Shown here in pieces: positions 1 through 64,000 of a stretch of 64,000 nt of DNA (its first letter is position 1; each line of letters begins with the position of its first letter). The notes below the pieces were generated by a model. The model was not told the origin of the DNA. It made no database searches and worked only from the letters and a program-made list of their open reading frames with translations. A program made the translations under genes and the position numbers. Source of the stretch: Gammaproteobacteria bacterium (GTDB taxonomy: Bacteria; Pseudomonadota; Gammaproteobacteria; SZUA-140); contig JACREF010000013.1 in the NCBI GenBank assembly GCA_016218365.1, forward strand, positions 1 through 64,000, in the 5' to 3' direction.

Positions 1-2
1 GC

Positions 3-101
3 CCCGAACGGTGGTCAGGGAAAACCCGGAACTGGTCACCGATCGGCGCGGTCATGCTTAACCCGGATCGACTGGTAATGGAATGCCAAAAGGCAGCATA
101 A
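3..101 (+). pseudogene. C-terminal end of an IS3-type transposase (left-edge partial)
   Basis: The frame is open from the window edge to a TAA at 99-101 and encodes about 32 residues, beginning PERWSGKTRNWSPIGAVML. The RWSG-x-TRNW-x(5)-V-x-LNP pattern resembles the extreme C-terminus of some IS3-family integrase-core transposases. The DDE catalytic part would lie left of the window, so it is unknown whether the gene is intact. The sequence just after the stop (about 110-150) may contain the right end of the insertion sequence, but no inverted-repeat partner is visible here. Family assignment rests on motif memory only. Confidence 0.45.
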
Positions 102-512
102 TGAAAACGGTTGACGCGACAACTACCCTGAAAAACGCCGGTATGTTAGGCGGCGTCCGTACGATTGCTAATAGTGCGGCGGCGGCCTAGCATCATTTGG
201 CATGTAGTTCCGCTGATGGCGGATACACTTAGAGAATAATCATCTATCCACATATGTCGCCCTGCGGTCATCGATCGCATAGGATATCTCCGGTTCCAAT
301 GGTCTGATCAGGCAAAATAATATTTGCCGGCTGGTTCATGACATCGTATCGAGCTTATCTGGCCGCGACAAGGATTAATCCCCTGCTGCCCGGTAACTGT
401 AATGATGTTAGGCCGCCAGGGCTACATCGTTCGTCATATTTTCGACGCACCCATTCAGCGTGATCCGGGGTCATCACCAAGGGGTGTGCGTCCGGGGGCG
501 GCTTCCTTAGTT
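102..512. other. Non-coding stretch after the transposase end
   Basis: No convincing gene was found. A 29-codon frame at 103-192 on the plus strand and a frame of about 66 codons at 355-555 on the minus strand are open but show no recognisable family. The latter lies directly downstream of the potassium channel gene. The stretch probably combines insertion-sequence end and degraded flanking DNA. Confidence 0.4.
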
Positions 513-1289
513 TCAGACCGCGCCTTCGGTGGTGATGTGCAGCACGGTGCCGCAATGCTTGCAGTGTACGGCATCATTGTCATGGCGATTCAGGCCGCAG
601 CTCGGACATTCATAGCGCACCTTCTCGGGGCGGAAGATGGTCTGGATCAGGCGCAGGAACAGTGAAATGCCGAAGATCATGATCAAGACCGCCAGCAGAT
701 GTCCGCCGGTGCCGGCCAGCGTGATGTCGCCAAAGCCGGTGGTGGTCAGCGCGGTCACAGTGAAATACAGCGCATCGACATAGCCCTTGATCAGCGGATT
801 GCTGCCAAACTGCGCCACATAGACCACGGCGGACATGACGAAGATGAACACCAGCAGGTTGATGACGCTGAAGATGATGTCTTCATGCACCCTGACAAAG
901 CGCGAATGCTCGCGCAGCGTCTTGAGCATATGATACGAGCGTAGCAGCCTCAGGCTGCGCACCACCCTGAGGAACAGGAAGCTCTCGGCCACCATCGGCG
1001 CAAACAGTGACAGGATGACGATCAGGTCGGCGAGCCCCGACAGGCTGAAGGTGTCGGCCAGACGCCGGTTGCTGATATACAGCCGCGCCGAGAACTCCAG
1101 CAGGTAGAGCAGGCCGATCAACTGTTCAATGGCATGGAACTGGTCAATGTTCTGATAAAAACTGGCAATGATGAAGTACAGGATGCTTGCGGCGTCAAAG
1201 GCCAGCAGGCCCCAGCGGAATATCAGCGCGGTACGGTCGTCGCCATGATAAAGATGGGCAAGCCGGGTTTTGAGGGTGTGTCGTTGCAT
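513..1289 (-). CDS. Voltage-gated-type potassium channel with C-terminal zinc ribbon
   Basis: Encodes a 258-residue inner-membrane protein of the six-TM ion channel superfamily. Hydrophobic segments cover roughly residues 25-205. An arginine-bearing S4-like stretch (RVVRSLRLLRSY) comes before the pore. The selectivity filter TTTGFGD lies at about 182-188, the classic potassium signature. After the last helix a CPSC...CKHC motif (Cys 228, 231, 243, 246) forms a probable rubredoxin-like zinc ribbon in the cytoplasm, which could sense metal or redox state or help tetramerisation; that role is inferred. The ATG at 1289 is preferred over an upstream in-frame ATG at 1379. The extra 30 residues (MTAVVIFELI...) would be encoded by a dispersed repeat and do not belong to the family. 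The gene stands alone, convergent with nothing. Confidence 0.8.
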   Translation of the reverse strand: MQRHTLKTRLAHLYHGDDRTALIFRWGLLAFDAASILYFIIASFYQNIDQFHAIEQLIGLLYLLEFSARLYISNRRLADTFSLSGLADLIVILSLFAPMVAESFLFLRVVRSLRLLRSYHMLKTLREHSRFVRVHEDIIFSVINLLVFIFVMSAVVYVAQFGSNPLIKGYVDALYFTVTALTTTGFGDITLAGTGGHLLAVLIMIFGISLFLRLIQTIFRPEKVRYECPSCGLNRHDNDAVHCKHCGTVLHITTEGAV

Positions 1290-1350
1290 TGCCGCACCTT
1301 TATGTGCATTCCGGTAATCCGGGTCCGGGTAAAATAACTTCTGGTATATA

Positions 1351-1427
1351 ATTAATTCAAAAATTACCACGGCGGTCACTCCCGTGAAAGCAGGAATTCA
1401 GATATTGCAGTTGTTTATGGATGCCCA
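1351..1427. repeat. Truncated copy of the 121-bp inverted-repeat element
   Basis: About 77 bp beginning ATTAATTCAAAAATTACCAC align, with scattered differences, to the left two-thirds of the element at 56822-56942. The internal hairpin ATTCCCGC/GCGGGAAT of the other copy is degraded here (CACTCCCG...CAGGAATT). The right half and right terminal repeat are missing. This copy lies in the upstream region of the potassium channel gene. Confidence 0.75.
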
Positions 1428-1443
1428 CTGGAGCCTGCGCTCG

Positions 1444-1576
1444 ACCCAGATCGGGTAGTGATTTAGCGTGTTGGGTATCGGGCAGTAATCGGGTGGTGTG
1501 CCTGGTTTTTCGCGCTGGTCAAACCATGGGGCTTGCAATATACCCAAAACGGGTACTAATATGCCCAATATGGGTA
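1444..1576. promoter_or_regulatory. Three ACCC-N5-GGGT operator-like palindromes
   Basis: Copies are ACCCAGATCGGGT (1444-1456), TACCCAAAACGGGTA (1541-1555) and TGCCCAATATGGGTA (1562-1576). The last two are exactly 21 bp apart, two helical turns, and flank or overlap the -10 box. The first is about 98 bp upstream. Loose GGGT half-sites lie between (1473, 1480, 1491). The most likely ligand is the N-terminal winged helix of the adjacent gene product, giving autorepression; this is inferred from position and symmetry. Confidence 0.55.
1533..1562 (+). promoter_or_regulatory. Probable sigma-70 promoter of the MNT/HEPN operon
   Basis: TTGCAA (1533-1538) and TAATAT (1557-1562) are separated by 18 bp. 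Transcription would start near 1569, about 60 nt before the ATG at 1630. A 15-bp palindrome fills the spacer and a second one begins at the last base of the -10 box, so a bound repressor would block RNA polymerase directly. Confidence 0.55.
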
Positions 1577-1629
1577 CAAACAGGTCAGCCAGGTCTCCGA
1601 AGCGACGTCCCGCCGTGCGGCGCAAGCCT

Positions 1630-2232
1630 ATGCCAGCGAAGATGACACTTGCCGATGCGCTGTTTTCGGCGACCCAGCAACGCGTGCTGGCGCTGCTGTT
1701 TGGCCAGCCCGAGCGCAGTTTCTTCACCACTGAGCTCATCGGTCTGGTTGGTGCCGGGTCGGGCGTGGTGCAGCGCGAGGTTCGGCGCCTGGTGGAGAGT
1801 GGGCTGGTGACGGTGACGCGCATCGGTAACCAAAAACACTACCAGGCCAATCCAGCGGCGCCGATCTACGGGGAGCTGTGCGGCATTGTGGTCAAGACGC
1901 TCGGTCCTGTGGAGGTAATCCGCGCGGCGCTGCTGCCGCTCGGCGACCAGGTGCATCTGGCGTTGGTGTATGGGTCAGTGGCCAAACACAGCGACACGGC
2001 TCATAGTGATATCGATGTGTTGATCGTGTCGGATATGCTGACCCTGGAGCAGATTTATAAGGCATTGGATCCGGCCGAGCAGCGGCTCGGTCGCCGCATC
2101 AGTCCGACGTTGTATACGAAGGTAGAATTCGACCGGCGTCGGGCACGAGGCAATTCATTTCTCGCCAAGGTGCTGGCTGGCGACACCATCCTGCTGACAG
2201 GGCGTGGTGATGACCTCCTCACCGCTGGATAA
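1630..2232 (+). CDS. wHTH-nucleotidyltransferase (MNT) fusion, antitoxin-like
   Basis: A protein of 200 residues. Residues about 10-75 form a winged helix-turn-helix (TTELIGLVGAGSGVVQREVR, then a wing ending NQKHYQANP). Residues about 100-190 form a minimal nucleotidyltransferase with GS at 115-116 and D-I-D at 127-129, the metal-binding signature of MNT proteins. MNT enzymes paired with HEPN toxins (type VII systems) neutralise them by AMPylating the toxin near its RNase motif. Here the added DNA-binding domain suggests the antitoxin is also the operon repressor. The stop lies 23 bases inside the next gene. Start choice is uncertain: ATG 1630 or 1642, neither with a strong ribosome site. Confidence 0.75.
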   Translation: MPAKMTLADALFSATQQRVLALLFGQPERSFFTTELIGLVGAGSGVVQREVRRLVESGLVTVTRIGNQKHYQANPAAPIYGELCGIVVKTLGPVEVIRAALLPLGDQVHLALVYGSVAKHSDTAHSDIDVLIVSDMLTLEQIYKALDPAEQRLGRRISPTLYTKVEFDRRRARGNSFLAKVLAGDTILLTGRGDDLLTAG

Positions 2233-2635
2233 TCTCGTTCGCATCGGCCAGCTCAAGGCCGAACCGCCGGCGCAGACGGAGTTCGACGGTCTGGTCCGCT
2301 CGGGTTTGGTGCGACTGAAAGATGCGGAGAATGTGTCGCTGGAGCTCGAGAGCCGTTTCGATCTGGCTTACAACGCCGCGCACGCGCTCTCGCTGGCGGC
2401 GCTGCGCTGGCATGGTTACCGATCCGAGAACCGCTATCTGGTATTCCAAGCTCTGACACACACACTTGCCCTCGACGCTATGCAGTGGCGTGTTCTCGAT
2501 CAGGCTCATCGTAAACGCAATCTGGCGGAGTACGAAGGTGATCTGGATATGGACGAGGCACTGGTGGCCGCCATTATCCGCGTCGCGCGGGCAGTTGCCG
2601 AGCGCGTCGCGGCACTCGGACCGGTGGAGGGTTAA
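2210..2635 (+). CDS. HEPN-domain protein, toxin-like partner of the MNT protein
   Basis: A 141-residue, mostly helical protein translationally overlapped with the preceding MNT gene. The region H-R-K-R-N-L-A-E-Y at about 100-108 matches the R-x4-Y/H ribonuclease motif position of HEPN (HepT-like) proteins, in which Arg and His/Tyr act on RNA and the Tyr can be AMPylated. GTG codons at 2204 and 2207 are alternative starts; ATG 2210 is taken. By family logic it would be a tRNA- or mRNA-cleaving toxin restrained by the upstream enzyme. Toxicity and target are not shown by the sequence. Confidence 0.7.
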   Translation: MTSSPLDNLVRIGQLKAEPPAQTEFDGLVRSGLVRLKDAENVSLELESRFDLAYNAAHALSLAALRWHGYRSENRYLVFQALTHTLALDAMQWRVLDQAHRKRNLAEYEGDLDMDEALVAAIIRVARAVAERVAALGPVEG

Positions 2636-2678
2636 AGCGAGTAATGGGTGTCCCGTTGATCCACTAGCGCTAACCGGA

Positions 2679-2694
2679 CGCCCGTTTGCGGGCG
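2679..2694. terminator. GC-rich hairpin between HEPN gene and JAB gene
   Basis: CGCCCG-TTTG-CGGGCG forms a perfect 6-bp stem. It has no U-tract, so it may be a weak or Rho-assisted terminator for either the HEPN operon (plus) or the hemA-prfA-prmC-JAB operon (minus). Confidence 0.35.
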
Positions 2695-2756
2695 GCTCGG
2701 GTTGAGCGGGAGCTTGGCCGGGTTGGTTTCTCAACCAGCCGACCCGAGACAAATTT

Positions 2757-2885
2757 ATGCAACACGCTGGCGATCAGCGTCTGGTAGGGAATGCCTTCCT
2801 CTTCGACGAATGGTATCAAGCGAGCAAGGGTCAGGCCAATCTGGCCCAGCTCAATGAGCTGCTGAAAAAGAAACTCGATTCCTGA
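2757..2885 (+). CDS. Small ORF or gene remnant, 42 residues
   Basis: ATG at 2757 opens a frame of 42 codons ending KKKLDS before TGA 2883-2885, immediately abutting the end of the convergent JAB gene. The composition (LVGNAFLFDEWYQ, then a helical Q/L/N/K tail) looks protein-like. The frame is also open upstream to a TGA near 2703, so it could be the C-terminal end of a decayed gene. No family was recognised and no clear ribosome site precedes the ATG. Confidence 0.3.
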   Translation: MQHAGDQRLVGNAFLFDEWYQASKGQANLAQLNELLKKKLDS

Positions 2886-3302
2886 TCAATCACCGATCTG
2901 CAGCGCCAATTCGGTCACGCTGTCAGGCGTAATGATCCGGAACGCGCGCAGTTCCAGCACCCCGCCGGTCTGCAGCGAGATGATCAGATAGATCGCCTCC
3001 GGGTAGTTTGCCTCATGGCGATCGGTCTGTGACGGATGGGCCGGACCCTGCGGGTGCGAGTGGTAGATACACAGCAGTTGTTCATTGCCGTCACGCATTG
3101 CGCGCAGCGCCGCGATCTGCTGTGCCGGGTCCATCTGATAATAGCAGCGGCGATCATCGGCGATGTTGGCAACGGGGTAGACGCGATGCTCGCCGTCCGG
3201 CGCTGTGGCAATAAAGCCGCAGACCTCTTCTGCTGGTATTGCTTGGGCCGCTGCGAGCAGTTGGTTGACGGTGTGCCGCGGCAGCGTCAGTGCGTCGTTC
3301 AT
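2886..3302 (-). CDS. JAB/MPN-type zinc metalloprotease (M67)
   Basis: A 138-residue single-domain JAMM protein. The catalytic set is visible: Glu in PAEEVCGF (about 25-26), then H-S-H-P at 81-84 and Asp 94 in PSQTD, giving the HxH-x10-D zinc site. Bacterial members clip C-terminal extensions from ubiquitin-like sulfur carriers (ThiS, MoaD or CysO types) or act as small isopeptidases. The start at 3302 overlaps the prmC stop as ATGA; ATG 3308 is an alternative. In related genomes a ThiF/MoeB-type activating enzyme is often nearby, but none is in this cluster. Substrate is therefore unassigned. Confidence 0.82.
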   Translation of the reverse strand: MNDALTLPRHTVNQLLAAAQAIPAEEVCGFIATAPDGEHRVYPVANIADDRRCYYQMDPAQQIAALRAMRDGNEQLLCIYHSHPQGPAHPSQTDRHEANYPEAIYLIISLQTGGVLELRAFRIITPDSVTELALQIGD

Positions 3303-4153
3303 CGCCATTGCCCGCTGACGACACGATCAAGGCCGGCATAGTCCTGATGGGTGCTGACGTCGCTGTAGCCGAGCTGTTGCAGACAGTCTCTGGCGGCTGG
3401 TCCCTGTGCACAGCCATGCTCGAGCAGCAGCCAGCCCTGCGGCTGCAATGCTGAGCGGGCCTGTGCGGCAATGAGCCGTATCGCCTCCATGCCGTCAGGG
3501 CCGGCGCACAGTGCCTGCACCGGCTCAAAGCGCAAGTCACTCTGCTGCAGATGCGGGTCATCGTCGGCCAGGTACGGCGGGTTGCTGACGATGACATTAA
3601 ATTTTTCACTGCATGGCTCCAGCCAGTCGCCGGTCCGAAACTCGATGTTGTCCAGTTGCAGGCGCTTGGCATTATCACGGGCGACGATCAGAGCCGGCGC
3701 ACTGCGCTCGATGGCGGTGATGGTGCAGCGAGGCCGCTCGCTGGCCAGCGCCAGTGCAATCGCGCCGCTGCCGGTGCCCAGATCAGCGATGCGCCACGCC
3801 GCTTCGAGCGGGATATGCTGCAGCGCCAGCTCGACCAGCCGTTCGGTCTCGGGACGCGGGATCAGGGTGTCGGCGCTGACCTGCAGCGGCAGCGACCAGA
3901 ATTCACGTACGCCCGTCAGGTAGGCGATCGGTGTGCCATTGCTGCGCTGCTGGATCAGCGTCAGGTAGTGCTGGTGTTGTGGGGCGGTGAGCCGGTGTTC
4001 AGCGAAGGCCAGCAGGTAGCTGCGCGGCCTGCCCAGTGTGTGCGCCAGCAATACCTCGCCGTCCAGGGCCGCGCTGTCTGAGGTGCCCGCCAACAGGCGT
4101 CGCGCTGTTGCGAGCAGCTGCTGTATCGTGGCCGGCTGGTCGAGTCCGTCCAT
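3299..4153 (-). CDS. prmC: Peptide chain release factor N5-glutamine methyltransferase
   Basis: PrmC (HemK) methylates the GGQ glutamine of release factors RF1 and RF2 using S-adenosylmethionine. The 284-residue protein has the N-terminal helical substrate-recognition domain, the SAM motif DLGTGSG at 124-130 and the NPPY active-site signature at 191-194. It sits immediately downstream of its substrate gene prfA (7 bp gap), the classic pairing. The ATG at 4153 is preferred over an upstream in-frame codon (4201) that would run into prfA. Confidence 0.95.
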   Translation of the reverse strand: MDGLDQPATIQQLLATARRLLAGTSDSAALDGEVLLAHTLGRPRSYLLAFAEHRLTAPQHQHYLTLIQQRSNGTPIAYLTGVREFWSLPLQVSADTLIPRPETERLVELALQHIPLEAAWRIADLGTGSGAIALALASERPRCTITAIERSAPALIVARDNAKRLQLDNIEFRTGDWLEPCSEKFNVIVSNPPYLADDDPHLQQSDLRFEPVQALCAGPDGMEAIRLIAAQARSALQPQGWLLLEHGCAQGPAARDCLQQLGYSDVSTHQDYAGLDRVVSGQWR

Positions 4154-4160
4154 GATCACC

Positions 4161-5243
4161 TCAGGCCCCGAGTGCAGCCAGCAGTTCGGCCTGGTGTTCA
4201 TGGATCAATGGCTCGATCACCTGATCGACATCACCGGCGAGGATGTCGTCGAGTTTATATAGCGTCAGATTGATGCGGTGGTCGGTGACGCGGCCCTGCG
4301 GGACGTTATAGGTGCGGATCCGTTCCGAGCGGTCACCGGTGCCGACCAGTGACTTGCGGGTCTGGGCCTGTTCGGCCTGTTGCTTTTCCAGTGCCTGGTT
4401 ATAGAGTTTCGCCTGCAGCAGCGACATCGCGCGGGCGCGGTTTTTGTGTTGCGAGCGTTCATCCTGACACTCGACGACGATGCCGCTCGGCAGGTGGGTG
4501 AGGCGGATCGCCGAATCAGTCTTGTTGACGTGCTGGCCACCGGCGCCCGAGGCACGGAAGGTGTCGACACGCAGCTCGGCCGGATTGATCGCGACCTCTT
4601 CGACCTCGTCCGGTTCCGGCAGCACCGCGACGGTGCAGGTCGAGGTGTGGATCCTGCCCTGCGCCTCGGTGGCCGGCACCCGTTGCACGCGGTGGGCACC
4701 GGATTCGAACTTCAGCCGCGAGTAGGCCTGCGGCCCGGCGACCCGGCAGATGATCTCCTTGTAACCGCCATGCTCGCCATCACGGGCGCTGATGACCTCG
4801 ATCTGCCAGTGCAGGCGCTGGGCATAGTGGCTGTACATCCGGAACAGGTCGCCGGCGAAGATCGCCGCCTCGTCACCGCCGGCGCCGGCGCGGATCTCCA
4901 GGAACAGGTTGGCGTCATCGAGCGGGTCCTTGGGCAGTAACAGGATCTGCAGCTGATGTTCGAGCTGCTGCAGACGTTCTTTACTGCGGCGATATTCCTC
5001 TTCGGCCATGGTGCGCATGTCGGCATCGCTGTCACTGAGCAGCGCTTCGGTGCTGTTTTGGGCCTGCAGCGTCAGCTGGTAGTCGCGGTAACACTTGACC
5101 ACCGGCTCCAGTTGCGAGTATTCCTGCGACAGGCCGCGGAACTGGGCCTGATCATGGATGATCTCGCTGCTGGCCAGCAGGCCTTCCAGTTCCTGCAGGC
5201 GTTCGGAGACGGACTGCAGTTTGCCTAGGATCGTCGGATTCAC
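4161..5243 (-). CDS. prfA: Peptide chain release factor 1
   Basis: RF1 reads UAA and UAG stop codons on the ribosome and triggers peptide release. All hallmarks are present in 360 residues: the PAT tripeptide anticodon-like motif at 190-192, which distinguishes RF1 from RF2 (SPF), and the GGQ catalytic loop at 235-237 within [17 protein letters not shown]. Length is normal. Located between hemA (14 bp upstream) and prmC, and almost certainly cotranscribed with both. Confidence 0.97.
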
Positions 5244-5257
5244 AGTGCCGGCAGCAG

Positions 5258-6523
5258 TCAGTTGTCAGGGAGGTCGTCGATGTTGAACAGCTCGCGCGCG
5301 GCGCGCAGCAGTTCACTGCGACCGTCGAAGCCGGCGCGCCGCAGCTGGGCGCTCGGGGTGTGGATCAGCTTGTTGGTCAGGCTGCGCGCCAGTTGTGCCA
5401 TGACCTGTTCAGCGTTTTCACCGCGCGCCAGTTGCTGCAGCGCCTTGTCGAGTTCGGCATCACAGATCGCCTGTGACTGCTCGCGGTACAGCCGGATCGT
5501 CGTGACCGCATCCAGCGAGCGTAGCCAGCCCATGAAATGCTCGACCTGGACGTCAATGATCTCCTCGGCCTGGACGGCGGCCTGCTGGCGCGAATTCAGC
5601 CCTTCCTGGATGATGTCGTGCAGGTCATCGACAGAATATAGATAGACGTCCTCCAGCTCGGCCACCTCGGGTTCGATGTCACGCGGCACGGCGATGTCGA
5701 CCATCAGGATCGGGCGGTGTTTGCGTTGTCGGATGGCGCGTTCCACCGCGCCCTTGCCAAGGATCGGCAGCGGGCTGGCGGTCGAAGAGATGACGATGTC
5801 GGCCTGATGCAGGTGGTCGGGGATCTCGCTCAGTGTGATCGCCATGCCGGAGAACTCCTGGACCAGCGCCTCGGCGCGTGCCAGTGTGCGGTTGGCGATG
5901 ATCATGGTGCGGATGCCGTGTTCCCGCAGATGACGCGCGGTCAGTTCGATGGTCTCGCCGGCGCCGATCAGCAGCGCGGTGCGGTCGTTGAGGGTCGAGA
6001 AGATCTGTTTGGCCAGGCTGACGGTCGCAAACGCCACCGACACCGAGCTCTCACCGATCGCGGTGTCGGTGCGCACCTGTTTGGCGACCAGGAAGGTGTG
6101 CTGGAACAGCCGGCCCAGCATCTTGTGCACGGTGCCGGCCTCGATGGCCGTGGCGTAGGCATCCTTCATCTGGCCGAGGATCTGCGGTTCACCGAGGATC
6201 ATCGAATCCAGGCCGCAGGCGACCCGCAGCATGTGGCGGACCGCATCGCGCTCCGGATATATATATAGGTATGGATTGACCTCGTCGCCAGGCAGGCGGT
6301 GGAAGGTGCTGAACCAGTCGATGATGCGCTGGCTGTCGATGTCATTGCCGTAACACAGCAGCTCGGTACGGTTGCAGGTCGACAGGATTGCCGCCTCGCT
6401 GAGCTGGGACTCGGCCGTGAAGCTGCGCAGGATGTCCGGGAGCTGGTCGGCGGCAAACGCCACCCGTTCCCGGATATGCACGGGGGCGGTCTTGTGGTTC
6501 AAGCCGATGGCGATCAGGGGCAT
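5258..6523 (-). CDS. hemA: Glutamyl-tRNA reductase
   Basis: Reduces glutamyl-tRNA(Glu) to glutamate-1-semialdehyde with NADPH, the first committed step of the C5 haem pathway. The 421-residue protein starts [20 protein letters not shown], has the catalytic cysteine (C50 in [11 protein letters not shown]), an NADPH-binding region ([16 protein letters not shown]) and a C-terminal dimerisation domain. First gene of the minus-strand hemA-prfA-prmC-JAB operon; an extended -10 promoter lies about 55 bp upstream of its ATG. Confidence 0.97.
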
Positions 6524-6577
6524 GGTATGGCTGGTTACCGGTGGCGTGTGAGGTCAGGGATGGCCGTTGAGCGGCTA

Positions 6578-6586
6578 ACTATAGCA
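6578..6586 (-). promoter_or_regulatory. Extended -10 promoter candidate for hemA
   Basis: Read on the minus strand the bases are TGC-TATAGT, a TGn extended -10 element. It lies in the 144-bp divergent gap between hemA and the TPR lipoprotein gene. No good -35 hexamer is at the right spacing, which is usual for extended -10 promoters. Confidence 0.4.
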
Positions 6587-6667
6587 AATCTGTGTAATTT
6601 TATGGAACAATGACCGATTGATGACCAGCAATGCCGCGCCCTGGCGCCCGGCCCCGGATCCAGCCGC

Positions 6668-8386
6668 TTGAAATTCCATACGAATAGACTAACAGGGTAT
6701 GCGGTCATTGTGGCCACAGCGCTGCTTACTGCGTGTGCCACGTCAGGCGTGAACCGTTCCGCGGGCACATCCTCGGCCCCGCTTGCCCAGGCACCGGCAG
6801 AATTTTCCGGGCCGGCGATGTATCAGGCGCTGAGCGGCGAGTTTGCCATGCTGTATCAACAGTATGAGCAGGCAGCCGTGTATTATCTGCAGGCGGCACA
6901 GACGACCCATGATGCCCGCTTGGCTGAGCAGGCGGCCCGCATTGCGTTGCTGGGCCGTTTTGACGCGGTGGCGCTGGAGGCCAGTCAGCTGTGGCTGGAG
7001 CTGGCACCTGATGCGTTGCCGGCCCGCGAGGCCCTGGTCGCGGCGCTGATCCGGCGGCAGGATGTGGCGGCGGTACAGCCGCACCTGGAACAGCTGTTTG
7101 CCTCCCGCCGTGCTGACTCACGTGATGCGGACAATCACCTGGTGTCCATCATGATCGGCCATCCGCAGGATCTGGTGCCGGCCTTGCAGGCCATCGGACG
7201 CTATGCCGATGAACATCCGGACAGTTTTGTGGCATGGCATTTATACGGCCAGCTGGCCCTGCATGCCGATCAACTGGAGCGGGCGGCCAGCGTAGCGACC
7301 CATCTGCTGCAGTTGCAGCCGCGCGCCATTGAGACGACACGCCTTTATGTGCGGGTGCTCAGGAGGCAGGGGCGTCGCCAGGAGGCGCTGGAGTATCTGG
7401 GGCGGGAGATCGGTAAGCGGCCCAAGGTCGCAGAGCTTTATATGACCCGCGCCCGGCTGGCACTGGAGATGATGCGGGTCGAGGATGCGCGCGTGGATTT
7501 CGTCAAGGCCCTCAGTCTGTCGCCCGATGATCCAGATGTGTTGTTCGCGCTGACCTTGTTGAGCCTGCAGGCAAGACAACCTGATGCGGCCGGGCAATAT
7601 TTGCTGAGGCTGCAGGCGCTGCATTGGGAGCCCGATCAGCTGCAGTTTTATCTGGGGCAGATGGAGGAGATGCGCGGTAATAACGCTGCTGCACTGGACC
7701 GTTATCGGGAGGTGGATGGCAGCGAGCATTATCTGGAGGCGCAGATTCGCGTCGTCTGGCTGCTGGCGGGACAGGGTGATATCGACGGTGCGCGTGAGCG
7801 GCTGCATATTCTGCAGCTGCAATTCCAGGAGCAGAGAAAAGAGCTGCTGCATGTTGAAGGCGAGATCCTGTATGAGATGGCCCGTTATGAAGAGGCCTTG
7901 GCGGTATTCGATCAGGCATTGACCGAATACCAGGGTGACCGGGAGCTGCTGTTTATCCGGGCCTTGAGTGCAGAAAAGCTGGGCAGGATGACTGACGTCG
8001 AACGCGACCTGCGGCAGATCCTGGCCAATGATCCCGGCAATGTTGGTGCGCTGAACGCGCTGGGTTTTGTCCTGGCGGACAAGACCGATCGTTATCAGGA
8101 GGCCTATGAGTTGATCAAGCAGGCGCTGGAACTCAATCCTAATGATAATGCCATCCTGGACAGCATGGGTTGGGTGTCCTACCGGCGCGGAGATCTGCAG
8201 GCCGCCGAGCAGTATCTGCGGCGCGCCTGGCAGGCGTCCAGGGATAATGAGATCGCCGCTCATCTCGGCGAGGTGTTGTGGGTGCTGGGTGAGCATGAGC
8301 AGGCCCTGGAGATATGGAACCAGGCGCTGAGCACCAAGCCGGACGATGGACATCTGCGCGAGACCATGAAGCGTTTTGGCCAGTGA
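6668..8386 (+). CDS. TPR-repeat outer-membrane-type lipoprotein
   Basis: A 572-residue protein with a lipoprotein signal (positive N-terminus, hydrophobic run, lipobox LLTAC with Cys 23) followed by tandem tetratricopeptide-like repeats along nearly the whole length; the clearest, near 435-550, contain signatures such as LNALGFVLADKTDRYQEAYE and NAILDSMGWVSYRRGDLQAA. Proteins of this type are commonly encoded just upstream of lolB in gammaproteobacteria. They probably act as periplasm-facing scaffolds, but a precise role is not known. TTG at 6668 is the only plausible start before the signal peptide. Its stop is about 40 bp before the proposed lolB start. Confidence 0.85.
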   Translation: MKFHTNRLTGYAVIVATALLTACATSGVNRSAGTSSAPLAQAPAEFSGPAMYQALSGEFAMLYQQYEQAAVYYLQAAQTTHDARLAEQAARIALLGRFDAVALEASQLWLELAPDALPAREALVAALIRRQDVAAVQPHLEQLFASRRADSRDADNHLVSIMIGHPQDLVPALQAIGRYADEHPDSFVAWHLYGQLALHADQLERAASVATHLLQLQPRAIETTRLYVRVLRRQGRRQEALEYLGREIGKRPKVAELYMTRARLALEMMRVEDARVDFVKALSLSPDDPDVLFALTLLSLQARQPDAAGQYLLRLQALHWEPDQLQFYLGQMEEMRGNNAAALDRYREVDGSEHYLEAQIRVVWLLAGQGDIDGARERLHILQLQFQEQRKELLHVEGEILYEMARYEEALAVFDQALTEYQGDRELLFIRALSAEKLGRMTDVERDLRQILANDPGNVGALNALGFVLADKTDRYQEAYELIKQALELNPNDNAILDSMGWVSYRRGDLQAAEQYLRRAWQASRDNEIAAHLGEVLWVLGEHEQALEIWNQALSTKPDDGHLRETMKRFGQ

Positions 8387-8426
8387 GACGGATGGGTGTG
8401 ACCAGGCGGGTCGCGCGGGGGAGACG

Positions 8427-9032
8427 GTGCTGCTGCGGATAGTGCTGTTGTGTGTTTTGTTGCTGCTGATGGCCGCTTGTACAAGCTGGCAGGGGCGCGG
8501 TGGTGTGCCTGCGCTTGCCCCCCCGGACCCTGACCTGCCGTGGCGCTTGACGGGGCGCATGACACTGGGGGATGGACGGGAGACCTGGCATCTTGGCGTC
8601 GATTGGCTGCAGCACGGAGAATACTACCAACTGTTGCTGCTGACTGCCCCGCTGGGCAGAAAGGTGGCCGAGGCCCGCGGTGATCTCCGGCGCATGGAGC
8701 TGGCGCTGCCTGATCAGCCGGCACCGCTGCTCGGCGAGCCTGAGCAGGTGCTGCAGCAGTATCTGGGTTGGCCGTTGCCGCTGGCAGAACTGCGTTACTG
8801 GTTGCGCGGGCTGCCGGCCCCCGGGAGCGAGGCTGCGGGGCTTGCCCGTGACCCGTCAGGCAGGGTGATCCATTTCGTACAGCGCGGATGGAGCGCTGAT
8901 TATCGCTGGCCGGCCGGCGCGGCAGTGCCAGACCGGCTGTTCCTGCAGTCCGGGCCGTTGCAAATGCGGTTGGTCGTTGATCGCTGGGATGCGGCGCCAG
9001 AGCTGCTCGAGGTGACCGATGGCGCACAGTGA
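8427..9032 (+). CDS. lolB: Outer-membrane lipoprotein receptor LolB
   Basis: LolB accepts lipoproteins from periplasmic LolA and inserts them in the outer membrane. The 201-residue product has a lipobox LLMAAC (Cys 18) and the LolB domain (PWRLTGRMTLGDGRETWHLG near the start, followed by a WxxxYRWP-like strand near the end). The start is GTG 8427, preceded by GGGGGAG at a good distance; the frame is open further upstream, but that would bury the signal peptide. It overlaps ispE by 14 bp, the standard lolB-ispE arrangement. Confidence 0.88.
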   Translation: MLLRIVLLCVLLLLMAACTSWQGRGGVPALAPPDPDLPWRLTGRMTLGDGRETWHLGVDWLQHGEYYQLLLLTAPLGRKVAEARGDLRRMELALPDQPAPLLGEPEQVLQQYLGWPLPLAELRYWLRGLPAPGSEAAGLARDPSGRVIHFVQRGWSADYRWPAGAAVPDRLFLQSGPLQMRLVVDRWDAAPELLEVTDGAQ

Positions 9033-9882
9033 TGCCTCGTGGCAGGGTTGGCCGGCACCGGCGAAACTGAATCTGTTTCTGCATGTGACAGGTCGTCGCG
9101 CCGATGGTTACCATCTGCTGCAGACCGTATTCCAGTTTCTGGATTATGGCGACACGCTGGACTTCCTGCCGCGCGACGATGGTGTCATCTGCCGGGTACC
9201 GGAGATCGCAGGTCTGCCGCAGCCGCAGGATCTGGTGGTCAGGGCCGCGCAGCAGCTGCGGGCCGTGGCCGGGTTGACCGATGGCGTGACGATACGGCTG
9301 GCCAAGCGGCTGCCTGTCGGGGGTGGTCTGGGGGGCGGCAGTTCCGATGCGGCGACGGTATTGTGCGCGCTGAATCAGCTCTGGCGGGCCGGGTTGTCGG
9401 ATGCCCAGCTGGCGCAGCTCGGGCTGGCGCTCGGCGCCGACGTCCCGGTGTTCATCCATGGCCAGGCAGCCTGGGCAGAAGGGGTCGGGGAGATGCTGCA
9501 GCCGATCGATATCCCGGAGCGCTGGTATCTGGTCGTTGTGCCGCCGTGTCAGGTCCCGACCCGGGAGATTTTCGCGGCGCCAGAATTGACACGGGATTGC
9601 AAACCAGTGAAAATAGATGGCTTTCTTTCCGGCAAGTGCCGGAACGTCTGCGAGCCAGTGGTGTTTGCTCGTTACCCGCTGGTCCGCTTGGCCCATGACT
9701 GGTTAGCGCAGCAGGCGGGTCACGCCTACATGAGCGGGACCGGCGCCAGTGTCTTTGCCATCTTTGATGACAGGACCCAGGCGGAGGCCCTCCGGCGCAT
9801 GGTCCCGGATGGTTGGGCAGGATTTGTTGCACGTGGATGCAACCGTTCGCCGCTGCAGCAGCGGCGAACGCGGGGCGAATAG
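9019..9882 (+). CDS. ispE: 4-diphosphocytidyl-2-C-methyl-D-erythritol kinase
   Basis: GHMP-family kinase of the non-mevalonate isoprenoid pathway; phosphorylates the 2-OH of CDP-methylerythritol using ATP. In 287 residues it shows the N-terminal APAKLNLFLHVTGRRADGYH substrate region (Lys 16) and the ATP-binding loop PVGGGLGGGSSDAA around residues 99-112. The last codons form a perfect 12-bp hairpin (9844-9870) directly before tRNA-Gln. Confidence 0.96.
   Translation: MAHSDASWQGWPAPAKLNLFLHVTGRRADGYHLLQTVFQFLDYGDTLDFLPRDDGVICRVPEIAGLPQPQDLVVRAAQQLRAVAGLTDGVTIRLAKRLPVGGGLGGGSSDAATVLCALNQLWRAGLSDAQLAQLGLALGADVPVFIHGQAAWAEGVGEMLQPIDIPERWYLVVVPPCQVPTREIFAAPELTRDCKPVKIDGFLSGKCRNVCEPVVFARYPLVRLAHDWLAQQAGHAYMSGTGASVFAIFDDRTQAEALRRMVPDGWAGFVARGCNRSPLQQRRTRGE
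9844..9870 (+). terminator. Perfect 12-bp hairpin in the ispE 3' end
   Basis: CGTTCGCCGCTG (9844-9855), loop CAG, then CAGCGGCGAACG (9859-9870): all 12 pairs match. There is no U-tract. It lies 20 bp before the tRNA, so it may separate ispE mRNA from tRNA processing or stabilise the mRNA end. Confidence 0.5.
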
Positions 9883-9890
9883 GCGGTCAT

Positions 9891-9965
9891 TGGGGTGTCG
9901 CCAAGCGGTAAGGCACTGGATTTTGATTCCAGCATACCTAGGTTCGAATCCTAGCACCCCAGCCA
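9891..9965 (+). tRNA. tRNA-Gln (anticodon UUG)
   Basis: 75 nt with encoded CCA. The 7-bp acceptor stem TGGGGTG/CACCCCA, D-arm, anticodon stem CTGGA/TCCAG with loop TTTTGAT (anticodon TTG at 9923-9925) and T-loop GGTTCGAATCC are all present. The location between ispE and prs is conserved in many gammaproteobacteria. Confidence 0.97.
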
Positions 9966-10112
9966 TTCACACTGGCCGGCGGCCGGTTGAAAGGGCTTGG
10001 ATGCTCGATGGGCATTGAAGCAATACTTAGGTTGAGATCAAACGGGTATGGCAGAGTTTCGGGTGGCGCAATGAATTATCCCACAGAGAGGCGTAACTCG
10101 CGCGGCGATAAC

Positions 10113-11051
10113 ATGATCGTGTTCACCGGCAATGCCCACCGGCATCTGGCCGAGTCGATTGTCGACTATCTGGGGCTGCCGCTGGGCAAGGCCAATGTCG
10201 GCCGCTTCAGCGACGGCGAGGTGGCGGTCGAGATCATGGAGAATGTGCGCGGCAAGGACGTGTTTATCGTCCAGCCTACCTGCGTCCCGACCAATGACAA
10301 CCTGATGGAACTGATGGTGATGGTGGATGCGGTGCGCCGCGCCTCATCATATCGCATCACGGCAGTGATTCCGTACTTCGGTTATTCACGGCAGGACCGG
10401 CGGCCCCGTTCGGCGCGGGTGCCGATCACCGCCCGTGTTGTCGCCGACATGCTGACGACAGTCGGGACCGCCCGGGTGCTGACCGTGGACCTGCATGCCG
10501 ACCAGATCCAGGGATTCTTTGATATTCCGGTAGATAATGTCTATTCGTCGCCGGTCATGCTCAGTGATATCTGGCGCCAGAAATATCCGAATATGATCGT
10601 GGTGTCGCCCGATGTTGGCGGCGTGGTGCGGGCACGGGCGCTGGCCAAGCGCCTCGATGGCGCCGATCTGGCCATCGTCGACAAACGGCGGCCGGCGCCC
10701 AATGAGGCCAAGGTGATGAACATCATCGGCGATGTCGAGGGCCGGACCTGTATCCTGGTCGATGATATGGTCGATACCGCCGGTACGCTGTGCGAGGCGG
10801 CACGGGTGCTGAAGGAGCATGGTGCGGCAGCGGTGCTGGCCTATTGCACCCATCCGATCCTGTCCGGTTCGGCGATTGAGCGCATCAACGGCTCGGCGCT
10901 GGATGAACTGGTGGTGACCGATACCATACCGTTGCGCCCCGAGGCCAAGGCCTGCAAGCGCATCCGTCAGCTCAGTGTTGCCGAGATGCTGGCCGAGACC
11001 ATGCGTCGTATCAACATGGAAGAGTCAGTAAGCTCCATCTACATGGATTGA
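10113..11051 (+). CDS. prs: Ribose-phosphate pyrophosphokinase
   Basis: Makes PRPP from ribose-5-phosphate and ATP, feeding purine, pyrimidine, NAD and histidine synthesis (the his operon lies later in this window). The 312-residue product has [16 protein letters not shown] at the start, the ATP-loop [12 protein letters not shown], the catalytic Mg-binding region [11 protein letters not shown] and the PRPP-binding loop [15 protein letters not shown] 10113 gives the normal N-terminus (MIVFTGNA); an in-frame ATG at 10071 would add 14 atypical residues and cannot be fully excluded. Confidence 0.96.
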
Positions 11052-11085
11052 TCTTCCGCCCTGGATGATCGCGGGGCATGCTTTA

Positions 11086-11138
11086 AAGGGAAAGGTACTT
11101 TTCCCTTGCGTGGTTTTCAATGGCAGCAAGCCATTGAA
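11086..11138 (+). promoter_or_regulatory. Two consecutive hairpins between prs and rplY
   Basis: Hairpin 1: AAGGGAAA (11086-11093)/TTTCCCTT (11100-11107), loop 6 nt. Hairpin 2: TTCAATGGC (11116-11124)/GCCATTGAA (11130-11138), loop AGCAA. They occupy the 200-bp gap before rplY and could be a leader structure for bL25 synthesis or an mRNA boundary. Neither has a U-tract. Confidence 0.45.
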
Positions 11139-11251
11139 GAAGGCGGCACATGTGTGTCGCGTGAACCCCGGATTGATGTCGGGATTCATCGGGTATGCCC
11201 GGAGACTGGTCGCGGTCTTGCGGGTTGTTTTGGTGTAACAGGAGAAGTGAT

Positions 11252-11929
11252 ATGAGCATAAGTTTTGAATTGACTGCCGAACGGCGTGACGATATGGGCA
11301 AGGGTGCGAGCCGCCGCCTGCGTCGCGAAGGCAAGGTGCCGGCGATTATGTATGGTGCACACAAGGATCCGCAGCCGATTGCCCTGCTGCAGAATGATCT
11401 GGTGCACAATCTGGAACATGAGGCGTTTTATTCCCATATCCTGACCATCAATATTGGTGGCAGCAAGGAGCAGGCCGTGTTGAAGGACCTGCAACGTCAC
11501 CCCTACAAGCCGGTGATCCTGCATGTGGACCTGCAGCGCATCAGCGCCCACGAGAAGCTGCGCATGCATGTGCCGCTGCATTTCAAGGGTGAGGAGGTGG
11601 CGCCGGGTGTCAAGGCCGGCGGCATGATCACCCATCTGGTCAGCGATGTCGAGGTCAGCTGTTTGCCCAAGGATCTGCCGGAGTTCATCGAGGCCGATAT
11701 CTCGCGTCTGGGTCTGGATGAAACCCTGCATATGTCGGATCTGAAGACCGGCAGCGGCGTGACGCTGATCGAACTCAGTCATGGCCACGACCAGCCCGTG
11801 GCCTCCATCCATCTGCCGCGCGTCAGTGCTGCCGATGAGGAACAGCCGGTTGCAGCAGAAGGTGAGGCTGGCGGTGAGGCTGCTTCCGAGGGTGGTGCCG
11901 AGGCTGCCGGCGAGGCAGAAGGCGAGTAA
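11252..11929 (+). CDS. rplY: 50S ribosomal protein bL25, CTC (two-domain) form
   Basis: Binds 5S rRNA in the large subunit. The 225-residue protein is the long CTC version: N-terminal L25 domain (about 1-95, [20 protein letters not shown]) plus a C-terminal beta domain (about 95-190), ending in a low-complexity acidic tail of E, G and A. Start ATG 11252 has a clear AGGAGAAG ribosome site. Downstream pth follows after 14 bp, the usual prs-rplY-pth-ychF order. Confidence 0.95.
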
Positions 11930-11943
11930 TCGCCTTGTTGCCC

Positions 11944-12552
11944 ATGAGTACAGAGACCACCGCATTGTCTGAGCAATCCATTGAGCTGGTTGTCGGCCTG
12001 GGTAATCCGGGATCCGGATACCAGGCGACGCGGCACAACGTCGGCTTCTGGTTTGTCGAGAGACTGGCCGCCCAGCAGCAGCTGGAGTTTCATAGCGAGA
12101 GCCGGTTCCATGGTCATGTGGCGGTCATGACTGCCCATGGCCAGCGTTGTTACCTGCTGAAGCCCCATACCTATATGAATCGCAGCGGCCAGTCAGTCGG
12201 TGCACTGGCCAGGTTCTACAAGATCCCGATGGATCGGGTACTGGTGGTGCACGACGAGCTGGACCTGGCGCCCGGGACTGTACGATTGAAGCGGGGCGGG
12301 GGGCACGGCGGGCATAATGGTCTGCGTGACATCGGGATCGCCTGTGGCGGAGAGGCCAATTTCCTGCGCTTGCGTTTTGGTATTGGTCATCCGGGGAATC
12401 GTGATGAGGTCGTCAAGTATGTGCTGGGGCGCCCGGACGAGGCAGATCGGGCGGCGCTTGATGGTGCAATCACCCGTGCACTGGATGTGTTGCCGGATAT
12501 CCTTGAAGGCAATGTCGAGCGGGCGATGAATACCCTGCATACCCAACCCTGA
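11944..12552 (+). CDS. pth: Peptidyl-tRNA hydrolase
   Basis: Releases tRNA from peptidyl-tRNA that drops off the ribosome. The 202-residue product contains the family motifs VVGLGNPGSGYQATRHNVGF (with the catalytic His), KPHTYMNRSG and GGHGGHNGLRD. ATG 11944 is chosen over the in-frame TTG at 11935. Precedes ychF by 15 bp, the usual linkage. Confidence 0.96.
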   Translation: MSTETTALSEQSIELVVGLGNPGSGYQATRHNVGFWFVERLAAQQQLEFHSESRFHGHVAVMTAHGQRCYLLKPHTYMNRSGQSVGALARFYKIPMDRVLVVHDELDLAPGTVRLKRGGGHGGHNGLRDIGIACGGEANFLRLRFGIGHPGNRDEVVKYVLGRPDEADRAALDGAITRALDVLPDILEGNVERAMNTLHTQP

Positions 12553-12567
12553 GGCCGGGCAGCAATC

Positions 12568-13659
12568 ATGGGTTTCAAGTGCGGCATCGTCGGCCTGCCC
12601 AATGTCGGCAAGTCAACACTGTTTAATGCCTTGACCAAGGCGGGCATCGCTGCGGCCAATTATCCGTTCTGTACCATCGAGCCGAATGTCGGCGTGGTCT
12701 CGGTCCCTGATCCGCGGCTCGACAGCCTGTCCGCCATCGTCAAGCCGCAGCGGGTAGTGCCGACTACGGTCGAGTTTGTCGACATTGCCGGACTGGTGGC
12801 CGGGGCCTCCAAGGGTGAGGGGCTGGGCAACAAGTTCCTGGCCAATATCCGCGAAACCCAGGCCATTGCCCATGTAGTGCGTTGCTTCGAGGACGATGAC
12901 GTGACCCATGTGTCAGGTGCTGTCGACCCATTGCGCGATATCGATACCATCAACACCGAGCTGGGTCTGGCCGATCTTGAAGCGGTCGACAAGCGCTTGC
13001 AGCGTGCTGTCAAAGACAGCAAGGGTGGCAACAAGACGGCATTGCAGCTGAAGCTGGTGCTGGAGCGGGCGCTGGCCCAGCTCGATCGCGGGCTGCCGGT
13101 GCGGGCGCTGGAAATGAGCGATGATGAGCGGCTGTTGCTGCGCGATCTGCAGCTGTTGACGATGAAGCCGGTGATGTTTGTCGCCAATGTGGCCGAGGAC
13201 GGCTTTCAGAATAACCATCACCTGGATGCGTTGCAGGCACTGGCGCAGCGCGAGAAGGCGATTGTTGTACCCGTGTGCGCAGCGATCGAAGCCGAACTGG
13301 CTGAACTTGCTGATGATGAGCGGGCGGTGTTTCTCGCCGATCTTGGTCTGCAGGAGCCAGGTCTCAATCGGGTGATCAGGGCGGGTTACCAGCTGCTTGG
13401 CATGCAGACCTACTTCACCGCCGGGGTCAAGGAGGTGCGGGCCTGGACCATCCGCGTCGGCGCCTGTGCGCCGGAGGCGGCGGCGGCCATCCATACCGAT
13501 TTTGAAAAGGGTTTTATCCGCGCCGAAGTGGTTGGTTATGACGACTTCATCAATGCTGGGGGTGAGGCGGGGGCCAAGGAGATCGGCAAGTGGCGCCTCG
13601 AGGGCAAGGATTACGTGGTCAAGGACGGCGATATCATCCATTTCCGCTTCAATGTCTGA
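12568..13659 (+). CDS. ychF: Redox- and ribosome-associated ATPase/GTPase YchF
   Basis: Obg-family P-loop protein (OLA1 homologue), 363 residues. P-loop GLPNVGKST at about 9-17, switch region [19 protein letters not shown], and a C-terminal TGS domain ending [12 protein letters not shown]. Family members hydrolyse ATP in preference to GTP, bind ribosomes and influence oxidative stress responses. Start and spacing to pth are standard. Confidence 0.96.
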
Positions 13660-13676
13660 GCCGGGCGGCGTGCGAG

Positions 13677-13706
13677 TTGCCTGACGGTGCTGGACTTTAG
13701 TATGAT
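13677..13706 (+). promoter_or_regulatory. Promoter of tRNA-Met
   Basis: TTGCCT (13677-13682), 18-bp spacer, TATGAT (13701-13706), followed by a GC-rich discriminator (TGGCGGCCC) typical of stringently controlled stable-RNA promoters. The mature tRNA begins 16 bp after the -10 box. Confidence 0.65.
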
Positions 13707-13721
13707 TGGCGGCCCTTCAGT

Positions 13722-13798
13722 GGCTATGTAGCTCAGCTGGTTAGAGCACGGCATTCATAATGCTGGGGTCGTTGGTTCGAGTCCAACCATAGCCACCA
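13722..13798 (+). tRNA. tRNA-Met (anticodon CAU), elongator type
   Basis: 77 nt with encoded CCA. Acceptor GGCTATG/CATAGCC is fully paired; D-arm GCTCAGCTGGTTAGAGC; anticodon loop TTCATAA with CAT at 13756-13758; T-arm GTTGG-TTCGAGT-CCAAC. The paired first base of the acceptor stem and the body sequence resemble elongator tRNA-Met. A tRNA-Ile2 with modified CAU cannot be fully excluded by sequence reading alone. Confidence 0.93.
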
Positions 13799-13886
13799 CC
13801 TATCCGACACAGTTTCTTATCTTATCCCTGATATCTGGTGAATACAGATTTTTGATGCAGCGGGCGTAACCCGCCAGGTTGCTCGT

Positions 13887-15872
13887 CTACTGCAACGCAG
13901 GGGTGCCGTTGTCGGATGGCTGCTTGGCGTCAGCCGGTTTGTTGCCCTGCTTTCCCCGGCCCTGAACCGGCGGCATGCGCACCTCCAGCGGCGTAGGTTG
14001 CTGGCCCAGCCGCTGTTCATAGATCGCGGTGAAGGCGAGGATATTCTGGGCATAGTTGCGTGTTTCATTGTAGGGGATGGATTCGGCCCAGATATCTGAG
14101 GCCACGCTGCCGCTCTCGGGCAGCCAGCGTCGTACCGCCCCTTCGCCGGCATTGTAGGCGGCGGTGGCCAGCAGCGGATGATTCTTGAACTCATCGAGCA
14201 CCGAGCGCAGATGACTCATGCCGAGCCGGATATTGGTCCGGGCATCGATCAGGTTGCGCTGGTCGACCTGGATGCCCAGTGACTTGGCGTGCACCTTGGC
14301 GGTGCGGGGCATCAGCTGCATCAGGCCTAATGCACCGACACCGGAGCGGGCATCAGTGGTGAAGGCGCTTTCCTGGCGGATGACGGCATAGGCCAGGGCC
14401 GGTTCAATCTTGCTGGCGTGGGCCTCGCTGATGACCTTGTCATAGTGGGCGAGCGGGAAACGCACCTCAAGGTCATCGAGATTCGAGGTCTTGGCAACGG
14501 TCAGGATTGCACGATCATACCAGCCCCAGGAGTGGGCCAGTTTGGCGGCCCATTGCAGTTGGGCATCACTCATCGGCTGGGTTGCAAAATACCATTCGCG
14601 CCGCGCCTCGACGATACGGTTCAGATAGCGCAGTTCCCGCGCCCGCAACAGTGCCGGATGATCCTTGAAGGAAAAGCGCCCCTCTGCAATGTTTAATGGC
14701 CGGTTGGTAAACCGGTAGGGAAGATTCAGCCGGTCGGCGGCCATGAATCCGTAATAGTCGCGGTACTGGGCCAGGTTGAAATAGATGTCTTCAGCCAGGG
14801 CATGCTGTCCGAGCTTTTCAAGCGCGCGCGCCCGCCAGTACTGCCAGCGTTTGTCCTGCAGCGCCTCAGGCGGCAGCTTCTTGATCCAGTCGAGTGTTGC
14901 CTCCCAGTTTTCCTGGTTCAGTGCGGTGCGGATACGCAGCTCGGACAGCCGTTCGTTGACCAGTCCGGGATCGAGATTGGCCAGCCATTGATAGGCCTCG
15001 GGCCTGCCCTGTGCGGTCAAGGCCGTGGCGATGATGCGGACAATCTCCGTGCGCTCGGTTTCATTGAACTGGAAGCGGTGCGACACCTCCGTGGTCCACA
15101 GTTCGGCGGCGGCACTGGCATTGCGACGTGCCAGCTGGCGCAGGCCGTGGGTGATGATGGCAGTGCGCATCGGATGGTAGCTGGAGAAGTCGGTAGAGTT
15201 CAGGATCAACGACGGATTATTGTGGGTGCGCAACCACAGCTCGGCCCACGGGCGCTCTGCCTTGGACAATGACGTTGCCAGATTATGGGCCAGCGTGATA
15301 TTGCGGGCGTTCATTGCCAGCTGGAAACGTTGCCACAGGCGATCCTGGGACATCAGCCCGGATTCTTTCCAGGCGGCCAATACAGCGTCACAGGCCTGGG
15401 GCAGGGTCTCGCCGGTCAGCCACAGTGTCTCAATAGTGGCCAGCGCCTGATCCTTATGCCCGGTCTCAAGCAATGCACGACGGTGATAACATTGCAAGGT
15501 GATGCCCTTGCTCGGCCGGTATGCCTGCAGATACTCCGCCCATTGCCCACGCGCCGCCAGAGAGCGTAACCAGGTGTCGCGCAGTTCGGCCTCCAGCGGG
15601 GTGTTGCTGACCTCATCGGCGATCTTTGCCATCGCCTCGAAACTGGTCTGGCCGAAATTCTTGCGTAGCGCGGCATATTGCAGATAGGGGTATAACGGGT
15701 AGTCTTTCAGTTCGCTGCTAAGCTGCTGGAAGAGTTTATTATTGCCTTTTTTAAGGGCCTGTTCTGCTTGTATGAATTTATTGCGCTGGGGTGCCAGTTC
15801 ATCCTGGGCGGCGTCGGCCGGCATCCCGGGCCCGGGCAGCATCAGTGCAAGCAGGAGGATCAGGAGTTTCAT
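13887..15872 (-). CDS. slt: Soluble lytic murein transglycosylase
   Basis: Cleaves the MurNAc-GlcNAc bond of peptidoglycan to give 1,6-anhydro products. The 661-residue periplasmic protein has an N-terminal signal peptide (about 1-22), a long alpha-superhelical region (the Slt70 doughnut, about 30-460) and a C-terminal lysozyme-like domain with catalytic Glu in AVIRQESAFTTDARSGVGAL followed by GLMQLMPRTA. The C-terminal tail (after about 625) is rich in K, Q and G. Monocistronic on the minus strand, convergent with tRNA-Met. Confidence 0.95.
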   Translation of the reverse strand: MKLLILLLALMLPGPGMPADAAQDELAPQRNKFIQAEQALKKGNNKLFQQLSSELKDYPLYPYLQYAALRKNFGQTSFEAMAKIADEVSNTPLEAELRDTWLRSLAARGQWAEYLQAYRPSKGITLQCYHRRALLETGHKDQALATIETLWLTGETLPQACDAVLAAWKESGLMSQDRLWQRFQLAMNARNITLAHNLATSLSKAERPWAELWLRTHNNPSLILNSTDFSSYHPMRTAIITHGLRQLARRNASAAAELWTTEVSHRFQFNETERTEIVRIIATALTAQGRPEAYQWLANLDPGLVNERLSELRIRTALNQENWEATLDWIKKLPPEALQDKRWQYWRARALEKLGQHALAEDIYFNLAQYRDYYGFMAADRLNLPYRFTNRPLNIAEGRFSFKDHPALLRARELRYLNRIVEARREWYFATQPMSDAQLQWAAKLAHSWGWYDRAILTVAKTSNLDDLEVRFPLAHYDKVISEAHASKIEPALAYAVIRQESAFTTDARSGVGALGLMQLMPRTAKVHAKSLGIQVDQRNLIDARTNIRLGMSHLRSVLDEFKNHPLLATAAYNAGEGAVRRWLPESGSVASDIWAESIPYNETRNYAQNILAFTAIYEQRLGQQPTPLEVRMPPVQGRGKQGNKPADAKQPSDNGTPALQ

Positions 15873-15995
15873 TACGCGGCCGATGGACTATGGTGTCAGA
15901 TTGGTATTTCGAATCTGAGACTTATATCGACTGAATTCGCCAAAGATTTCGATCAATGGGCCTGAATCTTTCAGTATTTGCAGGTCCGGTGGGTG

Positions 15996-16020
15996 TGGCG
16001 GCACGCTTGGCGTGCCGCCA
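15996..16020 (-). terminator. Hairpin after the HU gene
   Basis: TGGCGGCACGC (15996-16006)/GCGTGCCGCCA (16010-16020), loop of 3 nt: a perfect 11-bp stem beginning 7 bases beyond the HU stop codon. No run of T follows in either direction, so it is either a Rho-type boundary or an mRNA 3' stabiliser. Confidence 0.5.
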
Positions 16021-16026
16021 GCGATC

Positions 16027-16404
16027 TTACTGCGCAGCGTCTTTCAGTGCCTTAAGGGCGTAGAGTTTGACAACGTTGCGGGCAGGCTTTGCCTTGAACA
16101 TCATTTCTTCGCCGGTGAAAGGGTTGGTACCCTTGCGTGCCTTGGTGGCAGGCTTGCGGATGACCTTGATCTTGAACAGACCAGGCATCGTAAAGGTCTG
16201 CGGGCCGCTCTTCTTGATATGACCTTCGATGATGGCCTTCAGATCGTCCAGGACGCCAGCGACCTGCTTCTTTGACAGTTCGTTGGATTCTGCGATATGG
16301 CTCAACAGGGCGGTGCGGTTATAGGTGTCGCGAATAACCTTGGCTACGGCGGTTTTCTTTGGAGCAGCTTTTTTCTTGGCGGTGGCTTTTTTCTTTACGG
16401 CCAT
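16027..16404 (-). CDS. HU-family nucleoid protein with lysine/alanine-rich N-terminal tail
   Basis: A 125-residue DNA-binding protein. Residues 1-22 form a basic tail of Lys, Ala and Pro similar to eukaryotic H1-like tails. The HU fold follows (TYNRTALLSHIAESNELSKK), with the beta-arm region FKIKVIRKPATKARKGTNPF and the C-terminal helix. Canonical HU is about 90 residues, so the tail is an addition that probably strengthens non-specific DNA compaction (inferred). ATG 16404 is preceded by AGGGG at good spacing; an upstream in-frame start at 16485 would not fit the family. Confidence 0.88.
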   Translation of the reverse strand: MAVKKKATAKKKAAPKKTAVAKVIRDTYNRTALLSHIAESNELSKKQVAGVLDDLKAIIEGHIKKSGPQTFTMPGLFKIKVIRKPATKARKGTNPFTGEEMMFKAKPARNVVKLYALKALKDAAQ

Positions 16405-16475
16405 GTTTTTCCCCTTTAGGTTTAGTTCGAATTCGAGGCTTTCGGCAGGCGCACTTGCAGGCGAAAGTCCGAGGC

Positions 16476-16504
16476 AGAATAGCAACCAATTTTGGACAGG
16501 GCAA
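16476..16504 (-). promoter_or_regulatory. Promoter candidate for the HU gene
   Basis: On the minus strand TTGCCC (16504-16499) is 17 bp from TATTCT (16481-16476). This leaves a leader of about 65 nt before the ribosome site. Two hairpins lie immediately upstream. Confidence 0.45.
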
Positions 16505-16543
16505 GCCTGAAAGGCGCTTCAGGCTAAAAAAACCGGGTTTTTT
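16504..16543. repeat. Two adjacent inverted repeats in the HU/YkgJ divergent gap
   Basis: AGCCTGAA (16504-16511)/TTCAGGCT (16518-16525) is followed at once by AAAAAACC (16527-16534)/GGTTTTTT (16536-16543). Read on either strand the second has a terminal U/T run, so it could act as a bidirectional insulator between the two divergent genes, or bind a regulator. Confidence 0.5.
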
Positions 16544-16582
16544 GGTTCAATGTACAGTTGCGTCAGAGGTATATGCTATCTT

Positions 16583-16600
16583 TGCCTCATGAATGAGGCA
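16583..16600. promoter_or_regulatory. Palindrome spanning the YkgJ start codon
   Basis: TGCCTCAT (16583-16590), GA, ATGAGGCA (16593-16600) is perfectly symmetric; the ATG at 16589-16591 lies at its centre. It could fold in the mRNA to hide the start or act as a repressor operator. It could also be chance, since the hairpin loop would be only two bases. Confidence 0.4.
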
Positions 16601-17053
16601 GGTAATAGTCCGCTGTATCTGAGGCAGGCGCTGCGTTTCTCCTGCACCGGTTGCGGCACGTGTTGCACCGGCAGTGACGAATACGGGGTATTCGTCACTG
16701 GCCAGGAGATCCATACTATCCGGCGGACGCTGGATATCGGAGAAGCCTGGCTGCGCCGTCGTTATATTCGTCGTGAAGAGGGGGGCTGGTTGCTGAGATC
16801 GGACAGTCACGGACGTTGCGTTTTTCTGCGGCCAGACAAGGGCTGCCGCATCTATGCGGCGCGACCGGTGCAGTGTCGTACCTATCCATTCTGGCCCGAG
16901 CTGATGCGCCATACCAAGGACTGGCGCCGGGAGGGGCAGCGCTGTGAAGGGATAGGCAGGGGGCCGGTGGTGGCGAAAACGGTGATCATTCGTGCGCTGC
17001 GGCAACAGCAGCAGGTTAACCTGTGTTATGAGCGGGAGCGGACAGAAGTTTAA
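16589..17053 (+). CDS. YkgJ-type cysteine-cluster protein
   Basis: A 154-residue member of the YkgJ / CxxCxxCC family, predicted to bind Zn or Fe. Cysteines appear as FSCTGCGTCC (19, 22, 25, 26) with further Cys in GRCVFL, GCRIYAARPVQC and the C-terminus, as in the family. Biochemical function is not established. An 18-bp palindrome (TGCCTCATGAATGAGGCA) surrounds the ATG. DUF2835 and mazG follow within a few bases or with overlap, suggesting one transcript. Confidence 0.82.
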   Translation: MNEAGNSPLYLRQALRFSCTGCGTCCTGSDEYGVFVTGQEIHTIRRTLDIGEAWLRRRYIRREEGGWLLRSDSHGRCVFLRPDKGCRIYAARPVQCRTYPFWPELMRHTKDWRREGQRCEGIGRGPVVAKTVIIRALRQQQQVNLCYERERTEV

Positions 17054-17054
17054 G

Positions 17055-17270
17055 ATGTTGAGATTCACACTGAATATTCCGGCGGCGGAATATCTGCGTT
17101 TCTATCAGGGTGAGGCCAGGTCCGTGATCGTGCAAAGCTGGGAGGGCCACACACTGCAATTTCCTGCCGCCTTGCTGACCCGCTTTGTCACTCGCGACGG
17201 GATCAGTGGTGATTTCACCATTGCCTTTGATCAGAACAACAAGTTGCTCAGCCTGGACCGGCTGCAGTGA
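17055..17270 (+). CDS. DUF2835 family protein
   Basis: A 71-residue protein beginning one base after the YkgJ stop. It matches the small gammaproteobacterial DUF2835 family: FTLNIPAAEYLRFYQGEARS near the start, VIVQSWEGHTLQFPA, and the ending FDQNNKLLSLDRL. Likely a small cytoplasmic beta-rich protein; function unknown. The mazG start lies 16 bp past its stop. Confidence 0.82.
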   Translation: MLRFTLNIPAAEYLRFYQGEARSVIVQSWEGHTLQFPAALLTRFVTRDGISGDFTIAFDQNNKLLSLDRLQ

Positions 17271-17286
17271 CGCATGGAACCAGGCC

Positions 17287-18060
17287 TTGGACGAGCTACT
17301 GAGATTGATGAGACAGCTGCGTGACCCCTCGGGCGGTTGTCCGTGGGACCGCGAGCAGGACTGGGCCTCGCTGGTTCCACATACGCTGGAAGAGGCCTAT
17401 GAGGTTGCCGAGGCCGTGGCAGAAAATAACCCAGGGGTGTTGTGTGAGGAACTGGGCGACTTGCTGTTCCAGGTGATCTTCTATGCACGGATCGCCGAGG
17501 AACAGGGCCTGTTCGATTTTGACGATGTGGCAGCCGCCCTGGCAACCAAGCTGATCAACCGCCACCCCCATGTCTTCGCCGGTCAGGCCATTGACAGGCA
17601 TGAGCTGGACCATTCATGGGAGGCGCACAAGACGCAGGAGCGTCAGCAAAAAGGCCAGCATGGGTCGCTGGATGGTGTTGCGAAGGCCTTGCCGGCGCTG
17701 GTTCGTGCCGTGAAACTGCAGCGACGTGCAGCGCGGGCGGGGTTTGACTGGATCGATGTCGAACAGATCCTGGCCAAGGTCGAGGAAGAACTGGCCGAGG
17801 TCAGGGAGGTGTTGGCGCGACGGCAGTCTGATGAGGCGCTGCGTCATGAGCTCGGTGATCTGCTGCTGGCCGCCAGCAATGTCGCCCGTTTCCTCGGCAT
17901 GGATGCCGAGGGCTGTTTGCGTGAGGCCAATGACCGCTTTGAGCACCGCTTTCGTATGATGGAGCAGTTTTGTATACAGCAGGGTGAGAGGTTGTCGGAG
18001 TTGACTGCAGAGCGTCAGCAGGGGCTCTGGCAGCGCGCCAAGGCCCTGGAAAACAAGTAG
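17287..18060 (+). CDS. mazG: Nucleoside triphosphate pyrophosphohydrolase MazG
   Basis: Hydrolyses (d)NTPs to NMP and pyrophosphate, a house-cleaning and starvation-response activity. The 257-residue protein has two tandem MazG folds: the first with GGCPWDREQDW, EEAYEV and ELGDLLFQV (about 18-80), the second with EEELAEV and ELGDLL (about 160-205); the E-x2-E ... E-x2-D Mg-binding pattern is visible in both. TTG 17287 places the family N-terminus (LLRLMRQLRDP) correctly; ATG 17308 would be too short. Confidence 0.92.
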   Translation: MDELLRLMRQLRDPSGGCPWDREQDWASLVPHTLEEAYEVAEAVAENNPGVLCEELGDLLFQVIFYARIAEEQGLFDFDDVAAALATKLINRHPHVFAGQAIDRHELDHSWEAHKTQERQQKGQHGSLDGVAKALPALVRAVKLQRRAARAGFDWIDVEQILAKVEEELAEVREVLARRQSDEALRHELGDLLLAASNVARFLGMDAEGCLREANDRFEHRFRMMEQFCIQQGERLSELTAERQQGLWQRAKALENK

Positions 18061-18088
18061 TTGGCTGCGCATGAGGGTGGAGTGGTCG

Positions 18089-18097
18089 TGGTATAAT
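18089..18097 (+). promoter_or_regulatory. Extended -10 promoter of the subtilase gene
   Basis: TGG-TATAAT (18089-18097) is a perfect extended -10 element 28 bp before the GTG start of the subtilase. It gives a short leader. The -35 region is weak. Confidence 0.55.
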
Positions 18098-18125
18098 GGT
18101 CGCGTTTCCATCGGGATGACTTGCC

Positions 18126-19541
18126 GTGCCAGTTTTGTCAGTACGCAGCCCCCCGGGTTTTCTGCAGGCGATGGCCATGGCCATCGCCTTTGTCGCTGCC
18201 TGCAGCGCCCCGCTGTATGCCGCGCCGGAATATGTGCCCGGCGAGGTCCTGGTCCGTTTTAAGCAGCCCACTTCATTGACCGCCGCGCGACGCGTGATAC
18301 CCGAAGCGGCCGCCATGGCCGACCTGGGTCGCGACCTGAAAAAGGTCACGCTGCAGCCCGGGTTGAACGTAGAGCAGGCGATGCAGTCCTTGCAGGGACG
18401 GCCGGATATAGGCTGGGTACAGCCAAATTATATCAAACATGTCCAGATGGTCCCGAATGATCCTCGGTATGGAGATCAGTGGGCATTGTCCAAGATCAAT
18501 GCCGAGAGGGCCTGGGATACGACGACCGGCAGTATCGCAGCGGGCAGCGGCGTGATTGTCGCGGTCATCGATACCGGTGTTGATTATGACCTGCCGGAGT
18601 TGAGTGGAAACCTGTGGACAAGCACTAATGGCTGGCATGGATGGAATTTTGTAGATGGCAGCAGTGATCTGAAGGAGTATTGTATCAGCTGTGCCCATGG
18701 CACACTGGTTGCCAGCGTCATCGGGGCAGCAGGCAATAACTCGCAGGGTATGGCAGGTGTGTCATGGAACCCGCAGCTGATGATCCTGAGGGCCATGGAT
18801 GACAACGGCGTCGGGACGACCGAGCGCGTAGTGAATGCCATCTATTATGCGATCCTTCATAAGGCGCGGATCATCAATACCAGCCTGGGTTCGAGTAGCC
18901 ATGATCCGGCAGAGTATCTGGCGCTCTCCGATGCCAGGGACGCCGGGGTGTTGGTGGTGGCAGCAGCCTGCAACTTCGGCGCGGACAGTGACATCACGCC
19001 CTGTTTCCCGGCGAGTTATGACCTGGAGAACATCATCTCTGTTGCGGCGACAGATGGTGTTGATCAGTTGATACATGACAGTACCGGCAAGTTGCAATCC
19101 AATTTTGGGGTAACGACCGTGGACCTGGCGGCCCCTGGGCAACATATCCTTGCAGCCCTGCCCGCCGGCATGGGGGCGGCCTATACCTCACCATCATTTG
19201 TTGCCCAGTATGGTTTTGGGACCGGCACCTCGATGGCAGCTCCGCTGGTCTCCGGTGCCGCGGCCTTGCTGTGGGCGCACCAGCCGTCCTTGACGTGGGT
19301 GGAGGTGAAGGAGAAGCTGCTGATGAGTGCGCGCCCGGTGCCTGAGTTGAAGGGCAAGATGTTGACGGGCGGCGTGCTGGATGTGGCGGCGGCACTGGAT
19401 TATCAGGCCAGGATGGTGCAGGGCGGTGGTCAGCAGCCTGAATCCAGTCGTGGTGGCGGTGGTTATCTGCTGATCGTTGAGCTGCTGTGGCTGGCCGGGG
19501 CGGTCCTTGGTCTGCGGCGATCGCGGCCGCGCAAAATATAA
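18126..19541 (+). CDS. Secreted S8 subtilisin-like serine protease with GlyGly-CTERM-like tail
   Basis: A 471-residue protease with signal peptide (cleavage near AAPLYAA, about 33), a propeptide-like N domain (FKQP...IGWVQPNY, about 40-105) and the S8 catalytic core: Asp 149 (VIDTGVDY), His 191 (AHGTLVASVIG), oxyanion Asn 283 and Ser 369 (GTSMAAPLVSG). Two cysteines (C186, C189) lie just before the catalytic His. The end is Ser/Gly-rich (SSRGGGG), then a hydrophobic helix and a basic tail (RRSRPRKI). This is the layout of GlyGly-CTERM sorting signals, processed by rhombosortase in other bacteria. GTG start at 18126. Confidence 0.88.
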   Translation: MPVLSVRSPPGFLQAMAMAIAFVAACSAPLYAAPEYVPGEVLVRFKQPTSLTAARRVIPEAAAMADLGRDLKKVTLQPGLNVEQAMQSLQGRPDIGWVQPNYIKHVQMVPNDPRYGDQWALSKINAERAWDTTTGSIAAGSGVIVAVIDTGVDYDLPELSGNLWTSTNGWHGWNFVDGSSDLKEYCISCAHGTLVASVIGAAGNNSQGMAGVSWNPQLMILRAMDDNGVGTTERVVNAIYYAILHKARIINTSLGSSSHDPAEYLALSDARDAGVLVVAAACNFGADSDITPCFPASYDLENIISVAATDGVDQLIHDSTGKLQSNFGVTTVDLAAPGQHILAALPAGMGAAYTSPSFVAQYGFGTGTSMAAPLVSGAAALLWAHQPSLTWVEVKEKLLMSARPVPELKGKMLTGGVLDVAAALDYQARMVQGGGQQPESSRGGGGYLLIVELLWLAGAVLGLRRSRPRKI

Positions 19542-19672
19542 GCATCTCGCGCAGTATTTTCTTGTGGATTTAAAGTTTTAGCTGCCATTGAACGATTATC
19601 TCGTGGAGATGATCGGTAGCGGCGAGGCTCGGTACAGCCCCGCCCCCTTCAGTCAATGGCAGGGGCATCAGC

Positions 19673-20371
19673 ATGGACATCATTCGTCCGGCATTATTTT
19701 TCACTGTTGTGATGATGTTGAGTCCGCCGCTTGTTGCGGCGGGCACTGCTGTGTCTATGAATGATCCGGGTGCGCCTGCTGCGGCAGTGACTGGGTCCTC
19801 CGCCAGTCCGGTGGACGCCGATGTGCCGCACGATAAAGAGGGTGTCCGACAACCAGTGGATGGGGGCGCACGCGCCGGGGACGACAGGCTGCAGCAGCTT
19901 GAGGCCGAGCAGCAGCAGATATTGCGGTTGCTGAAACAATTGCAGGCGAAGGTGGATCAGGACGGCGGCGCCGGATTGCCGGTCAGTGCGATCCGTGTGT
20001 CTGTAGTCAATGCATCCGGGATAGACAGGCTCGGCAACCTGGTGGCCAACATCCTGCGCAAGCAAGGGTATAAGGTTGTCAGTGTGGTCGATAATCGTCA
20101 GCTGGCCAAAGAGGCCAGTCAGGTTTTCTATAAGGGTGGGGCCAGTCAGAGTTCGGAGATTGTCCACATCATGGAGCGGGGCGCTGAGGTCGCGAAATCT
20201 ACCTTGATTTATTGTCGAGAGGGGTTTGATCAAGTATGCGCCACTCTGGAGCACGCATTGCCCAAGGATCAGAAGGTGGAGCCCCGTCCTGCACTGGATG
20301 CGAGGGTTGATGCCCAGGTATTGGTCGGACGGGATATGAAGTTTTTACTGTTGCAAGGCCTGAAGCGCTGA
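19673..20371 (+). CDS. Exported LytR_C-domain protein
   Basis: A 232-residue protein with an N-terminal signal peptide, a low-complexity linker (about 25-65), a short coiled coil (QQLEAEQQQILRLLKQLQAK, about 72-92) and a LytR_C-like domain (IRVSVVNASGIDRLGNLVAN, about 105-190). LytR_C modules normally follow LytR-CpsA-Psr domains but also occur alone in proteobacterial envelope proteins. The function here is not known. It ends 23 bp before an intrinsic terminator and seems to be a single-gene unit after the subtilase. Confidence 0.65.
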   Translation: MDIIRPALFFTVVMMLSPPLVAAGTAVSMNDPGAPAAAVTGSSASPVDADVPHDKEGVRQPVDGGARAGDDRLQQLEAEQQQILRLLKQLQAKVDQDGGAGLPVSAIRVSVVNASGIDRLGNLVANILRKQGYKVVSVVDNRQLAKEASQVFYKGGASQSSEIVHIMERGAEVAKSTLIYCREGFDQVCATLEHALPKDQKVEPRPALDARVDAQVLVGRDMKFLLLQGLKR

Positions 20372-20394
20372 CTGCGGGCAATGCCTCGGTCATA

Positions 20395-20424
20395 ATAACG
20401 CCCCATATTGGGGCGTTATATTTT
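20395..20424 (+). terminator. Rho-independent terminator after the LytR_C gene
   Basis: ATAACGCCCCA (20395-20405), loop TAT, TGGGGCGTTAT (20409-20419), then ATTTT: an 11-bp stem and U-run. Confidence 0.85.
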
Positions 20425-20494
20425 GTGATGCTTCAAATTAGGGCGCTTTATTGCTGCAGCTATCGCTAAGCTCCTGAAAAGATAGAAATGGCTA

Positions 20495-20510
20495 TTGGCT
20501 CAATTCTTGC
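20495..20510 (+). promoter_or_regulatory. Sigma-54-type promoter of amt
   Basis: TTGGCTC-N5-TTGC has GG at 20497-20498 and GC at 20509-20510, the exact -24/-12 spacing of RpoN promoters (consensus TGGCAC-N5-TTGC). The start site would be near 20522, 28 bp before the ATG. RpoN/NtrC control fits an ammonium transporter. No clear NtrC enhancer was recognised by eye. Confidence 0.65.
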
Positions 20511-20549
20511 CATAATTCTGGGCGCCGAATCAATCATTGGAGCTTGCTG

Positions 20550-21749
20550 ATGGAAACGTTGCGTGTCGGGACTGATGTGTTATTTGTATTGCTGGGTGCC
20601 GTCATGGTCCTGGCGATGCATATGGGTTTTGCCTTTCTCGAGGTGGGGACGGTGCGCCGCAAGAACCAGGTGAATGCACTGGTCAAGATCATCAGCGATT
20701 TTTCAGTCTCAACGATTGCCTACTTCTTCATCGGTTATGGCATTGCCTATGGCAGTGGCTTTTTGCAGGGCGCAGAGGCGCTGAGTCAGAAGAATGGTTA
20801 CGAGCTGGTCAAATTTTTCTTTCTGTTGACCTTCGCTGCAGCGATTCCGGCCATCGTATCCGGCGGGATTGCCGAGCGTGCCCGATTTTACCCCCAGCTG
20901 GCGGCAAGCTTTCTGCTGGTCGGTCTGGTATATCCGTTTTATGAAGGGATCGTCTGGCATGGCAATTTCGGTCTACAGGATTGGCTGAAGACCAGCTTCG
21001 GTGCAGGCTTTCATGATTTTGCCGGTTCGGTGGTGGTGCATGCGATGGGTGGATGGCTGGCGCTGGGTGCGGTCGTTATGCTGGGCGCACGTCATGGTCG
21101 TTACAACAAGGAAGGTAAGGTGATTGCCGCGCATCCACCGTCCAGCATCCCGTTTCTCGCCCTCGGGGCGTGGGTCCTGGTCGTTGGCTGGTTTGGGTTC
21201 AATGTCATGTCGGCGCAGACGGTTGAGGCCGTCAGCGGGTTGGTTGCTGTCAATTCGCTGATGGCGATGGTCGGGGGTGTGTTGGCCGCGCTGGTGGTCG
21301 GACGCAATGACCCCGGGTTTATCCATAACGGAGCGCTGGCCGGGCTGGTGGCGGTATGTGCGGGTTCTGATGTCATGCATCCGCTCGGGGCGTTGATGAC
21401 AGGTATTATTGCCGGGGCCCTGTTCGTCTGGATGTTCATGCTGACCCAGAATAGATGGAAGATTGATGATGTGCTGGGTGTCTGGCCCTTGCATGGTCTG
21501 TGCGGTGCCTGGGGGGGGATTGCAGCAGGGATCTTTGGACTGCAGGCGCTGGGCGGGCTCGGCGGCGTCAGTCTGGTATCGCAATTGCTTGGAACCCTGC
21601 TGGGTGTGGTGACGGGCTTGCTGGGTGGATTTGCCGTCTATGGCGTGCTGAAGGCGGCGGTGGGCATCCGCTTGAGCCAGGAACAGGAATATATGGGCGC
21701 AGACCTGAGCATCCACAAGATCAGCGCTGATTCGAATTACGGCGATTGA
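20550..21749 (+). CDS. amt: Ammonium transporter
   Basis: Amt/Rh-family channel, 399 residues and about 11 membrane segments. The substrate-path twin histidines are His 164 in FAGSVVVHAMGG and His 315 in VWPLHGLCGAWGG. The family motif DFAGS is at about 156-160. Takes up ammonium when nitrogen is scarce; usually controlled by the PII protein GlnK, but no glnK is adjacent. ATG 20550 follows GGAG with good spacing. Confidence 0.95.
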   Translation: METLRVGTDVLFVLLGAVMVLAMHMGFAFLEVGTVRRKNQVNALVKIISDFSVSTIAYFFIGYGIAYGSGFLQGAEALSQKNGYELVKFFFLLTFAAAIPAIVSGGIAERARFYPQLAASFLLVGLVYPFYEGIVWHGNFGLQDWLKTSFGAGFHDFAGSVVVHAMGGWLALGAVVMLGARHGRYNKEGKVIAAHPPSSIPFLALGAWVLVVGWFGFNVMSAQTVEAVSGLVAVNSLMAMVGGVLAALVVGRNDPGFIHNGALAGLVAVCAGSDVMHPLGALMTGIIAGALFVWMFMLTQNRWKIDDVLGVWPLHGLCGAWGGIAAGIFGLQALGGLGGVSLVSQLLGTLLGVVTGLLGGFAVYGVLKAAVGIRLSQEQEYMGADLSIHKISADSNYGD

Positions 21750-21871
21750 TGGGGGTGGACTAAAAGGTTCCGGCGGATGCGGGATCTGTGATCAGGGCCG
21801 CGGAACGCTGGCGCCAGGCGCGATAGGGTGTCAATACGGCCTTGAGGCCGACATCTTATCGGGAGACGCCA

Positions 21872-22261
21872 ATGAAGAAAAACTTAATAATCAGTTTGTT
21901 GACGGGGTTAGGGCTGGTATTGGCTGCAGCGGCGGCCACGGCGGCCACCCCGCGTGATGGCTATGATGTCATGCGTGACGGCAACTACCAGGATGCCATG
22001 CAGTTTTTGATGAAAGAGGTTGCCCGTGGTGATGCGGCAGCACTCTTTAATCTGGCCTTGGTGTACCATGGCGGGCTCGGTGGTCTCCCGGCGGATGAGG
22101 CGGTGGCAGTGACCTTGTACCGGCAATCGGCCGAGCAGGGTTATCCATGGGCCCAGGAGTTCCTGTCAGTTGGATACCAGGAAGGGTGGTTTGGATTGAA
22201 GCAGGATCGCAAGCAGGCCGAGTACTGGCGGCAGCAGTTGACCGCAGATAATTTCTATTAA
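21872..22261 (+). CDS. Exported Sel1-repeat protein
   Basis: A 129-residue periplasmic protein: signal peptide (MKKNLIISLLTGLGLVLA..., cleavage near ATAA-TP) and two Sel1-like repeats (GDAAALFNLALVYHGGLGG, then GYPWAQEFLSVGYQEGWFG). Sel1 repeats usually mediate protein-protein contacts. Ribosome site GGGAG precedes the ATG. A strong terminator follows 25 bp downstream, so it is probably monocistronic or the last gene after amt. Confidence 0.8.
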   Translation: MKKNLIISLLTGLGLVLAAAAATAATPRDGYDVMRDGNYQDAMQFLMKEVARGDAAALFNLALVYHGGLGGLPADEAVAVTLYRQSAEQGYPWAQEFLSVGYQEGWFGLKQDRKQAEYWRQQLTADNFY

Positions 22262-22285
22262 ACCTGACCTGCTACGATCCTTGCC

Positions 22286-22318
22286 AGGGCCCGGCTGATC
22301 ACCGGGCCCTAATTTTTT
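22286..22318 (+). terminator. Rho-independent terminator after the Sel1 gene
   Basis: AGGGCCCGG (22286-22294)/CCGGGCCCT (22302-22310) with a 7-nt loop, followed by AATTTTTT. Confidence 0.9.
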
Positions 22319-22373
22319 ATTCAGTTTCAAGGCGTGAGCGCGTAAAATGACAAGCTATTTTTGCTGAGGCGGT

Positions 22374-23720
22374 ATGTCGGGGAAGCTGTTTATCAAGACG
22401 TTTGGCTGCCAGATGAACGAATACGATTCTGGAAGGATGGCCGATGCCTTGAGAGACGCACATGGCCTGGAGCTGGTCGGGACCCCGGAAGAGGCAGACG
22501 TCTTGTTGTTGAACACCTGTTCGGTGCGCGAAAAGGCCCAGGAAAAGGTGTTTTCTCAGCTGGGGCGCTGGCGGCATTTGAAGAGAAAGCGACCGGGGTT
22601 GATCATTGGTGTTGGCGGTTGTGTTGCCAGTCAGGAGGGTGCGGCAATCCAGACGCGTGCCCCGTATGTTGACCTGGTGTTTGGGCCGCAGACCTTGCAC
22701 CGTCTGCCCGAGATGCTCAGCAGCGCCCGCCGTCAGCAGCCGGTGGTGGACATCACCTTCCCTGAAATCGAAAAGTTCGACGCTCTGCCGCCACCGCGAG
22801 TCGACGGGGCAAGTGCCTCGGTATCGATCATCGAGGGTTGCAGCAAGTATTGTACATTCTGTGTCGTGCCTTATACCCGCGGCGAGGAGGTCAGTCGCCC
22901 GTTTGATGATGTGATCGCCGAGGTCATGCATCTGGCCCGGCAGGGGGTGCGGGAGTTGACCCTGCTGGGGCAGAACGTAAACGCCTACCGAGGCATTATG
23001 GATGATGGCGGCGAGGCGGATCTGGCCCTGCTGCTGCGCTGGATTGCCGAGGTGGAGGGCATTGAGCGTATACGTTATAGCACTTCACATCCTGTCGAGT
23101 TCTCTGACAATCTGATCCGTGCGCATCAGGAGGTCCGCAAGCTGGCAGATCATGTTCATCTGCCGGTACAGAGTGGTTCGGATCGTATCCTGGCCCTGAT
23201 GAAACGGGGCCATACCACGCTGGAGTACAAGTCCAGGATACGGAAGCTGCGGGAGGCCAACCCGCGCATCTGCATCTCATCGGATTTTATTGTAGGTTTT
23301 CCCGGTGAGACGGCAGCAGACTTTGAGGCGACCATGTCGCTGATTGATGCGGTACGGTTCGACCATTCCTACAGTTTCATTTACAGCCCGAGGCCGGGCA
23401 CGCCGGCCGAGAGTCTGCCCGATGATGTGCCAATGGAAGAGAAACAGCGCCGGCTGGCGCGCCTGCAGCACAGGATCAATGAGCTGTCCATGGAGATCAG
23501 CTCCAGTATGGTCGGCAGCGAGCAGGTGGTGTTAGTGAGTGGGCAGGCGAAAAAGGGTGGCGTGCAACTGGCAGGGCGCACCTCCAATAACCGCATCGTG
23601 AATTTTTCCGGAGATGCAGGGTTGATCGGGCGGTTTGTCAGTTTGGTGATTACCGAGGCATTGCCCAACTCGCTGCGGGGCGAGCTGGTCAGCTCCTTGG
23701 TTGATGTCTGCATTGAATAG
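22374..23720 (+). CDS. miaB: tRNA-i6A37 methylthiotransferase MiaB
   Basis: Radical-SAM enzyme that adds a methylthio group to i6A37 in tRNAs reading UNN codons. The 448-residue product has the UPF0004 domain with three cluster cysteines (C12, C49, C83), the radical SAM motif CSKYCTFC (C156, C160, C163) and a C-terminal TRAM domain (about 380-445). The 22374-27738 run miaB-ybeZ-ybeY-corC-lnt is a conserved gammaproteobacterial operon. Confidence 0.97.
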
Positions 23721-23767
23721 GGCGATCATGACAAGCCACAGTATAGTGAACAGCGAGGTTGACTGGT

Positions 23768-24739
23768 TTGGATGATAATCTGACAGCACTGGACCTTGCG
23801 CTGGAGCCAACAGACAACCAGCGCCTGGCCAGGCTGTGTGGCCAGTTTGATGAACATCTGCGCCAGCTCGAAGGGGCGCTGGGTGTTGAGATCAATCGCC
23901 GCGGGGAGCGGTTCCGGATTATTGGTGATGCCGCGGCGATCAAAAAGGCCGAACAGGTCATTATTGAACTTTATCGGACCGTGGAGCATGAAAATATTGG
24001 TCCCGGTCATATCCCGCTGGCGCTCAAGGAGCTGGAGGTGGCTGCTCCGGCGGGTGACAGCACCTCGGTCGAGGCGCTGTCCATCAATACCCGCAGCGGC
24101 AGGATCCGGGCGCGCGGACCCACGCAGAAGCGTTATCTACAAAGCATCCTGACTCACGACATCAGTTTTGGGGTAGGCCCTGCCGGTACCGGCAAGACCT
24201 ATCTTGCTGTGGCCTGTGCGGTTGAGGCGCTGAACAAGAATGAGGTGCAGCGTATCCTGCTGACCCGGCCGGCGGTGGAGGCGGGAGAGCGTCTGGGATT
24301 TCTGCCCGGCGACCTGGCGCAGAAGATTGATCCCTATCTGCGCCCCTTGTATGACGCCTTGTATGAGATGCTGGGATTTGAGCGGGTTGCCAAGATGATG
24401 GAGCGCAATATCATCGAGGTTGCCCCGCTGGCCTATATGCGGGGCCGGACCCTGAACGACTCCTTCATCATCCTGGACGAGGCGCAGAATGCCACAGCCG
24501 AACAGATGAAGATGTTTCTGACCCGCATGGGTTACGGGTCGAGGATGGTGGTGACCGGGGATATTACCCAGATTGATCTGCCACGCGGCGTGACATCCGG
24601 TCTGCGCCAGATTATCGAGGTGCTCAAGAATGTCGAAGGCATCAGCTTTACCTTCTTCCAGTCGCGGGATGTGGTGCGCCACCCGCTGGTGCAGTTGATC
24701 GTCGCGGCCTATGATGATTTCGATCAGGCCCGGGAATAG
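23768..24739 (+). CDS. ybeZ: PhoH-like P-loop protein (YbeZ)
   Basis: A 323-residue ATPase with an N-terminal KH-like region (about 1-75) and a PhoH P-loop domain: Walker A GPAGTGKT at 137-144 and Walker B region FIILDEAQN. YbeZ works with the neighbouring RNase YbeY in rRNA maturation and ribosome quality control. A TTG at 23768 is favoured because GAGG lies 9 bases upstream; TTG 23759 is too close to that site. Confidence 0.93.
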   Translation: MDDNLTALDLALEPTDNQRLARLCGQFDEHLRQLEGALGVEINRRGERFRIIGDAAAIKKAEQVIIELYRTVEHENIGPGHIPLALKELEVAAPAGDSTSVEALSINTRSGRIRARGPTQKRYLQSILTHDISFGVGPAGTGKTYLAVACAVEALNKNEVQRILLTRPAVEAGERLGFLPGDLAQKIDPYLRPLYDALYEMLGFERVAKMMERNIIEVAPLAYMRGRTLNDSFIILDEAQNATAEQMKMFLTRMGYGSRMVVTGDITQIDLPRGVTSGLRQIIEVLKNVEGISFTFFQSRDVVRHPLVQLIVAAYDDFDQARE

Positions 24740-24753
24740 GCGCCGTCCATCTT

Positions 24754-25266
24754 ATGGAAATTGACCTTGATCTGCAGCGGGCAGCCAGCGGGGTGGTGTT
24801 GCCTGACAGGCAGAAGTTTCTGCAGTGGATTCGTCAGGCGCTCGCCGGGGCGGAAAGTGCCATTGCAGCGGGTGCTGATCGCGCAAGCGCAGCAGTGTTG
24901 CCGCGGCAAGGGGTTCAGCTCACAGTACGGATAGTTGAGACTGATGAAAGCCGAATGCTGAACGAGACCTATCGTCACAAGAGTGGTCCGACCAATGTGC
25001 TGTCTTTTCCGTTTGAAGCGGGCGAGCTGCTTGATCCGCCCTGTATCGGGGATATTGTCATCTGTGCCGCGCTGGTGGAGCAGGAGGCGCAGCAACAGCA
25101 CAAGTCAGTTGAATCACACTGGGCCCATCTGGTGGTGCACGGAGTATTGCATCTGCTGGGTTTTGATCATGAGGAGGATCGACAGGCGCAGGCCATGGAG
25201 CGGCTTGAGATTGTGGTAATGACCGGGCTGGGATACGCCAGTCCCTATGCGGATCAGGTAGCTTAG
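24754..25266 (+). CDS. ybeY: Endoribonuclease YbeY (16S rRNA maturation)
   Basis: Zinc-dependent single-strand RNase needed for 16S rRNA 3'-end maturation. A 170-residue protein with the zinc triad H-x3-H-x5-H in HGVLHLLGFDH (His 129, 133, 139) and RHKSGPTNVLSFPF before it. Follows ybeZ by 14 bp. An insertion-like stretch around 30-50 (AGAESAIAAGADRASAAV) makes it slightly longer than the usual 155 residues. Confidence 0.95.
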   Translation: MEIDLDLQRAASGVVLPDRQKFLQWIRQALAGAESAIAAGADRASAAVLPRQGVQLTVRIVETDESRMLNETYRHKSGPTNVLSFPFEAGELLDPPCIGDIVICAALVEQEAQQQHKSVESHWAHLVVHGVLHLLGFDHEEDRQAQAMERLEIVVMTGLGYASPYADQVA

Positions 25267-25297
25267 TGTGCAAGGCAGAGTGGCAGTGGAAGCAAAG

Positions 25298-26173
25298 ATG
25301 ACATCCAGATTTTCGTATAGACACTGGCTGGACAGGGCCCGGCGTCTGCTTAGGGCGGCGCCGCAGGACCGGACGGAGCTGCTGGAGGTGTTGCGTCAGT
25401 CGCAGCGGCAGCATCTGCTGGACGGCGATGCCTTGACGATGATGGAAGGCGTGCTGCAGGTATCGGAGATGCGGGTCCGGGATATCATGATCCCGCGGGC
25501 GCAGATGGTCGTAATCGAGCGTGATGCCGATCTCGATGAGATCCTGCCTGTGGTTGTAGAGTCCGCCCACTCGCGCTTCCCTGTGATAGGGGATAACCGG
25601 GATGAAGTGATCGGGATTCTGCTGGCCAAGGATCTGCTGCGTTTTTTCACCAATGACAAGCGTGATGAATTCTCGGTGCGGGATCTGCTGCGTCCCGCGG
25701 TCTTTATCCCGGAGAGCAAGCGCTTGAATGTGCTGTTGCGCGAGTTTCGTTCCAGTCGTAACCATATCGCTATTGTCATCAATGAATATGGCGGGGTGGA
25801 TGGGCTGGTGACCATCGAGGATGTGCTGGAGCAGATCGTTGGCGAGATTGTTGATGAGCACGATGTTGATGAGGGTGGCTTCATTCTCAAGCACAGCGAG
25901 GTCAAGTACACCATCAAGGGACTGACCTCGATTGAGGTGTTCAATGAATATTTTGCCACTCAGTTCAGTGATGATGAATACGATACGATTGGCGGCATGG
26001 TGATCCGTGAGTTCGGTCATCTGCCGCGTCGCGGTGAACTGCTGGTGATGGAGAGCAACCCGGCGATGCCGCGCGACATGCGTTTCCGGATCAAGGTGCT
26101 GCACGCCGACAGCCGCCGTGTCCATCTGCTGCAGTTCATCATTGAAACCGTTGTACCGGTCGCAGCTGACTGA
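25298..26173 (+). CDS. corC: CBS-domain protein CorC/YbeX
   Basis: Cytoplasmic protein linked to Mg/Co homeostasis and to ribosome metabolism. A 291-residue protein: two CBS domains (about 60-185; VRDIMIPRAQMVVIERDADL begins the first) and a C-terminal CorC_HlyC transporter-associated domain (about 200-285). ATG 25298 is taken because GGAAG precedes it; GTG 25268, two bases after ybeY, is also possible. Same operon as ybeY and lnt. Confidence 0.92.
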   Translation: MTSRFSYRHWLDRARRLLRAAPQDRTELLEVLRQSQRQHLLDGDALTMMEGVLQVSEMRVRDIMIPRAQMVVIERDADLDEILPVVVESAHSRFPVIGDNRDEVIGILLAKDLLRFFTNDKRDEFSVRDLLRPAVFIPESKRLNVLLREFRSSRNHIAIVINEYGGVDGLVTIEDVLEQIVGEIVDEHDVDEGGFILKHSEVKYTIKGLTSIEVFNEYFATQFSDDEYDTIGGMVIREFGHLPRRGELLVMESNPAMPRDMRFRIKVLHADSRRVHLLQFIIETVVPVAAD

Positions 26174-26184
26174 GTAACCGAGCG

Positions 26185-27738
26185 GTGCCGATACCCAGGT
26201 CCCTGGACAGCACGCCCTGGCAGTTGATTGTTGCCCTGCTGGCCGGCCTGATGATGCCGCTGGCCCATGCCCCGTTTGCCATTTCTCCACTGGCCATTCT
26301 TTCCCTGGCGGCGTTGTTTATATTGTGGACGCGCGTCACGGTGCGCCGTGCCCTGTTGCTGGGTTATGTGTACGGGGCCGGGATGTTTGGTGCCGGTGTC
26401 AGCTGGGTGTTTGTCAGCATCTACGGCCATGGCGGCGTCCCGCTGTTGCTGTCAGTGGTGCTCACGGTGATGTTTGTGCTGTTTCTGGCGCTGTTTCCAG
26501 CGGTGGTGGGCGCGGCATGCGCCGCCTTGGTGAGGGGGGCGCCGCCGCAGGTATTTGCCTACATCCTGATACTGGCCCCGGCCGCGCTGTGGGTGCTCGG
26601 GGAGTGGGTCAGGGGTTGGCTGCTGACAGGATTTCCCTGGCTGGTGACCGGCTATAGCCAGATCGATACCCCGCTGTCCGGGCTGGCCCCGCTGCTGGGC
26701 GTCTACGGGGTCTCGCTGGCAGTAGGCCTGTCCGCTGCGACGCTGTCGTTGCTGTCATGGCCCCATCTGCGGCGCCAGCGTCCGGCGTTGATTATGATGG
26801 CCATCGTTGCTGCAACCTGGGCGCTGGGGATGGTTGCAGGCAGTTATCAATGGGGGGAGGCGTCGGGCGATCCGGTCAGGGTCAGCCTGGTTCAGGGCAA
26901 TATCTCGCAGGATGTCAAATGGCTGCCGGCGATACGCGAGCTGACCTTGGAGCGTTATGTAACGATGACCCGTCAGCAGCCGGACAGTCAGCTGATCGTC
27001 TGGCCGGAGACGGCGATACCGGCCTATTACCATGAGGCCAGGCCGTTTCTGGACTGGATGCACGCCAATCTGGTTCCGGAGGGCGGCGCCATCCTGACCG
27101 GACTGATATATAAAGAGCCCGGGAGCGGGGCGTATTACAACACCGTGCTGGGCCTTGGCAGCACCGAGCAGTTTTATCACAAACATCACCTGGTGCCGTT
27201 CACCGAATACCTGCCGCTGAAGGGTGTATTGGGTAGCCTGATCGATGTGATGGACGTACCGATGTCGGACTTTTCTGCCGGCGCCGTCACCCAGCGGCCG
27301 CTGGCGGTGGCGGGACAGCATATCGGTGTGTCGATCTGTTTCGAGGATGCCTTTGGCGAGGAGGGCATCCGGCAGCTTCCTGAGGCGACGCTGCTGGTCA
27401 ATGTCAGCAATGATGCGTGGTTTGATCGCTCGGCGGCCCCACAGCAGCATCTGCAGATGGCGCGGATGCGTGCGCTGGAGACTGCGCGGCCGCTGTTACG
27501 TGCCACCAACACCGGGATGACGGCGATCATCGACGCCCGCGGTCGCTTGCAGCAGGTCGCGCCACAGTTTGCCGAGGCCGTACTGAGCGGTGAGATCCAG
27601 CCGCGCCAGGGCGCCACCCCGTATGTGATCATGGGCAACTATCCGGCAGTGACCGGGGCGGGTCTGATGCTGGCCCTGGTCGTGGTGTTGAGGCGCCGGG
27701 GCAGGACTCAGTCGCCTGCTGACTCGCCATCGTGTTGA
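26185..27738 (+). CDS. lnt: Apolipoprotein N-acyltransferase
   Basis: Inner-membrane enzyme that adds the third acyl chain to the N-terminal cysteine of lipoproteins. The 517-residue product has about seven to eight membrane segments (15-220 and one near the C-terminus) around a nitrilase-fold periplasmic domain with the triad Glu 275 (WPETAIP), Lys 333 (YHKHHLVPF) and Cys 385 (VSICFEDAFG). GTG start 12 bp after corC. It serves the lipoproteins LolB, LptE and others encoded in this window. Confidence 0.96.
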   Translation: MPIPRSLDSTPWQLIVALLAGLMMPLAHAPFAISPLAILSLAALFILWTRVTVRRALLLGYVYGAGMFGAGVSWVFVSIYGHGGVPLLLSVVLTVMFVLFLALFPAVVGAACAALVRGAPPQVFAYILILAPAALWVLGEWVRGWLLTGFPWLVTGYSQIDTPLSGLAPLLGVYGVSLAVGLSAATLSLLSWPHLRRQRPALIMMAIVAATWALGMVAGSYQWGEASGDPVRVSLVQGNISQDVKWLPAIRELTLERYVTMTRQQPDSQLIVWPETAIPAYYHEARPFLDWMHANLVPEGGAILTGLIYKEPGSGAYYNTVLGLGSTEQFYHKHHLVPFTEYLPLKGVLGSLIDVMDVPMSDFSAGAVTQRPLAVAGQHIGVSICFEDAFGEEGIRQLPEATLLVNVSNDAWFDRSAAPQQHLQMARMRALETARPLLRATNTGMTAIIDARGRLQQVAPQFAEAVLSGEIQPRQGATPYVIMGNYPAVTGAGLMLALVVVLRRRGRTQSPADSPSC

Positions 27739-27793
27739 TAATGAATCTGCCGGTCTCCCGCAGCGTTGTCCGTGGCGGTGGCGCTACGGTATC

Positions 27794-27940
27794 CTAGCAG
27801 CTTGTTGAAAAACGCATCGGTGGATGCCAGGCAAGGCGAAAAATGGCGAAAAAGCGCAGTTTACCTGTAGTAAATGAGCATTTTGAGCCGTTTTTCAACG
27901 CAGCATGGCGCCTCCTAGGTGTTTTTCAACAAGCTGCTAG
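27794..27940. repeat. 147-bp palindromic element, copy 1
   Basis: Terminal inverted repeats of 20 perfect bases: CTAGCAGCTTGTTGAAAAAC (27794-27813) and its complement (27921-27940). The core, shared with 34343-34489, includes GCGAAAAAGCGCAGTTTAC and GTAAAT(G)AGCATTTTGAGC with a GTTTAC-N5-GTAAAT hairpin. No coding sequence. Lies between lnt and leuS. Similar palindromic elements are scattered in many gammaproteobacterial genomes; I know of no accepted name or function. Confidence 0.85.
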
Positions 27941-27950
27941 CCCCACTTAA

Positions 27951-31011
<3,061 letters not shown>

Positions 31012-31015
<4 letters not shown>

Positions 31016-32034
31016 GACTCAAGGCCGAACAGCTCAGCACACTGACGCCGGGGGTGCTGGCACCGGTCTATCTGCTCAGCGGCGATGAACCGCTGCTGAT
31101 GCAGGAATCGGCCGATGCGCTGCGCCAGCTGGCGCGCCAGGCCGGTTACAGCGAACGTATCGTCATGCATGCCGAGGGCAGTTTCGACTGGCAGGAGCTG
31201 CGCCAGTGTGGCAACAGCCTGTCGCTGTTTGCGCAACGTCGCCTGATCGAGCTGCGGCTGCCGACCGGCAAACCCGGTGACGCAGGCAGTCGCGCCTTGT
31301 GTGATTATCTGGAACAGCCGTCTGCTGATAATCTGTTGTTGATCGTCAGCGCCAAGATCGACAAAGCGGCGCAATCAGCCAAATGGTTCAAGGCCATCGA
31401 CAAACAGGGGGTCGTGATTCAGGTATGGCCACCGGACGCCCAGCGTTTTCCGGCCTGGCTGCGCCAGCGGATACGCACGCGCGGGATGGGCATCAGCGAT
31501 GAGGCCCTGGCGCTGCTGGTGGAACGCATCGAGGGCAACCTGCTGGCCTGCGATCAGGAGATCGAGAAGCTGCGGTTGCTGCATGGTACAGCAACCATAG
31601 ACGCGGCGATGGTATTGCAGGCCGTGGTCGACAGCAGCCGTTTTGATGTCTACGGCCTGGTCGACAGCGCATTGACCGGTGATGCGGTGCGCACCGCGCA
31701 TATCCTGGACGGGCTGCGCGGCGAGGGGATCGAGCCACCGGTGGTGTTGTGGGCGCTGTCACGGGAGCTGCGGTTGCTGGCCAGGCTGTCCGAGGGGATG
31801 CGGCAGGAATCGTTTGACAGCCTGTGTGCTGCGTTACGGGTCTGGGAGAGCCGCAAGGGCTTGTTGCGCCAGGGTCTGCAACGTCACCGGCCCGGGGCAT
31901 GGCGCGGGATGTTGCTGCGGGCGGCGCGGATCGACCGGATGATCAAGGGGCTCGATGCGGTGGGCAATGTCTGGGACGAATTGCTACAATTGAGCCTGAT
32001 GATGGCGGGGCTGCGTACGGTTCGCACGGTATGA
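31012..32034 (+). CDS. holA: DNA polymerase III delta subunit
   Basis: Clamp-loader wrench that opens the beta sliding clamp. The 340-residue protein has the expected N-terminal [23 protein letters not shown]-like domains and helical C-terminal collar domain. It overlaps lptE and proA by 4 bases each. Normal length for the family (about 340). Confidence 0.95.
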
Positions 32035-33293
32035 CAACACAAATCAACGAATACATGCAGGGGTTAGGGCGCAGCGCCCGGGCCGCGGCGCGGCTGATCG
32101 CCCGGGCACCGACGCGTGACAAGGACGCGGCGCTGGCGGCGATCGCCACGCGGATCGAACAATCCGTGGCGCGGATCATCGCGGCCAATGCCCGTGACCT
32201 GGAGGCCGGTACGCAACAGGGTCTCGACAGTGCCGCGCTGGATCGGTTGATGCTGAACCCGGCGCGGATCGCCGCGATGGTCGATGGTGTGCGCCAGATC
32301 ATCGCGTTGCCCGACCCGGTCGGTGAAATAAAGGATATGACCTACCGTCCGTCCGGGATCCAGGTTGGGCGGATGCGGGTGCCGCTCGGGGTCATCGGCA
32401 TCATCTACGAATCACGGCCCAATGTGACCGTTGATGCCGCGGCGCTGTGCCTTAAGGCGGGTAACGCCGTGATCCTGCGCGGCGGATCCGAGGCCTTGCA
32501 TTCCAACCAGGCGCTGGCGGCCTGTATCCGCGACGGCATGAACGAGAGCGGGTTGCCCGCCGATGCGGTACAGGTGGTCGAGACCGCCGACCGTGCCGCG
32601 GTCGGCGCATTGCTGAAGATGCGCGATTACGTCGATGTCATCGTGCCGCGCGGCGGCAAGGGGTTGATCGAGCGGGTCATGGCCGAGGCGCTGGTGCCGG
32701 TCATCAAGCATCTGCATGGTATCTGCCATGTGTATATCGACGACCGCGCCGACCCTGACAAGGCGTTGCGCATCGCCTTTAATGCCAAGACCCAGCGTTA
32801 TGGTACCTGCAATACCATGGAGACGCTGCTGGTGGCCGAGGGCATCGCCGGCCGGGTGCTGCCGCCGCTGGCCGAGCTGTACCGGCGCGAGGGCGTCGAG
32901 TTGCGTGGCTGCGCGCAGACGCGGGCGCTGCTGCCCGGCATCGCTGCCGCGACCGGGCAGGACTGGGACACCGAATACCTGGCGCCGATCCTGGCGATTC
33001 GCGTCGTCAGCGGTCTTGATGAGGCGATCGAGCATATCTATCGTCACGGCTCGCAGCACACTGATGCCATTGTTACCGAGGATTACAGCCGGGCGCGGCG
33101 TTTTCTGACCGAGGTCGATTCCAGCTCGGTGATGGTCAATGCCTCGACCCGGTTTGCCGATGGCTTTGAATATGGCCTCGGTGCCGAGATCGGCATCAGC
33201 ACCGACAAGATCCATGCCCGCGGTCCGGTGGGGCTCGAGGGGCTGACCTCGCTGAAATTTATTGTGCTGGGTGATGGCCACATCCGGCAGTGA
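32031..33293 (+). CDS. proA: Gamma-glutamyl phosphate reductase
   Basis: Second step of proline synthesis: reduces glutamyl-5-phosphate to the semialdehyde with NADPH. A 420-residue aldehyde-dehydrogenase-fold protein; the active-site cysteine lies in [16 protein letters not shown] and the C-terminal part has [13 protein letters not shown]. The start at ATG 32031 overlaps the holA stop. proB, the kinase, is not in this window. Confidence 0.95.
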
Positions 33294-33338
33294 CAGGCCG
33301 GTGAACAGCCTGGCAGTGACGCGGGCCGGAGCTGCCAG

Positions 33339-33992
33339 ATGGCGCGTCTGATCGGTGTGCTGGGTGGCACCTTCGATCCGGTGCATTACGGTCATCTGCG
33401 GCCGGCGCTCGAGGTGATGCAGCGCTGCGGGCTTGATGAATTGCGGCTGCTGCCCTGCGGTGTGCCGGCACATCGCGCGCCGCCGCTGGCCAGCGCGGCG
33501 CAGCGTCTGGCGATGCTGCAGCGGGCCATTGCCGGCCAGCCGGGGTTTATCATCGATACCCGGGAGCTGGAGCGGCCAGGCCCGTCCTATATGGTGCCGA
33601 CGCTGCTCAGCCTGCATCAGAGTTATCCGGATGACACGCTGTGTCTGGTGCTCGGTGAGGATGCCTACCACGGCCTGCCGTCCTGGCATCAGTGGCAACG
33701 GCTGTTTGAGCTATCGCACCTGCTGGTCATGCAGCGACCGGGTAGCCCGCTGCAGCACAGTACCGAGCTGGCGGGGCGGGAGCGGCGCCACCGCATCGCC
33801 GATGCCGGGGCATTGCGGCAGATGCCGGCGGGCGGCGTGCTGCACTGTGCGGTGACACAGCTGGGGATCTCGGCCTCCACCATCCGCCACATGTTCGAAC
33901 AGGGTGAGCGTCCGCGTTACCTGATGCCGGATCCCGTCATCGAGTACATCACGAGTCAAGGGTTATATGGCAGTCACGGCAGGGTTGTATAA
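33339..33992 (+). CDS. nadD: Nicotinate-nucleotide adenylyltransferase
   Basis: Makes nicotinate adenine dinucleotide from NaMN and ATP in NAD synthesis. The 217-residue product has GGTFDPVHYGHL (nucleotidyltransferase HxGH) at about 9-20 and the C-terminal ISASTIR motif. It begins about 45 bp after proA and ends two bases before rsfS, the usual proA-nadD-rsfS-rlmH set. Confidence 0.95.
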   Translation: MARLIGVLGGTFDPVHYGHLRPALEVMQRCGLDELRLLPCGVPAHRAPPLASAAQRLAMLQRAIAGQPGFIIDTRELERPGPSYMVPTLLSLHQSYPDDTLCLVLGEDAYHGLPSWHQWQRLFELSHLLVMQRPGSPLQHSTELAGRERRHRIADAGALRQMPAGGVLHCAVTQLGISASTIRHMFEQGERPRYLMPDPVIEYITSQGLYGSHGRVV

Positions 33993-33994
33993 AG

Positions 33995-34345
33995 ATGATA
34001 GCTGAACAAATGAGAGATCTGGCCGTCGCGGCACTCGAGGATGTGAAGGGGCGCGACCTGGCGGTGCTGGATGTGCGTGGCATGACCTCGATCACCGATT
34101 ACATGATCATCGCCAGCGCCACGTCGTCGCGGCATCTGAAGGCGCTGGCGGACAGTGTCCTGGACAAGGCGCAGCAGCATCAGCTGCGGCCATTGGGCTG
34201 CGAGGGTGAAAATGGCGGCGAATGGGCGCTGATCGATCTTGGCGATGTGATCGTCCATGTGATGACGCCGGAGATCCGTGATTTCTACCAGCTGGAAAAG
34301 TTGTGGGGCGAGGATGCGCCGGCGCTGGGTGCCGGACAGGGTTAA
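33995..34345 (+). CDS. rsfS: Ribosome silencing factor RsfS
   Basis: Binds uL14 on the 50S subunit and blocks subunit joining in stationary phase. The 116-residue protein shows the family region KGRDLAVLDVRGMTSITDYM and GCEGENGGEWALIDLGDVIVH. Its TAA stop (34343-34345) is the first three bases of the 147-bp element copy 2, so the element defines the 3' end of the gene. Confidence 0.95.
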   Translation: MIAEQMRDLAVAALEDVKGRDLAVLDVRGMTSITDYMIIASATSSRHLKALADSVLDKAQQHQLRPLGCEGENGGEWALIDLGDVIVHVMTPEIRDFYQLEKLWGEDAPALGAGQG

Positions 34346-34489
34346 CCGCTTGCCGAAAAACGTGATCAGGGGATGCAGCGCAAGGCGGCAACGGGCGAAA
34401 AAGCGCAGTTTACACGCAGTAAATGGGCATTTTGAGCACGTTGCCAACGCTGTGCGGCGCCCCTCAGTGCGTTTTTCGGCAAACGGTTA
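34343..34489. repeat. 147-bp palindromic element, copy 2
   Basis: Arms TAACCGCTTGCCGAAAAACG (34343-34362) and its near-perfect complement (34470-34489; 19 of 20 pairs). The arms differ in sequence from copy 1, yet stay self-complementary, while the core (GCGAAAAAGCGCAGTTTAC, GTAAATGGGCATTTTGAGC) is almost identical. It separates rsfS from rlmH and includes the rsfS stop codon. Confidence 0.85.
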
Positions 34490-34502
34490 GGGCTGAATCG
34501 CG

Positions 34503-34973
34503 ATGCGTATCCACCTGCTGGCAGTGGGCGAGAAGATGCCGGTCTGGGTCAGCCAGGGATATCAGGAGTACGTGCGGCGGCTGCCCGCGGACAATACCCT
34601 ATTGTTGCATGAGGTGAGCGCGGCGCGGCGCGGCAAGAACCCCGAGGTCGAACGCTGGAAACATCAAGAGGGCGAGCGCCTGCTGGCCGCGGTGCCGAAG
34701 GGGGCGCATGTCGTCGCGCTGGATGAACACGGCGAGGGCTGGACGACGCGCCAGCTGGCGGGCCGGCTCGAGGAATGGCGCCGACAGGGCAGTGATATCG
34801 CGTTGCTGGTCGGTGGCGCCGACGGCCTGTCGGCCGACTGTCTGCAGCAGGCGCGGCAGCGCTGGTCGTTGTCACCGCTGACCCTGCCGCATGCCCTGGT
34901 CAGGATCGTGCTCGCCGAGCAGCTGTACCGCGCCTGGACCGTGCTGCAGGGTCATCCCTATCACCGGGACTAG
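34503..34973 (+). CDS. rlmH: 23S rRNA pseudouridine1915 N3-methyltransferase RlmH
   Basis: SPOUT-fold methylase acting on the assembled 70S ribosome. A 156-residue protein with the knotted SAM site ([10 protein letters not shown], then [20 protein letters not shown]) and the C-terminal HPYHR motif. Normal length (155). maf follows after 4 bases. Confidence 0.96.
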
Positions 34974-34977
34974 AACC

Positions 34978-35577
34978 ATGGACCAGGGAGCTCGCGGCGC
35001 TGCGTTGTATCTGGCCTCGGCCTCGCCACGGCGGCGCCAGTTGCTGCTGCAGATCGGTGTGCCACATTTGGTGCTGCCGGTCGCTGTCGATGAGTCAGCG
35101 CACAGCGGTGAACCGGCTGAGCAGTGTGCCGTCCGGCTGGCGCGGGCCAAGGCGCAGGCCGGGTTGGCGTTGCGCACAGATACTGCGTTGCCCGTGCTGG
35201 GGGCCGATACCATCGTGGTGGTCGACGGTGAAATACTGGGCAAGCCATCGGGGCCGGACCAGGGCCTGGCCATGCTGGCCCGGTTGTCGGGGCGCAGTCA
35301 CCAGGTACTGACGGCGGTGGCGCTGGCCGGCAATGACGGGGAGCGCCACCGCCTCAGCAGCAGCCAGGTGACCTTCCGCACCCTCAGTCCTGCCGAATGC
35401 CAGTCCTACTGGGACAGCGGCGAGCCGGCAGACAAGGCGGGCGGTTATGCCGTGCAGGGTCTGGCGGCCGTGTTCATCTCCCGGCTGGAAGGCAGCTATT
35501 CCGGTGTCATGGGACTGCCGTTGTACGAGACCGCCGAGTTGTTGCGGCAGGCCGGGATCCGCACCGTCCTGTTCTGA
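34978..35577 (+). CDS. maf: Maf-family nucleotide pyrophosphatase
   Basis: Hydrolyses non-canonical or pyrimidine nucleoside triphosphates (YhdE-type dTTP/UTPase is the likely subclass). The 199-residue product contains [16 protein letters not shown] at the start, [16 protein letters not shown] with catalytic Asp, and [20 protein letters not shown]. Conserved order rlmH-maf-rng. ATG 34978. Confidence 0.92.
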
Positions 35578-35726
35578 TCGGCCGGGACAGACCCGGTCTT
35601 CATGTCATCGTGACCTGTCCCAATCTTGTCGATATCCGTCGCATCGTGCGCTGCTATTGTCCTGTGCACCTGACGTTGTTCGGGTATGATAAGCAGACTG
35701 AAAATCACGGTTGTTCAGACCCGGCA

Positions 35727-37190
35727 ATGAGCGATGAGATCCTGATCAATGTCACCCCGCGCGAGACGCGCATTGCACTGGTCGAGAACGGCCTGCTGCA
35801 GGAGGTGTACGTCGAGCGCAGCAATCGCCGCAGCATGGTTGGCAATATCTATCTCGGCAGGGTGCAGCGGGTGTTGCCGGGCATCCAGGCCGCGTTCATC
35901 GATATCGATCATCAGCGCACCGCCTTTCTGCATGTCGCGGACATCCATGTGCCGGACGGCGAGGGCGGTGAACGCAGCCAGGCCGGTGCACAGATCGCCG
36001 ATCTGGTCCGCGAGGGTGATACGCTGCTGGTGCAGGTGATCAAGGACCCGCTGGGCAGCAAGGGCGCGCGGCTGACGACGCAGATCAGTCTGCCTTCCCG
36101 GTTTGTCGTGCTGATGCCGAACTCACGCAGCACCGGCATCTCGCAACGCATCGCCAGCGAGCAGGAGCGGCTGCGGCTGCGGGCGGCGCTGGAACAGATC
36201 ACGAATGGGATCCTGGCCGGATACATCATCCGCACCGCTGCCGAAGGCTGCAGTGCCGCTGAACTGGCGGAGGATGTGATCTTTCTCAACAAGCTGTGGG
36301 CCGCGTTGCAGCAGGTGCTGGTCGGGGCGATCGCGCCAGTGGTGATTCATGATGTATTGCCGCTGGAGTGCCGCATGCTGCGTGACATCCCGGGGACCGG
36401 CATCGACAAGGTGCGTGTCGATTCGCGTGAAACCTGGAAAAGGTTGCAGGAATTCTCCCGGCAGTTCATCCCCGATCTGCTGCCGCGGATCGAGCATTAC
36501 CCCGGGGCGCGGCCGATCTTTGATCTGTATTCAGTGGACGACGAGATCCAGAAGGCCTTGCAGCGTCGGGTCCAGCTCAAATCCGGAGGCCATCTGATCA
36601 TCGACCAGACCGAGGCGATGACCACGATCGATGTCAATACCGGCGCCTTTGTCGGCAGCCGCAACCTCGAAGAGACGATCTTCAAGACCAACCTGGAGGC
36701 CTCCCAGGCCATTGCCCGCCAGTTGCGGTTGCGCAACCTGGGCGGCATCATCATTGTTGATTTCATTGACATGACCGACGAGGAACACAAACGTCAGGTG
36801 TTGCGCGCGCTGGAGAAGAGCCTGGAGAAGGATCGCGCCAAGCGCCATATCAGCGGCGTATCGCCGCTGGGTCTGGTGGAGATGACGCGGGAACGCACCC
36901 GCGAGAGTCTGGAGCATGTGTTATGCGAGAGCTGCCCGGTGTGCCGCGGGCGGGGTACCCTGAAGACCCGCGAGACCACCTGTTACGAGATCTTCCGCGA
37001 GATCCTGCGTGAAGAGCGGCAGTTTGATGCCCAGCAGTTTCTGGTACTGGCCTCGCAGGAGGTCATCAGCATGTTGCTTGATGAGGAATCCACCAGCCTG
37101 GCCGAGCTCGAGGCGTTCATCGGCAAGCCGGTCAGATTACAGGTCGAAGGCATGTATTCCCGGGAACAGTTTGACGTGGTCATGATGTGA
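35727..37190 (+). CDS. rng: Ribonuclease G
   Basis: Endoribonuclease for 16S rRNA 5'-end maturation and mRNA decay. A 487-residue product with an S1 domain (about 35-125), an RNase H/E-type core (DQTEAMTTIDVNTGAFVGSR and IIIVDFIDMTDEEHKRQ) and the zinc-link motif CPVCRGRGTLKTRE (CxxCxGRG). ATG 35727 is chosen. The gap of 150 bp after maf shows a possible -10 (TATGAT near 35686) but no clear -35. Its stop overlaps the YhdP start. Confidence 0.95.
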   Translation: MSDEILINVTPRETRIALVENGLLQEVYVERSNRRSMVGNIYLGRVQRVLPGIQAAFIDIDHQRTAFLHVADIHVPDGEGGERSQAGAQIADLVREGDTLLVQVIKDPLGSKGARLTTQISLPSRFVVLMPNSRSTGISQRIASEQERLRLRAALEQITNGILAGYIIRTAAEGCSAAELAEDVIFLNKLWAALQQVLVGAIAPVVIHDVLPLECRMLRDIPGTGIDKVRVDSRETWKRLQEFSRQFIPDLLPRIEHYPGARPIFDLYSVDDEIQKALQRRVQLKSGGHLIIDQTEAMTTIDVNTGAFVGSRNLEETIFKTNLEASQAIARQLRLRNLGGIIIVDFIDMTDEEHKRQVLRALEKSLEKDRAKRHISGVSPLGLVEMTRERTRESLEHVLCESCPVCRGRGTLKTRETTCYEIFREILREERQFDAQQFLVLASQEVISMLLDEESTSLAELEAFIGKPVRLQVEGMYSREQFDVVMM

Positions 37191-40100
37191 CGAGCGGAGT
37201 AATACGCCAGCTCATTAACAGGATGTCGCTGATTCTGGCGCTGCTGATCATCGTCTGGGCGGTGGTGTACAGCATCGGGCGGTTGCTGTTTCCGCAGATC
37301 GTGCGCTATGACGACGAGATCATTAATCAGATCAGCATGGCGCTGCGACAGCCGGTCAGGGTGTCCAGCATCGAGGCGGAATGGAGCAGTGACAGTGGTC
37401 CGCATTTTACCTTCAGGGATATTCAATTTCTCGATCCGGTGACCGGCAGCGTGGTCATCGAATTCAGCGAGGCCGGCGTGGCGATCGACACGCTGAGTTC
37501 GTTATTGACCATGACGCCGCGCCTCGGCGAGATGACGCTTTCCGGCATAGATCTGGCGCTGTTGCGCCGGGCCGATGGCTCGATTGTGCTGGAGGGCTTC
37601 CGTTCAGCATCGCATCAGCCGGATGAACTGCAGCGCATCATGGACTGGCTGTTGTCACAGTCGCGGCTCGGCCTGCAGAACAGCCGCCTGACCTGGCGTG
37701 ACGAGATGGCGCCGTCCTCACCGCGGGTCTTCGATGAGGTCAATCTGGACCTGCGTAATTTCGGTCGTCGCCACCAGTTCAACGGTTCGGCGAATCTCCC
37801 GGCCAGTTTTGGCCAGCGGTTGTCGTTTGCACTGGATATCCGCGGCGATGTCATGGCGCCGCGGGGCTGGAGCGGCGAGACCTTTATCCACGGTGAAGGC
37901 CTGCAGCTCGGACCGCTGCTGGCCTGGCTGCCACCACAGGGGCTGCAGGTCATCAAGGGGGTGGTGGACGCTGATCTGTGGATGCAGTGGCGCGATGCTT
38001 CCGTGCAACGCATCGACGGCGATGTCTCGGCCTTTGGTGTGGTGTTGCAGTCAACCCTGCCGGGCGGCAGTGAGAAATCACTGAACGTCGATGCGTTGTC
38101 AGGCAGGTTGGCCTGGCAGTTGCGTGATCAGGGTTGGGAGGCGGCCCTCGACCACCTGGCGCTGGGTCGGGAGGGCCGGGTATGGCCGTACAGCCGCATC
38201 GATGTGGCGTCACATGCCAGCGCAGCGGGCCGGGACGTGGCATTCACTGCCGACTACCTTGAGATCGAGGATCTGCGGGCCTTCGCTGCTCTGCTGCTGC
38301 CCGAGGACAGTCCGGTCCTGGCCAATCTGGACCAGGCCCGGCCCCGTGGCCAGCTGCGCGCGGTGCGCGGCACGGTGCTCAGCCAGGGTGAGACGCTGAA
38401 CCTGTATCTGCACGGGGCATTCCAGGACCTGAGCCTTGAGGCCGGGAAAAAACTGCCGGCGCTGCAGGGCGCCGATGGCCGTTTTGCATTGCGAAACGAC
38501 AGCGGCGTGCTGGAGCTCGACAGCGATGAGCTGACGGTCGAGTTGCCGCGGCTGTTTCGCACGCCGCTGGCGATCAGCCACGCCGGTGGCACCGTGTCCT
38601 GGGCCATCCATGACGGCGGGATCCAGCTGGCGCTGCAACAGGTGACCGCCGAGAACGATGACCTGCGTCTGGTCATCGACGGTGATGTGGATGTGTTGCC
38701 CGGCACGCATGGCGGGGCCTATGTCGATGTGCTGGGACGTTTTGATGTGCCCGAGCATGGTCTGCGTCGGCTTGGCCAGTATCTGCCGGCGGGCATCATG
38801 AAGCCGTCGCTGGTCAGGTGGCTGGAGCAGTCGGTGCAGGATGGCCGGGTGCCGTACGGGGCCCTGATACTGCGCGGCCATAGCGCCGATTTTCCGTTTG
38901 AGCGCGGCACCGGAAAATTTGAGGTGCGTTTTGGTGTGGCCAACGGTGTGCTCAGCTACGATCGCAGCTGGCCACAGCTCACCGCGCTGGCCGGCGAGCT
39001 GGCCTTTACCGATCATACAATGGAGATCGTTATCGACGGCGGTCATTCGTTTGATTCCTCGATACGCCATGCCACCGTTACGATTGATGAACTGCGCGCC
39101 CACCCGCAGCAGCTGCGCATCAATGGTCATGTTGAGGGTGCAAGCGCAGATGTATTGCGTTATCTGGCCGACACCCCGCTGCAGACCCGGTTTGGGCATA
39201 TGGTTGCGGACATGAAGGCCGAGGGGCGCAGCACGCTGGACCTTGACCTGCTGCTGGCGCCGGGGGGCGGAGCGCCGCCGCGGGTGACGGGCAGTCTTGG
39301 CATGCTGGGAAGTCAGCTGTTTATCGCCGACCGCGCGGTGGACCTGCGTGATATCCGTGGCACGGTGACCTTTGGCGAAGACGGATTGAACGGCAAGGGA
39401 CTGACGGCCAATGTACTGGGTGGCATGCCGGCCCGTTTTGATGTCTCTACCATCGCGCTGGCGGAGCGGCAGGTGACGGTCATCGAGGCCAGCGGCCGCG
39501 CCAGTGGCGACGATGTGCGGCGTCTGACCGGTCAGTCATTGTTCAAGTATCTGTCTGGCTCCACCGACTGGCAGGCGTCGGTGCATGTCCTGGGAGGTGA
39601 GCCGTCGCAGATCGACATCACGGTCAGATCGGATCTGCAGAATATGTCCTCGTCGCTGCCGTATCCGCTGACCAAGTCCGCCCGTCAGCAGCTGCCGCTG
39701 ACGGTCAGCATGATATTCCCGCGCACGCTGGACAAGCCGGTGTATTTCCGTTTGGGATCACTGCTCAATGGCGTGCTCGACATGGATGCACGTATGCATC
39801 TGGAACGGGGCGAGATCCGCAGCGGCGAGACCCCGGCGCAACTGCCGGGTGAGCCCGGGCTGAGGATCTCCGGTGATCTGGATGCCTTTTCCTATACGGG
39901 CTGGGGGCCGTACATCGATGAGATGCGCGGCGGTGGCCCCGGTGCCGGTGACGGCGCGGGCATCAGTCAGGTTGACATGCAGTTTGGTCTGTTCGAGATG
40001 TTCAACCACCCGTTTCGCAACGCCAGGTTGCGGGCCGTGCGTGCGGTCGGTGGCTGGCAGTTTGATATCGACAGTCTGGAGCTGGCAGGCCGGATACGCC

Positions 40101-41047
40101 TGCCGCTGGGGTCGACAGCGCCGATCACGCTGGATCTGGAGCGGCTGATCCTGTCATCCGCGGCGGGTGGCCCGGCCATCGGCGCCGCCAACAAGGGTCT
40201 CGACCCGCGGGATCTGCCGCCGCTGAAGATTCACAGCAAACAGTTCATCTTTGATGCCAGGAATTTCGGCGAACTGGATCTGGTGGCCAGCAAGCGTCCG
40301 TCCGGCGTTCATCTGGACAAGTTGCGGATGGCATCGCCAGCGATGACAGTGGATGCCCGTGGTGACTGGCTGTATGTCAACGATGAGCACTTTTCGTCGT
40401 TCAGCATCGATTTTTCCAGCGAAAATTTCGGCAAGGCCCTGTCATCTCTAGGTTATGCCGGCACCATCAAGGGCGGCGCCAGTGACATCAGCATTGTTGC
40501 GCGCTGGCCCGGTACGCCGACAGCCTTCGCACTGGACGGTCTGGATGGTACCATGCACATGAAGATCGTTGATGGTCATCTGCTGGATATTGAACCGGGT
40601 GCCGGGCGCTTGCTCGGTCTGCTCAGCCTGCAGGCGATGCCGCGCCGGCTGTTCCTGGATTTCCGGGATCTGTTCGAGAAGGGGCTGGCGTTTGACCGGA
40701 TGAAGGGCAGCTTTACCTTTGCCAATGGTCAGGCAGTGACGTCTGATATGTATATGGATGCCCCGGCGGCACACATCGATGTCCGCGGCCGGGTCGGTCT
40801 GGTGGAGCAGGATTATGATCAGCGGGTGGTGGTGACGCCGCAGCTTACCACCGGCCTGCCGGTGGCCGGGGCGCTCGCCGGTGGCGTCGGGGTCGGCGCG
40901 GCGATCCTGGTCATTCAGGAGCTGCTGCAACCGCAGCTCAAGAAGGCCGGTCGCCTCGAATATCACATCACCGGGCCGTGGAACAATCCGGTGATCGAGC
41001 AGGTGGCTGGCGGTGGCCGGCCGGACAAGGGTAACAACAAGAGGTAG
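37187..41047 (+). CDS. yhdP: YhdP-family AsmA-like phospholipid transport protein
   Basis: A very large (1286-residue) inner-membrane-anchored periplasmic protein. One N-terminal TM helix (about 12-35) is followed by a long beta-rich rod (DUF3971/AsmA-like) of the kind that forms a hydrophobic groove bridging the periplasm; YhdP, TamB and YdbH move phospholipid to the outer membrane. The C-terminal part (AsmA_2-like; VTPQLTTGLPVAGALAGG) is typical. GTG start overlaps rng by 4 bp. The usual neighbour tldD is absent here; a nitrilase and the mla operon follow. Confidence 0.9.
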   Translation: MTSGVIRQLINRMSLILALLIIVWAVVYSIGRLLFPQIVRYDDEIINQISMALRQPVRVSSIEAEWSSDSGPHFTFRDIQFLDPVTGSVVIEFSEAGVAIDTLSSLLTMTPRLGEMTLSGIDLALLRRADGSIVLEGFRSASHQPDELQRIMDWLLSQSRLGLQNSRLTWRDEMAPSSPRVFDEVNLDLRNFGRRHQFNGSANLPASFGQRLSFALDIRGDVMAPRGWSGETFIHGEGLQLGPLLAWLPPQGLQVIKGVVDADLWMQWRDASVQRIDGDVSAFGVVLQSTLPGGSEKSLNVDALSGRLAWQLRDQGWEAALDHLALGREGRVWPYSRIDVASHASAAGRDVAFTADYLEIEDLRAFAALLLPEDSPVLANLDQARPRGQLRAVRGTVLSQGETLNLYLHGAFQDLSLEAGKKLPALQGADGRFALRNDSGVLELDSDELTVELPRLFRTPLAISHAGGTVSWAIHDGGIQLALQQVTAENDDLRLVIDGDVDVLPGTHGGAYVDVLGRFDVPEHGLRRLGQYLPAGIMKPSLVRWLEQSVQDGRVPYGALILRGHSADFPFERGTGKFEVRFGVANGVLSYDRSWPQLTALAGELAFTDHTMEIVIDGGHSFDSSIRHATVTIDELRAHPQQLRINGHVEGASADVLRYLADTPLQTRFGHMVADMKAEGRSTLDLDLLLAPGGGAPPRVTGSLGMLGSQLFIADRAVDLRDIRGTVTFGEDGLNGKGLTANVLGGMPARFDVSTIALAERQVTVIEASGRASGDDVRRLTGQSLFKYLSGSTDWQASVHVLGGEPSQIDITVRSDLQNMSSSLPYPLTKSARQQLPLTVSMIFPRTLDKPVYFRLGSLLNGVLDMDARMHLERGEIRSGETPAQLPGEPGLRISGDLDAFSYTGWGPYIDEMRGGGPGAGDGAGISQVDMQFGLFEMFNHPFRNARLRAVRAVGGWQFDIDSLELAGRIRLPLGSTAPITLDLERLILSSAAGGPAIGAANKGLDPRDLPPLKIHSKQFIFDARNFGELDLVASKRPSGVHLDKLRMASPAMTVDARGDWLYVNDEHFSSFSIDFSSENFGKALSSLGYAGTIKGGASDISIVARWPGTPTAFALDGLDGTMHMKIVDGHLLDIEPGAGRLLGLLSLQAMPRRLFLDFRDLFEKGLAFDRMKGSFTFANGQAVTSDMYMDAPAAHIDVRGRVGLVEQDYDQRVVVTPQLTTGLPVAGALAGGVGVGAAILVIQELLQPQLKKAGRLEYHITGPWNNPVIEQVAGGGRPDKGNNKR

Positions 41048-41048
41048 C

Positions 41049-41870
41049 ATGATGAACTGCGTTGCAGTGATCCAGATGGCATCAGGCCCCAATGTCACAC
41101 CGAACCTGAATGAAGCGGGACGGTTGCTGGACATGGCGGCCGGACAGGGCGCCAAGCTGGCGGTATTGCCGGAGAATTTTGCCATCATGGGCATGGGACA
41201 GAACGATCTGGTCAAGGCCGGCGAGCATCTGGGGCGGGGGCCGATCCAGGACTTTCTGGCGCGGCGCGCCCAGGAGCTCGGGCTGTGGATCGTCGGCGGC
41301 ACGGTCCCGGTGCTGGCCTCTCCGGGCAAGGTGCATGCCGTGGCGATGCTGTTCAATCCCAGCGGCAAGGTCGTCGCGCACTATAACAAGATCCATCTGT
41401 TCGATGTGCAGATCGAGGAGACCGGCGAGGAGTATACCGAGTCGCAGACCGTGGAGCCTGGCAACAGCGTGGTGGTCGTCGATACACCGTTTGGCCGGCT
41501 GGGGCTGGCGGTGTGTTATGACCTGCGCTTTCCAGAGCTGTTCCGCTCGATGCTCGATGCCGGGGTGCAGCTGATTGCGGTGCCGTCGGCCTTCACCGCC
41601 ATCACCGGCAAGGCCCACTGGGAGATCCTGGTGCGTGCCCGGGCGATCGAAAACCTCAGTTATGTGCTGGCCGCTGGCCAGGGTGGTTATCATTACAATG
41701 GCCGTGAGACCTTTGGCGACAGCATGATCGTCGACCCGTGGGGCAATGTGCTGAACCGCCATGCCAAGGGCAATGGCGTGGTGTGCGCAAACGTCGACAT
41801 CCAGTACGTCGAGCGGGTCAGGGCCCAGTTCCCGGTGGTCGAGCATCGCCGCTTGCGCTGTGCCGAGTGA
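41049..41870 (+). CDS. Carbon-nitrogen hydrolase (Nit1/omega-amidase-like)
   Basis: A 273-residue nitrilase-superfamily amidase with the triad Glu (VLPENFAIM, about 44), Lys (HYNKIHLFDV, about 116) and Cys (VCYDLRFPELF, about 158). Close in pattern to bacterial Nit proteins that act on deaminated glutathione, so a metabolite-repair role is likely. ATG at 41049, 1 base after the YhdP stop, so translationally linked to yhdP. Exact substrate unproven. Confidence 0.88.
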   Translation: MMNCVAVIQMASGPNVTPNLNEAGRLLDMAAGQGAKLAVLPENFAIMGMGQNDLVKAGEHLGRGPIQDFLARRAQELGLWIVGGTVPVLASPGKVHAVAMLFNPSGKVVAHYNKIHLFDVQIEETGEEYTESQTVEPGNSVVVVDTPFGRLGLAVCYDLRFPELFRSMLDAGVQLIAVPSAFTAITGKAHWEILVRARAIENLSYVLAAGQGGYHYNGRETFGDSMIVDPWGNVLNRHAKGNGVVCANVDIQYVERVRAQFPVVEHRRLRCAE

Positions 41871-41885
41871 CGGGGTGTCAACGCG

Positions 41886-42713
41886 ATGTCTGAGATGACA
41901 GGTTCATCCGAGACGCTGGTGCAGGTGCGCGGGCTGAAGTTCAGCTACGGGCGGCGCGTGATCTTTGACGGTGTCGACATGGATTTCCTGCGCGGCAAGG
42001 TGACGACGATCATGGGGCCGAGCGGCACCGGCAAGACCACGATGCTGCGGATGATCGGCGGACAGCTGCGTCCGGATAGCGGTCAGGTCCATGTCGATGG
42101 GCAAAGTGTGCCGGAGCTGTCGCGTCGCCAGTTGTTTGAACTGCGCAAGAAGATGGGCATGATGTTCCAGACCGGCGCCCTGTTTACCAGCATGTCGGTG
42201 TTCGACAACGTCGCCTTCCCGGTGCGTGAGCATACCAATCTGCCGGAGCAGCTGATCCGGGATCTGGTGCTGATGAAGCTGGAGGCGGTGGGCCTGCGCG
42301 GTGCCCACAAGCTGATGCCGGCAGAGCTGTCGGGCGGCATGGCACGGCGCGTGGCGCTGGCGCGGGCGATTGCGCTCGATCCGCTGATGATCATGTACGA
42401 TGAGCCGTTTACCGGGCAGGACCCGATCACCGTCGGTGTCATCATGCAGCTGATCCGCAAGATCAACGACACGCTGGGCTTGACCTCGATCATCGTGTCG
42501 CATGACGTGGCCGAGGTGTCAGCCATCTCTGACTACATTTATCTGATCTCCAATGGCAAGGTGATTGGCCATGGCGCGCCGTCGCAGCTGGCGGCCTCAG
42601 GCTCCGGCTGGGTCACGCAGTTCATGCACGGTCAGCCCGACGGCCCGGTGCCGTTCCATTATCCGGCCCCCGATTATGCCACCGACCTGCTCGACGGTGC
42701 CGGGCATGAATGA
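41886..42713 (+). CDS. mlaF: Mla phospholipid ABC transporter ATPase
   Basis: Energises lipid transfer between inner membrane and MlaC. A 275-residue ABC ATPase: Walker A GPSGTGKTT at 44-52, signature LSGGMARRVALARA, Walker B LMIMYDEPF and H-loop SHD. The C-terminal extension (about 245-275) is where MlaB contacts MlaF in the known complex. First gene of mlaFED-tolC-like-mlaCB-ibaG-murA. Confidence 0.95.
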   Translation: MSEMTGSSETLVQVRGLKFSYGRRVIFDGVDMDFLRGKVTTIMGPSGTGKTTMLRMIGGQLRPDSGQVHVDGQSVPELSRRQLFELRKKMGMMFQTGALFTSMSVFDNVAFPVREHTNLPEQLIRDLVLMKLEAVGLRGAHKLMPAELSGGMARRVALARAIALDPLMIMYDEPFTGQDPITVGVIMQLIRKINDTLGLTSIIVSHDVAEVSAISDYIYLISNGKVIGHGAPSQLAASGSGWVTQFMHGQPDGPVPFHYPAPDYATDLLDGAGHE

Positions 42714-42731
42714 CAGGGTGACGGGCTGCAG

Positions 42732-43514
42732 ATGCTGAACTGGTTGCAGAGACTGGGGCGTGGAGCGCTGGACAATTTCGCCGGTCTGGGGCGGGCCAGC
42801 CTGTTCCTCGGGCATACACTGAGCGGTCTGCCGTCCGTGCTGGCCCATCCACGGCGCGTCATCGCCCAGCTGCATTCCATTGGCGTGCTGTCGCTGGTGA
42901 TCATCCTGGTGGCCGGGCTGGCGGTGGGCATGGTGCTGGGCCTGCAGATGTACAACACGCTGGTCGATTTCGGCGCCGAGGCCTCGCTGGGACCGGCGAT
43001 CGCACTGACGCTGGTGCGTGAACTGGGCCCGGTGGTGGCGGCACTGTTGTTCGCCGGGCGCGCCGGTTCGGCGTTGACGGCCGAGATCGGCCTGATGAAG
43101 GCCTCCGAGCAGCTGTCGGGGATGGAGATGATGGCGGTCGACCCGATGCTGCGCATCGTGGCACCACGGTTCATCGCCGGGGTGCTGGCCTTGCCCTTGC
43201 TGTCCGCGATCTTCAGCGCCGTCGGGGTGTTGGGCGGTTATTTTGTCGGGGTGGGTCTGCTGGGGGTCGATGACGGGGCGTTCTGGTCACAGATGCAGTC
43301 GCGGGTCGATTTCTATGATGATGTCCTCAACGGGGTCATCAAGAGCGTGGTGTTCGGCATAATTGTTTCCTGGGTGGCGCTGTTCCAGGGTTATGATACT
43401 GTACCCACGACCGAGGGCGTCAGCCGTTCGACGACCCGGACCGTGGTGTACGCCTCGCTGGCGGTGCTGGGGCTGGATTTCATATTAACGGCATTGATGT
43501 TCAGGGATGTTTAA
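42732..43514 (+). CDS. mlaE: Mla phospholipid ABC transporter permease
   Basis: The inner-membrane channel subunit (260 residues, five to six TM segments; AGLAVGMVLGLQMYNTL and LTLVRELGPVVAALLFAGRA are the family core). Starts 18 bp after mlaF and ends one base before mlaD. Confidence 0.95.
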   Translation: MLNWLQRLGRGALDNFAGLGRASLFLGHTLSGLPSVLAHPRRVIAQLHSIGVLSLVIILVAGLAVGMVLGLQMYNTLVDFGAEASLGPAIALTLVRELGPVVAALLFAGRAGSALTAEIGLMKASEQLSGMEMMAVDPMLRIVAPRFIAGVLALPLLSAIFSAVGVLGGYFVGVGLLGVDDGAFWSQMQSRVDFYDDVLNGVIKSVVFGIIVSWVALFQGYDTVPTTEGVSRSTTRTVVYASLAVLGLDFILTALMFRDV

Positions 43515-43515
43515 T

Positions 43516-43989
43516 ATGTTCAAGGTGCGGACCATTGAAATCATGGTGGGTGTTTTTGTGGCGATCGGTATCGCTGCATTGTTCATGCTGGCGATGAAGG
43601 TCAGCAATCTGAGCAGTTTTGCCCAGCAGGAAGGTTTTCACGTGACGGCGAGGTTCCAGAATATCGGCGGCCTGAAGGTGCTGTCGCCGGTCAGCATGAG
43701 TGGCGTGCGCGTCGGCCGGGTGACGGCTATCCACTACGACCAGGGCAGTTACGAGGCCGAGGTCGACTTGGTCATCACCGGCAGTTATGACAAGATCCCG
43801 GTCGACAGCTCGGCCAGTATCTTCACCTCGGGGCTGCTCGGTGAGCAATACATCAGTATCGAACCGGGCGGAGAGGAGCGTTATCTGAAGCAGGGCGACC
43901 GGATCAAGTTGACACAATCCGCGCTGGTGCTGGAGCAGATGATCGGGCAGTTCCTGTTCAGCAAGGCCGCAGGGGACACGACGCAGTGA
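43516..43989 (+). CDS. mlaD: MCE-domain subunit of the Mla transporter
   Basis: A 157-residue protein with one N-terminal TM anchor and a single MCE domain (about 35-120; VTARFQNIGGLKVLSPVSMS), which forms a hexameric ring in E. coli above MlaE. The C-terminal helix (LEQMIGQFLF) lines the central pore in the known structure. ATG 43516 fits the AGGGA ribosome site; ATG 43507 (overlapping mlaE) is the alternative. The TolC-like gene starts in its last codons (GTGA). Confidence 0.94.
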   Translation: MFKVRTIEIMVGVFVAIGIAALFMLAMKVSNLSSFAQQEGFHVTARFQNIGGLKVLSPVSMSGVRVGRVTAIHYDQGSYEAEVDLVITGSYDKIPVDSSASIFTSGLLGEQYISIEPGGEERYLKQGDRIKLTQSALVLEQMIGQFLFSKAAGDTTQ

Positions 43990-45341
43990 CCGGATGGCGT
44001 CAGCTGACAGTAACCGTGTTGTTGCTGGGCCCGTCGTCGCTGCTGACGGCGCAGGATTACACCATGGACCTGCCGCAGTTGATCGCACGTTCACTGAGCC
44101 AGGACCCGCGGATCGAGGAGCGCCGCCACAATGTGCAGGCCGCCCATGCATTGCTTGACGAGGTGGCGGGCCATGGCGGTGTGCACTATGATCTGACGAC
44201 CTTTTTGGCGCTGACCACCGAGGTCAAGGGTGGGTTTTTTGAGCCCGGCACCTCGCCGCAGCTTCCGCGCTCCGATAAATATGACTGGAACGGCGTGACG
44301 CCCTGGGCCTCGCTGCAGTTCTCGGTCATCAAACCGCTGTATACCTTCGGCAAGATTGAACACTATTCCGAGGCGGCGCGCGCCAACATCCAGGTCAAGG
44401 AACAGGACGTGCGGCTGCAGAACGGCGAGATCGTCTATGACGTCAGCCGCGCCTATTACGGCTATCTGGCGGCCCAGGACATCGTCATGTTGTTCGATGA
44501 TGTGCAGGCGCGGCTCGACAAATCGATCGATGTTGTCACACGCTGGCTGGACAGCGGCAAGGGCAAGGTGCTGCAATCCGATCTGTATGCCTTGCAGACC
44601 GGGCGGGCCATCACCCAGCGTTACCGTGGTGATGCCGAGGCGATCCGCAATACTGCGCTGGCCGGTCTGAAGACGCTGGCGGCGCTCGATACCGCCGATA
44701 CGCTGACGCTGGCCGATACGCATATCGAACCCTTGCCGCTGCCGGAGACTGCGGCCGAGGTCTGGCAGCAGCAGGCGCTGCAGCGCCGGCCGGAGATGCA
44801 TCAGCTTGAGGCGGGTCTGCGGGCACGACGCGAGCTGGTGGCTGCGAGCAAGGCCGATAGCCACCCCAATCTGTTTGCCGGTGTGGTGGGCATGGCCGCG
44901 CTGGCGCCGGGCCGCGACCGCCTCGATAACCCGTACATCACCGATCCGTTCAATGACTATGGCGCCACGCCACTGCTGGGACTGCAATGGCACTGGGAAC
45001 AGGGGGTGCAGCCGGCCAAGGTCGCCCAGGCCCGTGCCGAGCTGGATGCGCTGACCGAGAAATCGCGCTTTGCCCGGCGCGGCATCCCGTTCCAGGTCAC
45101 TGAACAGTATAATAGCCTGCAGGCCTCCTATCAGGGGGTGCAGAACATGGCCGAGGCCAGCCGGGCCGGCCGGCGCTGGATGATCAGCACCTATACCAAT
45201 TTCGAGGCCGGGATCGAGCAGGCCGAGGATGTGCTGACCGCATTTCAGGGCTACGTGCTGGCGCACAGTGATTACCTACGCCTCGTCAACGATTACAATA
45301 TGAATGTGATACGGATGAGGCAGGTAACGGGAGAGTATTGA
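43986..45341 (+). CDS. TolC-family outer-membrane protein inserted in the mla operon
   Basis: A 451-residue OEP/TolC-type protein with a signal peptide (MTGWRQLTVTVLLLGPSSLL, cleavage near TAQ). It has the two-fold repeated layout of the family: helical stretch with DLPQLIARSLSQDPRIEERR, then a beta-barrel segment (WASLQFSVIKPLYTFGKIEH), and a second repeat (WQQQALQRRPEMHQLEAGLR, then LLGLQWHWEQGV). It overlaps mlaD by GTGA and mlaC by TGATG, so it is translationally embedded. E. coli mla has no such gene; there is no adaptor or RND/MacB pump nearby. A role as an outer-membrane exit or entry for the Mla system is inferred. Confidence 0.88.
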   Translation: MTGWRQLTVTVLLLGPSSLLTAQDYTMDLPQLIARSLSQDPRIEERRHNVQAAHALLDEVAGHGGVHYDLTTFLALTTEVKGGFFEPGTSPQLPRSDKYDWNGVTPWASLQFSVIKPLYTFGKIEHYSEAARANIQVKEQDVRLQNGEIVYDVSRAYYGYLAAQDIVMLFDDVQARLDKSIDVVTRWLDSGKGKVLQSDLYALQTGRAITQRYRGDAEAIRNTALAGLKTLAALDTADTLTLADTHIEPLPLPETAAEVWQQQALQRRPEMHQLEAGLRARRELVAASKADSHPNLFAGVVGMAALAPGRDRLDNPYITDPFNDYGATPLLGLQWHWEQGVQPAKVAQARAELDALTEKSRFARRGIPFQVTEQYNSLQASYQGVQNMAEASRAGRRWMISTYTNFEAGIEQAEDVLTAFQGYVLAHSDYLRLVNDYNMNVIRMRQVTGEY

Positions 45342-45949
45342 TGCTGGGGCGAATAGTGCTGGCGACATGTCTGGTGGCGGTGACGGGCAGTGGCCGCTGT
45401 GCCGGCAGCGATGCGCTGCAGCTGGTGCAGGACACCACGGCGCGGATGGTCCAGGCGCTGGACAAGAACCGCAAGGCCATTGTGGCCGATGAGAACCGTC
45501 TGTATCCGCTGGTTGAAGAGATCATCCTGCCGCATTTTGATTTTGAGCGCATGTCGCGCAGCGTACTGGGCAGATACTGGCGTGATCTGGCGCCCGAGGA
45601 TCAGCAGCGATTCGTTGCCGAGTTCCGCACCTTGCTGGTCCGCACCTATGCCACCGCGATGCTGGAGTATTCCGGACAGAAGATTGTCTATCTGCCCGTG
45701 CGCGCCAAAGCGGAAGACGTCGAGGTGACGATCCAGACCCGAGTGCAACAGGCCAGCGGTTTCCCGATCCCGATCGACTATTTCCTGTATCAGGACAGTG
45801 GGCGCTGGCGGGTCTATAACATGTCAATCGATGATGTCGATCTGGTGCTGAATTACCGCACCTCGTTTGCCAGGACCATCCGTGAAGACGGCAACGTCAG
45901 CGGTCTGATCGCCAAACTGCATGAAAGCAACCAGCAGGCCATGCAATGA
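45341..45949 (+). CDS. mlaC: Periplasmic phospholipid-binding protein MlaC
   Basis: Soluble lipid shuttle between the outer membrane and MlaFEDB. A 202-residue protein with a signal peptide (about 1-22) and the MlaC/Ttg2D fold (HFDFERMSRSVLGRYWRDLA and RVYNMSIDDVDLVLNYRTSF). ATG begins at the last base of the preceding TGA stop (TGATG). mlaB follows with a 4-bp overlap. Confidence 0.93.
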   Translation: MLGRIVLATCLVAVTGSGRCAGSDALQLVQDTTARMVQALDKNRKAIVADENRLYPLVEEIILPHFDFERMSRSVLGRYWRDLAPEDQQRFVAEFRTLLVRTYATAMLEYSGQKIVYLPVRAKAEDVEVTIQTRVQQASGFPIPIDYFLYQDSGRWRVYNMSIDDVDLVLNYRTSFARTIREDGNVSGLIAKLHESNQQAMQ

Positions 45950-46239
45950 GTGAGGTGGTGCTGGAACAACAGCCGGACGGTTACCGGGTCCGCGGTGAAC
46001 TGAGTTTTGATACCGTGGCGCAGCTGCTGGGGCGCAGTCCGGTGCACGGCGCGCAGCTGCGGGTCGATCTGGGCGGGGTCAGTCGCACCGACAGTGCCGG
46101 TCTAGCCTTGCTGGTCAGCTGGATGCGCGAGGCGCGCCATGCCGGCTGTGATATCCGGTTTAGCAACGTGCCGCCACAGCTGCTGGCGATCGCCCGGGTC
46201 AGCGGCTTCGACCGGCTGTTGCCGGTGGCGGCGCCATGA
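45946..46239 (+). CDS. mlaB: STAS-domain subunit MlaB
   Basis: A 97-residue STAS protein (VDLGGVSRTDSAGLALLVSW) that binds MlaF and stabilises the transporter. The conserved Thr/Ser at the STAS loop (SRTDSAGL) is present. Ends 75 bp before ibaG. Confidence 0.9.
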   Translation: MSEVVLEQQPDGYRVRGELSFDTVAQLLGRSPVHGAQLRVDLGGVSRTDSAGLALLVSWMREARHAGCDIRFSNVPPQLLAIARVSGFDRLLPVAAP

Positions 46240-46314
46240 TCCCATCACCTGCGGGAATCTGGTACCATGCAGCTGCCCGGTGCGCCGGGTCTTACCAGGC
46301 GGGCGGTGGACGGA

Positions 46315-46557
46315 ATGCATGCATCAGACATCAAGACCCTGATTGAGGCCGGCCTGCCCGGCAGTCAGGCGGTGGTACGCGGTGATGACGGGGTCCATTT
46401 CGAGGCCGACATCGTTTGTGACTGTTTTTCCGGCCAGGGGATGCTGGCCCAGCACCGCATGGTCTATGCCACGCTGGGTCCGCGGATGGGCGGTGAGATC
46501 CACGCCCTGTCGTTGCGGACATTTACCCCGGCAGAATGGCAGCAGCGTGGCCGCTGA
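46315..46557 (+). CDS. ibaG: BolA-family protein IbaG
   Basis: An 80-residue BolA-fold protein, probable partner of monothiol glutaredoxins in Fe-S handling and acid response. The family pattern is visible: a helix-binding loop (VRGDDGVHFEADIVC, with the conserved Cys) and HRMVYATLGPRMGGEIHALS. ATG 46315 is chosen over an in-frame ATG at 46267 that adds a non-family extension. Directly precedes murA, as in E. coli. Confidence 0.9.
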   Translation: MHASDIKTLIEAGLPGSQAVVRGDDGVHFEADIVCDCFSGQGMLAQHRMVYATLGPRMGGEIHALSLRTFTPAEWQQRGR

Positions 46558-46603
46558 CCGCGCTTCCCCGGTAACCGGATTCCAGTGACGAGATTGGATT
46601 TGA

Positions 46604-47863
<1,260 letters not shown>

Positions 47864-47884
47864 CAGGCTGCTAAATATACGGAC

Positions 47885-48529
47885 ATGAACGTGAGCGATG
47901 TATTGACGATTGCCGTGTCGAAGGGGCGCATCTTCAAGGAGGCGCTGCCGCTGCTGGCCGCCGCCGGCATCGTGCCGGCCGAAGACCCCGAGACCAGTCG
48001 CAAGCTGATCCTGCCCACCAATCGTCCTGACGTGCAGTTCGTCATCATCCGTGCCACCGATGTGCCGACCTATGTCGAATACGGTGCCGCCGACCTGGGC
48101 ATCTCCGGCAAGGATGTCTTGATGGAGCACGGCAGCGACAACCTCTATGAACCGCTGGACCTGAAGATCGGGCGCTGCAAGCTGATGACCGCCGGCCGGC
48201 CGGGCCAGCAGACGGTAGCGTCCGGACGGCTGCGGATCGCAACCAAATATGTCAATTGCACCCGGCGCTTCTTTGCCTCGCAGGGGCGCCAGGTCGAGGT
48301 CATCAAGCTCTACGGCTCGATGGAGCTGGCACCCTTGGTCGGACTGGCCGACCAGATTGTCGATGTCGTGGATACCGGCAACACGCTGCGTGCCAACGGG
48401 CTGGCGCCGCTGGAGCATATCGCCGACATCAGCTCGCGGCTGATCGTCAACCGCGCCTCGATGAAGATGAAGCACCATGTGATCAAGGATTTCATCCGGC
48501 AGCTGGCCGACGCGGTGACCCAGCGATGA
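47885..48529 (+). CDS. hisG: ATP phosphoribosyltransferase, short form
   Basis: First step of histidine synthesis: PRPP plus ATP to PR-ATP. The 214-residue product is the short HisG, lacking the C-terminal regulatory (histidine-binding) domain; it needs HisZ, a HisRS-like subunit, which is not in this window. Motifs: [20 protein letters not shown] near the start, and a PRPP-site region [17 protein letters not shown] overlap into hisD. Confidence 0.96.
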
Positions 48530-49842
48530 ACCGCCTGCCCCCGCTGCAGCGCCTGACCACGGCCGCGCCGGACTTCTGGTCCGCACTCGAAAAACGTCTG
48601 AGCTGGGAGGCGGTGGCCAACGATGCGGTGATGACGCGGGTGCGCGAGATCATCGACGGCGTGCGCGGCCGCGGTGATCAGGCCGTGGTCGAATACACCA
48701 ACCGTTTTGACCGGCTGAAGATCCAGCAGATGGCCGAACTGGAGATCTCCGCCGACCGGATGCTGCAGGCCAAGCAGCGCATCGCCCCCGAGCAGCGCGC
48801 AGCACTGGAGATGGCGGTTGACCGGCTGCACAGCTATCACCGCCACCAGAAGGTGGAATCGTGGAGCTACACCGAAGAGGACGGCACGGTGCTGGGGCAG
48901 CAGGTCACGCCGCTCGATCGCGTCGGCCTGTATGTGCCCGGCGGCAAGGCCAGCTACCCGTCATCGGTGCTGATGAACGCGGTGCCGGCCAAGGTCGCCG
49001 GGGTGCCGGAGATCATCATGGTGGTGCCGACCCCGGATGGCGTGATCAATGAAATGGTGCTGGCCGCGGCCGCCATCGCCGGTGTCGACCGCGCCTTTGC
49101 CATCGGCGGCGCCCAGGCGGTGGCGGCACTGGCCTATGGCACGCAGACCGTGCCGCGGGTCGACAAGGTCGTCGGCCCCGGCAATATCTATGTCGCCACC
49201 GCCAAGGGCATGGTGTTCGGCCAGGTCGGCATCGACATGATCGCAGGCCCCTCCGAGATCCTGATCATCTGCGACGGTTTGACCAATCCGGACTGGATCG
49301 CGATGGACCTGTTCTCGCAGGCCGAGCACGACGAGGATGCGCAGGCGGTGCTGATCGCCGCCGATGACGCATATCTTGATCAGGTGCAGGCCAGCATCGA
49401 CCGCCTGCTGCCGACCATGGAACGCGCCGCGATCATCAGCACATCGCTGAGCACGCGCGGCCTGTTCATCCGGGTGACGGACCTTGATCAGGCCGTTGAG
49501 GTCGCCAATTACATCGCCCCGGAACATCTCGAACTGTCGGTGGCCGAGCCGCAGCCGCTGGCGCGCCGCATCCGCCATGCCGGCGCGATCTTCCTCGGTC
49601 GTTACACCGCCGAGGCGCTCGGTGATTACTGCGCCGGGCCCAATCATGTGCTGCCGACCTCGCGCACCGCGCGTTTCTCGTCGCCGCTCGGCGTCTATGA
49701 TTTTCAGAAACGCAGCAGCATCATCATGTGTTCCGAAGAGGCCGCCGGCACCGTGCTCGGCAAGGCCGCGTCGGTGCTGGCACGTGGCGAGGGCCTGACC
49801 GCCCATGCGCGTTCGGCCGAATTCCGGTTGCGTCACCGATGA
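48526..49842 (+). CDS. hisD: Histidinol dehydrogenase
   Basis: NAD-dependent, zinc-containing enzyme for the last two oxidations to histidine. A 438-residue product; the family motif [16 protein letters not shown] and the zinc/His region [13 protein letters not shown] are present, ending in an ANHVLPTS-like segment ([13 protein letters not shown]). ATG 48526 overlaps hisG by 4 bp and its stop overlaps hisC. Confidence 0.96.
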
Positions 49843-50984
49843 GTACGTCACCGCCCGCCGATCCGCAGACCCTGGCAGCCCGGTGGATCCGTCCCGAGAT
49901 CCGTCAGCTTGCGGCCTATCATGTGCCGGATGCCCGCGGGCTGATCAAGCTCGATGCGATGGAGAACCCCTATCCGCTGCCGCTACAACTGCTTGCGCCG
50001 TGGCAGGCCCGGCTGGCGAGCGCTGAACTGAATCGCTATCCGGACCCCGCGGCCGCGACGCTGGTCAATACATTAACCCAGGTCTTTGCGGTGCCGGACG
50101 GGCAGCGGCTGCTGCTCGGCAACGGTTCGGATGAGCTGATCCAGCTGATCATGATGAGTGTGCTGGGCCCGGGGCGCAGCGTACTGGCGCCGGAGCCGAG
50201 TTTCAGCATGTACCGCATGATCGCCGGCTTCGTCGGCCTGGCGTATCACGGCGTCGCGCTCAATCCGAAGGGGTTCGAGCTGGATGTCGATGCGATGCTG
50301 GCCGCCATCGACCGTCATCAGCCGGCGGTGGTGTTCCTCTCTTATCCGAATAACCCGACCGGCAACCTGTTTGACCGTGATGCGGTATTGCAGATCGTGC
50401 GCCGTGCGCCGGGGCTGGTCGTGGTTGACGAGGCCTATCATGCCTTTGCCGGCGGCGCGTCGCTGCTGTCCGATCTGCCGCAGCACAGCAATCTGCTGGT
50501 GCTGCGCACGCTGTCGAAGATGGGGCTGGCCGGTCTGCGGCTTGGCATCCTCGCCGGGGCGCCGCCGTGGCTGGACCAGATCAACAAGATCCGGCTGCCG
50601 TACAATATCAATGTGCTGACCCAGCTCAGCGCCGAGTTTGCATTGCAGCACTACGCGGTGTTCAGGCAGCAGACCGACCGGATCTGCAGTGACCGCGAGG
50701 CGCTGCTGACCGCGCTGCGCGCCTTGCCTGGTCTGCAGGTCTACCCGAGCCAGGCCAACTTCATCCTGTTCCGCACGCCGCGTGGCCGCGCCCCGGTGCT
50801 GTTTGCCGCGCTGAAGGCGCGCGGTGTGCTGATCAAGTCACTCGATGGCTCGCATCCCCAGCTGCATGACTGCCTGCGGGTGACGATTGGCACGCCGGAC
50901 GAAAACCTGACCTTTATCGCCGCGCTGGGCCAGGCGCTCGATGAGCCACTGGATCAGCCGCTGGATGGGGCCGCGGTGTTGTAA
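49839..50984 (+). CDS. hisC: Histidinol-phosphate aminotransferase
   Basis: PLP-dependent aminotransferase of class I/II, 381 residues. It has [12 protein letters not shown], the PLP-site [19 protein letters not shown] and the Schiff-base Lys in [17 protein letters not shown] 49839 overlaps hisD (ATGA). Confidence 0.95.
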
Positions 50985-51040
50985 GCCGGGCCGCGCCTCA
51001 AGCACAATAGACCTACAGGATCACCAAGGAGACGACCGGC

Positions 51041-51634
51041 ATGACCGAGCGCAGCGCCAGGGTCAAACGCAACACCCTCGAGACACAGATCGAGGTCAGC
51101 GTCGCCATCGACGGCAGCGGCGAGGCCGCCCTGGCCAGCGGTGTGCCGTTCCTTGATCACATGCTCGATCAGGTGGCCAGGCACGGGCTGATCGATCTCG
51201 AGGTCAAGGCCAGTGGCGACCTGCACATCGATGCCCATCACACCGTCGAGGACATCGGCATCACGCTCGGCCAGGCGCTGCGCCAGGCGGTCGGCGACAA
51301 GCAGGGCATCCGCCGCTATGGTCATGCCTACGTGCCGCTCGATGAGGCCTTGTCGCGCGTCGTCGTCGATTTCTCCGGCCGCCCCGGTCTCGAATACCAT
51401 GTCGATTTTCCGCGCGCGCGCATCGGCGAGTTCGATGTCGATCTGCTGCGCGAGTTCTTCTCCGGGCTGGTCAATCATGCCCAGCTGACGCTGCACATCG
51501 ATTGCCTGCGCGGCCGCAACGCCCATCATATCGCCGAAACGATCTTCAAGGCGCTGGGCCGGGCCTTGCGCATGGCGCTGGAACACGACCCGCGCATGGC
51601 CGGGCAGCTGCCGTCGACCAAGGGCTCATTGTGA
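51041..51634 (+). CDS. hisB: Imidazoleglycerol-phosphate dehydratase
   Basis: Mn-dependent dehydratase, 197 residues, monofunctional (no N-terminal phosphatase domain as in E. coli HisB). The metal-binding histidines lie in [11 protein letters not shown] and [28 protein letters not shown] precedes the ATG. The histidinol-phosphatase function must be encoded elsewhere. Confidence 0.96.
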
Positions 51635-51670
51635 TCGCGCCGCTGCTGACGATGAGGTGATGACGGCATC

Positions 51671-52327
51671 ATGAACGTTCAGGTGGCGGTGATCGATTAC
51701 GGCATGGGTAACATCCGTTCGGTATCCAAGGCGCTGCAGCAGGCCGGTGGCGATCGCGTCGAGGTCGTCGTCACCGCCGATCCGGCGCAGCTGCGCCGCG
51801 CCTCGCACGTCGTGTTGCCCGGGGTCGGCGCCTTGCGCGACTGCATGAACGAGCTGGAGCGGCTGCAGCTGGTGGAGGTCATCGGCGAGTGTTTTGCTGC
51901 CAAGCCGTTTCTCGGCATCTGCCTCGGCATGCAGGCGCTGCTGGCGCGTAGCGAGGAGAATGACGGCACACCGGGGTTGGGGCTGTTGGGCGGCGAGGTG
52001 CTGCATTTCCGCGGCCGGGTTGCGGACCCGGCACTGAAGATCCCGCATATGGGGTGGAATAGCGTGCAGCAGACCCGGCCCCATCCGTTGTGGCAGGGCA
52101 TCGCCGATGGCAGCCGCTTCTATTTCGTGCACAGTTATTTTGTCCGGCCGCAACAGGATGCGCTGATTGCCGGCTGCACCGATTACGGCGGCCGCTTTGC
52201 ATCGGTGATCGCCCGGGACAATGTGTTTGCCATGCAGTTTCATCCCGAGAAGAGCCAGCACAGCGGCCTGCAGCTGCTGGGCAACTTCCTGCGCTGGGAT
52301 GGGAGGTGCCAGGAAGGCCATGATTGA
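51671..52327 (+). CDS. hisH: Imidazole glycerol phosphate synthase, glutaminase subunit
   Basis: Supplies ammonia to HisF. A 218-residue class I glutamine amidotransferase with Cys in GICLGMQAL and His/Glu in QFHPEKSQHSGLQLLG. Followed by a 340-bp gap filled with repeats, the only large gap in the his run. Confidence 0.96.
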   Translation: MNVQVAVIDYGMGNIRSVSKALQQAGGDRVEVVVTADPAQLRRASHVVLPGVGALRDCMNELERLQLVEVIGECFAAKPFLGICLGMQALLARSEENDGTPGLGLLGGEVLHFRGRVADPALKIPHMGWNSVQQTRPHPLWQGIADGSRFYFVHSYFVRPQQDALIAGCTDYGGRFASVIARDNVFAMQFHPEKSQHSGLQLLGNFLRWDGRCQEGHD

Positions 52328-52669
52328 TCCGTGTTGTTGTCATGCCCGCCCCCGATCGGAGTCGAGGGCAGGCTCCAGCGGGCATCCAGAAAGATCTGCA
52401 AGCACTGGATTCGCGCGGGCGCGGGAGTGACGGCTGTTGAAATTTTTGAGTTAGTCAGAGAGGAATGCTACTTACTTAAGGAGGTAGCCGGCGGGTAGCC
52501 TGGGTTGAGCGACAGCGAAACCCGGGTTTCACTCCGTTCAACCCAGGCTACCTCCTGGATTCCCGCGGGCGCGGGAGTGACGGCTGTTGAAATTTTTGAG
52601 TTAGTCAGAGAGTGCTGATGTGGGTTCATTGAGTAGAGGAGCGTGTGCAATGTTTCCGAGGACTGGCCG
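52328..52669. repeat. Nested repeats between hisH and hisA
   Basis: Two 57-bp direct copies (52406-52462 and 52556-52612; one mismatch) ending AGTTAGTCAGAGAG flank a 93-bp segment. Within that segment GGTAGCCTGGGTTGA (52494-52508) pairs with its perfect complement (52538-52552) around an inner 14-bp palindrome GAAACCCGGGTTTC (52517-52530). A further partial copy of hairpin material (GATCGGAGTCGAGGGCAGGC) lies at 52350-52385. No coding sequence. This looks like one repeat family inserted in or recombined with another. Confidence 0.8.
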
Positions 52670-53410
52670 ATGCTGCTGATACCCGCGATTGATATCAAGG
52701 ACGGCAAGTGCGTCCGCTTGCGCCAGGGACGGATGGATGACGACACGGTGTTTTCCGATGATCCGCTGGCGATGGCGGCACGCTGGGTCGAGGCCGGCGC
52801 GCGCCGGCTGCATCTGGTCGACCTGAATGGCGCGCTCGAGGGCCGGCCGGTCAACGCCGAGGTGGTGGCGCGCATCACCGCCGAGTTTCCCGATCTGCCG
52901 GTGCAGGTCGGCGGTGGCATCCGTGATGACGAGACCATCGAACGTTATCTCGCCGCCGGTGTCAGCTATGTGATCATCGGTACCTCGGCGGTCAATCAAC
53001 CGCATTTTGTCGCCGATGTCTGCACCGAGTTCCCGGGCCACATCATCGTCGGCCTCGATGCCCGCGATGGCAAGGTGGCGATCGATGGCTGGTCGAAGCT
53101 GTCACATCATGATGTCATCGATCTGGCGCGGCATTTCGAACAGGACGGCGTCGAGGCGATCATCTATACCGATATCAGCCGCGACGGCATGATGAAGGGT
53201 GTCAACATCGAGGCCACCGTGGCGCTGGCACGCGCGGTCAGCATCCCGGTCATCGCCTCCGGTGGCATCACCAACCAGGGCGACATCGAGGCCTTGTATA
53301 AAGTGAAAGAAGAAGGCATCGTCGGCGCGGTCATCGGCCGCGCGATCTATGAGGGCGCCATCGATTTTGCCGCGGCCCAGCGTTGGGTCGATCAGCAGGG
53401 TGGCGCATGA
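52670..53410 (+). CDS. hisA: Phosphoribosylformimino-5-aminoimidazole carboxamide ribotide isomerase
   Basis: TIM-barrel isomerase, 246 residues. The catalytic Asp in [19 protein letters not shown] and the second Asp in [16 protein letters not shown] are visible, and [11 protein letters not shown] for phosphate binding. ATG 52670 follows GAGG; an in-frame ATG at 52643 would add 9 extra residues. Overlaps hisF by ATGA. Confidence 0.95.
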
Positions 53411-54195
53411 CACTGGCCAAGCGCATCATCCCGTGTCTCGACGTCGATCAGGGTCGCGTCGTCAAGGGGGTGCGCTTCGTCGATATCCGCGATGCCGGCG
53501 ATCCGGTCGAGGTGGCGAAGATCTATGACGTGCAGGGTGCCGATGAACTGGTGTTTCTCGACATCACCGCCAGCCATGAAGACCGGGCGACGATGGTCCA
53601 TGTCGTCGAACAGGTCGCCAGCCAGGTGTTCATCCCGTTGACCGTCGGTGGCGGCATCCGCGAGGTCGCCGATATCCGCCGCATGCTGAATGCCGGCGCC
53701 GACAAGGTTGCGATCAACACCGCCGCCGTCGCCAATCCCGAATTCGTCCGTCAGGCCGCGCAGCGTTTCGGCAGCCAGTGCATCGTCGTCGCCGTCGATG
53801 CCAAGCGGGTCAGCGCCCCGGGCGAGCCGCCGCGCTGGGAGATCTTCACCCATGGCGGGCGGCGCGCCACCGGGCTTGATGTCATCGAGTGGGTGCGGCG
53901 CATGGCCGATTACGGTGCCGGTGAGATCCTGCTGACCAGCATGGACCGGGACGGCACCCAGGATGGTTACGATGTCGCGCTGCTGCGCGCGGTCAGCGCT
54001 GCGGTGCCGGTGCCGGTCATCGCCTCCGGTGGCGTCGGCACGCTGGAGCACCTGGCCGCCGGCATCCTCGATGGCCATGCCGATGCGGTGCTGGCGGCCA
54101 GCATCTTCCATTTCGGCACCTATAGCGTCGGCGAGGCCAAGCGCTACCTGGCGCAGCGCGGCATCGATGTGCGGCTGGCCGAGGCCACACCGTGA
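53407..54195 (+). CDS. hisF: Imidazole glycerol phosphate synthase, cyclase subunit
   Basis: TIM-barrel enzyme closing the imidazole ring, 262 residues. It has [19 protein letters not shown] (catalytic Asp), [11 protein letters not shown] and the second Asp in [16 protein letters not shown]. Starts at ATG 53407 inside the hisA stop. Partner of hisH, despite the repeat gap between them. Confidence 0.96.
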
Positions 54196-54587
54196 GCAGC
54201 GGCTGGCTCGACCAGATCCGCTGGACCAGCGACGGGCTGGTGCCGGTCATCGCCCAGGAACAGGGCAGCGGCACCATCCTGATGCTGGCCTGGATGAACC
54301 GCGCGGCGCTGGCCGAGACCGCGGACAGCGGCTACGCCGTCTACTGGTCGCGGTCGCGCCAGGCGCTGTGGCGCAAGGGTGAGCGCTCCGGCCATCGCCA
54401 GCGCGTGGCGCAGATCCGGCTCGATTGTGACAACGACGTTGTGCTGCTCGAGGTCGAGCAGCAGGGCGGTGTGGCCTGCCATACCGGGCGCCACAGCTGT
54501 TTCTATCAGCGCCTGGAACGCGGCCAGTGGCAGGCCGTGGAGCCGGTGGTCAAAGACCCGGCGACGATCTATAAGGAGGGCAGATGA
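54192..54587 (+). CDS. hisI: Phosphoribosyl-AMP cyclohydrolase
   Basis: A 131-residue monofunctional HisI with the metal-binding [13 protein letters not shown] and [13 protein letters not shown] cysteines. GTG 54192 overlaps hisF. hisE follows with a 4-base overlap as a separate gene, whereas E. coli fuses the two. Confidence 0.95.
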
Positions 54588-54904
54588 GCGACACCTTGAG
54601 CCGGCTGGCGGACGTCATCGAGTCGCGCAAGGGCGCCGCCCCCGACAGTTCCTATGTCGCCAGCCTGTATGCCAGGGGGCGCGACACCATCCTGAAAAAG
54701 GTCGGCGAGGAGGCGGTCGAGACGGTACTGGCCGCCAAGGACGGGGTGGCGGACAAACTGATCTACGAGACCGCCGACCTGTGGTTCCATACCCTGGTGA
54801 TGCTGGCCGAGCAGGGGTTGCGCCCCGAGGCGGTGCTGGCGGAGCTGGAACGCCGGATTGGCGTGTCCGGCCACGACGAAAAGGCGTCGCGCCAAAAGGG
54901 CTGA
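54584..54904 (+). CDS. hisE: Phosphoribosyl-ATP pyrophosphatase
   Basis: A 106-residue MazG-like all-alpha hydrolase: [20 protein letters not shown] and [24 protein letters not shown]. Ends the his run, which contains all of the pathway except hisN/phosphatase and hisZ. Confidence 0.94.
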
Positions 54905-54978
54905 TCTCTGCTACCATAGGTCATTCAGTCGGCACGGGACCCGGGACCGGCCATTCAAACGGAAAGCTGGAGGACGCC

Positions 54979-55236
54979 ATGGGAATTAGTGTTCCGCAAT
55001 TATTGATCATCATGCTGATCGTGCTGCTGCTGTTTGGCACCAAGAAGCTGCGCGGCATCGGCGCCGATCTTGGCAGTGCGGTCAAGAATTTCAAGGATGA
55101 GATGGGCAAGGGTGGCAAGGATGACGAGCAGCAGGCCCAGCAGACCACGCAGCGCCGCGAGGAACTGAGCCATGACAGCACGGGCCGCGTCATCGAAGGC
55201 GAGGTCACCAAGCAGAAGGACAAGGAACGGGTGTGA
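54979..55236 (+). CDS. tatA: Twin-arginine translocase subunit TatA
   Basis: An 85-residue protein with one N-terminal TM helix ([20 protein letters not shown]), the [10 protein letters not shown] hinge, an amphipathic helix ([11 protein letters not shown]) and a charged C-terminal tail. Forms the translocation pore in the Tat pathway for folded proteins. Ribosome site GGAGGA. First gene of tatABC, 75 bp after hisE. Confidence 0.95.
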
Positions 55237-55274
55237 GCGGCGCTGCCGCGTTGACAACGCCGGGATAGCGCGCC

Positions 55275-55667
55275 ATGTTTGACATCGGGTTCGGCGAGAT
55301 CGTGGTGGTCTGCATCGTCGCGTTGCTGGTGGTCGGACCTGACGAGTTTCCACAGCTGGTGGCGACCGTCGGCCGCTGGCTCGGCAAGGTGCGCCGTTTC
55401 CTGTCCGATACCAAGGCCGATTTCGACCGCGAGGTTCAGCGCATCGACGAGCTGAAGCGCAAGGTCGACCAGGAGCTCGAGATCGCCGAGGCCCATCGCA
55501 ATCTCGATCCCAATCAACCGACGGTGCCGGTGGCACGGCGCAGCCTGCCGCAGGCCCCGGCCGCCCCGATACCACCCACCGACAGTGATACGACAGCGGC
55601 CGCAGTCGACGCGTCGGATGCCGACGCTGCTGAACGGTCGGGCGCGCGGGTGAAACAGTCATCGTGA
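55275..55667 (+). CDS. tatB: Twin-arginine translocase subunit TatB
   Basis: A 130-residue protein: TM helix with MFDIGFGEIVVVCIVALLVV, PDEFPQ hinge, amphipathic helix (RFLSDTKADFDREVQR), then a proline/alanine-rich tail. TatB forms the receptor complex with TatC. The stop overlaps the tatC start. Confidence 0.95.
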   Translation: MFDIGFGEIVVVCIVALLVVGPDEFPQLVATVGRWLGKVRRFLSDTKADFDREVQRIDELKRKVDQELEIAEAHRNLDPNQPTVPVARRSLPQAPAAPIPPTDSDTTAAAVDASDADAAERSGARVKQSS

Positions 55668-56440
55668 GCCGCGGCCCGCAGTCATATCCGCCGGATCGCG
55701 GCCAGCCGTTTGTTGCCCATCTGATCGAACTGCGGCGCCGGCTGATGGTGATCCTCGGTGGCATGACGCTGATCTTTCTGGCACTGGTGCCGTTCACCAA
55801 CGAGTTGTATGCCGAACTGGCCAAGCCGCTGATCCGCTATCTGCCGCAGGGCAGCACGATGATTGCGACCGAGGTCGCCTCGACGTTTTTTGCCCCGTTC
55901 AAGTTCACGATGTTCTGCGCGCTGTTCCTGTCGATCCCGCTGCTGCTGCACCAGATCTGGGGTTTCGTCGCACCGGGGCTGTACCGCCGCGAGCGCCGCA
56001 TCGTGCTGCCGCTGCTGGTGTCGAGCACGCTGCTGTTCTACCTCGGCATGGTGTTCGCGTATTTCGTCGTGTTCCCGCTGATGTTCAAGTTCTTCATCAG
56101 CACCGCGCCCGCAGGCGTGACGGTGATGACCGACATCACCCAGTATCTGGACTTCGTGCTGAAGCTGTTCTTCTCGTTTGGCCTCGCCTTCGAGGTGCCG
56201 GTGATCACCGTCATCGTCGTCTGGGCCGGTTTCGTCAGCGCCGATCAGCTGGCGGCCAAACGCTCCTATGTCATCGTCGGCGCCTTCATCATCGGCATGA
56301 TCCTGACGCCGCCGGACGTGTTCTCGCAGACGCTGCTGGCGGTGCCGATGTGGCTGCTGTTCGAGGTTGGCCTGCTGTGCTCGCGTTTTGTGGCGCGGCG
56401 TCAGCCTGACGAGACAGCAGAAGAAGCATCTGCCGACTGA
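55664..56440 (+). CDS. tatC: Twin-arginine translocase subunit TatC
   Basis: A 258-residue inner-membrane protein with six TM segments; PFVAHLIELRRRLM at the start, FAPFKFTMFCALFLS and PPDVFSQTLLAVPMWLLFE near the end are family marks. Recognises the twin-arginine motif of substrates. Last gene of the operon; it is followed by 380 bp of intergenic repeats. Confidence 0.96.
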   Translation: MSRGPQSYPPDRGQPFVAHLIELRRRLMVILGGMTLIFLALVPFTNELYAELAKPLIRYLPQGSTMIATEVASTFFAPFKFTMFCALFLSIPLLLHQIWGFVAPGLYRRERRIVLPLLVSSTLLFYLGMVFAYFVVFPLMFKFFISTAPAGVTVMTDITQYLDFVLKLFFSFGLAFEVPVITVIVVWAGFVSADQLAAKRSYVIVGAFIIGMILTPPDVFSQTLLAVPMWLLFEVGLLCSRFVARRQPDETAEEASAD

Positions 56441-56821
56441 TGAGGGGTCGCAGGTACAAGGCGGTTTCATTCTCCATCCCCCTATCGTAAACGGGAGAGG
56501 ATAGGGGAGAGGGCAGTCCAGTAGATTGGGCAGAGCGGTTTTCGCGAAGCCCAACATGTCAGACCGCCCGGCAATGTTGGGCTTCGTGCCTCAGCCCAAG
56601 CTGCCAACCTTGCTGGACTCGCTCAGGGCAATAGAGAAGTCGTGTCCCGGGTTGTTTGGCTCGTTGACTTGGACTTGATTGACTATCGGCGCCGAGCTGG
56701 TTAGATTATGACCTCTATATATGCGCCTTTTTATAGTGTCAGGGCTGCTATGGCAATGACTCTTAACTTATGAATTTGGTAAATTCCTTGTAACCGGATT
56801 CTTCCCATGAATGCTAAGGAG
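56441..56821. repeat. Intergenic region with a 13-bp perfect inverted repeat
   Basis: CGAAGCCCAACAT (56545-56557) and ATGTTGGGCTTCG (56574-56586) flank a 16-nt loop. This GTTGGGCTTCG-type palindrome is a common intergenic repeat in gammaproteobacteria. A purine-rich stretch (AACGGGAGAGGATAGGGGAG, 56489-56508) lies just upstream. No gene was found in this stretch. Confidence 0.7.
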
Positions 56822-56942
56822 GCTCTGATTAATTCAAAAATTACCACGGCCGTCATTCCCGCGAAAGCGGGAATCCAGGTATTACAGGTAGTTATGGATG
56901 CCCGCTTCCGCGGGCATGACGACAATGCGAATTAATCAGAGC
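56822..56942. repeat. 121-bp MITE-like element
   Basis: Terminal inverted repeats of 14 bp, GCTCTGATTAATTC (56822-56835) and GAATTAATCAGAGC (56929-56942), enclose two internal hairpins, ATTCCCGC/GCGGGAAT (56855-56874) and ATGCCCGC/GCGGGCAT (56898-56917). No transposase is encoded. The internal hairpins belong to the widespread CATTCCCGCGAAAGCGGGAAT family of proteobacterial repeats. A degenerate copy is at 1351-1427. Confidence 0.85.
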
Positions 56943-58901
56943 ATCCCTAAAGCAAATTCATTATTTTTTACTTTTCTCTGGCTCGCCCTGATGCTAAGTG
57001 GTTGTGGCGGTGGAGTGACCGGTGTTTTGAGTGGTGCGAATAGCGTGGTCAGCGGGGTGGTCAACAGTGTCCCGCCGGGCAAATGTCCAAGCGGCGGCAT
57101 TACCGTCAATTCAGGGATAGATTCGAATAGCAACAAGATCCTGGATGCTTCGGAAATCTCAACCACACAATATGTTTGCCATGGCACGAATGGGTCAGCA
57201 GGGTTGACATCATTGGTGTCTGCGACGGATGAGCCAAGTGGCGCCAATTGCGCAGACGGCGGCAAGAAGATCAATGTTGGTTTGGACGAAAACAGCAACA
57301 ATGTCCTGGATGCGAGTGAAATAGTCTCAACGGCCTACATATGTAACGGATCGAAAGCGGCCAATGGCACTAATGGCACTGACGGCACGAATGGAATAAA
57401 CGGTGCAAACGGCAGGGATGGCCACAATAGCTTGGTCAGCATAGTGCCGGAACCGGTTGATTCCTTCTATTGTAAGTATGGCGGCAATAAGGTCAGTAGT
57501 GGCCTGGATTCGAATGCTAATGGCGCGCTTGATGATCCTGAAGAAGTGATGGCCAGTTATTACGTTTGTAATGGTGCGCCGGGTGCTGCGGGGGCTGCCG
57601 GAGAGACGGGCGCCACAGGTCCGGCCGGAGCTACAGGCGCGACTGGTCCGGCGGGTCCTGCGGGGCCAGGTATAACGTGGGTCGATGTCACAGGCGCATC
57701 AGTTCAGGCGGAATCAAACAAGGGCTATATAGCCAACAGTGGTTCTCAAGTGACGATAACGCTGCCTCGGTCGCCGCTTTTTGGTGATCTTGTCCAGATA
57801 TCCGGTGCTGGCGCAGGTGGATGGAAGGTGGCGCAAAATGACGGCCAGTCAATCATAACCAAGAACGTTAGTATTGATTACGAACAATTATGGAAGTCAC
57901 GAGAGTCTCTGAGGGCATGGAATGTTATAGCGATGTCTTCTGATGGGGTTAAGGTAGTTGCTGCAGTCAGGGGAGGGCATATCTACACATCGGATGATTC
58001 CGGCGTGACATGGACTGAGAGGCAGCCCATTCCATCCGGAGGCTACTGGACGGCTGTTACCTCATCGTCTGATGGATCGATGCTGACTGCTGCTACAAAT
58101 GGACCTGAAGGCATATTCATCTCCTCGGATGCTGGAGCGACTTGGACGCATATTCTGGGGTCCCCTTCATCGATAGGGGCGCTTGCGGCATCCGCAGATG
58201 GAACAAAATTAGTTGCGACGGTGGGTGAGCAAAATAACCCAATATATACATCCGTGGATGCTGGCCTTAATTGGATAGCTCATAATGTTTCTGGGTTATC
58301 ATTTTACTCGGTCGCGTCCTCATCCGATGGATCCCGTCTTTTGGCGACATGTAAGACGCAAGATATTCAACCTATTAGCATGCTGTGTACGTCTGCAGAT
58401 TCCGGAGCTTCTTGGGTGACGCGAGAATCAGATAGAAACTGGTCATCAGTGGCATCATCTTCTGACGGCTCAAAACTCGTAGCAACTACTTCCGGAGGGA
58501 GCATATATACCTCCTCAGATTATGGCGTGAGCTGGGCACCGCATGGACGCAGTGGCCTTTGGATGTCAGTGGCATCATCGTCAGACGGTACAAAACTCGT
58601 CGCAGCTGAGCAGGGTTTTGGCGGTTATATGTATACCTCGAATGATTCAGGGAACAACTGGACAGTACGCTCATCGAATCGGTTATGGCGCTCAGTAGCA
58701 ACTTCCTCAGACGGCACACATTTGGCCGCCATAGAAGAGAATGGACATATTTATACTTCGCTTCCATTCAGTGATGGCGCTACAACAATAGGGCCTGCAG
58801 GGGCAATCATCGGTGCCCAATATGACACCGCCGATCTCCAATACATTGGCAACAATCAGTTCATGGTGCGTGGCTATATGGGTAATTTGTTGATTCAGTA
58901 A
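56925..58901 (+). CDS. Lipoprotein with Cys-framed Ca-loop repeats, collagen-like segment and beta-propeller
   Basis: A 658-residue surface-type lipoprotein. Lipobox LMLSGC (Cys 27). Three repeats (about 50-215), each framed by cysteines and with an EF-hand-like loop (IDSNSNKILDASEI, LDENSNNVLDASEI, LDSNANGALDDPEE), resemble DUF7151 modules. A collagen-like Gly-x-y run follows (about 218-245; GATGPAGATGATGPAGPAG). Then come about seven propeller blades (about 340-620) of the form SSSDG-x-KLVA...IYTS-x-D-x-G-x-x-W, as in BNR/sialidase-like folds. The DNA looks lower in GC than its neighbours, a sign of transfer. ATG 56925 (or in-frame ATGs at 56898 and 56916) lies inside the MITE-like element; no later start would keep the signal peptide. 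Confidence 0.7.
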   Translation: MRINQSIPKANSLFFTFLWLALMLSGCGGGVTGVLSGANSVVSGVVNSVPPGKCPSGGITVNSGIDSNSNKILDASEISTTQYVCHGTNGSAGLTSLVSATDEPSGANCADGGKKINVGLDENSNNVLDASEIVSTAYICNGSKAANGTNGTDGTNGINGANGRDGHNSLVSIVPEPVDSFYCKYGGNKVSSGLDSNANGALDDPEEVMASYYVCNGAPGAAGAAGETGATGPAGATGATGPAGPAGPGITWVDVTGASVQAESNKGYIANSGSQVTITLPRSPLFGDLVQISGAGAGGWKVAQNDGQSIITKNVSIDYEQLWKSRESLRAWNVIAMSSDGVKVVAAVRGGHIYTSDDSGVTWTERQPIPSGGYWTAVTSSSDGSMLTAATNGPEGIFISSDAGATWTHILGSPSSIGALAASADGTKLVATVGEQNNPIYTSVDAGLNWIAHNVSGLSFYSVASSSDGSRLLATCKTQDIQPISMLCTSADSGASWVTRESDRNWSSVASSSDGSKLVATTSGGSIYTSSDYGVSWAPHGRSGLWMSVASSSDGTKLVAAEQGFGGYMYTSNDSGNNWTVRSSNRLWRSVATSSDGTHLAAIEENGHIYTSLPFSDGATTIGPAGAIIGAQYDTADLQYIGNNQFMVRGYMGNLLIQ

Positions 58902-59281
58902 AAGAAGATTCAGGTTGGGGTGGAATTCCTTTTAAGGAACGCTGACATAATCCCCGGCTGCAATGACCAGCTGATTGTTGCAAGACGCGCGGAGTGGCGC
59001 ATCGCATCGGAAGATAGAATATCTCTGAAAAATCCCGACGCTCCGGGTCAATAAACAAGGCAGTCCGGCATGGCCAGGAGGCCGCTGCCGCGCCATGTGC
59101 AAGCAGGATGTCACGCGCAGCCTTCGTTACATCAAGGAGAAATGGCGCAACCGCTGGAAGAACTGGCGCGGCGGCGCCTGTCGCCGCACTCCATATCGAT
59201 CAAGATGATCAGCCCCAGAATATCTTTCAGTCCGACGGCCTGGTCGCTTGTTAATCCCTCCATCCTCTCTATCTCTATACC
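58902..59281. other. Intergenic gap without a clear gene
   Basis: No convincing product was found. A 48-codon plus-strand frame starting at ATG 59141 has a strong ribosome site (AAGGAG) but an unlike-protein, Ser/Pro/Ile-rich C-terminus, and adjacent frames are also open. It may be a frameshifted remnant. Confidence 0.4.
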
Positions 59282-59641
59282 CTAAACGAGCACAATCTGC
59301 GACCGCATGCTATAGAGTACGAATAACACCTCTTCCTGTTCCCGCTGGCCGATATTGTTCTTCTGCAGGGCGGCCAGGGCATCATTGAGCACGGCCATGA
59401 ATTCGTGGGCGGAGATATTCATCCCCTTATGCGCAGCCAACATATCCTTGCCCTTGTAGACATCGGGACCGCCGGTGCCAGTAATAAAAAAGGTGGCAGC
59501 GGCATTTTTTATCTTGGCGAGATCGCTGTTGGCAAACCGCGTGGCGATGGCCTTGTTTGCCATATGATTGTCCACGACGTCGTTCGCCAGTCGGGTGATG
59601 CCTTCAGCGCCGCCCAGGCGTTCAAAAAGTGATTGGCCCAT
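59282..59641 (-). CDS. glbN: Group I truncated haemoglobin
   Basis: A 119-residue 2-over-2 globin. SLFERLGGAEGITRLANDVV is the usual start and AAHKGMNISAHEF contains the proximal haem His (about 71). Group I members bind O2 or NO and are linked to nitrosative stress or oxygen handling. Ribosome site AGGAG precedes the ATG. Divergent from the HxlR-type regulator 152 bp away. Confidence 0.9.
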   Translation of the reverse strand: MGQSLFERLGGAEGITRLANDVVDNHMANKAIATRFANSDLAKIKNAAATFFITGTGGPDVYKGKDMLAAHKGMNISAHEFMAVLNDALAALQKNNIGQREQEEVLFVLYSMRSQIVLV

Positions 59642-59793
59642 GATTTATCTCCTATGTTGATAAAAAACTCACTGCAATAATGAAATGGTGGTTGATGCCT
59701 TAATAAGCTAGCATTGTGCATAGAGGCCGGGAAGTACAGAATCTGTAGTGGCCGCAGCAATGATCAGCAGCTGGACTCAACAGGAGGGATTCA

Positions 59794-60501
59794 ATGATTT
59801 CGTATGGTCAATTCTGCCCGTTGGCGCAGGCTACCCAACTGCTGTGCGAGCGCTGGACCTTGATCGTCGTGCGCGAATTGATCGCGGGCAGCACGCGATT
59901 CAATCAGTTGAAAAAGGGTGTGCCGCTGATGTCGCCATCATTATTGTCAACCCGTCTCAAGCAACTGGCGGAGGCCGGGGTGATCGAGATCACCGGCAGC
60001 AAGGGGAACTATACCTATACGCTGACGCCTGCCGGGCGCGAGTTGCGTCCGCTCATCGAGCTGCTGGGGGCGTGGGGCCATCGCTGGGCGCCGTCAAACT
60101 TAAACAAGGGCGATCTGGATGCCGGTTTATTGATGTGGGACATGCGGCGCACCGTGGACCCTGCGGTGTTCCCCAGGCAACGCATCGTCGTGCAATTCGA
60201 ATATCCGGATGCGCCCAAAGGGGAGCGTGACTGGTGGCTGGTCACTGAAAACGGTGAGATCGATCTGTGTTTGAATGATCCCGGATACGATGTTGATATC
60301 GTCATCACGTGCTCGCTGAAGACGATGTCGGCAGTCTGGGTCCGCCAGCAGAGCTTTCGTGATGCAGTGAAAAAGGGTGATATCAAGGTGTCGGGCGACT
60401 CCAGGCTGACCAGCAAGCTGCAGGACTGGTTGCGTGCCAGCCCGCTGGCCCGGCTCGGCTCGATCGGTAAAATACCAGAATTGGCGTGGAGCGCTGGTTG
60501 A
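59794..60501 (+). CDS. HxlR-type regulator with C-terminal SCP2-like domain
   Basis: A 235-residue protein. Residues about 8-95 form an HxlR winged helix (CPLAQATQLLCERWTLIVVR, then LSTRLKQLAEAGVIE and the wing YTYTLTPAGREL). Residues about 120-225 resemble an SCP2/sterol-carrier fold (VVQFEYPDAPKGERDWWLVT, then SGDSRLTSKLQDWL), a possible hydrophobic-ligand pocket. Strong ribosome site (AGGAGGG). Likely regulates itself and the divergent globin gene; that link is inferred from position. Confidence 0.82.
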   Translation: MISYGQFCPLAQATQLLCERWTLIVVRELIAGSTRFNQLKKGVPLMSPSLLSTRLKQLAEAGVIEITGSKGNYTYTLTPAGRELRPLIELLGAWGHRWAPSNLNKGDLDAGLLMWDMRRTVDPAVFPRQRIVVQFEYPDAPKGERDWWLVTENGEIDLCLNDPGYDVDIVITCSLKTMSAVWVRQQSFRDAVKKGDIKVSGDSRLTSKLQDWLRASPLARLGSIGKIPELAWSAG

Positions 60502-60549
60502 GCTGGCAGCGAGCATCTCAGCAATAACCGTCCCATTTCCCCGGCTGTA

Positions 60550-60756
60550 TTAATGACTTCGGGCCTGAATCGGCGGGCAGGACACCGAGCCATATGAACA
60601 GAATACGCAGCAGTCTCCGGGCTTGGGGTGCAGCAGCGCATGACACTGCGTACATTCGTAAAACCACAAGCAGGCATCCGCAGGCATGGTTTCCTGCTGG
60701 GCGTGACCGCACAGCGGACAGGTGATGACAGATTCGAGCACAGGTTCGGTGGCCAA
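60550..60756 (-). CDS. GDCCVxC-motif zinc-ribbon protein
   Basis: A 68-residue cysteine-rich protein: CPLC (13-16), CTQC (35-38) and the signature GDCCVFC (47-53), ending SCPPIQ. It matches the small GDCCVxC family, some members of which carry selenocysteine; here all positions are Cys. Function unknown, probably metal-binding. TTG 60756 is preceded by GGAG at good spacing. Confidence 0.75.
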   Translation of the reverse strand: MATEPVLESVITCPLCGHAQQETMPADACLWFYECTQCHALLHPKPGDCCVFCSYGSVSCPPIQARSH

Positions 60757-60794
60757 ATGGTTGCTCCAGTACGAGGAGGAATGAGTCCAACCCC

Positions 60795-60814
60795 CTCTCC
60801 CGCGTGCGGGAGAG
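60795..60814. repeat. REP-like hairpin
   Basis: CTCTCCCG (60795-60802), loop CGTG, CGGGAGAG (60807-60814). It is flanked by C- and G-runs, as in the CCCTCTCCC-type intergenic repeats common in gammaproteobacteria. Confidence 0.6.
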
Positions 60815-61004
60815 AAGTGGGGAGATGCACGCGCGTAAAATCACCGGCTATTTGCGCGCCGCTTTTTTTGTGCCGCCGGGCCAGCAAACCGGGCAAGGGT
60901 CAGCGCCACGGTATGTATGCCCACGATTACACGTCTTCCAGCCACCTCGATTCGCTTTCGGCATGACCAGTCGCTGCTGTAGGGCGCCGGAGATGGGCGG
61001 TTCC

Positions 61005-61175
61005 CTAATGGTTGCCGCGCAGCAGGCCCATCACACTCAGGTCTTCATCGATCTCCGGCCAATGAATGCCTTCACCGTCACCTAGACCGGATGAGTTGCT
61101 ATCAACAAAGATTCGCGCGCGAAAATTCTTGTCACCGGCGCCAGGACAAAAGTTTATCGTACAAATTGCGACGCC
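61005..61175 (-). pseudogene. C-terminal remnant of a DUF2442-like protein
   Basis: A minus-strand frame open between stops (TAG at 61005-61007, TAA at 61176-61178) ends with [20 protein letters not shown], which matches the conserved C-terminus of DUF2442 proteins (small, often toxin-antitoxin-linked). The upstream part (CTINFCPGAGDKNFRARIFV) does not look like the family, and there is no start codon. A decayed fragment is the best reading. Confidence 0.6.
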
Positions 61176-61190
61176 TTAACCGATAAGAAA

Positions 61191-64000
61191 CTAAGCCGTG
61201 TTATACCGCAAAATTAAATCCACCGCCTGTTCTGCAGGCATCGGCCGGGCAATATGGTATCCCTGTATCTCATCGCACCCCTCGGCGCACAGAAAATCAA
61301 GATGGTCCTGCGTCTCAACGCCCTCCGCAATCACCCTTATCCTAAGGGCGCGAGCCAGCGCGATGATCGCCCTGACAAGCACGGCATCATTGCTATCCGT
61401 CAACACATCGCGTACGAACGACTGGTCGATCTTGAGCTTGTCAATGGGAAAACGTTTGAGATAGCTCAACGATGAGTACCCTGTGCCGAAGTCGTCGAGA
61501 GAGATCATGATGCCTGCCCGCTTGAACTCCTGTAAAACAGCGCTGACTGATTTCATGCCCTCCACCAGGATGCTCTCGGTAATCTCCAGTTCGAGACTAT
61601 GCGGATCCAGCCCGGTCTCGTTCACGATTTCCAGAGCACGCCGCGAAAATAGCGGCTCCCTGAACTGGCGAGCTGAAAGATTCACTGCCATACCCACATC
61701 GAGCACCCCCTGTTCCTGCCACGCCTTTGCTTGCAGACAGGCGGTACGCAGAACCCATTCTCCCAACGGAACGATCAGGCCGGCGTCCTCGGCGACAGGG
61801 ATGAACTGCGCCGGCGATATCATGCCCTTGTCCGGATGCTGCCATCGCACCAGCGCTTCGACACCGATGATGCGGTTACTCCCGATATCAAGTTGCGGCT
61901 GGTAGTGAAGAATAAACTCCTCTTGATCCAACGCGCGCCGCAGCCCTGTCTGCAACGCAAGACGCGCCGTGGCGCGCGCGGTCATGGTTGCGGCGTAAAA
62001 CCGGTAGCAGTTCCGGCCCGCAGCCTTTGCCGCATACATTGCAGAATCAGCATTTCTCAGCAGGTTTTCAACGTCGCCGTCATCGAACGGATATAAAGTT
62101 ATGCCCATGCTGAACGTCACAAATATCTGATGTCCGAGGATATCAAATGGCTCTTTGAAGCCATCGGCCGCGTGTTGCGCCACTTGAACAACATCATCAG
62201 CGTGCCCCACGTCCGCGAGAACCACGGCGAATTCATCCCCGCCGAAACGGGCAACGGTATCGCTCGGCCGGAAACAATCCTGCAGCCGTTTGGCTACCGC
62301 CTGCAACAACGCATTGCCCGCTTCATGGCCCAGCGTGTCATTCACGTCCTTGAAATGGTCGAGATCCATGAGCATGATGCCCGCCAGGCGTTGCTTACGA
62401 TCCGCCTCGGTAAAGGCTTGAGATAGGCGGTCTTTGAACAGCATCCGGTTCGGCAGCCCGGTCAGATCGTCATAGTACGCCAGATAACTGACGCGCTCCG
62501 CCGCGCGCATCTGCTCCGTGACATCCTGGGCCAATGACGCGACACCGATTACCCGGCTGCCGACATCTATCAGCGGGGTGTTATACCACTCGCAATAGAT
62601 TGTCTTGCCATCCTTGGTGATGTTTTCATTGGTACTGCGGAAGCCGCTCCGCCCAGTCAACAGGTTTTTCCACATTTGCGCGACGTGGGATTTTGCGCTT
62701 TCCGGAAGAATCAATTCCATCGCATGACGCCCAACGGCTTCCGCTTTGGTGTAACCGAAAATTTTTTCCGCAGCCGGGTTCCAGTTCACAACCATAAACT
62801 CCATGTCCCATTCGATCACGGCAAGCGGCGTCTGCTGAAAGTACAGGGAAAGCCGTTGCGCCGATTCCTGAATTATTTTTTCGGCACATTTGCGCGCAGT
62901 GATGTCACGATCCACGCCGCGATAACCAAGCAAATCCCCATCTTGATTCAAGATAGGCATGCCGCTGGTTTCCAGTACCACGATGCGCCCGTCCCTGTGC
63001 AGGCTCCGGTTTTCCAACGCCTGAAATGGCCTGCGCTCTGCCGCAATGCTTGCAAAGTCATGCGAAATACGCCCAGCCTCTTCCGGCGGCATGAAGTCGA
63101 AGGGGGTTTTGCCGAGCACTTCATCCGGCTCATACCCCAGTAAATCCTTCACCTTGGGGCTCGCATAGACATAACGCGCATTCGCATCGACCTCCCAAAT
63201 CCAATCACTCGAACTCTCGACCAGGCCGCGAAAACGGGCCTCGCTCCGCTTGATCACTGCCTGAGATGATGCGAGCCGTTTCTCTACCCGACCGATCACC
63301 AGATAAAAAAACCAAAGAAGCGCCCCGCCCAATCCGAACGAAACGCCACCCGCCAGCATAATGTCATGCCTGCTATCCGCGTTGCGGGCAGTCACATCAC
63401 GCAAAAGCAGCATATTGCCGACCTCGCGCCCTCCTGCATCGCTGAGCGTGATGTGACCTGTATGGAGTTTGTTTTTTTGATCCGATAGTTCGGCATGTGT
63501 ATGGGCTGGGAGGTCTTCCTGAGCGAGAGCTTCATGGATCGTAGATGAGGTGCTTGGCCTCGTCTGAAAAATGACGACACTATCGGGCAAGGAATCCCAT
63601 TCCCCCTGGCGACTCAGCATTGCCATCCCCTGCGCCCAATCTTGCTGCGACAAATAGCGTTTTTTGACGGTTACAAAGAGCTCGAGTCCAAGCACCTCGC
63701 GTATCGAATCCAGGATGTTGCTAATCTCTTCACCCAATTCAAGATATCCGATCAAACGATCTCCATCCCGCCAGGGAACAACCGTTCGCAGAGTGAAGGT
63801 TCCTGCCGGCCCGAGCTCCAAACCCGCGGCCAGCTTCCCGGTTGTTTGCGCCTGTTTTGCCGTGAACCGGTCAATCACATCGCCATGGCTGTCCGGTTGG
63901 TGCACCCGCAGGAAAACACCACGATCAGGACGTATGAAATAAAAGTGGGTAACGCCGTATTCCCTGCGCAAACTTTCCAATACAGGCTTTGCACGACGCA
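61191..64000 (-). CDS. dCache-PAS-PAS-GGDEF-EAL cyclic-di-GMP protein (N-terminus beyond the edge)
   Basis: About 935 residues are visible and the frame stays open to the right edge, so the N-terminus is missing. Visible order: periplasmic sensor part of dCache_3 type (THFYFIRPDRGVFLRVHQPD, LGPAGTFTLRTVVPW), a TM helix (about 222-240), two PAS domains (about 255-375, 380-500), a GGDEF domain with intact GGDEF (FGGDEFAVV) and an EAL domain with intact EAL (VEALVRW) and a DDFGTGYSSLSYL loop. Both catalytic motifs are complete, so it may make or degrade cyclic-di-GMP in response to a periplasmic ligand. Confidence 0.9.
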   Translation of the reverse strand, partial: RRAKPVLESLRREYGVTHFYFIRPDRGVFLRVHQPDSHGDVIDRFTAKQAQTTGKLAAGLELGPAGTFTLRTVVPWRDGDRLIGYLELGEEISNILDSIREVLGLELFVTVKKRYLSQQDWAQGMAMLSRQGEWDSLPDSVVIFQTRPSTSSTIHEALAQEDLPAHTHAELSDQKNKLHTGHITLSDAGGREVGNMLLLRDVTARNADSRHDIMLAGGVSFGLGGALLWFFYLVIGRVEKRLASSQAVIKRSEARFRGLVESSSDWIWEVDANARYVYASPKVKDLLGYEPDEVLGKTPFDFMPPEEAGRISHDFASIAAERRPFQALENRSLHRDGRIVVLETSGMPILNQDGDLLGYRGVDRDITARKCAEKIIQESAQRLSLYFQQTPLAVIEWDMEFMVVNWNPAAEKIFGYTKAEAVGRHAMELILPESAKSHVAQMWKNLLTGRSGFRSTNENITKDGKTIYCEWYNTPLIDVGSRVIGVASLAQDVTEQMRAAERVSYLAYYDDLTGLPNRMLFKDRLSQAFTEADRKQRLAGIMLMDLDHFKDVNDTLGHEAGNALLQAVAKRLQDCFRPSDTVARFGGDEFAVVLADVGHADDVVQVAQHAADGFKEPFDILGHQIFVTFSMGITLYPFDDGDVENLLRNADSAMYAAKAAGRNCYRFYAATMTARATARLALQTGLRRALDQEEFILHYQPQLDIGSNRIIGVEALVRWQHPDKGMISPAQFIPVAEDAGLIVPLGEWVLRTACLQAKAWQEQGVLDVGMAVNLSARQFREPLFSRRALEIVNETGLDPHSLELEITESILVEGMKSVSAVLQEFKRAGIMISLDDFGTGYSSLSYLKRFPIDKLKIDQSFVRDVLTDSNDAVLVRAIIALARALRIRVIAEGVETQDHLDFLCAEGCDEIQGYHIARPMPAEQAVDLILRYNTA

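Follow-up and report, generated by a model that had tools for sequence, protein, structure and literature searches.

ERIC sequences have served as typing markers for decades. They are described from Enterobacteriaceae and Vibrionaceae in the available text of PMC10969869, and the YPAL repeats are reported, in the available text of PMC2229807, to lack terminal inverted repeats (TIRs) and to be flanked by duplications of 3–26 bp. The literature searched, which included the accessible portions of PMC2229807, PMC2267715 and PMC10969869, held no description of the core letters or of the superfamily treated here, though relatives of ERIC may be described in Zo 2011 and in Wilson and Sharp 2006.

The 64,000-nt stretch of DNA analysed here (the window) carries two copies of a short element that resembles ERIC on the inside and IS5-family elements at its ends. 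At a probability of about 0.8, we regard it as a MITE of an ERIC-like superfamily that crosses phyla and combines a conserved inner hairpin with exchangeable IS5-type ends.

Results

The two copies in the window

Copy 1 (positions 27794–27940) lies between lnt, encoding apolipoprotein N-acyltransferase (26185–27738), and leuS, encoding leucine–tRNA ligase (27984–30479); copy 2 (34343–34489) lies between rsfS, encoding ribosome silencing factor (33995–34345), and rlmH, encoding a 23S rRNA methyltransferase (34503–34973). All four genes are on the plus strand and each copy is 147 bp long. The arms pair at 20 of 20 positions in copy 1 (27794–27813 with 27921–27940) and at 19 of 20 in copy 2 (34343–34362 with 34470–34489), and the coordinates, lengths and pairing given in a first-pass annotation of this DNA were all reproduced. 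A repeat finder gave arms of 30 nt with complementarity of 87% (copy 1) and 83% (copy 2), and a 97-nt direct repeat (77%) between the copies, while folding predicted one full-length hairpin for each, at −74.7 and −77.4 kcal/mol, respectively. The covariance model found six copies in the source genome (2.26 Mb in 33 contigs), and hundreds of places were found in other genomes, so that the element is no chance arrangement. BLAST in the source genome disclosed arm-only matches at three more places, on contigs C1, C9 and C22. Only two tRNAs exceeded the Rfam gathering score in the whole window and the elements had no match; in the copy 1 region a single sub-threshold match was seen.

Two other repeats were observed in the window. 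A dispersed family at 52377–52612, 1351–1429 and 56823–56906 occurs in both orientations, is 79–86% alike and has palindromes of the CCCGCG type, and a direct repeat at 58446–58733 has three copies spaced by 120–126 nt.

The outermost 4 nt of each arm, CTAG in copy 1 and TTAA/TTAG in copy 2, represent target-site duplications and are followed by about 17 nt of transposon terminal repeat. Copy 1, whose arm type has YTAR 4-mer flanks, is bounded by CTAG at 27794–27797 and 27937–27940; within lie the left TIR CAGCTTGTTGAAAAACG (27798–27814, plus strand), of a type also carried by an intact IS5-family IS, and the right TIR (27920–27936, minus strand), and between these the covarying core hairpin at 27831–27904 (plus strand; 93.7 bits with model R1 and E 2.7e-19 with R2). 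In copy 2 the left duplication TTAA (34342–34345) contains the stop codon of rsfS at 34343–34345, and the right one, TTAG (34487–34490), is one base off. The TIRs are CCGCTTGCCGAAAAACG at 34346–34362 (plus strand) and its partner at 34470–34486 (minus strand), and the core hairpin is at 34380–34453 (plus strand; R1 93.5 bits, R2 E 2.9e-18).

With a one-base shift, the arms of the two copies differ at three positions, and each of these has its match on the partner arm. The first-pass annotation had taken such changes as a sign that the folded form matters. Because TIRs and target duplications must match for reasons that act on the DNA, the arm changes alone imply no selection on the fold, and two copies by themselves are insufficient to show it; the importance of the fold itself was supported by the larger set of cores and by the strand-polarised wobble pairs described below.

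Mobility and candidate partner insertion sequences

At 147 bp the element has no room for a transposase and carries TIRs, and it is a mobile, non-autonomous element, that is, a MITE. Flanking 4-mers were identical in 23 of 43 elements of the GTTGAAAAA arm type, mostly as YTAR, compared with a mean of 7.3 and a maximum of 14 in 1000 shuffles. For the GAACCTGTT arm type, flanking 3-mers were identical in 14 of 24, mostly as TNA (1000 shuffles: mean 3.6, maximum 10). Both duplications, a check proposed in the first-pass annotation, thus exceeded every one of the 1000 shuffles, and the occurrence of different tips with different duplication lengths fits different transposases. Targets of the YTAR and TNA kinds are characteristic of groups within the IS5 family. 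Matches near contig ends, duplicates, low-scoring arm alignments and other arm types were dropped before counting, and 179 of 203 model matches were kept for the flank comparison and 152 for the gene-context count given below.

The rsfS–rlmH locus was compared in 16 relatives, one of which lacks rsfS, hence 15 were measurable. By eye, the element is absent from all 15, and the gap between the genes is −11 to 123 nt in the relatives versus 157 nt in the window.

An intact 1339-bp IS (L252) in Pseudomonas taeanensis MS-3 has the TIR CTAGCAGGCCGTTGAA on both sides, identical at 16 of 16 positions, and its transposase matches NF033581 (IS5 family) with 255.7 bits against a cut-off of 140. The same genome contains a core element (L099) with the same TIR. 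The interior of this IS has no core and is unrelated to the inside of the element, which, together with the conservation of the core across phyla, disposes of the possibility, raised in the first-pass annotation, of a decayed IS end. Likewise, an IS5-family IS of the source genome (L228; NF033581, 349 bits) has the TIR GGAACCTCTGATTAAT, matching the arms (TTAAGGAACCTCTGATTTATTC) of a core element in another genome (L017 in G052). On the strength of TIR identity and the target duplications, IS5-family transposases probably move these TIRs in trans. In the source genome no intact IS with the exact TIR of the window copies was found, its sole DDE_Tnp_1 match having a different TIR, and a search of genomes G040 and G187 for the TIR pair 1–2 kb apart, with up to one mismatch allowed, gave none. 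A full-length IS in which a transposase gene splits the core was also looked for; none was found, and the IS with matching TIRs, L252, has the unrelated interior noted above.

The source genome also holds a second MITE-like family, with the TIR CAGGCTGTTGAAAAACA and a different interior (L217 and L219–L227; contigs C1, C3, C7, C9, C21, C22, C23, C24 and C29). Around elements with CTACTGTGTCACAAAGCG arms, the two flanks are inverted copies of one another and vary between copies (targets like TARTYY-TA-RRAYTA), and these elements look inserted into the centres of palindromes (L019, L024, L035, L043, L079, L087, L174, L183 and L184).

Distribution of the core and probable exchange of the tips

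A DNA match to the element was found in 19 of 55 genomes of relatives, the source genome counted, and the same inner stretch occurs there between wholly different arms. In the wide searches at most 16–17 candidates were scored per genome, and the genome counts are lower bounds: R1 matched at least 116 of 274 Gammaproteobacteria and at least 36 of 296 Bacteroidota genomes, and R2 at least 95 of 299 genomes of the phylum of the window, 73 of these 95 lying outside its class. An exact pattern scan of named genomes gave at least 120 stretches. Pseudomonas, Chromobacterium, Nitrosomonas, Vreelandella (Halomonas group), Marinobacter, Undibacterium and Desulfobacterales are among the matches listed, as are, for Bacteroidota, Alistipes, Rikenellaceae and Bacteroidaceae. 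The Bacteroidota elements seen mostly have TIRs of the AGGGCACCTCTATTTATT type, closely resembling that of an IS (L230) from Pseudomonas chengduensis.

The cores typically sit between matched arms that have differing IS-type tips, with 4-bp YTAR or 3-bp TNA duplications. Three Pseudomonas pairs share 101, 104 and 103 of their 111 interior positions (91–94%), while the 17-nt tips agree at just 6–10; a fourth pair (L083/L173) has an interior insertion and is identical at 98 of 125 positions. Tips and duplication lengths differ around related cores, which suggests that the tips have been switched.

In Alistipes and relatives the element immediately follows a terminator-like hairpin that lies to one and the same side of the core (L093, L095, L097, L110, L111, L115, L123, L124, L130, L131, L140, L143, L148, L149 and L162), and several of these hairpins at separate loci are similar to one another. 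In three Alistipes-type elements (L098, L143 and L169) the 3’ half runs into other conserved sequence ending in GATAATTCGTTAGCGG, perhaps as a composite or longer element.

Covariation of the core

The core, the inner 74 nt, is an imperfect hairpin that covaries. In the alignment of 21 cores (A4) from which the covariance model R1 was made, 11 of 21 pairs have compensatory changes. Analysis of the collected copies for covariation, as proposed in the first-pass annotation, gave a strong signal in 51 diverse cores (A8, with L028 and L041 excluded together with L299, a row misplaced at a contig edge that had been dropped from A7). Here paired cells made up 90.8% versus 73.2% in shuffled alignments, changes on both sides were present in 193 cells versus 57.8, and the covariation score was 0.440 versus 0.146, falling to 0.055–0.122 with the 3’ side slid. 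The core is under selection for folding, and the claim that its sides change together holds at this level. Letters stay constant at two kinds of place: the internal loops, with GSAR on the 5’ side and TGA plus GA on the 3’ side, and the flanks of the stem, with CAAGGC and CAACGC.

The core has a conserved ATG/GTG, from which a small peptide might start, but this was rejected, as its frame runs for a mean of 16.2 codons to a stop, less than the 21.5 of a neighbouring frame (78 cluster representatives). In several copies an extra stretch of about 45 nt, capable of forming a hairpin, is present at the same point of the 5’ strand of the core (L081, L087 and L184; also L084).

Folding strand and gene context

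Mismatches left in the arms were counted after alignment with G·T and A·C given equal scores. Among cluster representatives (86 used of 101) there were 167 G·T/T·G versus 45 A·C/C·A, with more G·T in 62 elements and more A·C in 6; clustering removes shared ancestry only partly, and inherited arms are not fully independent in these counts. Counted by unique context in 66 elements, G·T outnumbered A·C by 57 to 26 among the 18 outermost pairs and by 64 to 10 further in. The polarity was weak in the modelled core stem (26 versus 18). As each G·T is an A·C on the complement, the strand written here is the one that folds, as RNA or as single-stranded DNA. The first-pass annotation had offered mobility or RNA as alternatives; the choice between them falls away, since the element is mobile, as the empty sites attest, and also has a single-strand structure.

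Outside Bacteroidota, 120 of 137 copies are intergenic by a home-made ORF caller, which misread the genes at L004. Copies also mostly lie closer to stops than to starts, with convergent neighbours outnumbering divergent ones at non-Bacteroidota loci (28 versus 17), and both window copies are between co-directional genes. This placement would suit an mRNA element kept by the host, a co-transcribed 3’-end hairpin tuning the decay of neighbouring messages, and such a role is in print for ERIC and YPAL in the available text of PMC2229807 and PMC10969869. Against it, orientation to genes at non-Bacteroidota loci is unbiased, with 33 (+,+) versus 42 (−,−), and presence at the orthologous site is patchy. 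Given this random orientation, action in cis on the neighbouring messages fails to explain the strand polarity, and we consider the mRNA explanation unlikely; a role for the element itself would account for the polarity more simply. Replication-strand bias was not seen in G193, on which the count rests with G140 and G295 left out; by hand count, its 45 copies divide into 21 versus 24 by leading-strand sense.

A further explanation for the compensatory look of the arms requires no selection. Long hairpins are known substrates of quasi-palindrome correction, in which template switching copies one arm to the other, and in elements with CTACTGTGTCACAAAG arms even the flanking bases match as inverted copies. 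This process, however, gives perfect pairs without strand preference, whereas the residual mismatches favour G·T over A·C by 64:10 in the inner arms, and the stems change while the loops stay constant. It was judged a rather improbable source of the pattern.

Relationship to ERIC

The same layered hairpin forms in ERIC loci from E. coli, Pantoea, Klebsiella and Kosakonia. With R1, E. coli ERIC, aligned in register, was the best match in 1288 bases (E 0.007 and 0.04). R2, which was built without ERIC, was run unfiltered over five ERIC loci and the whole window (66.6 kb). Four of the five loci were matched in register and ranked directly below the two window copies and above all other places in the window, with E-values, rough by the tool's own statement, of 4.1e-5 (L200), 0.018 (L198), 0.021 (L202) and 0.056 (L199), the next window match having 1.2. 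The Kosakonia locus (L201) had no R2 match in this run. L198 and L199 represent a single locus from two strains, which leaves three ERIC loci as independent support. We conclude, on good though not final evidence, that ERIC and the window-type elements share their core by descent.

Discussion

In the cross-phylum superfamily that we favour, IS5-family transposases would move the ends of the element in trans, inserting it at short targets that contain TA and are usually intergenic. Inside, the imperfect hairpin of about 74 nt folds from the strand written here, as RNA or single-stranded DNA. By keeping the inside and swapping the outer tips, related cores would come to use different IS5-type transposases. 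Given the random orientation to genes, the core would most likely serve not a neighbouring gene but the element that carries it, in the form of a folded transcript or of a single strand.

The simplest competing account is an ordinary MITE, in which IS5-family TIRs enclose inert filler, the arms matching for the sake of the transposase and the interior by recent descent. The IS5-type TIRs and target duplications are indeed there, and other MITE-like repeats of the source genome have the TIR CAGGCTGTTGAAAAAC around a different interior. Conservation across Pseudomonadota, Desulfobacterales and Bacteroidota nevertheless falls on the interior and not on the TIR, and this interior covaries strongly and is polarised by strand, leaving the ordinary MITE very improbable. 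Least probable is a folded recombination site like attC, recognised by the structure of one DNA strand. One strand does fold, the stem letters are free and a few unpaired bases are fixed, but DDE transposition fits the target duplications and the TIRs of IS5 type, and end boxes of the attC type were not seen by eye.

A bolder version of the superfamily reading is put forward tentatively. The core might be a transferable module of RNA or single-stranded DNA that is conserved across phyla and parasitises many IS5-type transposases through exchange of TIRs, with ERIC as one branch and the folded strand acting in the element's own cycle. Its transcript could, for example, bring the transposase to the element and so overcome the cis preference of IS transposases.

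The favoured reading would tie ERIC to a superfamily present in Pseudomonas, Chromobacterium, Nitrosomonas, Halomonas, Desulfobacterales and Bacteroidota, and it supplies candidate movers, namely IS5-family transposases with matching ends. It also turns the familiar logic of transposons around, as the ends that a transposase must recognise vary and the inside is fixed. The alignment is now deep enough for testing what the conserved loops bind.

Among known systems, MITEs of the IS5 family likewise have TIRs and target duplications of the YTAR or TNA kind. An ordinary MITE can do without its interior; here the interior is conserved and it is the TIR that can be exchanged. REP/REPIN with RAYT are also mobile, structured, short intergenic repeats, and differ from the window element in length and in its IS5-type TIRs. 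YPAL (RU-2, Yersinia) has a stable hairpin, target duplications and insertion beside dyad symmetry in common with the window family, which, unlike YPAL, has TIRs, a distinction that follows the description in the available text of PMC2229807. ERIC (IRU, RU-1; Enterobacterales and Vibrionaceae) is likewise an intergenic MITE, with the same layered hairpin and the same letter order, CAAGGCGG, GGAG, TAC-loop-GTA, TGA and CCAACGCAG. The stem letters differ, however, and the window family has IS5-type ends and occurs in many other lineages. ERIC ends in TATACCC..GGGTATA, whereas the window copies end in CAGCTTGTTG / CCGCTTGCCG with YTAR targets, and on account of these different termini the window elements are filed as members of an ERIC-like superfamily and not as ERIC.

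Follow-up and report, generated by a model that had tools for sequence, protein, structure and literature searches.

A TolC-family outer-membrane protein encoded between mlaD and mlaC is a probable substitute for MlaA in a variant of the proteobacterial Mla system

Introduction

The Mla system of Escherichia coli is comprised of the inner-membrane pump MlaFEDB, the periplasmic carrier MlaC and the outer-membrane lipoprotein MlaA in association with OmpC/F. MlaA is often regarded as defining the outer-membrane part of Mla. In E. coli K-12 mlaD and mlaC are adjacent, and mlaA is located apart from the mla operon (PMC10665443). An operon of the order mlaEFD-tolC-tamB, without MlaA or MlaC, has been described from Veillonella and other Negativicutes; the MlaD of these organisms is long and ends in a C-terminal beta barrel, and the authors treat MlaD rather than TolC as the bridge between the membranes (PMC10665443). 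TolC/OprM factors are otherwise known as the outer-membrane components of tripartite pumps.

Here we describe a proteobacterial mla operon in which a gene for a TolC-family outer-membrane protein (OEP) lies between mlaD and mlaC. The operon is orthologous to that of E. coli, with the same gene order, the same bolA-murA neighbours, a single-MCE MlaD and MlaC, and differs from it in the TolC-family gene between mlaD and mlaC and in the absence of mlaA from the genome. The closest precedent is the Negativicute operon, the nearest published case found, which likewise has a tolC homologue adjoining MCE transporter genes and lacks MlaA; in contrast to that operon MlaC and MlaB are kept here and MlaD has only 160 residues. 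The OEP resembles the TolC/OprM pump factors in Pfam family and predicted fold, but belongs to a separate sequence family, has no adjacent adaptor, RND, MFS or MacB gene and is partnered with an MCE-type ABC lipid transporter. A literature search that covered few subscription journals, with bioRxiv outside its scope, turned up solely the Negativicute case and no description of the proteobacterial arrangement, nor was it mentioned in the parts searched of an Acidihalobacter paper, a bioleaching metagenome study and a review of MlaA. The novelty of the proteobacterial arrangement is thus provisional.

Results

The window, the whole stretch of 64,000 nucleotides that was analysed, encodes MlaF, MlaE, MlaD, MlaC and MlaB, as identified with Pfam and NCBIfam, in one operon on the forward strand. 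The ABC ATPase gene mlaF (41886..42713, 275 residues) matched NF008809 with 401 bits, below the cut-off of 441, and is followed by the permease gene mlaE (42732..43514, 260 residues; PF02405, 241 bits; NF033619 above cut-off) and mlaD, encoding a single-MCE protein of 160 residues (43507..43989; TIGR04430, 188 bits, above cut-off). The OEP gene (43986..45341, 451 residues) starts with GTG, overlapping the TGA stop codon of mlaD (43987-43989) in the tetranucleotide GTGA, and ends with TGA at 45339-45341, overlapping the ATG of mlaC, which begins at 45341, in TGATG. Both overlaps and the length of the protein are as given in the preliminary description. Downstream, on the same strand, are mlaC for the periplasmic lipid carrier (45341..45949, 202 residues; PF05494, 182 bits) and mlaB for a STAS protein (45946..46239, 97 residues; PF13466, 62 bits; a weak match to NF033618 MlaB). 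Two synteny markers follow, a bolA/ibaG-like gene (46267..46557; PF01722) in the place held by ibaG in E. coli K-12, and murA (46604..47863), identified as an open reading frame with the same order in relatives and E. coli. The neighbours of the OEP locus are mla, nit, yhdP, bolA, murA and his genes. Among the open reading frames of the window, searched with Pfam, no gene for an adaptor (HlyD/MFP), RND, MFS, MacB or other pump component adjoins the OEP gene, which bears out the earlier remark that no adaptor or RND/MacB pump is near mla. Just upstream of nit and mla the window also encodes a YhdP protein of 1286 residues (37187-41047; PF13116, 880 bits). Since YhdP is an AsmA-type phospholipid transporter, two lipid-transport systems adjoin at this locus.

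The assignment of the OEP to the TolC family is based on Pfam, a structural model, a fold search and its conserved position. The protein matched PF02321 in two stretches with 90 bits against a cut-off of 22. The AlphaFold2 model, calculated for a single chain, had a mean pLDDT of 87.8 and a pTM of 0.77, and revealed beta strands at residues 67-78, 104-119, 295-306 and 324-334 and long helices at 123-190, 197-231, 341-407 and 413-448, in keeping with the layout of TolC, in which each protomer has four barrel strands and two long helical hairpins. The N-terminal 20 or so residues were disordered in the model and are a probable signal peptide. A Foldseek search against the PDB gave TolC, OprN and CusC/SilC as the best matches, with E values of 1e-17 to 1e-18 and TM scores of at most 0.77. 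In a search of genomes of the class, members of the OEP family matched at E values of about 1e-130 or better (the weakest 3e-130) and, with the exception of a fragment of a split gene (7e-31), no OEP match fell between 3e-130 and the limit of 1e-30. Because intermediate matches were missing although these genomes hold other OEPs, the protein is considered to represent a distinct family. Distances between OEP sequences correlated with those of MlaE (rho 0.74) and MlaC (rho 0.75), as Mla subunits do with one another; the slightly higher value for MlaC is not a significant difference. No relatives of the OEP were found in viral contigs.

The order mlaD-OEP-mlaC, which the preliminary description had proposed to look for in other genomes, proved to be widespread rather than a local oddity. 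A comparison with 39 relatives found the OEP in ten genomes; it is directly upstream of mlaC in all eight relatives with both genes on the contig, and in a ninth (G017) the contig stops at the OEP. When GTDB genomes were scanned with an alignment of these OEP proteins, 42 loci were obtained, of which 41 encode relatives 38-58% identical and have, as far as the contig reaches, the order MlaE, MlaD, OEP, MlaC (41/41). The lone exception to this order is the 42nd locus, from a Bdellovibrionales MAG, whose protein is 24% identical. Carriers in this set include Thiobacillus, Sulfuriferula, Sulfuricellaceae, Halothiobacillus and many gammaproteobacterial MAGs. An even sample of the class, which is Gammaproteobacteria in the GTDB sense as inferred from the sample members, contained 43 carriers among 370 genomes, and in all 30 carriers inspected the OEP gene had mlaD on one side and mlaC on the other. 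Sampling of the phylum added four loci, three of them outside the class, and all four had the same order. The genomes sampled were mostly MAGs. Occupation of the same slot in 41/41, 30/30 and 4/4 further loci indicates that the placement of the OEP gene is not due to chance. Many of the betaproteobacterial carriers (L076-L086) have, between mlaC/mlaB and bolA, a further ABC ATPase gene whose product shares about 25% identity with MlaF.

The slot itself is occupied in some other genomes by the known outer-membrane component. At three loci (L181, L053 and L054) mlaA lies between mlaD and mlaC, which provides a precedent for an outer-membrane protein at this point of the operon; the gene in exactly the same slot encodes the lipoprotein MlaA there and a TolC-family duct here.

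The preliminary description had noted that MlaA is absent from the operon and had raised the possibility that the duct replaces it. The absence holds for the whole genome of the window (97% complete), in which no match to PF04333 (MlaA) was found. Among genomes of the class sample with MlaC, MlaA was present in 5/43 carriers as opposed to 292/305 non-carriers (Fisher 4e-34, a p-value inflated by relatedness), and in the independent GTDB set 3/41 carriers encode MlaA; these counts strongly support the replacement. The same pattern was found in the family of the window's genome, where MlaA was missing in 8/10 carriers and present in 8/9 non-carriers, one genome whose contig begins inside mlaC (G016) having been left out of the count. 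On a tree of MlaE and MlaD the presence of the OEP requires 16 changes. The mutual exclusion persisted when relatedness was taken into account: phylogenetically independent pairs drawn from the best MlaE and MlaD tree gave 12 with opposite and 0 with the same state of the two proteins, and the MurA tree gave 7:0. With well-supported branches alone the counts were 4:0 for MlaE and MlaD and at most 3 pairs for MurA, in both cases too few for significance. Thirteen non-carriers with MlaC lacked MlaA, several of them fragmented assemblies. In two such genomes, G143 (L151) and G162 (L162), mlaC is not part of an mla operon as far as the stretch was read. Since OEP carriers are almost always without MlaA, the duct has probably taken the place of MlaA in their Mla systems. 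Some carriers hold both proteins, showing that the two are able to coexist; in all seven carriers with OEP and MlaA whose MlaA loci were inspected, mlaA is away from the mla operon. In one of the carriers that keep MlaA (G173; L211:4932-6974), mlaA adjoins a gene for a protein of 355 residues that, as judged by eye, resembles outer-membrane phospholipase A (PldA).

MlaC was retained in all 43 carriers of the class sample, and the tail of MlaD in carriers is as short as in non-carriers. The MlaD of the window, with 160 residues, has no C-terminal extension, barrel or adaptor domain. An extension of MlaD as the bridge to the duct was considered and rejected, tail lengths being equal in carriers and non-carriers.

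Apart from the mla-linked protein, the genome of the window encodes four OEPs. As judged by eye, or from Pfam where this was applied, two are clustered with genes for RND pumps or adaptors (L202), a third is at a locus resembling that of housekeeping tolC (L200) and the fourth is beside apparent genes of a two-component regulator (L201). The preliminary description had weighed its proposal against two other outcomes. That the order occurs only here is not the case. The other was use of the protein by a separate efflux adaptor, with mla working without it; in the genome of the window two of the four other OEPs are beside the usual pump partners and a third is housekeeping-tolC-like.

Discussion

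The results are best accommodated by a variant Mla system, MlaFED-OEP-CB, in which the OEP likely serves as a dedicated TolC-family outer-membrane partner that replaces MlaA while MlaC ferries the lipid. In this variant MlaFEDB, the pump of the inner membrane, and MlaC are unchanged, and a TolC-family protein, presumably a trimer, would stand in for the lipoprotein MlaA and its porin. MlaC would dock on the portion of the OEP trimer that lies in the periplasm and probably carries phospholipid between it and the MlaD ring; the trimer would provide access to the outer membrane. A retrograde direction of transport is preferred, only because the remaining machine is that of standard Mla. Weighing against the proposed substitution are the carriers that keep an MlaA (5/43 and 3/41), the preponderance of MAGs among the genomes and the nature of the duct, since it is not obvious how phospholipid would pass through the lumen of TolC.

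The preliminary description had also suggested that MlaD may dock to the duct, directly or via MlaC. A continuous conduit, with the MlaD ring meeting the duct end to end as in tripartite pumps and MlaC acting as adaptor or regulator, would be in keeping with the usual docking of TolC-family ducts onto inner-membrane assemblies and with the joint encoding of mlaEFD and tolC in Negativicutes (PMC10665443). It is nevertheless unlikely and direct docking finds no support, since the MlaD of carriers does not exceed that of non-carriers in length and has no adaptor domain, and since MlaC is kept in every carrier, whereas the Negativicute bridge operates without MlaC and MlaA; retention of MlaC together with an MlaD that is not lengthened favours a ferry over a direct MlaD-duct tube. 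TolC-type ducts mainly export, which invites an alternative in which the cargo of MlaFED and MlaC, a lipid or another hydrophobic compound, is exported through the OEP, MlaA having been lost as retrieval was no longer the task. This accounts for the loss of MlaA equally well, and an ABC exporter with TolC has reportedly been discussed for heterocyst glycolipids. We consider a reversal to export improbable, however, as MlaF, MlaE, MlaD, MlaC and MlaB are all typical of their families, the operon is not accompanied by biosynthetic genes and its position beside bolA-murA is the standard one.

It is still more doubtful that the OEP is an efflux duct for an unlinked adaptor and pump and is co-transcribed with mla by accident. 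TolC proteins are frequently shared and unlinked, but the position of this one is fixed across classes of the phylum, its presence correlates with loss of MlaA, and two of the four other OEPs of the genome are already in pump or adaptor clusters. Thiobacillus, Sulfuriferula and Halothiobacillus are among the carriers with names, which could suggest uptake of sulfur compounds as the role of the variant. The likelihood of such a role is negligible, as SoxB was encoded in 20/43 carriers versus 141/327 non-carriers (p = 0.74) and was not found in the genome of the window; with SoxB as the marker, which is not enriched in carriers, a link to sulfur oxidation was rejected. These alternatives set aside, replacement of MlaA by an OEP served by MlaC remains the preferred reading. 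A broader proposal, that MCE transporters with TolC-type ducts form trans-envelope lipid conduits in Gram-negative bacteria, with several origins by the swapping of MlaA for a duct, is speculative and on balance doubtful; under the same tentative proposal such conduits would constitute a second architecture, in addition to ferrying by MlaC and MlaA and to the tubes of PqiB and LetB.

About one in nine of the sampled genomes of the class (43/370) encodes a TolC-family protein in the mla operon, with MlaA nearly always missing, and a missing mlaA is for this reason unsafe ground for inferring that Mla is absent. If the substitution is true, TolC-family proteins are able to act together with an ABC lipid transporter of the MCE type. 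The disputed direction of Mla and its outer-membrane step then become testable in a natural MlaA-free system.

The MlaC of E. coli binds both MlaA and MlaD in one cleft (PMC10245069), and the tail of MlaA contacts MlaC residues numbered K84 and R90 (PMC10719372). Residue 84 is serine in the E. coli MlaC compared here, so that the published numbering is perhaps shifted by one. The R90 position was basic in 77% of carriers versus 92% of non-carriers, so that the residues linked to MlaA binding show no clear loss in carriers; as MlaD uses the same cleft, the comparison does not discriminate. The largest difference between MlaC of carriers and non-carriers, uncorrected for relatedness, was found at E. 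coli positions 138-149, for example F at 144 and Q at 139, and judging from the alignment this region is possibly a partner-specific surface.
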